From Pseudophaeomoniella oleicola (Eukaryota; Ascomycota; Eurotiomycetes; Phaeomoniellales; Phaeomoniellaceae), in assembly GCA_003868215.1 (NCBI GenBank), contig QWDQ01000004.1, positions 62,001-126,000 of the forward strand: a stretch of DNA of 64,000 nucleotides, written 5' to 3'. Position 1 is the stretch's first letter; each line of letters begins with the position of its first letter. The notes beneath the pieces were generated by a model that was given only the letters and a program-made list of their open reading frames with translations, was not told the origin of the DNA and ran no database searches. A program made the translations under genes and the position numbers. Shown here piece by piece: positions 1 to 64,000 of the stretch.

Positions 1-859
1 AGTCTCCATACTTGTACCCATACCAGGATAGTGACCGGCAAACAGCCTGTGGCTTTCATTGACAGCACCTTTACTCATACTCGTTTCGACGAAAGGAATG
101 TTGAACTTTTCCACTACAGCCATTATCTGGTCTGTAGTTCTGGACCTAACTGCACCCGCATCGATTACTGCAACTGGGGTTTTGCTTGAAGCAAGCTTCT
201 CCGCGAACGTCTTGATCGTTCGTGTCTCTTCCTCAGCATCGTGCTTTGGAAGCTCAACGTTTAGCGGCTTCAGGTCTGGCGTATCCTCTACGTAGGCGTA
301 GCCTATATCACCTGGGACGCCGATGTAGACAGGCTGCGAATGGTAGATCATGTCATGCAAGACACGGTCAATCTCGGAAAGGGCTGTCGCGGGATCAAGC
401 AAGACAGTGTCCGAGCAGGTGATATGCTTCGACATTTCATGGTACGCGGTGTAGTTCGGTACTCCTAGCGTATGGTGAACCACCATCTTGTCTTCAATGG
501 CTTTCATTGCTGGGTAGCCAACAATATGAACTATTGGCAATTTCTCTGCAAACGACCCCCCGATGGCATTGAGGGCAGATAGTTCCCCTGGGCCAAAAGT
601 GGTGATAAGGCACCCGACTCCATTGACCCTAGCGTACCCATCCGCGGCATAGCCAGCGACAAGCTCGTTCGGGTTACCCTTGAAATCCAACTCGCACTTC
701 GGGACCAGATCCAGAAACGCAAGCTCATAATCTGACATATATCAGTCACTGTAGTCGTGGATGGGCTAGGGACAGACCTCCAGGCACTCCAAATACCGAC
801 TTGACACCCAGCTCCTTCACACGGCGCAGGAGGTATTCCCCCACTCGGATTTTGGGCAT
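1..859 (-). CDS. Pyruvate decarboxylase, N-terminal part (cut by left edge)
   Basis: Thiamine-diphosphate enzyme that decarboxylates pyruvate to acetaldehyde in the cytosol, the first step of ethanol fermentation. The start codon is at 859-857. Exon 1 is 778-859, a 46-nt intron runs 732-777 (GTCTGT..TCAG), and exon 2 continues to the window edge, giving 271 residues. The start reads MPKIRVGEYLLRRVKELGVK. Splicing restores FGVPGDYELAFLD, the classic first strand-helix of the family. The cofactor-activating Glu lies in NPNELVAGYAADGYAR, and the paired histidines in VVHHTLG match the active site of yeast Pdc. The central TPP-domain linker begins before the edge, so the catalytic C-terminal half is off-window. 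Close relatives such as indolepyruvate decarboxylase share these motifs and are not fully excluded. The family assignment is secure; the exact substrate is inferred. Confidence 0.93.
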
Positions 860-2201
860 GTTCTTTATATATATATATATGAGAAGATTGAAGCAAAAAG
901 AAAAGAAAAGATCCACGATATGAAAAGCAGTCGAGATACGAGATATGACGTAGCGCTTGCTCTGAAGATTGCTTGAATGAGATGCGATTAGAGAGTATAG
1001 TCAGCCTAAGTTGAAATTAAGCAGAGTAACAACTTTTGAAGAATCGAAACAGCAATACCGGCTCTCCTTTATAGCCCATTCTCATTCCCTCCTGGATGAA
1101 TAACTTCCAACAGAAGCAAAGTAGGTACCTATCCCTCTCTTCTCTTCTTCTCCCCCTCGAACCCTGTTGTTTGTGGGGCGCGTCGTCGGCTATTCGCGGT
1201 ATGCGATAATTACCACGTATACAACCACACCCAGAGTCTGGTCTATGCCTCATTACTACCGTACAACTGTTTAGCTTGACCGGCGGTTCCGATCCGAATA
1301 GCCTGATGCCATATTACCCAGGATATGCTGAGCTAGACTGTGAAAATCTAGATGAGGTGGCGCATGGAAAATTGCAAACAGTCCAAGGGCGTGATGTTAA
1401 GTCACCCGACCTGATGAGAAGTTGATAGAACCGTCTCGCGTAATTGCTGTGTCTTTGCAGTACATTTGCTGAGACTGGGGGTGGTGCCAGGAATCACAAA
1501 AGACCTGCACTAGACAATCCAAATACCTATGGTTCCAGTGCTGGAGCCAAGTCTCCGATGGAAGTACAATTGGTGACCGTGTATGGAGCTGTCTGCGTTG
1601 TGTATTTGGGTATTTATCGAAGATCTATACTTACTTCACCGTGACGTTGGCTTGTTCCTAGTCTTAGGATCTCCTTTTGCTGTTATGAATATCGGAGTGG
1701 AAACGGTTCACATGTACGGGATGCAAAGCTGCCTACCTACCTATCTAGGTAGCCACTACCCGAGTTGACGTCGGCGAGTAGTTCGAAGGGAGACAAATAA
1801 CCCGATCATGTCATATGCAGTGATTCACTGATTTGGAAAAACTTGCTGCACTTTTGAACCAGCAGCAGGACGCCTTCTCAGTCATGATCTGGTGAATTGG
1901 TTGCCAAAATGGTATTACCGCTTGACAGCAGCATGCTAATCTCCCTATCAGTAATTGGAGAGGTGCCAATGCATGATACAACCAAAACAAAGGCAGAAAC
2001 AGCAGAGAATTCAACAAGGTACTTGATCTCCCTCCCAACCGAAACCCACAGACCACGCCGTAAGATGCGCCCTCAGGCACTATAAACCCAATCACTCATT
2101 TCCGTAAGAAGCTCCGATCCACAAGCCCGACCTCTAGCCAGTTCCAAGCAAGAGTCAAAACAATAAAAGCGCAGCTTCACTTGCAAAAAGATGTATCAAA
2201 T
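860..2201. other. Intergenic: pyruvate decarboxylase promoter side and H2A.Z downstream region
   Basis: There is no credible gene here. Immediately upstream of the decarboxylase start lies a run of TA dinucleotides (about 867-881), which is either a TATA-type element or part of the leader. A CTAC/CTAGGTAG-rich patch at about 1734-1752 belongs to the short-motif family seen across this window. The small open frames present overlap each other on both strands and show no recognisable protein. Confidence 0.6.
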
Positions 2202-2905
2202 TTATGCGTCAGTCTTGCTCTTCTTCTTTTGTTCAACCTTCAACAAGAGAGCACGGTTGATGTGCGGCAGAACACCACCAAAAGCGATTGTCGCGCGAAT
2301 GAGAGTGTCAAGCTCTTCGTCACCTCTGATGGCAAGTTGCAAGTGGCGCGGGGTGATACGCTTGACCTTGAGATCCTTGGCGGCGTTACCAGCGAGTTCG
2401 AGAACTTCAGCAGTAAGATATTCGAGAACGGCAGTGACGTAGACAGCAGCTGTAGACATATTAGCATCCCTCACATGCCTGTGAGAACGGAGTCGAGAAA
2501 TACCTTTGGCGCCAACTCTCATCTTATTCTGAGTGTTGTTCTTCAAGAAACGCTTGACACGACCACAGGGGAACTGGAAACATTCAATGTTAGTGCTGAA
2601 GCAAGCCTGACGCGAATATGCAAGAGATGCCGAATAATAATATCGGAAGCTGTGTAGAATCGTCCTCACACGTGAATCCAGTGATGTTCCAGCCACTTTG
2701 ACGCGTCGTATCCTGCATCTTAACGTCATGGTGACGAGAAAAGTCCAAGTATTGAAGCTGTCGTGCATGCGACAACAGAGAGAAAATTTGCACAATGACT
2801 AACCTGCAGACCAGCCTTTGCGCTGTGAGATTTTTGAGTCTTGCCGCTTGAATCCTTTGCGCCAGACGCTTTGCCGCCGATGCTTTTTCCTTTACCTCCA
2901 GCCAT
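2202..2905 (-). CDS. HTZ1: Histone variant H2A.Z
   Basis: H2A variant placed by SWR1-type remodellers at promoter-flanking nucleosomes in the nucleus. There are three exons, 2804-2905, 2504-2573 and 2202-2449, with introns of 230 and 54 nt. Together they give 139 aa, the usual H2A.Z length. The start reads [18 protein letters not shown]. The histone fold is recovered exactly across both junctions ([19 protein letters not shown] and [16 protein letters not shown]). H2A.Z-specific features are visible: the RVGAKAAVYV context, the extended acidic-patch segment [15 protein letters not shown], and [12 protein letters not shown] in place of the canonical H2A tail. The second intron is a multiple of three without an in-frame stop, so retention would insert 18 residues. 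The identity of the variant is not in doubt. Confidence 0.97.
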
Positions 2906-4417
2906 CTTGAATTGTCGGTTATCGAAGTGATTTGTTGTGTTGTAATCGTTGGTTGATGTTGGTGATGGCGATTAGAAGATGTTGTGGCGGGTGAAGGAGA
3001 GGGGACGCGCGACACTGCGATGGGTTGGGTGACTTAAGTTGTTATGGGGCGGAACGGAATGCAAGGAAAACGCTTTTCAAAGATTCGAAAGCAGATCAGT
3101 CGGCCCAGACACGCCTTTCCTCTTAGGGACTAGGCTCATCAACCTCAACTTCGACTTCGCGCACCCAGCAGGCAGTGCGAGAGCTGCAGCCTGATCCTGC
3201 TCGCAACCAAGCTTGTCAGTGCAAAATAGACATGTATCCTGATGGTGAGGCACTGTGTGATCCATCTGTCACAGCTTGTTCGGATGACGCCCTCGGCGTA
3301 GACACGTAGCCCCCGTTGACCACTGGGGTTTGTTCAGCCCGATACCTGCTGCCAGTTGCAACCCTTGATCTCACCTTGCGACTTGAACTATGTAACGAGA
3401 CAGTAGCATCCCTATGGAAGGGATGCTCTTCATAACCAGACCTTGCGGTTTTCATTTCTGTCGCTCCCCGCGGTTGATCATATTCGCAGGTGAAGTGTGA
3501 TGTCAAGTGTGCGATGGGGAGAAGGCGGACAAGATGACAAGGTCGGAAAACCGCTGCTTAGTCATCCACATACCTGTCGGATCCCTCTCATTGGTAGCCT
3601 GCCTCTAAGTACCTCAGCCTGTGTCGATGAATAAGACCGGCGTAAGGTGCGCTGTCTGAAGTCGTTGATAAGTGTAGGCTGCATATCATGCATATGTGCT
3701 TGCTGTCGTCTTGACATGCTGCAGATTATCGCCGTGTATTTCACATGTCCTCGCGACTTCACGGTTCCGGAGTAATACATGCTTCCTACGACTTTAGTCT
3801 CTCGTTGTATAGTAATGGCCCATGTCCAGGACGTTAAAGATGGTGCAGTAATCAGTCAAATTTGTATATTGTAGTAGCACGTGTGACATTACGCGGTATC
3901 GATCAGAGACAGACTCAAGACAACAAAGTACACATAGCCGAGCGCAGATGAAACAGCGAACGATATGAAATAGCCGGAGAACCTATTTTCCCTCTCTTTT
4001 GCGATCCATGGACCCAAGAACCAAGCGAGAATTATTCCACGAAGAAGTCATTCATGCCAGCCACTGGGTAAGCTGCTGCTAACCGAGTTCCCTTAAAGGA
4101 AATGCAACAAAAAAACCACCTATTATCGAACAAATATGCTGTCGAAATGCAAAAAATGTGCGCCATAATTCCATTACTTCGTCCTTTTGTACAGATATCT
4201 CATCGAACCTGAAGAAGGCCCCGCCAGACACTATGAGACAAAACATCTTGTTTCCAATAGCGCAGTAACCGGGCTGCCCCGCACATAAGATCTAATGTGG
4301 TATCTCATTCATTTTTTTCTTTACTCGTTGAATCGTCGTTCGTCATTTCATATGGCTTCCGGCTCAAAAGACTCATTTCTGTTGGGCCTCAGCCACGGTG
4401 CATATGGGAATCGTCGC
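2906..4417. other. Intergenic: H2A.Z promoter and 3' flank of the RRM/R3H gene
   Basis: About 1.5 kb without a supportable gene. The proximal part (about 2906-3060) should hold the H2A.Z leader and promoter. A 141-aa frame overlapping the H2A.Z first exon is a shadow. No repeats longer than a few units were seen. Confidence 0.55.
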
Positions 4418-4578
4418 TCATTCCACAATAATTTCAGGTCCAGACGCACTTCGATATTCATCGCTGCCTCTGCTCTGATGTCCATTATTTCGTCGGAAGC
4501 CAGCCCCGGTAGGGATGGCGGGTTGGCGCATTGGCTGAGCGGCTCTGTTGCTGCCGATAGGTGCCGTAATTGAGTTTG

Positions 4579-4609
<31 letters not shown>

Positions 4610-6286
4610 TTGTTGTTGAGATTCTTGATCCCATGAGAACATGCTGCGAAGTCGACGCGGACTTCCAGAGTTTCCCAAGCCAGTCCCGAGCGACATACTT
4701 CCAAAACCATTGACGATGTCGTCGCGATGACCGCCGAGATTCTGGCTCGAGGCACTTAGAAGGGGGGTTTCCCGGGTCTGGCTGTTAGAAGCATCCACTT
4801 GTCCAAGTCGGCTACCGTTCACCGGGCCACCTTGGGAATAGCTGGAAGTAGAATACACCGGAGAGGGAGTAAATGATCGCAGATCAGCGTATGACTTAGC
4901 AGCCCGCAGGTTGTTGTTGGACCCAAACGGCATGTCCTGCGGAGGAAGCACATTCAGGGAGACCTGCCCACGTAATGTGCTGTTATAGGAAGCTTCGTTA
5001 TGACGATTGTCACCGAAATCCGTCGTTGCTGCTCGGTTAAGGCCCCTTGTCCGTGACATATCATTGCCCACGCCGGCTTGCCCTGTGTGGAGAGTTGGAG
5101 GGCTCATATGTGCAGGTGTCGTACGGAAGACATGGACCTGACGTCTTTCACCTTCCCCAACGGAGAGATGGTGCAATCCAAGTTGATGGGCAAGCGTGTG
5201 AAGCGTACGGCGCTGAGAGGGTGACAATCCGGCCTCGAAGATATGAGTCTCTCTATCACTGCCTCTGAACTCCAGTAGTTCTGTATACCACTTCAAATTT
5301 TGTGGATCGTTCATGTCTATATCTTCCCGCGTATCAGTAACCTGTCTTCCGGATGTGATACCGTAGTACGTACTAGGAGGTATGGCTCGGGATTGGTTGT
5401 TATGTCCTTGTGGATGTGGTGAGGTGGATGGAGGCGGATGAGACCCAATCGATGACATGGAAGGGAAAGAATGCAACGGAGTAGGTGCCATGGGACGGTG
5501 TTGTTCTTCGAGTTGTCCACGGCGTTGACGCTTCTCCCGTTCAATCCTCTCACGCTGCTCCAGTGGGAGCATCTTCTTATATTCCACTCGCAGTTTCCTC
5601 CCCTGCAATTCGTACAGGTTCAAAGCGCGGATTACCGTCGCTGTCTCATCGGGGGAAGTGAAGTTCGCAAAAGCCAGACCACGAAAGACACCGTTGTCAA
5701 AGTGATAGTTGAACGCGTACGGTAGAGGGAGATTCATCTCGCTCATGAGCCCCATGAGTTGCTCCTTCCGGACGGCGAAAGGGATGTTTTTGATCACGAT
5801 CGCAGTGGGGATGAGCTCATCATCGGGGTCAGACACTGCAGAGCCATTACGACCCTGCATTAAAGATCCAAGTCTTGCCTCATCAGGATTACCAAAACCG
5901 GAGGGGCCACCGGGTTGGGTATCCATCCACGCCGAAGGAAGCTCTGCTCTACCCCTAGTTGGTCTCAACCGCGTCGTTGCACCAGTACCTCCGATCGGGC
6001 CAAATGGCCCAATAGTATTTGCTCCGAAACCCGAGCTGTTTTGATTCCAGGTTTGTGCGCCATTGATTTCATAATTTTGAGGTGCGCCCATGGGAGGCAT
6101 GCCGTTCATAAAGCCTCGGTTGGGTTCATAAAACCCGTTCTGCGCTTGTGGCATTGTGCCATAGACATCGAACTGGCGCGACGGCTGCCTATGAAGGGCA
6201 GGCATTCTGTCAGGGTTCAACGAGTTCATCGACGTGGTATCGGGTGTGCTAGTAGTATACAGATCTGTAGTCGAATATCCGTTCAT
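4418..6286 (-). CDS. RNA-binding protein with RRM and R3H domains (Cip2/Pin4-like)
   Basis: Single-exon gene of 622 aa. An Asn/Gly/Pro-rich disordered N-terminus leads to one RRM at about residues 161-239. RNP2 is IVIKNIP and RNP1 is FRGLAFANF. A basic helix (PLEQRERIEREKRQRRG) directly follows it. An R3H domain lies at about 328-389 with its Arg-x3-His pair at R359 and H363 (RRTLH). A pure polyglutamine tract covers about 557-570 and the C-terminus is disordered. This RRM-plus-R3H layout matches fungal post-transcriptional regulators related to fission yeast Cip1/Cip2 and budding yeast Pin4, which act on mRNA stability under stress. The role here is inferred from that resemblance. The ATG at 6286 is the first in frame and follows a short A-poor leader. 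Confidence 0.85.
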
Positions 6287-6826
6287 ATCGCCTTACACTA
6301 AAGTAGATTCCACCCACAGTGAGCCCTCCAGGCACTTCCCAATATCCAAGGTTCGGGACCAGCTTCGCTTCTATATGCGCAAGCGCCGAATGCAACTTCG
6401 ATCAGGATATGGACTAGGGCAGACGCGTTGTCACAAAGCTGCTGAGCAATCTACTGGAGAGCTGGACTGAATGCACTGCAGGCCGCTCGCAGACTTCTTC
6501 TGGTCAGGCGGACCAAATCCTCAGCCCCGCAAAAGGGGTTCTTTTTTCTGGAAAGATAGGAGGTTCCTATGGAAGCGTCGACCTCGATGGTCTCCGGCCA
6601 GATGACTTGATGACAGCCGCCGTCTTGGAAAGTTCGTTAAATCGTACGCGACTGGAAGCGATGCTGATGAGGCATTTGTGGTACAAATTAAAGTCGCGCC
6701 GAAAGATGGATGATGACGGCTAGCATCGGGAAAACGAGGAAAACGGTATATAATGCTGAAAAGAGCAGCTGAAGCGTGACACTGCGCCTGTCGTCAAGTT
6801 GCTATGGATTTGAATGGAGGATTTGA

Positions 6827-6858
6827 AGGATAGGATAGGATAGGGTAGGATAGGATAG
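6827..6858. repeat. GGATA tandem repeat
   Basis: About six copies of a 5-base GGATA unit with one GGGTA variant, in the upstream region of the RRM/R3H gene. Confidence 0.85.
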
Positions 6859-9475
6859 ATAATTTTGGGAGGTTGTCGATGAAATGTGCAGACAGGAGGT
6901 GTGAGTGGAGTGGAGAGAAAGAGAAGTTGCAGCAAGCAAGAGTAGTTAAGGTATTGGCCGGGAGTGTCTAAGTGCCTAAGTTAGAAGTTACGTGTGCTCC
7001 GGACCACAGTAACTTAAGATGAAATCGAATCTGCTTTTTGATTGTTATTTTCTTTGGGCCAAGCTTTAGTGCCATGGGTGGAAACGAAACCGAAAGATCA
7101 AACCCGAAATCTGTAATACAATACACGCAGGTCGTCACCAAAGCATAGGTAGTTACAAGCAAACAATCAAGCCTTCCTTACCTATATTGCCTGGTGCTTC
7201 GCTTCGCGCTCTTCTTTTCAGGAGATGATATTGGTAGGGAGAGCAGCAAACACGAGACTGGATGGAGGGTTTACAATTCAAGCGATGGGGCAGCGTAATG
7301 AAATTGGAATGGAAATGGAAATGGAACGGAAAAGGGTCATTCGAGATTATCCTCGGGCAACGATTCATAGGAACTTTAGTTTATCGGGGGTTGAGGGATA
7401 CACTCCCTTAACTAACACGTTTGAATTATCTTCCTATTCGCGCGAAGCTCCTCTGCAGGGCCCCCTCCAAGCCGGAAAAAGAACCACCTAAGATATTACC
7501 AGTACAGTAATCATACAAACAGAACTTGATACCTGTTTTCATTGCCCCCCATACAGTACCTAGGTAGGTAGGTATCTACTTGCCTCTTGACTTGATTAAA
7601 AGATAGGTATTCCCAAGGCATTCAAGGTACCTACTAGGTAGTAGGTAGGTAGAAAGAAAGAGGCAGGTACTCTTCGGGAGTGAAAGGTGTGGTTGCTTGT
7701 ACATATGAAGAGTCAGCAAGCCTCACAAAATGCAGGGTCAAATCACCAGATCTACGAATATCAGGTAGAGATCAACTTGATGACCAGCAGACCATGCGCT
7801 ATGCTCATCACGCGTAACGAAATGGCTTCGCATCAGAGACATATTCAAACACGTCTACTAAACTCGTATCATGTGTCACACACATAATGACAATCACAGT
7901 CATCATGTAGGATGCCCTGCCCAGTTTCTTGGTTCCATCACAGCCTGCAGCCTGAAGCATCATCCTCCATAGGATCCTTCGGAAAGGCTTGCACACATGT
8001 TTACGTACGAGGAAGTAAGTCAGTGATGCGCAGTGGCTGCTACTTTGTCTCTCCCTCCCTCCTTCTTATTACTGGATAGGTAGAAGAACTACTGGCCACT
8101 CATGCAAGTGCTATCTCAATTGGGGTCACTCAGACACAATGTAGTTACTGTGATGGTTGCTGGCAGTGTGGCGTTAAGAGTTGAGATACCTGACACTATC
8201 TTGGTTTTGTATGTATCGTTACCGTACGGCAGTAACATCGGTCTTTGATCTACAAGGGGGGTGGCTCGTGGCCGTGGGTACACACACACCTTCGGGCTCC
8301 GGCAACGGCAATACTCATTTGACGCCTCCTAAAGTAAAAAGAAATGATCTTGCAGCGGAGATGAGAAACAAGCCAGTAAACATGGATCTGATCATTATTG
8401 TCATCATACAACAGCAACAACGTACGGTTCAGCACTTGGGAGTACCTTTGTGGATACTTAAATCATTCCAAGATTTCGACCTTCTCGCATACCTATATTC
8501 TGTCCCCTCTCCTCGTGTTTTGAAGGGATCAATTAAACACGGTAGATATAGGTTCTCTCCTTCGCGTTTAACGACGGAATGCAAATGCTGGGTGACATGT
8601 CGAAAGGAGACGGCGCAGCGTCCATAGCAACGGCACGCACCACGAGATACCCATTGAAATACCAATGTAATGTTAAGTAATAGTTCCCCTTCCTACTCCC
8701 ATGAGTCGATGAAGAATGCGGATCCCAGCTGGAATGAACTGCTTCAATGTACACCGACAAGACGGCAAACGTACAGTATACCATCAGCACCGATTGATGC
8801 ACCCCACAGCAGATGCCCTAAATGGTAATAATCAAATCAACGTGGCAGCCTAAGGTAAGCAGTGAAAAGGAAGACCTTTCCACCCATATTGACGGGCGAG
8901 CGGGAGACGAGCTTGACCGTTCGAAGACCAGGGGAAAAAGGGGGTTTGTGCGGGAACACTGTATTAATAGTGATTGCGCCGTCTCAAAAATTTGACTTGT
9001 GGCGAGCGACCTGCGCGATCTGATATGGCCCGCGCCGTAGCGATTCAGGGTCGACAGTGTTGATAGGGCGATTCTAGCTCCCACCCCTTGTTTCGTTTGC
9101 GGTATCAAGACGCTGATGATGACCTCGAAGCAAAAGTGTTGTCAATCAGGAACGCAAGAATGAAGACCCTCTGAGGAAATGAAAATTGAACAGAATGGGG
9201 TTCACAAGTATGGTCGCGTAATCCGCTCTATCCCAGGTACATGAGGTAATTACTTCAAAAGGAGGTGGTATCGACTCTTAATAACGACTCGATACCAGAT
9301 CACATCAAAGTCTTGTATAAGGTATGCGATCTCTTGTGCCTGGAGTGTGATTACTATAGCTAGGAATATTACTGATACATAGTAGACAGAGCGTACTATA
9401 TTTCCCCTCATAGCATTCACTGCTTCTCAATCCGTGAAGTCTTCACTGACCTTGATACTTCATTGATATATATTA

Positions 9476-9487
9476 TACTACGTAGTA
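9476..9487. repeat. Perfect palindrome TACTACGTAGTA
   Basis: One of five perfect 12-base copies of this self-complementary motif in the window, all intergenic. It lies about 490 bp before the aldo-keto reductase start. Confidence 0.8.
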
Positions 9488-9978
9488 ATGCAAATCCTCC
9501 CTTCTTTTTCAAAAGGGTATGTCTGGTATCTGGGAATTTCAATCGCACAGTCACTTCTGATCCAAATCAGTGTCTCGTAATTAAGACACTGCTACTCAGT
9601 ACTGTGTACCTTCCCTGGCAGTCTCTTTTGCTAGTAAGCAGTCCAGGGTCTCAGGGACAGTACTCCAAAGTACGTGATTTTGGGATTTCAGGGTCCGTAG
9701 GCGACATCATCCTCGTTTCTCGCCCATCGTCTCCGCGCGCCACTAGCAGTCAACAATGACGACAGTCATATCATACTACGTGCGTAGTAGAATCCCCGTA
9801 CTGACCACCACCAAAGACACGATACTGATTCAAATCTATATACTACCGAACGAACCAGGTTCCTAGCTAGTTACCGAATATCCACGAGTTACTTGAACTT
9901 TTCGTCCATCGCGAATCGAATATCTGCAACTCGCACTCAGGCGATATACCAGGAGTTGCTGCGTCTTTGAGCACGCAC

Positions 9979-11136
9979 ATGAATTCTACAACAAGCGCAA
10001 TATTCGGCAAGCTGGCCTTGCATAGTGCTCACGCAACTGGAAGCGTCTCAAACGTTCCAGCTTTTGTCTATGGTACAGCATGGAAGAAGGAGAAGACGGC
10101 TGACCTAGTTTATCAAGCCATCTGCTCTGGATTTCGGGCCATTGACACGGCAGCGCAGCCTAAACACTATGAAGAACCCCTCGTCGGAGCTGGCATTCGA
10201 CGTGCTATCACTGAAGGCCATACCAGCAGAGCGGATTTATTCGTAAGTCATTTCGTTCTCCTTGTGTGGATTTTCGTATCACAGCCTTGTCACCTAAGCT
10301 TCATCACCTGATTTCATGACTACTTCGGGTTGATAAATGCTCCTTCGATACTTCCTCACCTCACAACACTTGGTCAATGCCTACATCGATAGTTAGTGTT
10401 CGCTATCCGCTGCTGTTAACGTAGCCTACAATTCGAACAGGTTCAGAGCAAATTTACTTCCATTCACGGCCAAGATCCTGAAAGACTGCCGTATGATCCA
10501 TTGCTACCGATAGCCGAGCAAGTCCGTGCATCCGTCAAGTCGTCGTTGCAAAATCTACGCCACGACGACAAAGACGACAGGAGCGCATATCTTGACTCAC
10601 TGGTAATGCATTCGCCAATGCCAACCATCAACGAAACACTGGAAGCCTGGGCAGCCATGCAATCCTTTGTTCCGCATCAAGTCCGCAATATTGGAATTTC
10701 CAATTGCAATCTTTTTACTCTGATGGAACTTCATGAACGCAGTGATATCAAGCCGGCTATCGTTCAGAATCGGTTCTACCCGGGTACGAAATATGACATC
10801 GGCCTCCGAAAATTCTGCTCAGACAATCACATCGTCTACCAGAGCTTTTGGACATTGAGTGCAAACCCAAAACTCGTTGGGTCAACGGAGGTTGGTGCTT
10901 TGGCTCAGCAAATGCAGATTAGCCCTCAGTCCGCCCTCTACTGTCTTGTCTTAGGGCTAGGCAACATTGTTATGCTCAACGGGACGACTAGCAAAGAGCA
11001 CATGGTGTCCGACCTTGCTGCGCTCGAGAAAGTATATAGCTACGCCTCGCTGAACCCGAGAAATTGGGCCCAAGCACTGCAGGCCTTCGGAAAGCTCATC
11101 GGCCAGCCCATGGATTCTGGAATTGCTACCAATTGA
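9979..11136 (+). CDS. Aldo-keto reductase
   Basis: NADPH-dependent carbonyl reductase of the AKR superfamily; substrate unknown. There are two exons, 9979-10242 and 10441-11136, with a 198-nt intron (GTAAGT..ACAG) whose removal joins RADLF to VQSKF, giving 319 aa. The catalytic tetrad is complete: D56 (FRAIDTAAQ), Y64 (HYEEPLVG), K92 (VQSKF) and H145 (VMHSP). The GISN and QNRF strands of the TIM barrel are visible. The usual NADP-binding IPKSxx loop is replaced by MLNGTTSKEH, still with Ser/Lys, as in other fungal outliers. The barrel is otherwise full length. The first in-frame ATG after the upstream TTG is at 9979, which I take as the start. There is no neighbouring biosynthetic gene, so a pathway role cannot be assigned. 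Confidence 0.9.
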
Positions 11137-13071
11137 GGCAACCTCGAACTATCAGCTCAAAGTTGTTGCACAGCACAGGCCGATATTGTCATAGCGCCTC
11201 AGGTGATGATCTCCAAGATGTGACCGCCGAACATCCCCTCAGCTCATGCCAGGTAACATGGTATGGACATTTTCATTGGCGCGGCTCTGCGACGAGGACA
11301 CTTATATTGGTATCATGAGCAATCTCAGGGAACGTTGTCTTTACACCCCACTAGGTTTGATTCTACTATTTCGTTGGCAGCGAATGCCACCAACAATGCC
11401 GCTTCCGTACTAGTACGTAGTACATGAAGCATGGAAAAAGCAATTGCGAGCGACGTCCATGCACATGAAGAAGACGCAACGGTCTAGGATCAGTAAGCTA
11501 ATATGTATCCTTATAGGCGGATTTGGAGGCTGACGTTTTGGATCCTTGCCCTCATCGTCCGATTCCCGTGGAGGGGCAACTTGGCATGGGCATGTGTCAA
11601 ACGGCCGTACAGCACTTGCACAGTAACCACCACAGCTTGCCGGAAGCGCCGGAAGCTGGAAACACCAGTCAATGAGATGAACAGTGTCCCCAATATACCA
11701 CCTACAGTCAGTAGATATACGAGGTTGAAGGCTGTTGCACTAGCTACGTACTAGGTAGTCTACCGAGCTGCTACTTTGACGATACATGGTCTCTGGGCTG
11801 AAGTGGCTGAAGGGTATAGTTTCCGCATATTACAGCCGAGAGTGTCAAAAGATTGCAAGCTGGGATGCATCCGCTTAGTCATGCATGCTATTGCTCCACT
11901 ATGTACTAGTAGGTAGTAGGTAGTATGGCAAGCAGATCAATGTCGAAACCAAGGGTAAGGTACATAAGGTATCTTCATTTGATACCTAGTATGTAGCACA
12001 TTGTTCAGGGCTGTCGAAATGATAGCAATTAGGCTCCAAGCAATCAGCTACTCCGTCCGCTTGGTCCTGTCATTGAATGGAAATCGTATCCGATGAACCG
12101 ACATGGTCGGAGAAAGGAGGTACCCGTCGGGACCACTTGTCACGATACTACCCATGCCAGTAATCAGTCCGGTTGTACTACTATGAGGTACGTAGTACTT
12201 GGACATGTGGAGAGGGAGAGGGAGACAAGAAGGTAGCTTGTTAGCCATCGAGCAAGTCCTTTCTTTGATAATTCAGGCAAGATAAGGCTCTTTTGTACCG
12301 ATCCCCCTAAGCTGATCCGATCTCTCCTGGTACCGTAGTAGGATGGTACGACGTAGTACGATATAGAAAGGAGGGTCGTGATGGGGATCAATGTTACATA
12401 ATAAAGAAAAAGCGTCTCATGGGGCCATTTGAGGAGACGTGGTGATCTGATTGGCAGAACCCCTGGCTAGCGTGCCAAGCTGAGTCATCCAAGTGGAAAA
12501 AGCGTCTGTGCAATCAGATCGTCGCTTCTTGGGTACCGTTGACTTACCGATAAACCCTTCGAGTAAAGTGACTAACTGGTGGGCCGGCTTCTACCGTGAC
12601 GCTTTTTGGCCCATCCGATCGAAAAGATTCATGACGCCGGCTACGAACTCCTCATATGTGCTTTCATCTTTGAATACCACCCCTCACAATTGGAAAATTC
12701 TTAAGCATCGCCTACTTCTTTCCTTCCTACCACGGCAATCCCGTCGACAGTTGACGTACACCACAAGGCTACTGGCTATCAAAATCCCATTCGCTCAACA
12801 GCCCTCCCGACTCATCCGTCATCGTGATAACGCAACAAACATCCCCACTTCCGCCATCGATTCATCCAGCGCTGCTCCGTGAATTGACGCCCAATTCCAG
12901 TCTTCTCCAGTGTTCAGCCCTCCGTTCTTTACAGCGAAGGTAATTAGCAAAAGAGATCGGAACAACCTAGCCTCGAAACGCTGCGGTGCCTATAAAGCCT
13001 GCTAGGGCCTGAATTTCCTATCGCTTCATATATCTCTTCCGGCGCATCGAATTGATTTGGGCACTCGTCCC
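11137..13071. other. Intergenic: 3' side of the reductase gene and HSF1 upstream region
   Basis: About 1.9 kb with no convincing gene. TACGTAGTAC-type motifs occur at about 11411-11423, 12189-12198 and 12347-12359, and TAGGTAGTAGG patches at about 11742-11762 and 11907-11926. The last 400 bp carry the HSF1 promoter. A two-unit heat-shock-like sequence GAAAATTC sits at 12693-12700, which is too weak to call an element. A 129-aa frame at 12493-12882 has no recognisable content. Confidence 0.55.
12991..12997 (+). promoter_or_regulatory. Possible TATA box of HSF1
   Basis: TATAAAG lies 75-81 bases before the HSF1 start codon. This spacing would leave a short leader. Motif match only. Confidence 0.35.
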
Positions 13072-15374
13072 ATGTCGACCCAGATCATGTCTCGAAAACG
13101 ACCTGCGCCTGAAATGCCAAATCCCTATGTAAACTTACCTCCAAATGCGGCTTATGGCAGTCATGGTACCGACCTGTCAAATGACCAGTTTCTACAATGG
13201 AGTGAAGAATTAAAGAACGATGCACAACCGCAGGCAGTCTATAACGACCCCAGCCTCTTCGCTGCGAATACTTTCCCACCGACTCCAAATATGACACCCT
13301 CGACGCAGCTCATGCGAACGCCGCAAACGCCGCAAACGCAATTGATTACCCGACCCAGAACACACAATGAGATCAATGGAGACCCATGGGTGCAAGACCA
13401 TGGCGTTAACAACAGCAACGTCCAACGGAATGCGAGCGAAAAGGATGATCTTCCGCTTCTCCAGGTGAGGGCCTTGGAGGCGAAGAAGGTGGCCCAGGCG
13501 AAGAGGAAGCAGATTCCTCCATTTGTGCAAAAATTGAGCAGGTAAGATCACTTGGGCCGACTAGGCATGGACGGTACTGACTGTATGATAGCTTCCTGGA
13601 CCAGTCTAAGAACACGGAACTAATCCGGTGGTCTGATGACGGCAAGTCCTTCATCGTTCTAGACGAAGATGAATTTGCCAAAACCCTCATACCAGAATTG
13701 TTCAAGCACAATAATTATGCCTCGTTCGTGCGGCAACTCAACATGTATGGCTTCCACAAGAAAGTCGGACTGGCAGACAATTCAATGAGAGCAAGCGAAC
13801 GTAAGAACAAGAGCCCTAGTGAATACTCGCACGACTTCTTTCGCCGCGGTCATCCCGAACTACTATGGGCGATACAGAAACCCAAAAATACAACGGGATC
13901 CAAGGCCAAGAATCGGAATAAAGAACAAGACATTGAAGGCGATGATACGAACGAGGAGTATATCGAAGAGATCCCAAGTGGTGTCCAAGCACCTCGGCCT
14001 CGCCTCGCCATCGAACAGGCCGCAGTGAGCTCTCCGGACGGCCAACAATTAGTTCAGCTAGTGCAAAATGAGCTCCGGACCATTCGTGCGCAGCAGGCAG
14101 CTATTGCCAGAACCATCCAAGAACTCCGACAGGAACATCAGACACTGGCTAATCAAGCGATGACCTTCCAAGAGCAGCACTCCCGTCACGAGAATTCTAT
14201 CAACGCAATACTGTCATTCCTCGCAACAGTCTACCAGAACAGTGTCCGTGAGGGTGGTGCGAATCTCAACAGCCTGTTTAATGGTGGTGCCATCCCTCCG
14301 GAAACTAATCAAGGCAACGTAGTCGACGTGGGCGATTACAATTTTGAGCAGGACACTAATGACAACGATCTGCATCGGTACAAAAAGCCACAGTTGCTTT
14401 TGAAGGCTGCTCCGACCGTGGTTGAACCCCCTGGCCGCGCAGCTACAATGTCGCCGTCTGTGATGGGAAGCCCCTACTCGAGGAAATCATCGCAGGGTAT
14501 GCGAAACGGACATAGCCCAGGCACTGTGGAAGAGATCTACGAACCGAATATGCAGGGTAATCAAGGATCGGCCAACCAGCTGGGTCGAAATGATATCATG
14601 TCGGTCATTCAAGATGTAAACGCTCGCAATCCGGTGCCTGGGTTCTCCTCGAATGATTTCCCTGCCGTCCTCAATTCCTTGGAGACGGCTGGGGGCAACG
14701 GTCCTCTCAGCCCTGCGCAACGAGAAAACATGCTTCGCATGATCAATAACTCGAGCAACCAAAGTGGCAACACTAACAATGCTCTTGTCTCCCCGACGCC
14801 ACCACCAATGCCTGCTTATTATGCCAATCGGCTTGCTGACACTCGTACCGAGATCGACCGATTGGCCCGCATGCAAGCTGAGCAAGATCAGTCTGTACAG
14901 AATCTCGAGAGGCTCCTTCAACCCCTCAGTCCCAACGGTGGTATACCCGGCATATCTGGGGAGCAAGAGGTACCCCTTCCACCCGGGCTGGACTTGGATG
15001 AGATCTTCAAGACTTCGGATTATTTTAATGGGCCTGACGGTTCGATGTATGACGCCAAACCTGCCGTGGCCAATCAGAACAGTGGTTACAATCCGGATGT
15101 ATACCAAGATGACGAATTGTTTGGTAACGTCAATCCTGCTGGCTATAATAACCAAGCCCAGCATTTGAATGGATCCCAATACAACATGTACAAACCCGAC
15201 AACGAACATGAACAGGCCGATGGACGCGTCGAATCGGTCGCAAGCAGCGAGCCGTCAACGCCAGCAACTACGCTCGATACAGATACCAACCAAATTCGCA
15301 ACACCGCTACCCATTCGAATGTAGCAGACGTAGACACCGCATTACCCAGGAAAAGGCGCAGGAATGGGCTGTAA
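13072..15374 (+). CDS. HSF1: Heat shock transcription factor
   Basis: Trimeric nuclear activator binding nGAAn repeats in chaperone gene promoters. There are two exons, 13072-13541 and 13592-15374, with a 50-nt intron; the joined product is 750 aa. The junction falls inside the DNA-binding domain (QKLS|SFLDQ). The winged helix-turn-helix covers about residues 147-252, with recognition helix NNYASFVRQLNMYGFHKK and the terminal signature DFFRRGHPELLW. The heptad-repeat trimerisation coiled coil is at about 305-372 (Leu/Val/Ile spaced by sevens, rich in Gln). The long C-terminal half is Asn/Gln/Pro-rich and probably holds the activation regions; DLDEIFKTSDYFNG near the end is an acidic-hydrophobic candidate. 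The first in-frame ATG at 13072 is used; another at 13087 (MSRKRPAP) could serve. The assignment is secure. Confidence 0.96.
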
Positions 15375-15857
15375 TTGTACGCATCGGCCTTGAATGGGAT
15401 GGACCATATCAATCAGGGTATCATGGTGCACGACATCGAGACGTAGGATCTCCTTTCCACGATTTACGACCAGAACGATGGGCGGTGAGGATGGTCACGG
15501 TTGGGATGCAAGTGATCGGTAATTTTATTGATCGCACTCGACTTTGGCGAGTATGTCTGCCTTCCTACATAGTAGCTACATAGATTGTTTTGAGATACCC
15601 GAAAAGACAAACGGAAACAGTTAATTGAAGAGAACCAATCTGTATGTCTATCGCTTTAGTATATGAGATAACCTTGTCAAGCCGCCTCTTCCTATCTGGC
15701 GCGCGTTCTCTGCAAGCTGACGGCGGAGACTCCAAAAAGACGGTCTTACCCAAAGAAATACCCTCTACTATGTAAAGACACACCCTCAGCACTGTCCGAT
15801 CCGATCGGCGACCACTCTATCTCGAAACACTGAAACTCTCCCGTCGTACCACTATCC
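15375..15857. other. Intergenic between HSF1 and the zinc-knuckle ORF
   Basis: A 0.5-kb spacer that should contain the HSF1 3' end and the promoter of the next frame. No repeat, terminal duplication or additional gene was seen. Confidence 0.5.
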
Positions 15858-17345
15858 ATGACTGATACGTCCACTCCTCAGTCACGAAAGCGACCTTTCA
15901 TTGCATTCGCCACCGACCATCATGGCGTCGCCTCGCAGACTACACCCACCTGGCCTGCTCTGGGCCAAATGCCGCAAGACCTGGAGGTTCATATCGCTCA
16001 GATAGGTGCTGATGCGCGCAAACTTCTTCGACATCAGAATCACGGGGCTGTACCATTCGCGGTTCTTTCCCCTCTACTACTTAGCTGCATCGATGTCGCA
16101 AAAAAATACAGCCAGGAAGTGGCCAAAGGCGTAGATGTTCCAGGTCAACCAACTGCGGGCACCCCAGCAGTCCAGCTGTTCCGGACCTCCCAAGCGCCTG
16201 CTAATATATTGGACGAGGAAAGCGACCAGGAGAACCAGCCTAGCCAACTAACGCCATCGCACCACATGACCATACCCAGTACATTCCAGCAATTCGCAGA
16301 AGAGGCCGCTGCCTTCGCTGATCTATCCCCGGCGCTTCTTCAACCCACTGGGACGACATCAGCGATTCTACAGCAGGCAAACTTGCACATTGACCCGAAC
16401 TGGCAAGAAATCATTGTGAAGCCACAATGGACGAATGATATCAGCGGCGGGGTCAATGGCGTGGTGAAACCCCGTGTAATTTCAATCGACAAACTACGGA
16501 AGATTGAGACATCCTTGACGAATCTACTCATTACCGCCAAACCAGCCAAAGGAATCCCTTCCGATGCGCGACTCGTACGTTGCCGCCAACTCAAGTCCGG
16601 CACATTCTCCTTGCGCACCGCCTCTACCCAAGGTATCGATCAGCTGGTAGACAATATCAAAAAATGGACAGAACTTTTTGGCCCCTCGGCCCAGATATAC
16701 ATACCTTCTTATTCCATAAAGATCTATAGCATCAAACGGAGTTCGTTCAGCGACGCCAATGGACAATTAATGGACGAGCCATCCGTTCTCAACGCGCTCA
16801 TCAATAACGGAGGCCCTACAACAAGCTATCTCCTGCCAGGTTCTGTCGCTGCTGTCCGCTGGAATGATCTTACCCCAGCTTCTACGCAACATTCATGCAT
16901 CATCATAGATTTCCGCCACCCCGAAAGCGCCAATGCTGCCGTCCGCCTAGGTCTTAGTTGGTCGGGTTCTCTTCACAAGCCCAACTTTCTCCATCCAGAA
17001 ATGGACTTTATCCAGTGTGACCGTTGTCTCCAATACACTCACAAAGATTATCAATGCGATAATGAGATAGTGTGTGAGCTTTGCGCCGGACCACACTCTA
17101 AGATCGACTGCCCTTCAACTGGCGTGTTCAAGCCACATGCGCAACGCTTCCGGAATAAGCAATGTGCAAGCTGCGGTGAAGGGCATTCAGCCAGATTTGA
17201 GAAGTGTAAGATACGATTGGCCGAACATGAAAGAGCGAGAGTCTGTCGGAAGGATTTGAAAAGTACGCCGTACAGAACGCATCCCGTGCGCGAGAAGCCG
17301 AAGTTCTTAACAGTTGCAAGCTCTGCTCTGTATACGGCGTGTTGA
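15858..17345 (+). CDS. Stand-alone zinc-knuckle protein resembling ORF1 of Tad-type LINEs
   Basis: Intact 495-aa frame without introns. The N-terminal third is Pro/Gln-rich and disordered. A central region at about residues 175-375 has the alternating strand/helix pattern of the RRM-like core of non-LTR ORF1 proteins. The Cys/His-rich end (from C387) has three knuckle-like clusters: CDRCLQYTHKDYQC, CELCAGPHSKIDC and CASCGEGHSARFEKC. In LINEs of the Tad clade such a protein binds element RNA and is followed by an endonuclease/reverse-transcriptase frame. I see none on either side, and no A-rich tail or target duplication. It is therefore either the surviving first frame of an otherwise lost insertion or a host gene derived from one. 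The absence of in-frame stops over 1.5 kb argues for recent age or selection. The family call is from recognition, not search. Confidence 0.65.
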   Translation: MTDTSTPQSRKRPFIAFATDHHGVASQTTPTWPALGQMPQDLEVHIAQIGADARKLLRHQNHGAVPFAVLSPLLLSCIDVAKKYSQEVAKGVDVPGQPTAGTPAVQLFRTSQAPANILDEESDQENQPSQLTPSHHMTIPSTFQQFAEEAAAFADLSPALLQPTGTTSAILQQANLHIDPNWQEIIVKPQWTNDISGGVNGVVKPRVISIDKLRKIETSLTNLLITAKPAKGIPSDARLVRCRQLKSGTFSLRTASTQGIDQLVDNIKKWTELFGPSAQIYIPSYSIKIYSIKRSSFSDANGQLMDEPSVLNALINNGGPTTSYLLPGSVAAVRWNDLTPASTQHSCIIIDFRHPESANAAVRLGLSWSGSLHKPNFLHPEMDFIQCDRCLQYTHKDYQCDNEIVCELCAGPHSKIDCPSTGVFKPHAQRFRNKQCASCGEGHSARFEKCKIRLAEHERARVCRKDLKSTPYRTHPVREKPKFLTVASSALYTAC

Positions 17346-18022
17346 ATTGCAATTGCCGGGGTGCCTTTGGCCCATCATGGTCCGTCTAAGCGCCTGGCGG
17401 CGGTCGTCGGAGCAGATCTGCTTCGATCATCTTATTCCGAAGTTACGAAGCCACGACTCATATTTTCGTTGTCTTGCTGTCCAAGAAAAGCGTTTGAAGA
17501 GCACCTCCATTTGCGAGATCTACGCCTTATGACCTTTTGTATTATTACTCGCGTCAGCTCAGCCTCAGCCTTTACCGTTTTCTTATTTATCTAGACCCCC
17601 ATCATGGCATTCTTCTATTTCGTATTCCTATCTGGAACTATACCCATGCAATTGCAACATGAATAACGTCTGCTACATCAATAACTCTCTGGACCTCCAT
17701 ACGAATATTCTAACCCCTCTGGCTCCGAGGTTGATCCTGGTTGCCTAGACCCCTAGGACGTGACAGGGGTATGTTGTGTCTAATGCAGGTATTGCATATG
17801 TGATATGATTGTAGATAGGGCCTCCCACGGCCAACATCTATCAGGGGCGGTGTATAAGATCTGATCGTAGAAAATATGAATACTATTCAAAAGAGGAACC
17901 TCTTGTCTATGGGCGTTGCACAGAGGATATCCGAACATATAACGATTAGAAGTTCTCCCCCTTTGTACGGTTTATGACATACTTCGCGGCAATATATTAT
18001 TACACACCGCCCTTCTTTCATA
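17346..18022. other. Intergenic after the zinc-knuckle ORF
   Basis: About 0.7 kb. Two overlapping short frames (17314-17594) show nothing recognisable. No reverse-transcriptase or endonuclease motif could be read in any frame, nor a poly-A tract. Confidence 0.5.
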
Positions 18023-20719
18023 ATGTCGTCTCTACCTTCATTCCTGTTCAGTAGTTACAAGCAGTACAAAGCCGACACAAACATACTGGTCGATTGGCTC
18101 GTTCGGACAGCCAAACAATGTGGTTATCAGGACGATGACGACAAAGATGGTTCATTGTTCAAAAAGCAGAAGCTCAAAGGCCGGGCCAGAAAGCTGGCCC
18201 GTGACGCAGCTACTGCCAACAAACCGTTACGAGATGGGGACGCCCAGACTACACCAAAGACAACACATGTGGTGAAGGCAAAGGATTATGTGCCAATGGC
18301 AAAATGTATTGTCAGCTTTGAGAAACCACCGGTCGAGATCTCCGCTCCGTTGTGGAAAATTGCTCAAAGGGCAATCAAAGCAAGGAAGGCCTGTGCAGCG
18401 TGGTTCCAGTCGGACGGATGCGATGACGGTGATCATGGGACCAAGAACGAGGCACATCTGCACTTCGTCACGGTTCTTGAGGAGACCCTAGGTATCCTCG
18501 AGAAGCGTCTCAGCAAACCTAAACGGTCAGCCTCCGATCCAGCCACCGATAACTCGAAGACGACTTCTGCGGATTCACCGCTTGAGAGAATGCAGAACAT
18601 GTTTGATGTTTTAAGTATCGATGAGCCAGCAGCCAACGAGATTGAGACTGTCGAGGTCGGAGGGCGTACGGAAGGGATCGAGCAACCTTCTACACCGACA
18701 CAGGAGCGAGCGACAATAGATGATGCTTACGTTGCCGAAGAGCCCCAAACGGAGGAGCAAAAGGAACTGGAATTTCTTTTTGCCTCTTTCTGTCTCTTTG
18801 CAGACTTGAACAAACTTCGGCACAGAGTGAAAGCATGCTGGGCGGACTACAATGCAGGAAAGGCTAACCTTGTTACGGCTGCAGTCATTACAAATACCGC
18901 CATGGAGTTGGCAAGACGTCTAGAAGAGGACTTCAGGAAGTATCTAGCTGAATCTCAGACCGAGCATCTCCGACTCATGGACCAGGGTAGCTTATGCCGC
19001 TATCTATACACTTACGGCTTGGACTTGGTCGGTGTAGACTGGCTTATGATGCCACGTGGTCAGAGATTTGACTGGGAGACTTACGAACTTGCCGAGTACC
19101 TGTTCGTTCCCTGGTATGAGCAGATAGTAGGCTTCTGTACCGTATATCCAAAAGATTCCCTTCCAACAGGCAGAGTTGACGTGTCAAAGTACGATCCCAA
19201 CCTCGATCACAGCAAACTTTCGGCTCGACAAAGGTATGAACAAAACCGAGACCTCCTCCAAGACTCACTCATACTCATGGCAATTTATGCTGCTATGGGA
19301 TCCTCTACTCCAGAAGATGAACTGATCAAGGGCATCCGTGATGCACGCCGGACGAGGAAAGTCCCCCTTTGGCTCGGCTTCGGTGCCCAGGTATATCTCG
19401 ACATTCACGACCTTATGAGACGAAATCCTCAACGGGCCTTCGAAGATATGCGCTTTTGTGGCCAGACGGTATTCAACAGCATCGATAGAATCCAGAGACT
19501 CGAGAAGCAGCATTCCAAAGATACTAAACGCACCATGGCAATGACCCGGATCGACCGGGTTGCAGACTGCCTTGACGACTGGGTACTTACAGACTTCATT
19601 GGCGAACATCTTCGTTGTGGGTTGTTGGCGGAGGGGAGTATTGACACGGAACCATATCAACTCCTCTCCACCAGCCCTCTGCTTTCGGGGACATACAAAT
19701 TTAGTGTCAACATGATGGCCACGACGGACGGCATACGATTTGCCAACGAAAGGACAATGATCATGTTAGCCGCGCATCTGTACAACGCCGTAAGACAGTG
19801 CACATCCGTTCTCAGCGACACCCGCTGGGAGGATATGGACCTGCTGTTGTCATGGCACATGAACGAACTATTCGTCGGCACCGAGCTCCCAACCACGATC
19901 GAAAGCTGCGCGAAGAACACAACGCTCATGCTCGGCGTGTCTGCTGACTCCTACGCTCGCAATCGTCGCCACCACAGTGCGGGCCTCAAATCTAAACAAC
20001 GGTTCCTGACTGGAAAATCAGAGCTGATGGAAATCTTTGTCGACCGCTATACCAGCAACGGCTCAACCCAAGTTTCCGTCTCACAAGCTGAAGCCCTTCT
20101 GAGTAAACGAACCTCTTCGCAGACGAAAACCGCGACCACCATCACTCCCACCCTCTCCGTTCATCAATTCCTCTCCATCCTTCAAACAGCCCTCAACGAT
20201 CCCCCCGAACCCCGCCAATACACATTCTCTTACCTCTCCCACCACACCCGTTGTACCCACCTCCTCACCCAAATCCTCCATGCCGTCAACCCCCTCCTCG
20301 ACCGCCTCGACTTCCTAACCCCATCATCATCATCATCATCATCATCTCAAAAACACCGCTTAGACCACACGCCCTCCTTTTCCGACGCCCACGCCTCCTC
20401 CATCTTCGCCATGCACGGCTCCTGCCTCCTCCTCGCCACCGACCCATCCTCCCACATCCGAAAAGTGATCAACGCCGACCTCAACGCTCACACAAGCACT
20501 TTCCGTCCCGATGGTACTGCAAGCCCAGCAAGCTTGGGTATCGTTGTCGATACCTTCGCGGGTCAGCAGTCGTGGGAACCCCTCGAGATGGCCGGACGGG
20601 TGATGAAGGAATTCATCGAGAGGGAAGGAAGGGCTGGGATCAGAGAGGTTGAGAGCGTACTTGGTGGTGGTGGTGGTGGTGGTGGTGGTTGTACTGGTAC
20701 TGGTCCTGATAGGTACTGA
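18023..20719 (+). CDS. Conserved fungal protein with DUF6604-type N-terminus
   Basis: Single-exon gene of 898 aa and unknown function. The N-terminus LFSSYKQYKADTNILVDWL, followed by a charged KKQKLKGRARKLA patch, is the hallmark opening of the fungal DUF6604 domain (name from memory). That domain would span roughly residues 8-280. A mostly helical body follows, with no catalytic motif I can recognise. The C-terminal part has Ser runs encoded by TCA repeats (near residues 770-775) and a glycine run near the very end (about residues 881-890) encoded by GGT repeats. Both are likely unstable in length. Third positions become markedly C-rich in the last 600 nt compared with the start. Neighbours give no functional hint. 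Confidence 0.75.
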   Translation: MSSLPSFLFSSYKQYKADTNILVDWLVRTAKQCGYQDDDDKDGSLFKKQKLKGRARKLARDAATANKPLRDGDAQTTPKTTHVVKAKDYVPMAKCIVSFEKPPVEISAPLWKIAQRAIKARKACAAWFQSDGCDDGDHGTKNEAHLHFVTVLEETLGILEKRLSKPKRSASDPATDNSKTTSADSPLERMQNMFDVLSIDEPAANEIETVEVGGRTEGIEQPSTPTQERATIDDAYVAEEPQTEEQKELEFLFASFCLFADLNKLRHRVKACWADYNAGKANLVTAAVITNTAMELARRLEEDFRKYLAESQTEHLRLMDQGSLCRYLYTYGLDLVGVDWLMMPRGQRFDWETYELAEYLFVPWYEQIVGFCTVYPKDSLPTGRVDVSKYDPNLDHSKLSARQRYEQNRDLLQDSLILMAIYAAMGSSTPEDELIKGIRDARRTRKVPLWLGFGAQVYLDIHDLMRRNPQRAFEDMRFCGQTVFNSIDRIQRLEKQHSKDTKRTMAMTRIDRVADCLDDWVLTDFIGEHLRCGLLAEGSIDTEPYQLLSTSPLLSGTYKFSVNMMATTDGIRFANERTMIMLAAHLYNAVRQCTSVLSDTRWEDMDLLLSWHMNELFVGTELPTTIESCAKNTTLMLGVSADSYARNRRHHSAGLKSKQRFLTGKSELMEIFVDRYTSNGSTQVSVSQAEALLSKRTSSQTKTATTITPTLSVHQFLSILQTALNDPPEPRQYTFSYLSHHTRCTHLLTQILHAVNPLLDRLDFLTPSSSSSSSSQKHRLDHTPSFSDAHASSIFAMHGSCLLLATDPSSHIRKVINADLNAHTSTFRPDGTASPASLGIVVDTFAGQQSWEPLEMAGRVMKEFIEREGRAGIREVESVLGGGGGGGGGCTGTGPDRY

Positions 20720-21325
20720 CGCATCGACACGGTCGAAGGAGGTGGTCAGGACGTTGCACAGGAAGAGGATGATTAGAGGGAAGATATTATTAGGTACCTT
20801 ATCTAGATGATAAAACCGAGAATCTTTTTTCCATTTATTGATCTACTCCTTCATCCGTTTGGGACTATATAGTATGATGAAAAATGAGCACACATGAGAC
20901 CATGAACATACGAATTTAAACACCTGTACACCGACTGGACCGAATCAAGATCAGAAAACCTGCGAAAGAAAAAAGGTACACTACTGTCATAAAAAGGGGG
21001 TATCTAAAGGTAACAACAACTAAGACTACTAATAATACATCGGCCATCTCTCAATTTACTCATGTGCCTATCCTGCCCTGCCCTGCCCTGCCCTGTCGTC
21101 ACATCATCATCCAACGTTCCAGACCATTAGAACCCAAGCGGAGCCAGTCCAATACCATGACCAATTACCGAACCCATTTCGTTTCCGAGCAGCCAGTCCA
21201 GAAGACCAGCCATTGCGTTTCCAACCCTGAAAATTGAGACCTGATAAAATTACCCGACGCATCTTCTCCTTTTTCCCACCGCTTGTCCTCCTCGGGTATT
21301 GATCCGCTAAGCCGCCCGCCAGTGT
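20720..21325. other. Intergenic between convergent genes
   Basis: About 0.6 kb containing the 3' ends of the DUF6604-type gene and of the small membrane-protein gene. A CCCTG pentamer tract lies at 21072-21095. No gene. Confidence 0.55.
21072..21095. repeat. CCCTG tandem repeat
   Basis: About five copies of the 5-base unit between convergent 3' ends. Confidence 0.8.
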
Positions 21326-21779
21326 CTAGGAAGTCTTCTTCCCCGCGGCGACGGGTTTACCCTGTTTTCTCTGGTAGACGGTGTAGGCGAAGAGGCCCCC
21401 AATAGCGAGTCCGATGATCACAATGTTTCCTAGAGAATTCTCGAGTTAGCTTTTTTCTGGTTGTATACACATCATCGCACAAAAGGAACCAAGGTCGATA
21501 TAGATCGTCGCTGCTGCTGCGGGGGGGGATTGAGAGCGACTTACCGAAGACGAACCCAACGAGGCCTTGGAACAGTTGGCCGATGTCCTTGAGCAATCCA
21601 CCCAAGATGGAGAAGACGGTATGGAAGGCCGACGAGACGATGTTGAAGGCCGTGTGGAACACCTGAGTGAAGACGGCGAAAATGGACTGGCAGGCAGAGA
21701 AAGCGGTGTCGAGGATGGATTTGAAGATTCCGAGGACGGAGGAGAGGAGATTCTCGAAGGAGGAGATGATGCTTGCCAT
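21326..21779 (-). CDS. Small hydrophobic protein with amphipathic repeats and a C-terminal membrane segment
   Basis: Two exons, 21545-21779 and 21326-21429, with a 115-nt intron (GTAAGT..CTAG), joined as GFVF|GNIVIIG; 112 aa. Residues about 5-70 form near-repeats with a recurrent Phe/Val/Ile pattern and little charge (for example FHTAFNIVSSAFHTVFSIL). These read as successive amphipathic or membrane-associated helices. Residues about 78-98 (NIVIIGLAIGGLFAYTVY) are a plausible transmembrane helix, followed by a basic tail (QRKQGKPVAAGKKTS). There is no signal peptide. The organisation resembles small organelle- or lipid-droplet-surface proteins, but I do not recognise a named family and give no function. 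The clean splice that restores a hydrophobic segment supports a real gene. Confidence 0.7.
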
Positions 21780-22908
21780 GGTGAGATTGGGGTGATGGTG
21801 CAGTTGACTTGATGTAGTTGAGGAAGGAATTTTGGCTGGATTTAATGTGACGGTACACTTGTTCTTGCTGGTAGAAAGAGATGTATGTAGGAAAGACAGA
21901 TCTGCCTTTTCTACGGTTTGGAGACTCTTTGTAAACCTTGAGTAAATAAGCTTGAAGTCGCGTCGCGATGACGGTTGCAGCAGTAAGGTGAGTTTGGGTT
22001 CGTGATTGGGCTACCGCGTTTTCCTTTGTGACCCCTGGCAAAGTAACAATCAAGGAAGCATGGAGCTATGACTGGATTGATAGCAGGGAATGTTGAAGAA
22101 GGTGTGGCTTGTGGCTTGTGAATCCGACCATTCAACAGGAAGAGGGGAGAGGGGAAGGAGACAAGGAGAGAAGGGAGGATTAATATATGAACGATAAGTT
22201 ATAAGTGAGATTAATTAGTCGAATCCATACGTAGTAAAATCACTCAATTTACCTGATCCTGCTCCTTCTCCTCCGCCTCTCGACTTCTCATCGGTGGGAA
22301 AAGAGAGGAAAGCGTAAGACCGTGGGAGCCGAATTCTGGGGAAGTTCGGATGCGATGCTTACCAACGTGGTTATGACGTAGAACGCTCGTCACGGGACAG
22401 TAATTGATTGTACTACCTTACGTAGTACTTCCAAGGTCAAATCAGATTGTAAGTTACAGTACCATGTAATCAGTATCTATCCTGCTTTTATTTTCATGGA
22501 AGATGACTGAGATCATGATCACGATCACAATCACGGGACTTGACTGGACTCGAAAATGAACGAGATGCTTTGGGAATAGACGCTCCCAATACCGATTCAC
22601 AAGTCGCTGTTCATTTGCTGCAGGTGCACATATTTGCTGAAGGCTGGTGAAGGGACTCGTACGAAACATTGGTATCGTTGAGAAACAAATACGGACGCAA
22701 ACATCCGTCTACTTTCATCTCTCTGATTGGCTAGACTTTTATGCACCTGGAATCTCCACGCACGTGACCTTCAACCCGCAATATCAAAATTTCCGTAGAC
22801 CAATCAACGCTGCAGTGGATGGTTGTATAGCCCGCGATAATGCTTCTGAACTGGAGAGATAGTCCTGCGTGGTGATAGAGCAGGAGTGCTGTTTCACATG
22901 CGGTGGCC
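21780..22908. other. Divergent intergenic region between the small membrane-protein gene and TRM6
   Basis: About 1.1 kb shared by two divergent genes. It contains a TACGTAGTAC motif at 22419-22428 and purine-rich GAGGGGA runs near 22140-22180. The 170-aa minus frame across 21541-22053 is an alternative frame of the small protein and its leader. Confidence 0.5.
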
Positions 22909-22966
22909 ATGCATCGCTCAATACAACCAAATGAATGGGTGGTCATACGACTACCCAGTGATATAG
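22898..22966 (+). promoter_or_regulatory. Possible short upstream ORF overlapping the TRM6 start
   Basis: An ATG 11 bases upstream of the TRM6 start opens a 22-codon frame in another phase that ends inside the TRM6 coding region. It would matter only if the transcript begins upstream of it, which the sequence does not show. Confidence 0.25.
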
Positions 22967-24693
22967 TAAAAGTTGAACGAATGGTTCCCAATACGTACGT
23001 TATCATTTCTCATGAGCAGTGCTGCCGATGTCCTGCTCAACATGTATCACGGAATACTGATGTAGAATCTAGAACCATCAATCTTGGAAAGCATGGTTCA
23101 TTTCAAACTAGACATGTTCTGGGCCGACCTTTTCATTTCACATATGAACTACTAGATCCGTCGGAAATCAAAGATGGTTACCCACTACGCATTGTTCCAG
23201 CAGCAGAATTACATGCAGATGCCCTAATAGACCAGTCCGAAGTTGATGCAGCCGGAAATGAGGACGTGGCTACTCCAGATGGCCCTATCACTCCCGTCGA
23301 TGACCCACGAAACAACAAACACATCAATGATGACCCAGCAAGCCAGACGCTCACCTTTGAGGAGATTGAAGCCCTGAAGGAAGGATCTACGGGTGCTGGC
23401 AGGGATATCATCAACCAACTCCTCCAGTCTCATTCTGCAATCGATCAGAAAACAGCTTTCTCTCTGGCAAAGTACATGTTGCGGAAGAATAAGAAGTACT
23501 TGAAGCGTTTCTGTATATTGCCGTTGGATGTCCCTCTAATGGCAGAATGGATGATGAACGAGAAAGAGGCGTTGAGAATTATGGAGTTGAGAAATGAGTC
23601 GATCGGTCTCCTTACATCGTGGGCCAATGTCCACCATGATGGTTCCATACCAAGCTTGCCCAACACAGATTACATGTCTCCAGGCAGATGGCTCGTGGTC
23701 GATGATACTGGCGGTCTAATGGTCGCTGCCGTAGCGGAAAAGCTAGGTATTCTTCACGAACCCGAGGCTGATGCAGATTCCAACATGACCGAGAACAATC
23801 TTACGAATGACGAAAATGCACCCCCTGACTCCCCTACCATCACATCTCAATCTCACCCCCGGAAACGCCCGCCTCCTCAGATGTCCGCCAACACCAACAG
23901 CATAACCGTTCTTCACTCCGCTTCCCAGCCGAATCTATCTCTCCTCAAGTACTTCAACTATGACTCCAACGACCCTTCTCCAAACCACCCTTTATATACC
24001 CACCTTAAATCGCTTTCTTGGATGCAGCTCCTCTCCCCCGAGTCTGACCCCATGTACCGTGAACCCCAGAGTTTCCCCCAAACAGAAATAAGCACCTGGA
24101 AATCATCCAAGCGGAGCACCTACTACCGCAAACGCCGACGTTGGGAACGCATCACTTCCGTGATCCACGCCACCCGCTCCGGCGGCTTCTCCGGCCTCCT
24201 CATCTCCTCCTGGACCGATCCGACCTCCATCCTCCACCACCTCGTCCCTTTACTCGCCGGCGCCGCCCAAATCGTCGTCTACAATCCACACATCGAACCC
24301 CTCGCCAACCTCGCCGACCACTATTCCACCGCGCGCCGAACCGCCTACCTCAACACCCCCGCCTCCGACCGCCAGGTCCCCAGTCCTGACTTCCCCGTCG
24401 ACCCAACCCTCCTCCTCGGCGCGACCGTGCAAACGGCCCGTGTACGCGCCTGGCAGACTCTCCCCGGTCGCACGCATCCGCTCATGGGCAGCCGCGGCGG
24501 CGCCGAGGGCTACGTCTTCCATGCGACGCGCGTGGTACCTGCTGAAGGCAAAGTATCCGCGAGAGGCAAAATGACCAAGAAGAGAAAACTTGACACCACC
24601 ACCGACACTACTACGAACACTGTTGGTACTAGCAGAGACAACGACAGCGAAATCGAAGACGAGAATGAAGAGGACATGATAACATCATCTTGA
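22909..24693 (+). CDS. TRM6: tRNA (adenine-58-N1)-methyltransferase non-catalytic subunit
   Basis: With catalytic partner Trm61 this nuclear protein forms the heterotetramer that makes m1A58 in tRNAs; Trm6 holds the tRNA. Exon 1 is 22909-22994, a 78-nt intron runs 22995-23072, and exon 2 is 23073-24693, giving 568 aa. Removing the intron gives MVPNT|TINLGKHGSF, the conserved family sequence after the opening QPNEWVVIRLPS. Further Trm6 signatures are the GAGRDIINQLLQSH segment, the KYMLRKNKKYLKRF helix, SPGRWLVVDDTGGLMVAAVAEKLG, and the C-terminal half from about LLKYFNYD with its degenerate methyltransferase fold. The C-terminal 50 residues are acidic and disordered. The intron is a multiple of three with no in-frame stop, so unspliced mRNA would still be open. 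Confidence 0.93.
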   Translation: MHRSIQPNEWVVIRLPSDIVKVERMVPNTYVIISHEQCCRCPAQHVSRNTDVESRTINLGKHGSFQTRHVLGRPFHFTYELLDPSEIKDGYPLRIVPAAELHADALIDQSEVDAAGNEDVATPDGPITPVDDPRNNKHINDDPASQTLTFEEIEALKEGSTGAGRDIINQLLQSHSAIDQKTAFSLAKYMLRKNKKYLKRFCILPLDVPLMAEWMMNEKEALRIMELRNESIGLLTSWANVHHDGSIPSLPNTDYMSPGRWLVVDDTGGLMVAAVAEKLGILHEPEADADSNMTENNLTNDENAPPDSPTITSQSHPRKRPPPQMSANTNSITVLHSASQPNLSLLKYFNYDSNDPSPNHPLYTHLKSLSWMQLLSPESDPMYREPQSFPQTEISTWKSSKRSTYYRKRRRWERITSVIHATRSGGFSGLLISSWTDPTSILHHLVPLLAGAAQIVVYNPHIEPLANLADHYSTARRTAYLNTPASDRQVPSPDFPVDPTLLLGATVQTARVRAWQTLPGRTHPLMGSRGGAEGYVFHATRVVPAEGKVSARGKMTKKRKLDTTTDTTTNTVGTSRDNDSEIEDENEEDMITSS

Positions 24694-25213
24694 ACAAGTG
24701 TAGCTCAACCATATAATAGCCCTCTTTCCGATACCGCTACATTAATCAACTTATGCTACAGTAGTAAATAGCACCGAAATAAAAAAACTGTCAACAAAAG
24801 AGAAAAGAATCAGATTTCGATATCAAGTCGAGCCGAATGTGAAATTAGTTGTTACAGGGGTTTCGGCCGCTATATAGGTGGTTGACTTGCATCCCAATTT
24901 TCTTGTAGACGGTACATAATATGTCTAGGGATATAGCTCCAACGGCCGTTAGCTGAAAGAGCCTGATGGTGTCAAGATATTCCCCACGTTGACCAGGCGT
25001 CATGTGGTAAGGGAAAGAAGAACGGGGGAAATGCTTGATCAGTGTTGAGCCGGTCCCTGTTCACGATATGGTGCAGCAAGCAAGCATTTGGTATCATGGC
25101 AAACAGCACCTATGAAACCGATTCTCGCATGGTTGTTTGAGCTATATTCCTTGCTTCAGACCGATTTAGCGAACATGGCGAATTCGTCGATGGGTCTTGG
25201 ATACGCTTGAAAA
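24694..25213. other. Intergenic between convergent TRM6 and ARPC3 genes
   Basis: About 0.5 kb that carries both 3' untranslated regions. Nothing else seen. Confidence 0.6.
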
Positions 25214-26043
25214 CTACAGGCTCTTGCCCATAAACTTTCTCTTGGTGAAACTTAGCCACCACTGCAATACAGTCAGTGAGTTGGAAGTGTTTTCGGACCT
25301 GTGGAATTCTGAAATACCTTCGATGGACCACTTCCACCCTCATATAACCTGGATACTAACCGCATGGCAAGTTCCTGTCGTACTTGCGAGAGATATCTGA
25401 CACGCATTGCAGGTTAGTTCAAACTACTAGGTATTCTTTTCCGGCGGTTTTAAGGTCCACTCCCTCCACGAAGGACCACTTACTGTCTTAAAGCTTCAGC
25501 TTCCTGTCTGTCTCTTGGAGCCTCGAACGCTTGGTTCAACGGGAACGTCGCATCCCCAGGAATTGCAAATTGATCCAATGCAGCGTTGATTAGAGCTTTC
25601 TCAGCTTCTCTCTGTGATATTCCTGGCTTGACTTTGCCCAAACATTCGCTAAGAAATAAGATGCCATATATCAGAAGTCGATCAGCAGGACCCTTGATTT
25701 CGAAGTTCCGAAAGAAAGTGTTGGCTCTGAACAGTGAGATGACTTCGTCGAGGATATCGTATGATTCACTGTCTGGATCGATATCGATTTCGGGGGTGCC
25801 AGCTGGGAGAGCTGGCAGGGTATAAGCTGGCCCACGAGTCTTGGTGCGGAGCGGAAGAAGTGGGAAGTTTCCTGTCGCCTCGTCAACATTGCCATATCTT
25901 TGTCGCATAAGCCACCATAGATTTGTAGGGAGATTCACCAATAAGCTGAGCGCCTTGCTCATTTAGAAAGATCGAGTGGTAGGCCTGTAAATGGTGTCAG
26001 TTCTTGTCATGCGGTCAGACATCGGCGTGCGAAGTACCGGCAT
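25214..26043 (-). CDS. ARC18: Arp2/3 complex subunit 3 (p21-Arc)
   Basis: Structural subunit of the seven-protein Arp2/3 complex that nucleates branched actin at endocytic patches. Five exons were rebuilt by splice sites: 26038-26043 (only ATG CCG), 25939-25984, 25484-25871, 25318-25396 and 25214-25261. The introns are 53, 67, 87 and 56 nt. The product is 188 aa, close to the 175-190 expected. Junctions restore MP|AYHSIFLNEQGAQLI|GNFPLLPLRTKTRGPA and EALR|QYLSQVRQELAMRL. The C-terminus is GPSK|WWLSFTKRKFMGKSL, matching the animal KWWxxFxKRxFMNKSL end. The first coding exon of just two codons is a notable microexon. The gene is divergent from RFC3 across 400 bp. Confidence 0.95.
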
Positions 26044-26443
26044 GATGAGCGCAGTCGAAGTGCGAGAGGCGCTGGGAGTATAGAGAAGAGAGCTGGCAAT
26101 TGAGTCCGAGCCAAGTTCTTGAGTTGGTCTCTGCGTGCTACACTCCAAGTCGTTCGTTGAGAGATTGATGTATTGGACTCGTGCCTGATGGCGGGGAGTA
26201 GGGGAGTCTACGTATTGTAAAGGACATTAAAGAGTGGGACGGTTAAGCTGGAGCTTCTCCAACTTCCTACCGGAGCTGCTACTCCGCCTCAAACTCAATG
26301 GAGAAATCAATCTACGCGTGCCCCAAGAAAGTCGCGTCTCCCAAAGTAGATCTCAGAAAGACTTCGATGGCTTGTCCGACCTGCAGAGTTCAACGTACAA
26401 TTTGTCTCGAAACAACGACTTTCCAGCAGAATAAGTAATCAAA
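26044..26443. promoter_or_regulatory. Shared bidirectional promoter of ARC18 and RFC3
   Basis: Exactly 400 bases separate the two divergent start codons, so both promoters and leaders must fit here. No clear TATA element was seen on either strand. The sequence just before RFC3 (AATCAAAATGTC) is a strong fungal start context. Confidence 0.6.
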
Positions 26444-27758
26444 ATGTCAGACTTTGAAGATGATATGGACATCGATGATGTTCCTTCATCAAAAAGAGAA
26501 GTTCAATTCAGTTCAGACAACACTGGCTCTAAAGGAAAGCGCATTGTCGCAGATCTACCCATCGAAGCTGAAGACAATTTGCCCTGGTACGCTGCAGATC
26601 TGTCTCGTGTTTTGGTTCTTTGTAACTAAAGAGCTGTGACAGGGTGGAAAAATATAGACCGAATACACTCGATGATGTCTCTGGACACCAGGATATTCTC
26701 GCTACAATCAACAGATTCGTGGAACAGAATGTAAGGTCACAACGACTCCGAGCACCATACGCCTCTAACATTCTCAGCGACTACCACATTTACTACTGTA
26801 CGGCCCTCCAGGTACTGGAAAGACATCTACCATCCTTGCCCTTGCCCGAAAAATCTACGGCGTAAAGAACATGCGACAAATGGTTTTAGAACTCAACGCC
26901 TCTGACGATAGAGGTATCGATGTTGTCAGAGAGCAAATCAAGACCTTTGCATCGACCAAGCAGATATTCTCAGCGGCAACTCCTTCCGCGACGCCGAAGT
27001 CTTCGTTGGGCGCCTACAAGCTGATTATACTCGATGAAGCGGACGCCATGACCTCTGCCGCCCAGATGGCTCTTCGAAGAATAATGGAGAAATATACAGC
27101 CAACACCCGATTTTGTATAATAGCCAACTACACGCATAAGCTGTCCCCGGCGCTCCTTTCGAGATGTACACGTTTTCGATTCTCTCCTCTCAAGGAGGCC
27201 GACATTCGACGCATTGTTGACAAGGTTGTCGCTGAAGAGAAAATCACCATCACACCCGACGCAGCGGACAGTCTTGTAAAGCTCAGCAAAGGAGACATGC
27301 GACGAGCGCTCAATGTTCTACAGGCATGCCATGCTGGATCGAGACCTTTACCCATGAAGGAAGATATTGGTAAACCTCCGAAGAAAGTTGACTACGAGTT
27401 GATCACAAATGATGCAATCTACAATTGTATAGCAGCGCCACATCCAGAGGACATTAGGATGATCTTGAATACGATACTGAGTACACCGGATGTGACATCG
27501 TGTTTAAACACCATCAACACGCTAAAGGCAAGTCAGGGACTGGCACTGGCGGACATCCTCACAGCTTTGGCGGAAGAGATGCAAACGTTAGAAGTCAGCC
27601 CGGCAACCAGAGTAACGTGGCTCGAGGGTTTAGCGGAGATAGAGTTCCGGCTAGCAGGTGGAGGAAACGAAGTACTGCAGACGGGTGGCATGATTGGGGT
27701 AGTAAGGACAGGTTGCGAGTTGATGGGCGACAAGGGGATCAAGGTTGATGGATCCTAG
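26444..27758 (+). CDS. RFC3: Replication factor C small subunit 3
   Basis: AAA+ subunit of the clamp loader that opens PCNA on primed DNA (yeast Rfc3, human RFC5). Three exons, 26444-26586, 26643-26730 and 26778-27758, with introns of 56 and 47 nt; 403 aa. Spliced sequence restores NLPW|VEKYRPNTLDDV and RFVEQN|RLPHLLLYGPPGTGKTST. Walker A is GPPGTGKT at residues 86-93 and Walker B is IILDEAD at 160-166. The LNASDDRGIDVVR motif and the RFC arginine-finger SRC at 205-207 are present. The C-terminal collar domain is complete. There is a roughly 40-residue acidic N-terminal extension relative to yeast. The match to the Rfc3 rather than Rfc2/4 branch rests on DDRGIDVVRxQIKxFAST. Confidence 0.96.
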
Positions 27759-28860
27759 TAGCCAGGTTGTAAGTCACTGATGACCAAAAGGGATCCAATG
27801 TCTAGATTCTTATGACTGGGTAACGCATGGCGTCTTCGGGGGAATGACTCTTGAATATTCATGCCGCAATGAAAGATGTTCTTCACTCTGAGAAGGCAAA
27901 TGTGTTAACAAGTCTACCAAACCATCGTGTCCTAGATTGAGTCTTCTACCAGTATCTTGTATGACTTGATGACCCCACTGATGCCGTGGTACACTCCAAG
28001 GACGTGTGCAATGATAGTGATACCTTGTTGGTGATCGTGAGAGTGACCAGCTCAGATGCCTGGATAAAACATGAGAACAGCGGAAACTCGGCATCTGCAA
28101 GGGTGGAACGCCGAGCCTCGGAGCCCATTTAGAGGCACTGATAGACTGATAGATTTGATGATACACCGATAAGACCGAGATTGCCCACAATTGCAATTCG
28201 TTGCTCGGAAATCCCTGCACGAACTCTGTGACTCTACTGTAGATCTGAAGTTCCGCGGGGGAAGCAGCCTTCTGACTAATAACGGTAGGTACAAGGTACT
28301 TCAAATTTCTACATATATCGGCACTGGGGAAATTTGGATCGTCTGCTGGAGAAATCAAGAAGAGGATATAGGAATATAGGAACATGCTCACGAAGTGTTA
28401 CTGTATCATCTTGATGGTGAAGTTGACAGCTGCCTGCTCCTTCTAACATCGAGATACTGTACTATAATGGACGATACGAAAAGCTCGGCTTATTGACAAG
28501 GCACAAGTGTACTGCATATTTGCTACTAAGATAGCCTTGATCGTATCCCACCTTTCTGTTGGCCGTTTCCGTCCCTCATCGCGCAGTTCCCCGACGGCTA
28601 TTCGTTCTATCTTATCACACTTTTTCAAAATGTCAATCTACCGCCATTTTCAAGCCTAAATCCTGGAGCTAAGGCATGAAAGCTTTGCTGCTTCTCGATG
28701 TCCGCGGTACAACGCGCCGATGGGAGGGACAACCCCCCACCTTCGCTTTTCTCCAGCGTTGTACTTTTTCTTCCCATATGTATCCTCCATATCTCTGTGT
28801 CCTTGTTCTCTCCTGTCAGCTTGCCACTGAAGTTGCCCTGTGTCTTCCGCTACAATCAAC
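27759..28860. other. Intergenic between RFC3 and the phosphatase-like gene
   Basis: About 1.1 kb. A 193-codon minus-strand frame (27810-28391) is open, but it has competing open frames over the same bases and no recognisable content, so it is not called. The last 250 bp are pyrimidine-rich and probably the promoter and leader of the following gene. Confidence 0.5.
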
Positions 28861-30364
28861 ATGCACGGCTTGACCTTGCTGTCTTTGGCAGCTGTCGTTG
28901 CGGCTGCCAATGCCCAAGAAACCGTCCTCGGTGCTTACATATTCCATCGCCATGGAGGTGAGTAGAGCTACAATGACCCGGCATATGATATCTGACCCTT
29001 TCTTAGACCGAACTGCCAAGGTGAACAACCCGGCAAACCTGACCGACCTGGGCTACCAGGAAGTCCATACCTCGGGCCAATATTACCGTAGCCGATATAT
29101 TGAATCCGGAGCATCAAACAAGATCAGGGGCATGAATTCCGATATCGTGAGGCTTAGCCAAATTTCCGCCTCCGCGCCATCGGACACTGTGCTCATGCCC
29201 AGTACTCAAGGTTTCTTACAAGGGCTATACCCACCGGTCGGCAGTACCTTGGGTACCATGACTCTCCACAACGGCACCAGGATCCAGGCGCCTCTCAATG
29301 GCTACCAACTGATCCCAATTACCACCGTCAGCACCGGTACTTCCAGTGAAAACTCGGCGTGGCTGCAAGGTGCCACCAACTGTGCCAAAGCAGAGATCAG
29401 TAGTAACAGCTACTACTCGAGCGAGGAGTATCTCTCAATGCAGAACTCGACACAAGACTTCTATACTAGCTTGACTCCAATGCTCAATCGTGCTTTCAGC
29501 TCGTCTGATATCAGCTTCAGGAATGCCTACAGCATCTTCGACTACCTGAACGTTGCCAGTATCGACAACGGTACGTTCCCATCCGAAGAGATGCTCACCG
29601 ACGATATTCTTTCCCAACTCCGCACTCTGGCGGATGCCCACGAATGGGGTCTCGCTTACAACGAATCCGAGCCTATCCGTGCCGTTTCTGGGTCTACATT
29701 GGCGGGACAGGTCCTCACCGCATTGAACGGCACCATTACTGGCGCTGGCAAAAACAAACTTAACATCCAATTCGGTGCCTACGCCACCTTCGCCTCATAT
29801 TTCGGTCTTGCCAATCTCCCTGCGCAAAGCGAGAACTTCATGGGTGTCGCCGACTACGCCTCGTCGATGGCCTGGGAGTTGGTCACAAATTCGACAAGCT
29901 CGTCATTCCCATCGACAGATGAGATCTCGGTCCGTTTCTTGTTCCACAACGGAACCGCCTCAAACATCTCTGAGCCTATGGCGTACCCATTGTTCGGTGG
30001 GTCAGAGACCGTCATTCCGTGGTCGGACTTTGTTACCCAGACCAATAGATTCGCCATCTCTGGCCAGGCCAACTGGTGTACTGCTTGCGGAAATACGACT
30101 GGTGTCTGTGCTCCGTATGCTCCAACCTCTTCCTCCAGCAGCTCTGGCTCCTCTTCTTCAAGCCCTGCCACGACCTCATCCCACAACGGAGGCATTTCCA
30201 AGTCCGTCGCTGGTGTGATCGGTGCCATGGTTACCCTTGCTGTCATTCTTGGACTCGAGATCCTCGTCTTGCTCATTGGCGGTTTCAGAGTTGTGAGCAA
30301 GAGACGCCTTGCGGGTACCGGCGCTGGTGTTCCTTCTACCACTGAGGTTCCCAAAACCACTTAG
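28861..30364 (+). CDS. Membrane-anchored histidine-acid-phosphatase-like protein
   Basis: Exons 28861-28957 and 29007-30364 with a 49-nt intron (GTGAGT..TTAG); 484 aa. A signal peptide (about residues 1-18) is followed by the catalytic loop FHRHGDRTAK, with H31 the presumed phospho-acceptor in RHGDR (30-34). The intron splits this motif at its Asp codon. The body is rich in Asn-x-Ser/Thr glycosylation sites. A Ser-rich stalk (about 410-428) precedes a transmembrane helix at about 436-458 and a short basic cytosolic tail. The His-Asp proton-donor motif of classical phytases and acid phosphatases is not obvious; the equivalent place appears to read QFGAYATFASYFGL. The protein may thus be a surface phosphatase of altered mechanism or a non-catalytic relative. 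The cell-surface location is inferred from the topology. Confidence 0.85.
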
Positions 30365-31115
30365 GGCATATTAACTCTAATGGCAGTCTTGATATCTTGA
30401 TACCCTGCTTTGATTTGCTACGGTGTCCCGAGACTTGGAGATGTATGGCTGACGTCAAGTTGCACGAGTTAGCCCCGACAGGAAGACTACGATTATGAGG
30501 TCCTGATAATGATTATATGTTCGATTTCCATACTTCCACCCTCCTGCTAAAGTGTGCTGTGACTGAATGCCTGAGATTTGCTTAAACAAGATGATCCGTA
30601 TTCGACTTCAATCAAATCTTCGACAGACGCTTACATCTCGTCTTTCCCCCCCAAGATAGGAGAGATCATCTTGGTAGCTTCTCATGAGCGTATAACGACT
30701 TCGACTATGTAAATTGTGCCAACAACATAACCAGGCAATACTGGCTCCAGGTTAGTAGCTGCAGTAGACCAGCTTTCTTTGCATACTCTATCTCCTCTCT
30801 CTCTCTCTCTCTTGCCTGCAGATACTGTACTTGCAGTCGATTACTCCGATGTCGCTCAACTCCGATTGTGGGAACATTTGTCTATCTATCAGTTATGTGG
30901 GAGATCAATCTTAAGTAGTAGAGCCTTGCATACATCTTCAGGTCGAATGTGATCGAGGATGCTAGGCACCTACCTAATGTAGGATGATTTCATGTTTGTA
31001 TTGCTTACACCTACCTTTAACCCCCAGCAACACGTTTCCCTTGTGTCTTTTTTTCTAGATCTAGGCACTCGAGTTCAAGAACCACCTCCCTCATTCTCTA
31101 TAACAGTCTCTCATC
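30365..31115. other. Intergenic
   Basis: About 0.75 kb. It contains a short TC run near 30794-30811 and CACCTACCTA patches near 30966-31023 close to the next promoter. No gene. Confidence 0.55.
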
Positions 31116-32562
31116 ATGCCCCCCGCGATCAGTCCCAACCCCACTCTCAGTGGCCAGACGCTCCTGACGCTGATGCCCTGGAGTCCACCCTCATCCTGGC
31201 TCACTCGCATCCAATCCCGCTATCCGGATCTCAAGATCATCCCGAAAGCCTGCCCGAATTTCTTCGGCAGCGAAGTCCCGTCGGACGTTTCCGATGAAGA
31301 GCTCAGTGAGGCAACCATCGTGCTGACGTGGAGGATCTTTCCCGAGAGGAAGAGGGTACCGAAGCTGCAGTATGTGCAGTTGAGCAGCGCGGGGGTAAAT
31401 CATGTTATCAGCAACCCGCTGTATGAGGATGGCGGGGTGGTGTTCTGTACAGCTAGCGGGGTGCATCCGTGAGTTTCACTGAGCGGGCTTGCGCTCTCTG
31501 AGGGTTGCCGGTTTAATGACGATGTGATGGCAGGCCACAGATAGCGGAATGGGTGATATGTACTTTTTTGGCCCATCAACATCAGAGTAAGCACAGTGTG
31601 CAAGTAGAGGGAATCCCCACTAACACTTGTCTGTTCGAAAAGTCCCTATGTACCTCGATCACCAGAGGGCCGGTGACTGGGTGCAACCGGAGACAGATGA
31701 GGACGTCGAGGATGCAGTGGGACTAAGAATGTGAGTGTATCATATTGCTGTTACAATTCCTTCTCGACTCCCTCATGACTCCCTCAGGACCAAAATGGAA
31801 ACTTTGGACATGGGTAGGACACATTGGGTTGAGCAAAAGCCAGCCATAAGCTCTCTCGGAAAGCCAAACTTTGATCTTGATGTTCACGGCCTCGTCTCTA
31901 TATCTCCATCGTTTAATGCAGAACTGACACCGTCAAATGATAGGGGTATTCTCGGCTATGGTGCCATAGGCCGTCAATGTGCGCGGCTGGCTACTGCCAT
32001 GGGCATGTCAATCTATGCCTACAATCTTCGGCCTCGCCCAACAGCTGAATCACGCCGAGATGAGACCTACACACCACGACGTGGCTTGGGTGATCCCGAA
32101 GGTGTCCTACCAGAGAAATGGTTTTCTGGTGATCCACGTACTCCGGAAGGTGCCACGAATTTTGAGGAGTTTCTCGGCAGCGGCCTGGACGTGCTCGTGA
32201 TCTGCACACCGTTGACCAATGCAACAAAAGGTCTGATTGGAAAGGAGCAATTGGAGGTCTTAAAGAAGAAAAGAACATTCATATCCAATATTGGCAGAGG
32301 ACCGATTGTGAAGACTGACGATCTAGTATTCGCCTTGAACAACGGCTGGATTAGGGGGGCGGCGTTGGACGTGACAGACCCTGAACCCTTACCCAAGGAC
32401 CACGAGCTGTGGAAAGCGAAGAATGTCATAATTACTCCCCACGTGAGTGGGAATAGCAACGCCTATAACGAGCGACTCCTAGGTATTCTCGAGTACAACC
32501 TAGATAGGATGAGCAAGGGTGAAGGGTTGACCAACGCTGTGGAAAGGGACGTGGGTTATTAG
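31116..32562 (+). CDS. D-isomer-specific 2-hydroxyacid dehydrogenase
   Basis: NAD(P)-dependent oxidoreductase of the glyoxylate/hydroxypyruvate reductase type; substrate not assignable. Four exons, 31116-31468, 31534-31586, 31643-31730 and 31944-32562, with introns of 65, 56 and 213 nt; 370 aa. Joins restore SGVHP|PQIAEWVICTFLAHQHQ|IPMYLDHQRAGDW and GLRM|GILGYGAIGRQ. The Rossmann motif is GYGAIG (169-174). The catalytic triad is R283 (NIGRGPIV), E312 (TDPEPLP) and H331 (TPHVSG). The second intron ends in an unusual A-rich AAAAG acceptor. The third, 213 nt, is the longest and could conceivably hide an alternative exon, though the present join matches the family without a gap. Confidence 0.88.
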
Positions 32563-33144
32563 ATAATGATTGTGTTGCTTATCTGCTTTTATCACTATGT
32601 ACGGGTTATTGCTGGATGATCTAGTCTGGCTCTGGTACTCTAAATAGACAGCGGCAAGACAGGGACGTAACGTTTACAGTCATGTGGAAACCAAACTGTT
32701 TGTATCCATGATATTTGAGCATATGCCAGCCAAAGCTCATCGTTGCAAGGCTCCTCACAGAAGAGGGATCCAGATCAAGAGTGATGTCCATGAAATATTT
32801 GGTCATGGGCGTGAGAATGTGTAAAAGAATATTCAATTGGGTTAGGTCGTTGTAGACATCGTACATGTGTACTACGTAGGTATGCGTGTTGCTTGGATGT
32901 TCGAATATATTACGGATCGAGGGCGGATGATCTCCATTCGCTTCGGAGGTGATCTCACAACTTTATTTTATTTCATAATTCCACCTGCCGCCCAAGACCG
33001 ACATTCAACGACAAATACATTGACGGTATCAGGATGACAGATATCAGACAATGAAGGTCGCCTAGAGTGACGGATAGGAATAAAAGGGGAGCGCGTATGA
33101 ACCTCGCCGTCGTCATTTGAGATCTTCACCATCGTGTCGCAACT
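32563..33144. other. Intergenic
   Basis: About 0.6 kb between tandem plus-strand genes. It contains a TACTACGTAG motif at 32870-32879, about 270 bp before the Cwc27 start. No gene. Confidence 0.55.
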
Positions 33145-34773
33145 ATGGCGACCACCTACAACACAGAGCCTCCTCCGACCGCTTCAGCCACCCTTCACAC
33201 AACCGCCGGTCCTATAACCTTTTCTCTGTTCGCGCAACAAGCCCCACTGGCCAGCAGAAATTTCCTCCAGCACATTCTCGACGGCTACTACGACAACACC
33301 GCCTTTCACCGTGTCGTACCCGGTTTCGTCGTCCAAGGCGGCGACCCGACAGGCACGGGAGACGGCGGTGAATCAATCTATGAAGACCCAGAGTTCGAGA
33401 TTGATCCTAATACGGGAGAGAAAGTCGTGTTTGGAGATGAGATACATTCAAGGTTACGGTTTAATCGGAGGGGACTGCTGGGAATGGCGAAGATGACAGA
33501 TGCGAAAGGGAGAGGTTCGTATGGAAGCCAGTTCTTTGTCACCTTGGGTGATTGTAGAGCTGAATTAGATGGGAAATGTACGATGTTTGGGAGGGTAGAA
33601 GGAGAGGGAATCTACAATGTTGTCAAAATTGCAGATGCTGAGCTGGTGGAAGGGACCGAGCGGCCGGTTTGGCCCATAAGGGTTACAAGGGCGGAAGTGG
33701 GAGAGCTACCAAAAGGCGTTTTGTGGCAAGGCATGAAGAAGAGAGAGAAGACAGCGCCGAGGACCGTGGATGAGGACCGGATGGCTGTCAAGAAGAAACC
33801 AAAGAAGAAGGGCGGGAAGGCTTTGTTAAGCTTTGGGGATGAAGGAGAGGATGAAGGTCCAGCTGTCATCAAGAAGGCTAAATTCAACACGAGCTTGATC
33901 AAAGATGACTCTGCCGGCATGGCAACCTCAGGCAATGCCAATAAAAGTGTGGTAAGAGCGGAAAAAGACAAAGCCCCTCAGAGGTCGACACGGCGACGAC
34001 AATCTGCGTCAGCCTCTCCTCAGCCTGTAACACGACCCTCTGAACCGCGGCGAAAACCTTCGCTACACGACCCAACTACGCAGCTACCTCTCCAGGATCC
34101 CGAATCACCCAGGTCTCCTTCTGCAAGTCCTGAGCCGGCTCCGAATAAATCTGCTCTATCGGATATGAACGCACAAATAGCTGCTCTCAAAGCCTCCATG
34201 AGACGTGATGTTGCACCCGCCGCTGAGCCGAAAAAGAAGAAGTCCGCCCTCGAGCAGATGATCCCCGAAAACAGCATCCGTGGCAGGAAGCGACGGCATG
34301 ATGGCGGCCCCCCAGACAGTACCCGGGAATCCGAATCGCTTCGTATCCTCAACGCATTCAAAACCCGCCTCGACGGCGTTGATAATACAGTCCCCCCAAC
34401 GAATGGCCACACCAAGCACAGAAAACACTCCACTCCCAATGGCTCATCAGCCGCACCAACCGCCACCGCTGAAGAAGACGAAGAAGCTAAACTCTGCGAC
34501 CTACATTTTATCGCCAACTGCCAATCCTGCTCCTCCTGGGACAAGGACGTCGAGCTCAAAGAATCCGAAGACGACCCTTCGGACAAGTCCTGGATGACGC
34601 ATGCCTTGTCATTTGAGAAGGACCGACTGGGGAAGGACTTGACGTGGCGCAGGAAGAACGAAGAGGAATTGGTCGTCATCGATCCGAGGGAGAAGGATAG
34701 GGAGATCAGGGAACGGAACCGTGGGAAGAAAGAGGGAGGTGGCGGGCCTTCGCGGGGCAGATATGCAGCGTGA
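33145..34773 (+). CDS. CWC27: Spliceosome-associated cyclophilin-type peptidyl-prolyl isomerase
   Basis: Single exon, 542 aa. The cyclophilin domain occupies about residues 14-195, with HTTAGPITFSLFA at the start, AFHRVVPGFVVQGGDPTGTG as the active-site segment, and GSYGSQFFVTLG. In the cyclosporin-binding position the canonical Trp is replaced (RAELDGKCTMFG). This is a Cwc27 trait linked to weak or absent isomerase activity. The remainder is a long charged, disordered arm with KKKPKKK clusters, a coiled ALSDMNAQIAALKASMRRD helix, and the C-terminal CDLHFIANCQSCSSWD segment typical of fungal Cwc27. The protein joins the activated spliceosome in the nucleus. The family assignment rests on this domain order. 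Confidence 0.9.
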   Translation: MATTYNTEPPPTASATLHTTAGPITFSLFAQQAPLASRNFLQHILDGYYDNTAFHRVVPGFVVQGGDPTGTGDGGESIYEDPEFEIDPNTGEKVVFGDEIHSRLRFNRRGLLGMAKMTDAKGRGSYGSQFFVTLGDCRAELDGKCTMFGRVEGEGIYNVVKIADAELVEGTERPVWPIRVTRAEVGELPKGVLWQGMKKREKTAPRTVDEDRMAVKKKPKKKGGKALLSFGDEGEDEGPAVIKKAKFNTSLIKDDSAGMATSGNANKSVVRAEKDKAPQRSTRRRQSASASPQPVTRPSEPRRKPSLHDPTTQLPLQDPESPRSPSASPEPAPNKSALSDMNAQIAALKASMRRDVAPAAEPKKKKSALEQMIPENSIRGRKRRHDGGPPDSTRESESLRILNAFKTRLDGVDNTVPPTNGHTKHRKHSTPNGSSAAPTATAEEDEEAKLCDLHFIANCQSCSSWDKDVELKESEDDPSDKSWMTHALSFEKDRLGKDLTWRRKNEEELVVIDPREKDREIRERNRGKKEGGGGPSRGRYAA

Positions 34774-36186
34774 CCATTGGCATTTGGGTCCGGGAAACCT
34801 CGAGGAATACAAGATCTGCATTCGTGAACGGAAGTCTATCGGAGAGCCATCTCATATTCCCGTGATGCTGTGAACCTGTGGGTTCGAGACCTCTCTAGCT
34901 GTTGATTCGAAGCACATCAGTCTCACGTACATTATGGAGACCCTGCGCAAAGCTCACCAAGGGTTCGGGGCTAAGGGTTCAGGGCTCAGGGCTCAGGGGA
35001 CAGCTGACAGCTAACAGACCGCAACGATCAACAAGACCTACCTCTTTTGTTTTGGCATTACCGCATATGTCGGTCATGGAGAATTTTTCTATCCTCGCAG
35101 CCGAGCTGATTCGGTTGATGGTTTCTCAATTGAGCATGAGATGTTACGCTATGTCCTCCGATCATCGCTAGTGATCAGGCTATGAGCAGCGATCACTCAT
35201 AGGTTGAATCCCGAACAGGCACGGCGGGGTTTACTATGGTGGAGAGGCGAACAAAGAGTTCTAGGAGTTCTAGGCTCGAGGTGGCTTGCGTCGTGGATGG
35301 GAGCATGGTTTGCTGGCAGAGCTTGAGGCGTATGCGTCGGTGAGGGCCGGAGTCGCCTGTGGCCAATTCGTGACATTATTCCACCACTCACGTCAAGATC
35401 TCTCCGGCAGAGGAAGATTATTACAGCGCTAAGACAGTGGTCTCCGATGCTAGCTTACACCCTGTTGCTGCTATGACCTGCGGATCTGCTAAAAAAAATA
35501 CGACTCTACAAATACATATCTAGACGGCGTGAAGACAGAACAATAGCGTCTGGAGAATAGTTTGTATCCAGACGATTGCCCACCACTAAACTCCTTATGG
35601 TGTGGCAAGTGCACAGGCAGTTCACCTGACATGATGACGGGAGAAGACAGAGGTTTTAGAAAACCTTTAGGCTGATGGCTAATAGATTAATGGTATAGAA
35701 GGCTGAGAAGTTGATTGGTGGATCTCAAGCGATTTCGCAACCAATACCACTAGTCACAGAGAACCGAAAGCTCGGGTCAAAGGTGTACCATAGTATCAGG
35801 TAGTGAGGTAGCTTCTCCCGAGGTAAACTTCTCTTTACGAAGCGATTGAATATGGCAATCCAACGGTTTGATCCGATCCCCAGTTCATTGTTTGGGGAAA
35901 TCCGTTATCTATGCGGTACATTGTAAGGACAAGCACCAGAGCGACAGTTGACATTGTTCAGGTACAAAGAAAGTAGATGAAAGGCAAAAGGGAAAAGAAG
36001 AGGGGGAAGAAGAAAGAAAGAGAACAAAGAAAAACGGTGCGTGGCCGTGGCGCATTATATTCTTTCTGATAGGTGAATCACACGTGCGAGGATGAGCTAA
36101 AACCAATATTAGGTATTTAGTATACTTACGGATGTACCTCCGTACTGGAAAATAGATTAACATTCAGTCTAGAAAGTGATAAAACG

Positions 36187-36217
36187 GTGGAAGGTGGAAG
36201 GTGGAAGGTGGAAGGTG
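36187..36217. repeat. GTGGAAG tandem repeat
   Basis: Four and a half head-to-tail copies of a 7-base unit. Confidence 0.85.
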
Positions 36218-36710
36218 AACAACGGTCTTCACGATCTCTGCAGGCTTACCTAGTGCCGAGCTTGAGCTCGACAATGTCTGCTTAGTCGATGTTGGATAGA
36301 CGGGCTAGAGTACTCTGTAATACGTACTAGATACGCAATAGGCATCTATGTGCCTAGGTATGCAGGTACCGAGGTTAGTTCTGCCTCGCTGGTCATGATG
36401 ATCTGGTCGTGATGATCGGGTCATACAACGGTGCTAGTAAGGCTGAGGCTGCCTGAAACCCAGATTGATCTGCAGCCTCATCTGAAGTGCACAGCGGATG
36501 ATGCTGCAAAGACCCTACACGATTCCATGAACACAGGTATTTGCGTAGTGATTAATTAAATTACCTTACATCTTACAAGTAGACGGGTACGGTGAAGATG
36601 AAGAATTAAATTACATATGGCGCCTTCCGAGCTGTATCAGGACGGTATAGCGGTTAAAACGCACACACAAGATTTCGATAGATTCAGGTACCAAGCGAGC
36701 AAGGCACCTC

Positions 36711-36740
36711 AAGGACCTACCAGGACCTACCAGGACCTAC
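36711..36740. repeat. 10-base tandem repeat (AGGACCTACC)
   Basis: Three near-identical head-to-tail copies in the region upstream of the esterase gene. Confidence 0.8.
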
Positions 36741-37667
36741 CCAAAGTGATTAGTAGTGCCGTATTGTGGCTGATAAGTTGAAGGAACTATTGAACTTGGT
36801 TCGTCTTTTGACATCAAACAATCGGAACTAACTTCCTTGGCATTGGAATCGAAGCATCAATGTTCTAGCCAGCGAGGCCAGGCGTCTCAGCTCGTCTCGT
36901 CATGTCCAACAGCTATTGTATTTACAACACTTTGCTTCCACGAGAGATTGGTGGCGTCATGAGTTAAGTATATTGGACTTTTTTTTTACCGTCAAGCAGG
37001 AAATAGGATGTCAGGTGCTATTGACTCCTTTGTCTTTGACAGCTCTACTGTTGCTTACCAGTCCAACAAACGGATAGCTTTACATAATGAGCGGAAGAAA
37101 GGTGAAAATGTCGTCGAGTCAACGATCCTGAACGGGTTGGGGCCCCAATGTGCATCTCTCCGCGTTGATTTACCATCTCTTCAGCCGTTTGGACGGACAA
37201 AGGGTCTAGACAGCATGGTGCAAGCTTGGTTGTGCTCCACTGAGCCCTACGCTCCTCCCCGAGGGAAGAGCTTGAACGTCGGCCGAGCGCCAAACTTAGT
37301 CTGTATCTAGATCTCGTTCTGATACAGATGTAGCAGAAGCGCACCGGAGATCTCGCCTGATAACCCCATCTCGTCCGTAGAAGCCGAAACTATTGTGAAG
37401 CGATGTTGGCTATTATCGTCGACGATGACTGGCCGATGCTCGCATATCCACATCGGCTTGTGGTAGGCAAAAGGTGGCGAACTTCATTCATGCTGCTGGA
37501 TCTGAACTCTCGTTGGCGTGATCGGGTCTCGACCGTGTGGACGGGTAGTTCCAGCTTTGAGCGCGATCTTGGAACCCCCGGCTCTACAAAAGGCCCTCTT
37601 CCCCCGGGTCTCCATCGTGATGTCTTGCGGACGTACTGGACCTAGGTGATAGTAGACGACGGCAAAC

Positions 37668-40600
37668 ATGCATTTCCTCAAGTGGACTTCAGCCGTGGGC
37701 TTGCTAGCCAGCCTTGTTGCCGGTCAGGAAGACGTCTCTACAGCTTCCGGATCCTCGCCCTCGAGCTCAATAACTTCTACCAGCTCATCCACAGCGACAA
37801 CGAGCATTCAGACGACGAGCTCTCCGTCATCTACTTCATCCACGTCAATTATCGCCGGCACTTCGTTGACAACTACGATTTCTACATCATCTACATCAGT
37901 CGTCGCCAGCAGTTCGTCCACAACTACGAGCTCGTCGGTGTCCCCTACCGTCCCTAGCACTGGTAGGCTTCTCTCCTGTTTGTGGTAACCCTCTTGCTAA
38001 TTTCGGAGAAGCTACGTCAGTCGTCGTTGCTGCAGATGGCTCCGCTGCATTTACGGGAATCGGCGCAGCTATACTCTACGCTCAGCAGAAAGCTATTCCC
38101 ACTGTCTATGTGCAGGCAGGCACATATAATGAAGCAATCTTGGTCAGTGGCACAAGCGCGGTGACCATAATTGGAGCCTCCTCATCGTCCAATGACTATA
38201 ACCGAAATCAAGTTATTGTTACTACATCCGGGATCCCAATGACCATCAATACCAACGACGTTACGAAGACAGTATGGAGAAACATAAACTTTGTGAGTAC
38301 TAGCACGGCGGCGGCAGCTTGGGCTGTGTCCCTACGGGGAACGAAAAATGCCTTCTACAACTGCCAGATGATTACTGCTGGTAATCAAGCAGTGTACTCG
38401 ACCTATGGCATCACCCTTATCGCCAACTCATACATCGAAGCTGCTTCTCAGACTGTTGCCGGATTCTTGGGCATGTATATTTACGGCTCCACCGTCACGG
38501 CAACCGCTGCATCGAATGGCATTGTGCTCTATAACAAGGGTATCGCCACCACCAACTCACAGGTGGTCTTTGACAGTTGCACACTTACTCAGAAGACTGG
38601 TTATACCAATAAGAGAGTATATCTAGCGGCACCGAATGGAAACTACGCACAAGCTGTTTTCCGCAACACGTACATGTCTGACATGATCATCAGCGCAGGT
38701 GTATACCCCTATGCTGCGACCACTGTCAACAACTACTATGGAGAGTATAATACGTCTGGCGCTGGTAGTTATGCTTCCAACAGCGCTACCAGAGGTATCC
38801 AGGACAACTTAATGACAAGTTCTCAACTCTCCAGTTGGTCCATTGACCGGGTCTTTGCAAATTCATTCCCGCCATACGCGACGAGCGATCTCTCATGGAT
38901 TGATCCTTCGGTCCTGGCAGCTATCCAAGCTGCAGATGCGAACAGTATCACCACTAGCGTTTCCACGGGCAGTTCTTCCAGTTCCCAGACCCCACCCTCA
39001 AGTTCTGTAACGATTGCTAGTGTGGGTTCTTCTTCCAGCGCCGTTGTCCAGACTTCCACGACAAGCTCTGTGGCAAGTACTAGCACGGACTCTTCTTCCA
39101 GCTCTATTGTGCCGACTTCCACATCAAGCTCTTCGACAACCGCCAGTATGGGATCCACGTCCGGCACGAGCGCATCGTCCAGCGCTCCAAGCGGTTCCTC
39201 AAGTACCTCTGTGTTGGTGACTCCCACTTCTAGCACTGTTAGTGCTTCTGCCACTAGCAATTGCACGTCATATACTCTTCCATCATCGATACCATCGACT
39301 GCCAGCGTCAAAGTGGTCGGACCTATAGGTTCCTGCGCCAGTTATACCAGTGTTGCTGCTGCCATCTCTGACTTGCCCAATGATTCAAGTACGTGGTACG
39401 TGTACATCTTGGCGGGTACCTACGATGGCAATGTGACGCTTTCTCGCAGAGGCGCCACGGTTTTCAGAGGCCAGTCGAGCTCATCGCTCGATCAGTCCAG
39501 CAATCTCGTGACCATTACCAATGCTCGCGCATTAGTGACTGGCTCTGGTTCGTCTGAAGGAACGTCAACATTCCTTACGACCCAATACAATGCAAAACAT
39601 CTTGCCTTCTACAATATCAACTTTGTCAATTCTTATCCCCAAACGAACAACTATATTGCCATAGCGTTTGATGCGAAGGCCCAGCAGGTGGGTTTCTACT
39701 CTTGTGGCTTCAAGTCAACGGACGGCACGTTCCTCGCAAACTATGGCTCGTTTTACCTTGCTGGCTGTCGCATCGAGGGTTCTCAGGACTTCTTTTGGGG
39801 ATACGGTGCCGCTTACGTCTATAACTCTCTCATTGTCTCGAACGCTGCCGGCTACAGCATTGCCGCTCAGAGCTATCAGGAGCAGTACGGAAGTTCGCAG
39901 TTTGTCTTCGATACTTGCGCCATCGTCCCCAGCTCTTCGAGCATAGGTTCTTCTTCAACCTTTTTAGGCCGTGATTATTCCGCATCCGCTCGTGTTGCCT
40001 ATGTCAATTCATTCATTGATGGCCACATCAAGCCGGTTGGCTGGTCAGTAGGTTCCACAGGAACCAATGTCACCTTTGTGGAAGCCAACAACATTGGACC
40101 AGGCGCTTCGACCTCTTCTAGGTCTTCGAAGGTCTCCATCTTGTCAGATGGCAGCCAGTATTCAGCCGCAAATGTCCTTGGCGATATAAGCTGGGTTGAT
40201 GCAGCCGCCATCCCGGCTTTCTCAGGCTTCCCGTCTCCCATCTTTCCAGGTACAGCGGCTTTGACGACTTCCGTAACCTCGTCTACGAGTTCCATAATCT
40301 CATCTGTCAGTTCCCTAACCTCATCAACTGCACTGGGGAGCACAAATGCTACGGCAACTGCAACGACATCTTCTTCTGTCTCCTCGACGTCATCAGCAGC
40401 TTGCCCGACCGATACTCTTGTGGTTAATCAAACTCCTGAGAACAGCTGTCAATATAGCACCATCTCTGCTGCTGCTGCAGCCCTTGCCAATGACGGGTTA
40501 GAGAAGACGATCCTGGTCTATCCCGGCAGATACAACGAACAAATATCCGTCAACCGAACTGGAAAAGTGACACTTCGAGGCACTACATCATATGTCAATG

Positions 40601-43600
40601 ATTTTACACAGAACCAGGTCATAGTTTACAACGCTTATGGTGTGTCCACAAGTGCTAACCAGGACGAGTTAACACCAGTGTTGTACAGTAAGAAGAGCAA
40701 CTTGGCAGTTTACAACATCGACTTCCATAACACCTTTGAACAGGCCGCTAGTCATGCAGCTCTAGCCGCTGACTTCTATGGTTCAAACATGGCATTCTAT
40801 GGGTGTAGCTTCATCGGCTACCAAGATACCTTGTTGCTCAACCAGGGTGTCCAGGTCCTCAGCAATTGCTACATCGAAGGATCGGTCGACTTTATATGGG
40901 GTTTCTCTACCGCCTACATGCACGGTTGCTACATTGCCGCGAACACTCCTGGTGCTTCCATCGTTGCAATGAGCAGGAGATCTGCATCAACAGCTGGCGG
41001 TTATGTTATCGATTCATCCCTAATCACATATACCTCCACATACGGATCGTCTATGGGCCAGACGTACCTTGGACGCCCTTATTCCAGCTATTCCAGAGTT
41101 GTCTATATGAACTCTTACCTGGACAGCAACATCAATCCAGCTGGTTGGTCAATTTGGCAGACCTCGAATCCCCAAACGGACAATGTACTCTTTGGCGAAT
41201 ATAACAATACTGGTCCATCTTCGTCCACCGCTAATCGAGCATCATTTTCCACCCAACTGGATGCCACTGCTGTTCAAGCATATACGCTACAGAACTGGAT
41301 CGGTGACACTTCGTGGCTTGACATGGCTACTTATAATCTTCCACCCTCATATTCATGGTCCGATACATCCGCCACCAAACCTACTAGCCCGGCCTCTAAC
41401 ACCACTGCTATCTCGTCAACTTCGTCTGCAACAGCATCTGCTACAGCAACTGCTACAGCAAGTGCGACTTGCGGACATCCATCTTCTGGAACAGACGTCC
41501 CTGTCGGTGCCGTGGTTGTAGATGCTTCCAACAGCACTAGTGGCTCATATCCCAGCCTGACATCTGCGCTTGCGGCATTGCCCAAGGATTCGAGTTGTCA
41601 GGTCATTTTCATGATGCCAGGGACCTATAACGAACAGGCAGCTGTCAATCGTCCAGGTCAGACCCAGATCATTGGCTATGCGAACGGGAGCCCTGGTCAA
41701 GGTTATTCAAACAACCAAGTGACCATCTCATATAGCAGAGGCTTGTCAGTGTCCTCTCTGCCAACTGGCCACTCCGATTCGGAGACAGCGGTAATCACTA
41801 CGACATCATCGAATATTGCCTTTTATAACGTCAATTTCGTCAATACCGCCAATTCCGACGGTTCGACACCTAGCTTCGTAACCCTCGCGGGGTCCGTCTA
41901 TGGGTCACATATAGGCTTCTATGGCTGTTCACTCATCGGATGGCAAGACACTCTATTGACAGGATCGACCAACGGCTATCAGTACTACGAATCGTGCTAT
42001 ATCGAAGGGGCGATTGACTTCATCTGGGGTTATTCTGCGGCCTACTTCAAAGGTTGTACAATCGCCGCAAAGAGGAAATCCTCGGCCATTACCGCCCACA
42101 GCCGTGCGAGTAGCTCCGCAGTCGGCGCATACGTTTTCGACGAGTGTTTGGTCACGGCGCCTCCTGCTTATTCCTCCGCAATACAAGCCAGCGTGTTCCT
42201 TGGCCGCCCCTATTCCAGCTATGCTAAGGTTGTTTACAAGAATTCCTACCTCGACTCGATCATTGCACCATCTGGATGGAAGACATGGAGCACAAGCGAT
42301 CCTCGTACAGATCACATCACCTTCGCAGAGTACAATAATATCGGGCCCGGCAACTGGGAAAACAATGCCGCTGCACGTGTCGCTTGGGGAAACTGCACAC
42401 TTTTGACCTCTGATACGTATACGCTTTCCAGCATCATGGACTCCACAAGCTGGATCGACATGACTTATTGGGATAGCATCTCAATACCCACCGGTGTATC
42501 ATCAACCGTGCCTCCTCCACCCACGACCACGCCACAGACGCCGCCCACGGTCGTGGCCAATGCCACATCTCCACGCGCGACATCTCCGGGTGATACCGAC
42601 TACATTGTTTCCAAGACACCCATCACGGGCAAGACAACGTACAATACAATCTCAGACGCTATGTCAGCCATCAACAGTGTGTCTAGAAGCACAACCGTCA
42701 CCATCTTCATCTACCCTGGAGTATATCAGGAGCAGCTGACATTCAACCGATCAGGCACGACCATCTTCCGCGGATACACAGAATCTCCCGACGATAATGC
42801 CCAAAATCAAGTCATTGTTCAGAATAGTCACGGCGTTGACACACAGACAGATCAGAGCAACTCGGATTCTGCAACTTTGTATTCCAGAGCAAAATATATC
42901 CAACTATACAACATCAATCTGAACAACTTGTTTGGCACGGAAGATGACTATGCCTCTCTAGGGTTCGCTATTGGCAACAACGGCTACGCCTCTTTCTACG
43001 GATGCCAGATAACAGGAAATCAAGATACCTTCGACTTGAATAGTGGGACCAACGTCTTTACCTACAATACCTTGATCGAGGGCTCTATCGACTTCATTTG
43101 GGGATCAGGTTCTGCCTACTTCCTGAACTCAACCATCGTGCCGAATGCCGATGGTGGATGTATCACAGCTGACAAGAGAAGTACCAATGGCTCTATCGGT
43201 GGTTTAGTCTTTGATCAATGCACAATTGCCGCTGCAGCTGGAGTCTCCCCGGGTTCGATCTATCTAGGTCGCCCCTACAGCCAGTATGCACGGGTCGCAT
43301 GGATCAACAGTTACCTGGATAGCTCAGTTGCTCCCGCTGGTTGGTCTGTCTGGTCAAGGTCAAGTCCTCAAACAAATGGTGTCTTGTTTGGTGAATACCA
43401 CAACTATGGACCCGGTTCCTCGACCGCATCTCGTGCGTCATTTTCCGAACAGCTCACGGATGCCGATGTCGCGCAATTCCAACTGGCCAACTTCTTCTCT
43501 ACCCAAGGGACCTCTTGGATTAATATGACATATGTTCATACCGCCCCGTTCACCGCTGGCTCCTCTCCGGTCGCAACTTATACTTCCTCATCATCTGTTG

Positions 43601-45102
43601 CTACGGTCACACCGACTTCGACATCTGAAATTACAACTGTTCTTCCAGAATCAACTATCACGATCACCAGATCAACGACCGCTAAGGTGACGGCTTATAC
43701 GACTCTGTCCGCTGATCCTGTGACGAGATTTACGACTGTCAGTGTTGCGCTCGGCAGCAGTAGCACTGTTACCCCAGCTCCTGTTATCATTACCAGATAT
43801 AGGACTACCACGTCGACTGAAGGGTCTACATCGACACTGACCCCTGATGAAGTCACTGTTACGCGATATACGACCATCCTCACGAGTGTTGGGTCTACCG
43901 TCACGGTTACGCCAGATTTGAGTACAGTCCTTAGATATAGTACTATCAGGACAACCGTTGGCTCGAGCCAGACGATTGTTCCGGATCCTGTCACTACAAC
44001 GAGGTATGCCACGAGCACAACGACATCATTTTATACAAGCACAGCTGCCGCATCAACGGTCACCCAGACTCAAGTAGCTACTGTGTATGGCACGTCTACG
44101 TACTCATCCTCTCCTCGGTTGGTTACCGTTACCACGAGCAGCTATTTGACGTCTACTCGCGTTCAGACTGCAAGACCAACCACTATCACGAGAACAGTAT
44201 CTACACTTACAATTCCTGGGCCAGTCACGATAAGTACCCCAAGGAGTACAACAGTCTACGTGACGTCCACTTCGACAGGAACGAGGACGAGCAGCGTGAC
44301 CGCGACCCTCAGCTGCACTCCGCTTGCGAAAAGAGATTCGATTCCGGTAGATCGTTTCCACGTTCGTGCTTTGGTTTCACACGAGAGAAGAGCAGTTGTC
44401 CCGAACCCGTCGACGGCTACCTATACATATACATCAACCCTTACATCGACCGTCAAGACCGTTAGTTCCGTCATACCGGGTCAAACTGTAACGGCAACGA
44501 CGACAGCGACCAGCCTGGTCACGGGTGTGACAACTCTGAGGGCAGTGACCACTACAACAACATCTACTATTGCGCTAATAAGCTCGATAACTGATGTGAG
44601 CGTTCCAAGAGCTTCGTCGACCACCTCAACCTCGACAGTCTTGCAAACGAGCACAATATCTGGACTTACAACCCTCAGGGGCAGCACGACCACCTCGACT
44701 GCAGTTGTGACCCAGACCAGCTCGATCGGTGGTGTTACTACCCTCAGGGCTTCCACGACTACTGTAACCTCCCCTGTTGTTGTCACAAGGACTTCAAGCG
44801 TCAGAACCACGGCCCCTGTCGCAACCGTTGTGGTATCCGCAACAAGAACCTCAAACTCAGTCGTCACCCTTCCTCAATCCACCAGCACCGTCACCGTGAT
44901 CCGAACTGGCAGTACGACCGTCACTTCCTACGCTCCCACCTCGACCGTCGAGATCGACAGAACGATCACGTCGACCGGAGCAAGGACCACGGTCACCGCT
45001 CCTCAGGTCACGATCACGAGGACCACAACGCACAAGACGACCACGACAGCGTACAGCACAGTAACAAGATATGCAAGGGGTGCAACTACCTGCGCTGCTT
45101 GA
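37668..45102 (+). CDS. Giant secreted protein with five tandem pectin-methylesterase domains and a mucin-like tail
   Basis: Two exons, 37668-37962 and 38009-45102 (intron 46 nt, GTAGGC..GGAG); 2462 aa. A signal peptide (about 1-19) and a Ser/Thr linker precede five right-handed beta-helix domains of the CE8 pectin methylesterase family. They lie at about residues 100-405, 525-840, 897-1215, 1253-1592 and 1627-1949, separated by Ser/Thr linkers. Domains 3, 4 and 5 keep the whole active site: Q1037/D1038/D1059/R1121, Q1411/D1412/D1435/R1498 and Q1770/D1771/D1793/R1853. These fall in the motifs QDT, DFIWG and LGRPYS. Domain 2 keeps the nucleophile (SQDFFWG) and Arg (LGRDY) but has Gly for the acid/base Asp. 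Domain 1 has lost all of them. The tail (about 1950-2462) is almost only Ser/Thr/Val, probably heavily O-glycosylated. No GPI or transmembrane end is seen. Likely role: demethylating plant pectin outside or at the cell wall. Typical fungal members are single-domain, about 330 aa. Confidence 0.92.
43711..44030 (+). repeat. Coding repeat array 1 in the esterase tail (23-aa units)
   Basis: About four and a half imperfect 23-residue units, residues about 2000-2105. Each carries a TRYTT-like core and ends in S-x-GS-x-x-TVTP. Confidence 0.75.
44521..44820 (+). repeat. Coding repeat array 2 in the esterase tail (about 25-aa units)
   Basis: About four imperfect units, residues about 2270-2370, with the recurrent core GVTTLRASTTT and TSSI spacers. 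It is distinct from array 1, from which it is separated by a dibasic site (K2206-R2207). Confidence 0.7.
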
Positions 45103-45947
45103 AATGTCTGACTGCTTCCTGTTCCCGTTCTGTTTAGTGAGAGCGTTTAGCAATCATTTCTCCTCCTTATTTTTCATATGTCCATAAAAGATTTAGCATT
45201 TGATTTGTTTGTATATACCTAACTTACCAGAGAGGAAAAAAAGGTACCAGACCATATAATATTATAATATTATGAAACTTTTATATATATTTGAAATTAA
45301 TTTTTTTTTTTTTTTTTTAAATTTTTTTTTTTCATAATCATCATCAGAAGAAGAAGAGGGAGAAAAATTGACTTGCACAAATTTTTAAGACCTACATGTA
45401 ACCAGATATTATTACATTTCTATTTCCAAGTTCCAATTCTATTCCAGAACTATACCCTCCCCTACCTACCTACCTACCTAGGGTAAAAGGACAAAAAGAG
45501 AGAGAGTGAGAGAGTGAGAGAGAGAGAGAGAGAGAGACCCCAACATTAAGAGATCCATGCCAAAAAAATTTCTTATGAAGCAAAAGAAAACGGGATTGAT
45601 TGATTGATTGATTTTCCTTTTTCTTTCTTGTTTCTAACTTACCATCCAGCCAGCCTGTCAAGCCAGCCAGCCAAATCAGAACAGTTCCTTGTCTTAAAAA
45701 GATTTCCTAGTCAGCCCGGAGAAAGCTCCCCAGCCCCCCCGCCTCCTACCTACAAGCCATCAAAACCCAGTAGTAAGAAGAATAAGATACAGAGTTTTAA
45801 TGGTAACAAAGAATAGCTCAGTTTCATCGAATTTGTGATGTGTGACACAAGGATGTCGATGATGATGATGATGTTGCACACTGTTCGTGGGGGAAAAAAA
45901 AGATGTTTGTTCGTCATAACATAACGGGTCATTCATTCAAGGAGGAA
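45103..45947. other. Low-complexity intergenic region between convergent genes
   Basis: Dense in simple sequence: T18 at 45301-45318, T11 at 45322-45332, CCTA units at 45461-45480, GA dinucleotides at 45497-45537, TTGA units at 45594-45613 and CCAG units at 45649-45673. It holds the 3' ends of the esterase and CAF-1 genes. No gene. Confidence 0.7.
45497..45537. repeat. GA microsatellite
   Basis: About 20 GA dinucleotides with two GT interruptions, in the convergent intergenic region. Confidence 0.9.
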
Positions 45948-47960
45948 CTAAATGAGTACCCATATCTTATCGGCTTCCTTGACTCCTTCTCTACTCGCTA
46001 CGGCCGTCAGGGTATCTTTGATAACGTCTTTTGCAACTTTGGGGAACCTGGGGAGATAATATGTCAGTGGGTTTGTTGTTGAAAATGGGGGAAAAGATTC
46101 ATGGTGACAAAAAATAACTCACTGTTTCTTCAAGACTTCTATCAAACCAGCCTTGGAAAGATTGCTGCCTGATACAGCTTGCTTGAAATCTGGGAGAAGA
46201 TCGGAAGATATCATCTTTGTAGGACGTGATGGATCCTTCGGTGGTCTCCCACGTTGTCCTGTTTGAATTGTAGGTGCCTTCACGGACACTGATTGTTCTT
46301 CGGATGTTTGGACCACTGGTACAAGAGTACCTTGGTTGAATACCGCGCTGGTAGGCTTGGCCGAGGTCAAAGGAGACCGAGATGGTGGTTGCATTGCTTT
46401 AGACCGAGAATGAGGCGCCGGTTCTTCTGTTTCCCAGTACTTGGTAGAAAATGGGTCAATAGGAAATCGATGTTCATCCGTTATCACGTCGATCCTCATA
46501 TTGTCAAGGTCGAAACCGCGAACCACTGAATGACTCCTGTCTGCCCAAACGAGACCTGTTGAGATAGGTTGTAGATCTAGACCGCTGAGATGTTGCTTTC
46601 GCAGGCCAGAATCATCCTCATCGTCAAGGAAGCCTTCCAAATCGTCCTCGTCCTCGTCCTCTTCGTCATCATCCTCAGACAGCAGATCTTCGTCACCCTC
46701 TTGTGGGGGTTCCCATTCCGCTTCCGAATCGTAGTCATAATTTGTATCAGGTAATGCCCGAGTGAATGGCTTTCGTGACAGTCGTGTCTTCGACTTGGGA
46801 GAAACTATCCGCGAGTATGTGCCTTTATACGGCGGCCTGACATCCTCTTTGAAAGACAAAACCTTCAACGATATACCTCTGAATCTGTCCCGAATATTGC
46901 TTGACTCGCCCGTGAGATCGATCGGCGCCGTAGCTGATCCATTAATCTTGCTCACTATCTCACGAACTGGCCTTGCAACGCCGCCGCGCCTTCTCCTCGC
47001 AAATGGCGCTGAACGAAATACAGTAAGAGTGTTAACATCAACACCTTCGATTACCGGCTCTTTCAAGGCTGAGTCGATATTCCCTAAATCATTCTCAAGA
47101 GCTTTTTTGTCCCTGTGGCACCGAACATAAGGTGCTACTACGGTATTGGAAGGTGGCTCGTAGGGGAAGAATGTAACTTTGAAATCTGCCTTGACCTTCT
47201 TGGAGGGTGACTGTACAACATTCGAGGAGTCGTCGGCAGTGCTTGGATTGGATGGCTCGAGACTATTGCCAGCTGCTAGCCCGCTGGGTGCGGCAGAGGG
47301 AGTAGTTGCGGTTGCTTTTAATGTCGGCTTGACTGGTGTCGTCGCTTTCGAAAAAAACGAGCCTAACTTCAGTTGTGACTGTAATCACGGAGTCAGTGAT
47401 GAGGTCTCCATGAGTAAAGAGCATCTTACCCGTTCCTTCTTCTGCTTCTCCTCCTCTTCTTTCTTCTTCTTCTCTTCCCTCGCTTGTCTCTCTACCTCCT
47501 TCGCCTTCTCCTTTTCGGCTTTCTCGAGGTCCTTCTGCCGTCTTACGACTTCTTTTTCTTCTTCCTTGCGCCGTCTCTCTTCGTCGCGAGCCCGTTTCTC
47601 TTCCTCTCGACGAGCCTTCTCCTCCGCTTTCCGTCTCTCCTTCTCCTCTCTTTCTACTTTCTTCGCAAGTTTCTCTGCCTGTTTCTCTTCGAAGGTTAAT
47701 TTGCGTTTCTTTGCAGGAGGTCCGTTAGGATTGCTAGTGCTGGTGGGAGCCGAAGATGTGACGCTGCGTACAGGTGAACCTTGCCGGCTAGTAGCGTTCA
47801 AGTCGACCGACGAAGCTGGTGAAGGCGTGGAACTTATTGGGGTCAATATTGAAGATGCCGCTGTGTTGAGTGGGCTCTGAGGTTCTTTCCCGTCTACCGA
47901 TCCATGAGAACGCTTCTGACCGGCCAACGGGGTAGTAGGGACCGATGATTCGTCCATCAT
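45948..47960 (-). CDS. RLF2: Chromatin assembly factor 1 large subunit (p150/Cac1 type)
   Basis: Histone H3-H4 chaperone subunit that deposits nucleosomes behind the replication fork via PCNA. Three exons, 47430-47960, 46123-47378 and 45948-46047, with introns of 51 and 75 nt; 628 aa. The N-terminus has Ser/Pro-rich sequence and an NLS-like PAKKRKL. The KER domain of alternating Lys/Glu/Arg (about 85-177) is a very long charged helix. SQLKLGSFFSK at the second exon start resembles a PCNA-interacting box (Q-x-x-L-x-x-FF). A strongly acidic ED region (SEDDDEEDEDEDD) binds histones. The C-terminal winged helix begins SDLLPDFKQAVSG and finishes after the last splice as FPKVAKDVIKDTLTAVA..WVLI. 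Gene and family fit are strong. Confidence 0.93.
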
Positions 47961-49314
47961 GGTGAGGACGAATCGTCAGACTGCCAGCGTGGAATATCTG
48001 CTTCACTGCTACCAGAATGACGAAGCAGTAGGATGTTGGCGAGGTGTCTGAATCGTGCTAGATAAACAACGGGAGCAGATGCAATTGGGATGATATACGA
48101 GGGTCCAAAACGTTAGATACTTGACGCGTTAATTGGGGAATGCACGCGTTGGTCGCTTTTTTAGTGGTATCAAAGCTTGGCGGACATTTCGCGTTTACGG
48201 ACCAAAAGGGAACTTGCATTGCACGGCAATTCGCATGCACAGAGCACAGCAACGTATACTGATCTTCTTGGCCGGAATCTCCGACAGCTATATAAGTCGC
48301 AGTTCGATTTGCCTAGACTCATATACTCAAATTGAAAGCTAGGCCTAAGCTTGCCCTCGATAACTCTTGTTCGCGTTCTCCGGACAGCCATCACTGTTGT
48401 TGAATAGCTTGCTTTTCCATGGACACGCCCATCTATCGGTCATCTATCTGCCATCTATCGTTACCAAATCGCCCTATTCAAACTCTGGAGTCATCCCTTC
48501 TTCTATCCCAACAAGCTCGACTGCCCTACCAACAATTCCTCTTTCAATTTTCGCCGCAACATCCTCCCTCCTCATCTGCATAAGTCCCGTGACACCCCCT
48601 GACGTGTTTAAGGTGCTTACCTTATGCAAGTAGGTAGGTAGATATCTGGATAGACTAGGATGGGGTTTGGAATGGGAGTACTAACATGTGGTGCCTAAGT
48701 ACGTGATTACATACGGTGGGTTGCAGATGGAGAGCATATGGGAAATGGGATGGTCCAAGTCAATTGTGGCTGATGTGTGACCACACCCAGCCATTATCCA
48801 TTACTAAGTTAATTAAATCTTTGTTGTGATGAATGAAGCCAATACAGATGCTACCTAGTAGGTACATCCGCACATAGCATTTATCTGCGTAATTATCTCC
48901 ATAGGTGATATCCGTAGGCGATGTCCCGCCTTATCCGATAGCCTTGGGCACTTAGGTGCCAGAAGTTGAATTGTGTCGATATGCAGAACAACCACTTCCT
49001 CCACATCTTTCGACCACGATGTCTAATGAAAGTGCCAAAATAATATCCTGATGTCCCCTTGCCTTCAATGACTCGTGAGCCAAACCATCTATCATAAGAT
49101 GAAAATTACTGTCAGGCTTCCCAACTCGATTCGATGCCATAAGAAAAGTGGAAAAATTCGAAGATTGAATCTTTGCTGGGTCCTGCCATGCCTTTGCTTC
49201 GATGAAAACGCCGTCTCGGTGTATGTTGACCAAAAAGGAAATAACTGAAGATGCCAAAAACGCTGAACATGATGATGAAACGAAAAGACAGGAACGCTTC
49301 GTACGAAAGGGATA
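47961..49314. other. Intergenic: CAF-1 promoter and 3' flank of the next gene
   Basis: About 1.35 kb with no supportable gene. GTAGGTAGGTAG (48629-48640) and CTACCTAGTAGGTAC (48850-48864) belong to the short-motif family seen elsewhere. Two near 100-aa frames overlap on the minus strand at 48952-49358 without recognisable content. Confidence 0.55.
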
Positions 49315-50382
49315 TTAATCATCCAAGTCTGGGTTTGCAACGAATAATCGCACCCCATTCATCGTCATGGTCCGCTCATCGACACTGCCTCTCCTTCGAA
49401 GCTCTTCTGCCTTCTTAGCATTCTCGGCAGCTTTCATTATTGCATTCGGAGCCGTGAGCTCTTTCACATCGCCAAAGCTGTCTTCTCTTTCCGGTGTACT
49501 TGTACCACCACTGCCACTTTGTGGTCGCGGGTTCTTCTCGAAATAACTCGGTCTCGAGGGAATACCCATGGGTGTCTCGTCCGATAATCGTGGACTGTTA
49601 CTACCCGAGCTGTACCGACCGCTTTGTCGCTGTGATATAGCGGGAGCATATCTGCCACTGTTTAGACTGCTTCTACCACTCCCGGTTCGAGCGTGGATCC
49701 TGCCGCTTGCGGCGTCGTCGAGATCATCCTCGCCTTCGCCGATCTCGTTCGCGCTCAGCCGTACAGGTACGCCAGCGCCAGTGAGATTGGCCGGAGTATA
49801 TGCCGCTGACTTCCCACCATGTCTGATTTTCCCAGAATACTGTCCACTGCCAAGGGTACTCGACCTTGCCGAAGCACCCATCACCTCCCGTGCAGCTCGT
49901 TCTTTTGCCATCCTCTGCGCCGCCGCTATCCGTGGATCTTCATGTTGAGACCGATCGCACCAGACAGTGGCTTTCTGTTTTCTCATGAGGGCAACATATG
50001 ACGTTGGAGAAGAGGATGATCTGCCGGAAGTACTTCTTCGAACGCCAGAGGAATTGTTCGTGCCAGTGCGGGTGATCTGACCTCCGGTCGAGGAAGTGGA
50101 GGTCGTTGCGGTGGATAGACGCCGACTAGGGTCGTTGTAGGAAGAATAGATGGGGGATGTTTGGCTCATGTTCGAATACGAGGTAGAAGGGGTCATCGAT
50201 GCAAGGACACTGGAGGAAGTCGTCCTACTACGACTGTGAGACGGCGGCTGTGCCTGAGTAGGATAGAGAGCATATTGTCCACCCAAGATTGGTTTCCGCT
50301 GGTAGGCTTGGTAGTCACCAGGCTGTTGAAACCCAGGGCGGTGGAAGTCCATCATCGTGCCCGGATATTGTACATTGGTCAT
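49315..50382 (-). CDS. Conserved fungal disordered protein of unknown function
   Basis: Single exon. The frame is open back to an ATG at 50490, but the start MTNVQYPGTMMDF at 50382 looks more natural; the extra 36 residues read like translated leader. From 50382 the product is 355 aa. It is rich in Ser, Gly, Arg, Tyr and Pro and mostly disordered. One ordered island (SYVALMRKQKATVWCDRSQHEDPRIAAAQRMAKERAAREV, with a Trp-Cys core) looks helical and strongly conserved in style. A second island near the C-terminus (NAIMKAAENAKKAEELRRRGS then TMTMNGVRLFVANPDLDD) is also likely conserved. RRxS sites suggest phosphorylation. I know of similar uncharacterised ascomycete proteins but no function. Confidence 0.7.
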   Translation of the reverse strand: MTNVQYPGTMMDFHRPGFQQPGDYQAYQRKPILGGQYALYPTQAQPPSHSRSRTTSSSVLASMTPSTSYSNMSQTSPIYSSYNDPSRRLSTATTSTSSTGGQITRTGTNNSSGVRRSTSGRSSSSPTSYVALMRKQKATVWCDRSQHEDPRIAAAQRMAKERAAREVMGASARSSTLGSGQYSGKIRHGGKSAAYTPANLTGAGVPVRLSANEIGEGEDDLDDAASGRIHARTGSGRSSLNSGRYAPAISQRQSGRYSSGSNSPRLSDETPMGIPSRPSYFEKNPRPQSGSGGTSTPEREDSFGDVKELTAPNAIMKAAENAKKAEELRRRGSVDERTMTMNGVRLFVANPDLDD

Positions 50383-51049
50383 CGAGGCGATGGGCGAGGT
50401 AAAACAAAAGAATTGGTATCGCCAACCGCCGTGGTTGAGAAAATCTCGCGAAGTTGGAAGACGAAGTCGAGTGCTTTGTCTGTGAACCACGGTGGCAGAT
50501 GACGCTAAAGTCGAATTGACTTTGTTCTCGGTGGGGGTGTATGATGCAGCGGGTGACGGTTCAAGCCTGGATCGAGATGGCGGGTCGCATTATTCCGTGT
50601 AGTGAGCAAGATTATTATGACTCTCTTTGTCTCTTGTTTGAAGTAGTTCGTAATCTTGTCGGTGAAGACAATCAGAGGAGGCGATAGCTTGATGCACCTC
50701 GCAAGGGTGCACAAGGATGTTGGAGAGATGGAAAGTGAGGGGTCTCAGGGTGAAGGGTTGGGTCGTATATTTGAGGGATGCAGGGTTAATGGCCCCGTCG
50801 CTTACATGAATTGGGGCCAGGGCCAATAAATGGACAAAGGTGAGACAAACGCAAAGCTCAAGAGGGTAAGCTGTAAGCCTCTTGTGCTTGAAGGAGAAGG
50901 ACGACTGAATTGGGGAGATGCGTGTGATATTAGGATACGATAATTGGCGCACGTAGAGAGACAAGAGACGGAAGTCAGAAAGAAAGTTGGTATGTCCGTG
51001 TCTTTTTTGGGGGCGGATTCAGGTAGATCCGTGGTCAAGTCGCGATAAG

Positions 51050-51061
51050 TACTACGTAGTA
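51050..51061. repeat. Perfect palindrome TACTACGTAGTA
   Basis: Embedded in a 14-base palindrome GTACTACGTAGTAC (51049-51062). Intergenic. Confidence 0.8.
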
Positions 51062-51915
51062 CCAGCCTAAAGGAAAAGCTTGCCGCTATTATTCCCGGTT
51101 TATCTTTGGGAAGGAATTTTGGTTAAGAGAATTGTGAAGCAAGGTCGGTTAGGTGAGGAGAAAAGAGGAGAATGGAGGGGGGGGGGAATTGGTCTACTAA
51201 TATATGTAAGACCAAACTAGAAGAAGTGCCTCTAAAGAAAGACGCCCCCAATAACTTGTTGAGGGTAGTAGTGAGATCTCAGGCGTCCTCAATTAATTAC
51301 TGGTTCGATGTTGTAGTATGTAGTATTGTCGATATTCAGCCGCAACTTCCTCTTCCTCTTGCTGGCTCGCTGGTTGGAAAGTTGCTACGTCAATTGGCAA
51401 GGTTATGTACAGTCTCTTTTCCTGGATAATGGATAATTACTGCGTAGTAAAGGTAAGGTAATAAGGTATCTTCAAACCCTAGTGCCCAGCCAACCCGGTT
51501 TTATGAACATCCGGGCATTGCGTGTCGTTGATAGCTGAATGAATAATAAAGTGCAGGCCTCCCCCCCCTTAAAGTGGAGTGAAAGCAGGTTGATTGGAAG
51601 CTCTATTGTTTCTGATTTGACGGACAATAGGCCCTATTGCGCAAGAACTATGGAGATAATGATGTATTTTTGTCCTTTGGATGTTGGCAGCTCAGCAGGC
51701 TGGTGGGTAGGCTCGGTAGTACGATGATGTGCGTTTGTCGATGAGTAGTTGTTAAGGCCAGAGGCCATTCAATGTACTACGTAGGTAGTAATGACTCCGT
51801 ACCACTGCAGGAGATGTTAAAGTGTCACGAACCAAAGCCATACTCCTTCTCAAGGTATCTAGGTACTAAAGGTATGTACCCGTATAGCTTTTGCCTTTCG
51901 GATACTGTCGATGTG

Positions 51916-51917
<2 letters not shown>

Positions 51918-51958
<41 letters not shown>
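51918..51958. repeat. TG microsatellite
   Basis: About 20 uninterrupted TG dinucleotides followed by CGCACAC. Likely to vary in length among strains. Confidence 0.95.
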
Positions 51959-51961
<3 letters not shown>

Positions 51962-52324
51962 ACACAAAGCGCGTGGTGGTCTTACTATTCGAGTGTCAAG
52001 TGATTCCGATAACTCTCAGAGAGACTATCTTAGCTTCTCACTGTCTAATATCGTAGCATGTACCATTTTGCTCATCACATCATCATCAACTCCGCTTTAG
52101 CAACAGATCCGACATTAGCAGCAGCGATCTGTTTCGATGCTTGGGTAGAAAGACGAAGAACCAGGATTGTGTCGGCTGACTGGTGCCCGTAGAGTGCCGA
52201 GTGCAACTAATCATCGTATTCCATCATGGAGTGGATATACGTTGGCAGGCCATTCTCTACTGTTGTACGTAGTAATTACTATGTAATTAGTACATACTGA
52301 GTACAAGCGTGTTGCCATAGGTAG

Positions 52325-52336
52325 TACTACGTAGTA
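52325..52336. repeat. Perfect palindrome TACTACGTAGTA
   Basis: Intergenic copy of the 12-base motif; a partial copy (GTACGTAGTAAT) lies 60 bases earlier. Confidence 0.8.
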
Positions 52337-53947
52337 TATCCGCCCAGTGGGACGAGACGGAAATATCCTTGGTGCCAATGGAGCTAACTTACTCTCTATT
52401 ACCCTCACCAGAGAGAAATTCCTAACCCTCGAAGAGACAAAATTCCCTTTAGGCGATGTCAGACAAGTAAGGGGAAGTTTTCGTCTGACAGACGGCGCTG
52501 GGCTTGAGCTAAGGTGTCTAAAGTATCTACCAAGGGATAGATTATTCCTGCGGACTATCGGGATGAAGACTCAAGGAATGAATGGTGCTATACAGTATTG
52601 ATTTAAGGTAATAGCGAGACGAAAACAAAGGCAAGGCGAGACATGGCTGCATACAAATGAGCTGAAAATGAATCTCCATGGAAATCTGGCCTGCTGCTTC
52701 AAGTATGTCTCATAATTAATACTTCGCATTCTAAATACATATACTTGTGCATACCTTAGTAGATACAGACCAGATGTATCGTAGTATAAGGTACATTCCA
52801 TCGGGCAAGCTTGGTCCTTCCAATGACCCTTTCTCAGCCCTGCCGAGTTCAGTTCCAAACATTCATTGACTTCGCCAATGAAATTTCCGAATGGGTTTGG
52901 GAAAAGGTCAACACCATGGTTCAAGTTGTACCATGATGTATCGGTTACTTTTACTTTTACGGGGTTACATCTAAAAGGATGACTGCAGTGCCTCAACCAT
53001 CTATCACTCTTTTGAAAGCATGCTCTCATTGATACGGTAGCATTTTATCAGTCAAAGGGGCGAGCCTGTTATAAGTGCCTATCTGATAATAATCCATTGT
53101 AGCATAATAGTAACTGTTCCTAAGGCGCCTGCTATCTTGAAAGATTTATTCGATTTGACTGTCCCTTCAAAAACACGATTCACGCCTATCTTATCCCCGA
53201 ACAAAGCAGCAACGGTGATCATCATTCGGTCCTATCGAAGTTAGTTCCTCGTGTATTATGGTAAGCTACTTCCAAGTTTCTACTGAGAACATTTTCTATT
53301 TTAGTAAACCAAAAAAAGAAAACACCAGAAGGCGCCTCCGTTCCTGCATATCTGACCTTACATATGAACCATCTCGAGAGGCAATTCATCTACATTGTGT
53401 AACATACCTCCTGGATGGATCATGGGTATGTGAAACGCCGCATAGCCAATATTGGTGAGCTCCTCTTACCCTAACCATGGAATGCTGCCATCATCCCTCG
53501 CTTTGCTGTGCCCTTACTATCATGCCCAACCTCACGCTTCAACGCTTCGTTCCTGGTAGATCGCTTTTTTCATTCAACTTCAGCCAAAGTGTCCAAGGGG
53601 ACATTCTCAGAAAGGAAATGCCCACTCCAAGCATTTGCCCATAGTACCAAGGCGTACACAAGACCGCCATGGCGATGGAGTCATCAACGAGCTTGACGCA
53701 TTCCAATACTATGTCGCAGTACATACTTAGGTGCGTAGTACTGACAAGTGGAGTGAAGAAGTGCCCTAGAAATCCACCTGCCTTGTCTTGTGCGTCAATC
53801 ACGTGTCCCATCATTTTCGCGTAGACGAGGTTGAGCGTAGAAACGGAAGTGTTTGTTCTCTTGTTGAGGGTCTCTGCGATATGGAGCTTGCTTCCAGGAG
53901 ATTCCACCCCCACGGATCGATGATCGCGCAAACACCGAGATGTCGAT

Positions 53948-53959
53948 TACTACGTAGTA
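53948..53959. repeat. Perfect palindrome TACTACGTAGTA
   Basis: Intergenic copy of the 12-base motif, in the 7.2-kb gene-poor tract. Confidence 0.8.
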
Positions 53960-56900
53960 CTATGGTACGTAAATTCTCCGATTCACATCGTGATGAACTT
54001 GCCGGAGATTGAAGGACCACTGGATACTCAGAGTATACCGTAGAAGAACGAAGAGCGGATCAATATGCTGAAGCACCGCATTCTACGTATACGGTACTGT
54101 GGTAGTAGCTTAGTAACTTTCAAATGATCCCTGACTAGCACGTGGGTCATGGGTCAAGGGTCAACTTAGTCAGCAGTTGAATCTGGTACAGTCATCCAAA
54201 CGTGCCAAACTTGGAAGTTACTGCACTATCGCAGTAAACCCGTCTTCGATCAAACGGAAACCTATATCCGTCAACTACAATCAATCTAGATGATTACGGT
54301 ACTAATTGCTGTATACTCTGCTATTAGAGCGCTCTCTAGTGACGAAGTACTCTCATGATCCATTATAGGCTGCAAATCAATCAGAAATCCACCTTCATGT
54401 GTGTCTCCCTCGAGATACCCGGGTTCGCCGGAATATGAGTTTGATCCACGGGAGAATGCAATCGAAGCCGACACTCTCAGCTCTTGTACGTAGTAGGAGG
54501 TGGCCCCATGCGACATCGAACATCCAAAGTATGCGATTATCTTAGATGATATGACACTGATACTCTAACTACGTTGTCGAGCTGCCATCTAGGCCCAATT
54601 CGTCTCGAAATCTTAACATCAATCTCAGTTATGGTCCCAGTGCCTGGGCTTCCTTGTTCCAAAAATGCATGTCATCGATATTGGGACCATCTCCGATGCA
54701 GCCATGACATGCTAATACTCAATCTGGAGACCCCGTCAACCTAAAGATACCGAAAACGATCCTGCGGTCTATGAGTCGATATTGGTTGACGGCTACCATT
54801 ACGTGTAAACGTGTTTGTTCTCTCCAAACGACTTGGGAGTCCTGCAGCTCCTGCAGAAAGAAGTCCAAAGTAGAATTAAGCTCCGTGGTTGAAATCAGCG
54901 AAGTGACCACATGGTCAGAGGGGAGTATTTCTGCTGCATCCAACTCAACATCGGCCGGGAGAATGCTTGCCTACCAACGAGAAGCGTCCACGAGACAATT
55001 GCCAGGTGTTCCCAGGTTTTGTCAGACACATATCACCCATGCGAACGACAGATTATGCATGCAACGAGAACCACGACCTGTACTCTGAGAACAGCCTTAC
55101 TCCAGAGACCAATCCTTTTATGGGTCGTCGAGCACAGGTGTTTCTCACACGAACCACTGATCGATACGTTTTTGCCATAGTTGGGACAATCGAGATCGTT
55201 TCAGACGCGCGGCTTAGAAGTGGTCGGACCGGGCCGATATGGCTATGATAGATGGTTGCAAATCGAAGTATGTCAGTTGCGCAACAGAGGCGCTTCATCT
55301 GGTATGCCATACTACTTGTATCCAGGTGAACTCAATGACGTTTCAGAGACCGCAGTTCCAAGGAAACAAGCGAAGCAAGTATTATGGTAGCCAATGAATG
55401 TACCTTCGAGTCACGTCGCGTGAACACATCATCCAAGGGGGCGATCTATCCAAACCTGAGAGCAGGGGCTGCTGAAGTGTAAGTTCTGTTGTTGTGGCAA
55501 ATTGCAAGATGGCTGCAGGCGTCGCCGCCAAACACGAGGACCAAGGCAGAATGTCTACTTGCGGTGTTCGCGCAACGGACCGATCTCAGATTGCTCGCAC
55601 CTGCAAGGGATTGTTAGCGCGCTAGACGGTGCCTACAGTATGGTTCCTATGTTGCTATTGTAGATTGGAACAACTCCACATGGACTTGTGCTTTATCGTG
55701 CCAGCAGTTCGGATATGCAACCTCGCTGAAAATGAGAGCTACGCGGGTGGGAGTGTCGGTGAGCATTGAAAATGATGTTTCAAGCTTCAGCATGATTTCC
55801 CGGAACACAAGATGATAGACGCACATGCCGTAATTGGAAGGACAATGCCCTTCGAGAATGTCAAGAGACGAAGGGAATTTGGAATGGTGGTGAGCTGCAG
55901 GTCCACGGCGATTGGTTGCATTATTCGAGACCATTGCTGCAGTGCCAACGCATCAACTGGATCGCGTCTCGTAGCTTATGTGTCCCGAACCCGGAGCGTC
56001 TTGACATTGAGGTGCATTTGTGTCGAAGTCGCATGGTATTAGCGGCGGCAGTGTGGTAAATGCCCATTGCAGAGACCAATCAAAAATCAACACGACGACA
56101 ACAGGATCTGCGGCCGGATGAGAGGCCACGATGATCTGTGTAGTGACACCCGGGGAAGGGAAGCCACCGCACCAACTCACAGACTATTTCGAGTCTTTTA
56201 TCAGTTAACTTACACTCACGGGTTCCATTATCTCAAGTGGTCTATAGCAGCGCATTTCGAAATTCTAAATCTAGGTGTTTGGCCTGCAGAATCGCAACTT
56301 TGACCGGCAGGACTGGATTCCAGATCGCACTCGTTGGCAAGGTAGGTTACTGCGACTCGTGATTGAACGATTCCAGCACTGCCAGGTCATTCCATATGCG
56401 CATTCGCTTGCCAGGTAGGCATAATGGATTATATGTGCAGGTTGCATCAGCGCAGACGTGGAAGATTACACAGTCAGCTGCTCCCAAGGAAGGCAAACTC
56501 GTATAGCTAGCTGATTGACAAGTAAAGAAAGCCGGGCTCGTCATTTGCCTTCAGCTGATATAGGCGTTGATACAGACGGTAACCGACACCTAGAAGCTCG
56601 GATCAGTGGACCAAGGAAGGCCCATAAAGGTAGTCGGTAACATTTTCAACCTGTCAGTGACTGTTCGCCTCTAATGCAATGGGCTAGTCCTTCTGATCCT
56701 GGTCAACGCTGAGCGCTTCTTCACCCCAATGATTCGCTCTCCATCACCCCTCTTAACGGTTGTACTGGGAGCATTTGCTGGCAATAATGCGGTTGCTGCA
56801 TTCGCGCAGACAGTTAACACGTAGCGTCTCATGCACAACCTTTTTTTTTTCTGAATGTGCGCACTCGTTGAGAATAAAATTCGAGCCAGAGTTTCTGGTT

Positions 56901-57601
56901 GCGCCGTCTATATCACCATCATCCTCATCATCGTCGTCAACATCATGCACAACAGACTTCGTTCCAATATTCTGGTCGGACGTTGTCGTTTGCTGCACTT
57001 CAATCAACCTTTTGCTTAAACGTAGCTTATACCCCCAAAGTTCGAGGGTCTTTTTGGTTCCCGTCGCATGGGCCCGGGCAGTGGTTCCCCACATCTAGGT
57101 CTCCAATTCGAAAGCTTCCGGGCGTCTGGTTTTGGGGCACCCTTCGTCACTCGTGAAGTGACAATAACTGCGACAACCATCGTGGGAGTTGTCTGGGAAT
57201 CGCATGACACTTGGGCCTTGATCTTCTTTCTGTAACCTGATTCGAGCCGTTGTCTACTTTTTACCTCTCTCAATCTAGCTTACTCCCACTGTCGCAGCAA
57301 GATCAGGACCTCTGAAGCGGGTGCTGGAGCAGGCCGGTCATTGCGGAGCTTTCATCTGCTGGCAGAAGACATTCTAGCATTCGGGCCCGGGCTGGCCATC
57401 ATACAGGGGCATCTTAGACCTCACATAAGGAGGGCGCCACGATTCCTGCAAAACCCAGCGGACTGGCTTCTCCTGGGCTGACGATTTACGCTCCTAACGG
57501 CGGCGCGATCCTTCTCCCATGAGCAGCTTGCTGAGTGGTCACATTTCCAACGATGGCCATGTACCAGCCACCTCTGAGATAGTAAGAGTCAATTTCCAAT
57601 A

Positions 57602-60600
57602 ATGGACTCATTGGCCGTCCACAAGGAGAACATCATCCATTCGTACCATCCAAAGATTACAGATGTGTCCGACACACCCACCGAATGGCATCAGGACCAC
57701 TCCACCCCTCGGCCAGACCAGGATAGGGCCCTCCCTGACCGATCTCACTTGAGGGCGCGAAGAGTGACCCTGGAGGATCTAGCCGCCCATGTTCGAATGC
57801 AGAGAACCCAGACAATCCGCTTTGCACAATTGAGACGCCAAAGGGAGAGTATTACTCAAGAGATCGCACTTGCTGCAAGACTCGTGAGGACGCAAAGATG
57901 GACTAGACGCGCTCTTATGAGGCATCTAATCTCCCGTGATAAGGCCGGTTTTGCGGATTGTTTTCAGGCTATACAGGGTCTCAAGGACAGCTTCTCGAAT
58001 ACCTGGGTGACACGAGAATTCTCCCGCGATGGCACAACCGATAGCCTGGGTCTTTCGTCGCCACATTGCTCGTTGTCGTTGGCAAAATTGACTGCCAGGT
58101 CAAGAGCAGAACTGCAGGAGTTGCTGAGGCTGGTCAGGATGGACACAAATTTCATAGTTGACCGTATTCGATGTTTACCAGCCCGGAAACTGGAGCAACT
58201 TGCCTCATCTCCCGAGATCCAGGATAGAAATGACGTTCGACCAGGTTCCGCCTCCCAGGCTAGGCTTCCTTTGTCCGCTGCCCGGCGCAATGCGGCTTTT
58301 ACTGGCGCGGTGAAGGATAGGATTGGATCTCTGGAGCGGCATGACTCATTGTCGGTCTTGTTACATAACGTCTGGAACGCCAATAATCCATTGGATGCTA
58401 GCGAAGCGGAACGCAGACTACACACCTGGTCCTCGGTGTGTGCGAGGTTGTTCTCGGAGTCTGACGATGAGTTCGGGCCCTTGATATGCCGCATCCTAAA
58501 TGAATATGCTGACCTTGCGGAATGGCGGGCACGGCCTCGACTAGAGGTGTTCCTACGGTCTGTTCTTCAAGAAGGAGCATTTCTGCTTGGCTATTCCAAC
58601 CATGAATTATCATCTTCTGAATATGCTACTGGATTTGATGTATCGCTTCACACGAAACAGGCAACGGAATTTTTTGACAGAGCGCTCAAGGATCTCTTCT
58701 CGATCTTAGATGATGCTGAAGGGGGTCTTCCTCGTGGAAGTCTGGAACTTGGATCAGCGATCCTTGGCAAACTTCCCAATGAACAGACACAGGGCGCTTT
58801 TCGCGGATTTTTGCTCTATACATGGTTCTTCGGTCAGTATCTGAAGTCCTTTGTCCTAGAACCAGAGGTAGGTTCCCAATCGTCAACACAGGTTTTTGTA
58901 CTGACCTCTCCAGTCCCACGGCTCCCTGCTGGATCAGCACATTCGCCCGGAAGCTCGTGATCGGGTCTTACAGGAAGTCTCAAGGCGAGCACAAGCAGTT
59001 GTATATATGGTGTTCGATAATGAGTAAGTATTCCTATGCAACTCCTATCATCTGAATCTCACAATTTGGCCAGGCCTTCTTCCCACGCTGTAGCCGACCT
59101 CGTCCGGCCCCACGTAAACAGAATGAACAATAAACTTATTTTGATCAATCCACCACTACCACAAGGTCTTGAGACGGCTGATGAAGACAATCGAGCTGAG
59201 AACGACGATAGCGCACCTCTTTTACCGTTAATACTGGCACCTGCAGATCTCGTCACTTTAATAGACACTCTCTATCCACGGTCAATTGTCACGCCTGTCG
59301 GTATGGTTGATCCATTCACTGCGACCAACCCGGTGGTATCCCAGAGCAATGTAACGGCGCAAACATATTCGAATTATGGGACCGCTTATGGAACAATGTA
59401 CTTGCATGATAACATCCCAATCCACGCAAAAACCCGTGCAATGAATGCGGTACCATTCGCGGATATGTCAACCCCCTTAGAATTTGCTTACTCAAGGGAT
59501 CAGTCGTCGTCCTCAAATACACGGCGATTCGAAAGTCTCCGGCGAGACCTCGAAAGTCTGGCCGATGCTGGTGCAGCCGCACAAAGGCCTTTCTCTGATG
59601 GCTGGATTTCATTAGACGTCCATCACAACGGTCGCATATCTTGGACCCCACAGGCAGATACTGAACAAAATGAGAAAGGCTGGGGTGTTTCAACCACATT
59701 ATACAGAAGTAACCATTCTCGCCGAAATATCACAGCTGAAGCTGCCATTCGTCTAGCGGAAGGCTTCAACACTGTCCACGGATCTACAGCATCAAGCGTC
59801 GGGTTTGATCGGTTCGCTCAACCATCGGCTTGGCTGGAACGACTGTTTGAAGATGAGGTCGAATTTTATCTGGCGAAATCTGATTCAGCTGCCGCTCATT
59901 TTTGGTGGACGGCATTGAGACATATACGCGAGCATTATCCCGTGTGCTGCCTCTCGGGAAACGACACAAAGATCCTAGAACCACTTATCAGAGAGTCGAC
60001 TGAGATCTATCAAAGGGCCAACAACGCAAGTATCAATATGGAGACACAACTTGCTCACTTTCAAATTGTTTTCAATCAATTAAGAGTGAGTCTAAACACA
60101 CTTTCTAGGCAGCTAGAGAATTTTCGGGATAAAATGTGGTACATGACCGGAGTCCGTGACTCTCAGCCTTTTGACCAGGCCCGGAAAGTTGCAACAGCGT
60201 TGCACAACATGTGCCTCCCGGAAAGCCCGAAATCATCAATCGAAGCTAGCATACGACAGCAAGTGCACCAGCGGCCTTCTTCCAGTTCATTGCTGAACCA
60301 AGCTGAATTGCAAACTGGTGACATCCTAAAAGCTCCTCCAGAGCAAGGGGGTCCCAAGAAGCTTGCAGACGAACAGATTGAGTGGATTAAGAGATGGATG
60401 GAGGGTTGTAGCATTGACAATTTCTGTGTTGGAGAGGAGAGATTTCATCGGTTTTGCCTGGAGATTAGAGAGACGGTCAACAAACTCGTCGTAGACAACA
60501 TGATTGACGGGCGCTTTCTTTGGTCCAGTGAACTCTTTGCCCGTGAGCGGTCAAGACATGATATCCTCTCGACGCGTTCGACATCTGCGCATAATCCAAC

Positions 60601-62206
60601 GAGGCCACCAAGCGTCGTCAGTGATGAAGGACCTTCCATTTCAAATTACGCGCTCCGGGGACAGGATGTCGTTTCGCGCCCAGCCTCGTTTGAGCCAGGA
60701 GTATCCCCAGGACGCAAAGGATCGATTCATAGTTTTGAGCGGTGGAGGTCGGGTCGTGAAGCATCTATCCTGGATACCGCATCCGCAAGCGATTCCCCTG
60801 GCCGGACTATTTCTACAGTCCCATCGGAGTCGCTTGCGACTTTCTGGTCTCCTGCCGTAACTCAAGCTCAGTCAACGGCGAGCATATATAGTACACATTC
60901 TCGACCTGCGTCTGTACACACTGACATACAAGGGGTCAAGGGCACAGATCCTGGTCACGTCGCGAAGACGGGGTTCCTTCAAAGGCTTAGGAGTAACCTT
61001 GCCAGTCTCCTGCTCAGTGACCTGTGTTGTCCAGTATGGAGCACTGGCTGTGAGACTGATGCATGGATCACAAACGCCCTGTGCCAGCAAAGAATTAGGC
61101 ATCGGATAAGGAAGAGAGCCAGCATCGAAGCTCTTCTTGCTGACCCGGGATTCGTGAGAGCACCAAAATCAGGGCATGGACCTCCTCGACTGAAGTCAAA
61201 GCGTAGTATGTCCGTTGGGCCGAGTGCTCATTCAGGACCGCTCCCGTTCGTACTGTCATCGCTTGAGCCAGAAGACGAAAAGCGGCAAGACTTCGTCGTA
61301 GAATCAACCCCCAGCTCGGCTCGAGGGTCATTTTCTTTCGTGTCAGCATTTGAGAATATCATAACATGTCTGTCTGCCGAAGCCGATCCACGCTTGAAGC
61401 TTCAGAACCTGAAGGACCTGCTGGCATTGGTGGCGGCAGCTTTGGAGATGTCTCCTCCAGATGCAGCTCCTGCATACCGCCGGAGTCAGTCCCAATCACG
61501 ATCAAAATCCAGGCGTTGGTCACAGCCAAATCCCCGTGTTCAGCCAAAAGTCTCGCATTCCCAATCGGATAATTTCGAAAGTCAGACCACGGAATCATTC
61601 GACGAGGCCGGGATCTCTGGTGAAACTCGCTTAAGCAATACTGACCGCAACATAATCGACCTGATGAAGAAGATATTCATGGATCTCCGTCCTAGGACTC
61701 TCTTTCGGGATCTACAGCTCGTCTCAGCCTTTGTGGACCCGGCAATACTAGCAGAATCGGACAACCATAGAGCCTTGCTACTGGCGGGTCTTGCTGCGCT
61801 GGCGTTCAAAGAAGATGTGTGTCGGACGTTGGTTGGGATTGCCGACAAGGTCATCATGCAAGACTCCATCAAACGACGATTAGCTCCAGGCGCTCCGAGC
61901 GAGTTCTCTCTCATAGACGCCATCAATTTCTGGATTATCTGCGCCAAAGAGGGCAATGCTATTGCGCAACGCGAGATCGCTACGCTCTACCTTACACATT
62001 CTTCGCTTCTTCCGAAGGCTACATCTCCGATGAGCCTCTCGAAGGATACCTTCAACTCCACAATTGGGATCTCACTTCGAGACGTTCCTGCAACGTCTGT
62101 TGATCCCTCAGCGATGCAATTAGCAGTGCACTGGATGCAGTTGGCTGCCCAGAATGGCGATAAGTTGGCCCAGTCACGATTACGATATGAGAAACAGCAA
62201 CATTGA
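57602..62206 (+). CDS. Large conserved ascomycete protein with Sel1-like C-terminal end
   Basis: Three exons, 57602-58867, 58914-59023 and 59074-62206, with introns of 46 and 50 nt; 1502 aa. The joins LEPE|SHGSLLDQHIRPEARDR and FDNE|PSSHAVADLV are clean. The N-terminal half is helical with Arg-rich heptads (about residues 55-110). It has a region at about 270-480 whose helix pattern faintly recalls RasGAP-like folds (GFLLYTWFFGQYLKSFVLEPE, then RPEARDRVLQEVSRRAQ). That is only a suggestion. The middle has long Ser-rich disordered parts, including an RS-type run (SQSQSRSKSRRWS). The C-terminus has two Sel1-like helical repeats (EGNAIAQREIATLYL and AVHWMQLAAQNGDKLAQSRL). I recognise it as a conserved fungal type but do not know a function. 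Confidence 0.8.
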
Positions 62207-63726
62207 GTCATAAGAACGAATTCTTTCTTTCGGTTTTGCGTACACGTGACACTGCGATCTCCGGGATCACGGGTTTCTATTGGCGTTGGCTTATTACACA
62301 TTGAATTCCTGGCGTTCGGGGATGGTCAGCATTCCAGGGATAACTTATACCACCAAAGCGCAGGGCATCGGGAGGCTGTCTGTCAACAATTTTGTTCTGC
62401 ATATGAAATATGTTCCTAAAAAGGGCATATTGCGCTGATTGTTTCATTGTTTTTTTTTTTTTTTTTTGGTTCTCCAGATACGGTTACCTAAGGAATTGCT
62501 TCATGAAATTTTAGATACTGTGTGCGAAGACGATTTTCAACGATACCATGAGATCAGAAAGAAGCAGACAAGCCACCGGTGAGATCAAACGATCATGTTG
62601 TAGTATCACACAGGATTCGTCTGTGTCACCCACCATCAACAATGGAGGTCCACCAGACCGATTCAGCTGAGTAGTCGCATCAGCCTCACGAGGTGATTAC
62701 TTCCTCGCCGGCGTTCGGGCCTCCGCAACGGAAGAGAGAGGCGATGGGCGGTGAAGATAGTCGATCTATGCAGGACCGAACGATGGTCCGGGTGGGCATC
62801 TGTGTCTCATTAAATCTGTTGTAATCTACTGGCGACAGCTCATCATGGTTTGATATTAGGTGGCAATGTCGACAGCCAAAAGCGGGAATGGCACATGCGA
62901 GTGCCGTGCGGTAACTTACGAGGTCATTTGTTGTGAGAGTTGAGCCTATGATGCCTGTGACCACTTACTACGTAGTACACTGAGGGAATATCTACCCTAA
63001 GGTGACTAGTACCTAAGTATGTCATAAGCAGATGAGATGATTTAGGTAGACATCCATAATTAACTTAGGTAGCTGCTGTAAATATATATATTTTGTCTCT
63101 CTCTCTCTCTCACACACTCTCATACCGTTGTACGCATGTGTACATAGTATATATTTGTATCATTCTCGTCGACCATCTTGTAACGCCGTCGCATTCACTG
63201 ATGGAATTTGTACTACCGTACTTCTCTAGGGACATTCAAATTCAATAATCGCGGGGTGGATGCCGTTTCCCCGGAAAGTCGAAGCGGTTAATTAAAGACT
63301 TCAAGAGGAGCTCTCACTCTCTCCTTCTCTCTCGCTCTCTTTGCCTTTACCTCATCGAGAAGAAAGAACTCGAAGGAAAAAACAAACTTCAAGCTTCCCG
63401 GATCAGCCTAATCGTTCACATGTCAACCGGCATATTCAACCCGTTTTCTGTTTCTTCTTCATTACAACAACACAACAAGTGACATTTCCATCGCCCATCA
63501 TTATTGAATCTCTCAATCTCTTCTTGGTGATCTCGAGATCTCCTCGCTTTTCCGAGCAAAGACACCGCAATCGTCATTCTCCCGATCTGAATCCCCCCTC
63601 CATCTCTCACGCTAGGGATTAGCTCCTCTTTACCCACCGTAAGCAGCTACAACTACAGTGATCCATCGACATATTGTACTCTGGCAATTCGCAACGTCTT
63701 ATTCTTGCTGTGAACTGGTTTTCAAC
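62207..63726. other. Intergenic: promoter and leader of the phosphatase-inhibitor gene
   Basis: About 1.5 kb. A T run lies at 62450-62467, a TACTACGTAGTA copy at 62966-62977 and a TC run at 63095-63111. A pyrimidine-rich stretch (about 63310-63345, CTCTC repeats) is likely part of the 5' leader or core promoter of the next gene. No gene. Confidence 0.55.
62966..62977. repeat. Perfect palindrome TACTACGTAGTA
   Basis: Intergenic copy of the 12-base motif about 750 bp before the phosphatase-inhibitor start. Confidence 0.8.
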
Positions 63727-64000
63727 ATGGCTACTACATCTCCTATTCGACACTACCCTGGCGAAGTCAAGTCTAGGCCAAGAGGTGCGCTTATCATTAA
63801 TTCCCCGTTCTGGGCTAGCCGCACCACATACCAAGGCAAACTACTGCATACTGATCTTTAATCGTATAGGAATCTTGAAGAACCCATCTAGTTCCAATAC
63901 TGTACCACAGATAGCGAAAAGTCCTGGTCCCTCTACCATTCCGCAACATTCCGAAGAGTCGACCACCCCGTTCGATGAGAAAGAACTCACAATTCAGAAC
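63727..64000 (+). CDS. GLC8: Protein phosphatase inhibitor 2 (Glc8-like), N-terminal part cut by right edge
   Basis: Regulator of type-1 protein phosphatase (Glc7). Exon 1 is 63727-63784, an 85-nt intron runs 63785-63869 (GTGCGC..ATAG), and exon 2 runs to the edge. Splicing gives SRPRG|ILKNPSSSN, the family's KGILK PP1-binding motif placed near the N-terminus as in inhibitor-2 proteins. Downstream, TPFDEKELTIQN matches the next conserved segment of fungal members. The acidic C-terminal half, with the KLHYxxE-type PP1-binding helix, is off-window. The intron contains an in-frame stop, so splicing is required. The family call rests on two short motifs and their spacing. Confidence 0.82.

What the first reader, a model, noticed from the sequence alone, without database searches (positions are those of the whole stretch)
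37668..45102. Five pectin-methylesterase domains fused in one 2462-residue secreted protein
Fungal CE8 pectin methylesterases are normally single-domain enzymes of about 330 residues. Here one uninterrupted reading frame, after a 46-nt intron, encodes five consecutive copies joined by Ser/Thr linkers, with a signal peptide and a mucin-like tail. Three copies have the complete Gln/Asp/Asp/Arg active site. A multi-active-site chain could act processively on pectin or make a wall-bound demethylating scaffold. This architecture is the strongest candidate in the window for something undescribed.
Basis: partly seen in the sequence, partly recalled or inferred. Interest (0 to 1): 0.88.

Follow-up and report, generated by a model that had tools for sequence, protein, structure and literature searches.

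The report
Fungal five-unit pectin esterase, two inactive
This fungal gene encodes one giant, probably secreted protein with five pectin-esterase units; the same design, first two units inactive and last three apparently active, occurs in many ascomycete fungi, so it is not unique here but looks like an old, little-described enzyme family.

Summary
A predicted 46-nt intron joins two exons into a 2462-residue frame with five CE8 (pectin methylesterase, PME) domains and a Ser/Thr-rich tail. The claim that the architecture is new does not hold: 102 of 320 proteins examined (319 database hits plus the window) have the same five domains in the same order, and many are already named "pectinesterase". 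Ten full-text searches of open-licence papers listed no description of it.

What seems new is how the domains divide up. Domain 1 has lost the catalytic set (0 of 168 intact). Domain 2 has Gly in place of the nucleophile Asp in 114 of 114, yet its pocket stays more conserved than the rest of the domain. Domains 3-5 keep Gln/Asp/Asp/Arg in 193/202, 223/230 and 198/205. Domains 3-5 lack the canonical first oxyanion-hole Gln. The Thr-rich tail is itself conserved.

Best explanation: a tethered array of three esterases plus two non-catalytic, probably pectin-binding, pseudoenzyme domains. The anatomy is shown; catalysis, binding and anchoring are inferred.

The parts
37668..37962 (+). exon 1: signal peptide (37668-37727, by eye) and Ser/Thr-rich N-terminal segment
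37963..38008 (+). 46-nt intron (GTAGGC...CTAAT...CGGAG)
   Evidence: one of twelve in-frame GT-AG choices that stay open; inferred, no cDNA
38009..45102 (+). exon 2, open to the TGA stop at 45100-45102
38011..38928 (+). D1: inactive CE8 domain (aa 100-405; profile match 97-405), none of the four catalytic residues kept
38929..39294 (+). Ser/Thr-rich linker D1-D2 (about 120 aa)
39295..40224 (+). D2: CE8 pseudoenzyme (aa 528-837); Gly671 in place of the nucleophile Asp, Asp670 in place of Gln, Asp692 and Arg753 kept, GRD in place of GRP
40405..41346 (+). D3: CE8 domain (aa 898-1211), Gln1037/Asp1038/Asp1059/Arg1121
41500..42483 (+). D4: CE8 domain (aa 1263-1590), Gln1411/Asp1412/Asp1435/Arg1498; most conserved of the five domains in the family
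42592..43548 (+). D5: CE8 domain (aa 1627-1945), Gln1770/Asp1771/Asp1793/Arg1853
43549..45099 (+). Thr/Ser-rich C-terminal tail (517 aa, 47% S+T), conserved in the family, two cysteines (2201, 2460), ends RGATTCAA (family: K-x-A-x-x-C), no obvious hydrophobic GPI-type end

Best explanation
The gene encodes a probably secreted member of an old ascomycete multi-domain PME family. Shown by sequence and, for D1, D4 and D5, by predicted fold: two N-terminal CE8 domains lack the catalytic set throughout the family members examined, and three C-terminal CE8 domains keep the catalytic Gln/Asp/Asp/Arg. The domains are joined by Ser/Thr linkers and followed by a conserved Thr-rich tail. Inferred mechanism: the three active domains demethylate pectin as a tethered, flexible array, giving dense local de-esterification. 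D2, whose pocket stays conserved although the nucleophile is gone, and perhaps D1 hold the array on pectin as binding modules. The tail, probably O-glycosylated, keeps the enzyme extended or attached to the fungal wall or mucilage. The result would be pectin that polygalacturonases and pectate lyases can cut. My estimates: D3-D5 catalyse pectin demethylation about 0.8, D2 binds pectin about 0.5, the tail anchors about 0.35.
Against: No activity, binding or localisation data. D3-D5 lack the canonical oxyanion-hole Gln (0 of 114 sampled domains, one of them a gap, against 35 of 36 PMEs outside the family), so activity could be weak or altered; but a passage in PMC12109409 gives Arg206 in bacterial PmeC5 against Gln153 in 2NTP (that this is the same Gln is my recall), and D3 keeps a Gln four residues upstream. 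D1's pocket is not conserved beyond background (4 of 22, 2.7 expected), so for D1 a binding role rests only on Lys in 162 of 168, and the window itself has Gln there. In the window and its four closest relatives D2 has also lost the Gln next to the nucleophile, which weakens the binding-pocket idea for this very protein. Domain counts go from five to two among relatives, so D1 and D2 are dispensable in some species, although part of the short forms are fragments.
Confidence: 0.6

Rival explanations
1. Processive machine: the domains line up into one tract along which a pectin chain slides.
For: Several sites on one chain; D4 and D5 are neighbours wherever both are found.
Against: A passage in PMC3913658 states fungal PMEs are not processive. 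D4-D5 model: pTM 0.54, linker pLDDT about 30. Linker lengths vary, e.g. D1-D2 from -2 to 208.
Confidence: 0.1
2. Polyprotein: the chain is cut in the linkers into separate single-domain PMEs after secretion.
For: Linkers are Ser/Thr-rich and, D1-D2 above all, long; some relatives are single-domain.
Against: None of the seven KR/RR sites lies in an inter-domain linker; they lie in domains or in the tail at 2206 and 2225. Other proteases were not considered. Conserved order and conserved inactive domains argue for a joint function.
Confidence: 0.15
3. Inert wall or adhesin scaffold: the missing oxyanion Gln makes D3-D5 inactive too, and the CE8 folds serve as pectin lectins.
For: First Gln absent in D3-D5; Thr/Ser-rich tail.
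Against: Gln/Asp/Asp/Arg kept in 614 of 637 D3-D5 domains while D1/D2 lost it: this points to selection for catalysis in D3-D5 only.
Confidence: 0.12
4. Artefact of assembly or of a gene fusion in this one genome.
For: No transcript data here.
Against: Same architecture in 101 other database proteins, many from named species.
Confidence: 0.01

Closest known systems
Database orthologues, e.g. Cytospora mali (2539 aa, 'pectinesterase') and C. schulzeri (2489 aa)
   Same: Five CE8 domains in the same order with Thr/Ser-rich tail; 67-82% identity per domain to these two and two unnamed relatives
   Different: Window D1 reads GNQA where they read GSKS or GSKL, and D2 reads DGDR where they read AGDR or GGDR: all inactive, with different residues
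Single-domain fungal PME, Aspergillus niger PDB 5C1C/5C1E
   Different: One domain instead of five; has the QAVAL Gln that D3-D5 lack
Butyrivibrio fibrisolvens multidomain PME PmeC5 (PDB 9MM2, PMC12109409)
   Same: Large secreted protein with a CE8 domain; Arg206 where 2NTP has Gln153 (passages)
   Different: Bacterial; the large Butyrivibrio PMEs are described as combining PME with a PL9 lyase and wall-binding domains; tandem CE8 copies are not mentioned in the passages seen
Plant PME with PF04043 pro-region
   Same: CE8 catalytic domain
   Different: Single CE8 with the PF04043 inhibitor-like region

Membership tests
CE8 / PF01095 pectinesterase | Profile match over cut-off | tested here: met
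   D2-D5 each over 27 bits; D1 alone no hit, whole exon-2 protein 5 stretches
CE8 / PF01095 pectinesterase | Parallel beta-helix PME fold | tested here: met
CE8 / PF01095 pectinesterase | Catalytic Gln135/Asp136/Asp157/Arg225 (carrot numbering, recalled) | tested here: met
   In D3, D4, D5 only; not met in D1 and D2
CE8 / PF01095 pectinesterase | First oxyanion-hole Gln (QAVAL segment, Gln113 carrot, recalled) | tested here: not met
   Absent in all window domains; 0 of 114 sampled D3-D5 (one a gap) against 35 of 36 PMEs outside the family. The one exception outside and PmeC5 suggest it is not absolute
Ascomycete five-domain PME family (defined here) | D1-D2-D3-D4-D5 order, dead-dead-active-active-active, Thr-rich tail | tested here: met
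Processive PME | Blockwise de-esterification | not testable with these tools
   Needs enzymology; for the statement that fungal PMEs are not processive
GPI-anchored wall protein | C-terminal hydrophobic GPI signal | tested here: inconclusive
   C-terminus reads ...TVTRYARGATTCAA, not hydrophobic by eye; no predictor run

The most novel reading that the evidence does not exclude
An ancient ascomycete enzyme class in which inactive CE8 copies became pectin-recognition modules for active CE8 copies on the same chain: D2 holds methylated pectin in a conserved but nucleophile-less pocket, D1, with its Lys in most members, holds demethylated (acidic) pectin, and D3-D5 work with an oxyanion hole that lacks the canonical Gln. 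This would be a built-in substrate-and-product reading array, to my knowledge not described for CE8.
Probability: 0.3. Interest if true: 0.68.

Novelty: new variant of a known kind. Interest (0 to 1): 0.48.

Why it matters
Pectin de-esterification opens plant walls to other enzymes. A conserved multi-site PME with two retained inactive domains would change how fungal PMEs are counted and tested, because the database names seen here treat it as one ordinary pectinesterase. It also gives a natural test of what the CE8 oxyanion-hole Gln does, and a case of enzyme folds turned into probable binding modules within the same chain.

Tried and rejected
Polyprotein processing by a Kex2-like protease: no KR/RR in the inter-domain linkers. 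Pectin gene cluster: 16 neighbouring frames of the window were scanned; 11 had Pfam hits, none to a pectin enzyme (TPP enzyme, R3H/RRM, aldo-keto reductase, HSF, DUF6604, Gcd10, RFC subunit, histidine phosphatase, 2-hydroxyacid dehydrogenase, cyclophilin, Cac1) and 5 had none. Tail shared with other proteins of this genome: only its own place was found. Order of domain duplication: FastTree put D1 and D2 together (0.978) but its D1 clade had support 0.0 with two D2-labelled domains inside, and D3 only 0.371. IQ-TREE placed D1 (with the N-terminal domain of P0315) outside the canonical fungal PMEs and left the rest weak (UFBoot 48-87). So single origin of the five domains is not settled and I make no claim on order; a long branch for D1 is my guess. 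D1 residues are uncertain in register: two alignments differ by one column around the lost nucleophile, neither has Asp there. Prior description: ten searches; I saw listings with titles and abstract starts, capped at 20 of 39 and 20 of 191, and no listed title or abstract start describes tandem CE8 fusions in fungi. Passages only were read of PMC5640671, PMC7259788, PMC11051341, PMC3913658 and PMC12109409. The library lacks most subscription journals, so absence is weak. Limits: counts include close relatives (many Fusarium) and partial metagenome proteins; only the listed hits (120 of 302, 86 of 86, 120 of 330) were analysed. The first tree used 38 of 107 five-hit proteins and 58 segments of the 86 short hits.

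Full report

Not unique. A search with residues 1-1860 of the exon-2 protein gave 302 proteins at E <= 0.001 among 8000 scored candidates, 120 listed. The closest named hits are Cytospora mali and C. schulzeri (Diaporthales). The window's own genome is a 26.1 Mb assembly in 112 contigs, species not known to me. Of 121 proteins (the 120 listed plus the window), 107 have five hits, 11 four and 3 six. With position-specific profiles on 320 proteins (the 319 fetched plus the window): 102 are D1-D2-D3-D4-D5, 45 D1-D3-D4-D5, 32 D3-D4-D5, 15 D4-D5, 14 D1-D1-D3-D4-D5, 61 single-domain, and the rest are smaller classes; a good part of the short ones are fragments. None of the 259 with two or more domains breaks the order. 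Named hosts include Fusarium, Colletotrichum, Verticillium, Diplodia, Aspergillus, Penicillium, Aureobasidium and Hypoxylon. Agyrium rufum (Lecanoromycetes) has a three-domain form, and Saitoella coloradoensis (Taphrinomycotina) a four-domain form. That hints at an origin before the Pezizomycotina, though transfer is not excluded.

Two dead, three live. On an alignment of domains from the multi-domain proteins (those covering over 250 profile positions), complete Gln135/Asp136/Asp157/Arg225 (carrot numbering, recalled) is found in 0 of 168 D1, 0 of 114 D2, 193 of 202 D3, 223 of 230 D4 and 198 of 205 D5. D1 has Lys in place of Asp157 in 162 of 168 and the Arg in 0 of 168. D2 has Gly in place of the nucleophile in 114 of 114 while keeping Asp157 in 112 and Arg in 113. 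Of the 102 five-domain proteins, 92 read dead-dead-active-active-active, 9 are not fully scorable and 1 has D4 broken. The window reads GNQA in D1 and DGDR in D2; C. mali reads GSKS and AGDR, and C. schulzeri and two unnamed relatives GSKL and GGDR, so in this closest group D2 has lost the Gln too. In D2 the pocket is more conserved than the rest of the domain (14 of 22 pocket columns at 95% or more, 5.3 expected, P 4.3e-5; the live domains give 15, 20 and 16 against 7.7, 9.8 and 7.3), and an unusual GRD replaces GRP in 102 of 102; D1's pocket is not enriched (4 against 2.7). These numbers count related species, not independent events, and I chose the pocket columns from the CE8 motifs. I read D2 as a kept pseudoenzyme, likely a binding module, and D1 as more loosely constrained (18 columns at 95%, against 72 in D2 and 147 in D4).

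An altered active site in the live domains. PMEs outside the family clade of the FastTree tree (fungal, plant and bacterial) carry a QAVAL-type Gln in 35 of 36; D3-D5 carry it at that column in 0 of 114 (three domains from 38 sampled proteins, one a gap). A second alignment, one column apart, shows His, Phe and Tyr there in window D3, D4 and D5; it also shows no Gln there in two single-domain proteins of Jimgerdemannia and Umbelopsis, so the loss may be older than the fusion. D3 of most members does have a Gln four residues upstream (Gln1010), which might substitute in D3. Counting any Gln from -2 to +4 of the first column of that motif gave 194 of 202 D3, 48 of 230 D4 and 76 of 205 D5, so D4 and D5 have no such general substitute. 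A passage of PMC12109409 gives Arg206 in PmeC5 against Gln153 in 2NTP; if that is the same Gln, as I recall, the position is not fixed in CE8. Two other PME genes of the window's own genome keep the Gln (L002, L006/L007).

Tail. Among 166 proteins that end in D4-D5 plus more than 250 residues, 137 finish with K-x-A-x-x-C within six residues of the end; the window has R for the K. The window tail is 517 aa, 47% Ser+Thr, with cysteines at 2201 and 2460, and it matches nothing else in its genome. It has no hydrophobic GPI-type end by eye. I take it as an O-glycosylated stalk or wall-attachment region; that is inference.

Evolution. In the IQ-TREE tree of 88 domains each domain is closer to the same-position domain of other species than to its neighbours: D1, D2, D3, D4 and D5 clades have UFBoot 100, with single-domain P0123 and P0124 nested in D3 and P0137 in D5, and the N-terminal domain of P0315, labelled D2, next to D1. 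FastTree agrees for D4 (0.962) and D5 (1.0) but not clearly for D1-D3. So the fusion is old and not made by recent tandem duplication. How the five domains relate to each other is not resolved: FastTree unites them (0.908), IQ-TREE puts D1 outside the canonical fungal PMEs.

Literature. Ten searches of 5.39 million open-licence papers listed nothing that describes tandem CE8 fusions in fungi, from titles and abstract starts. Most subscription journals were not searchable.

Verdict. An ordinary-looking database entry that turns out to be a conserved, apparently little-described kind of PME: real, not unique to this genome, and interesting for its fixed division into inactive and active copies rather than for the number five.

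Noticed in passing
L002 (own genome, G000:C31:327373-331134), bases 1222-2994 and 3018-3641: A CE8 domain with a canonical active site is followed in the same 590-aa frame by the first half of a GH28 polygalacturonase (profile 8-143), whose second half (143-320) lies in the next frame after a short gap, likely an intron: a PME-polygalacturonase fusion.
   Followed up: partly
L008 (own genome, G000:C77), bases 1435-2884, minus strand: A further PME-like gene split over several frames; of three pieces only one reaches Pfam, probably introns.
   Followed up: no
window 18023-20719 +: An 898-aa frame with DUF6604 (E 1.7e-64), a family of unknown function.
   Followed up: no
window 59036-62206 +: A 1056-aa open frame without a Pfam match at E 0.001, next to another of 452 aa (57602-58960) also without match.
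   Followed up: no
window 44314-44388 + (tail, residues 2201-2225): Mid-tail stretch with conserved Cys, Pro, Arg and Ala positions and KR (2206) and RR (2225) in the window, a possible processing site between two Thr-rich halves.
   Followed up: no
database proteins P0124 and P0127 (Berkeleyomyces rouxiae): Two single-domain D3-like genes with near-consecutive locus tags (BROUX77_006498 and _006500), possibly a split-up member of this family.
   Followed up: no
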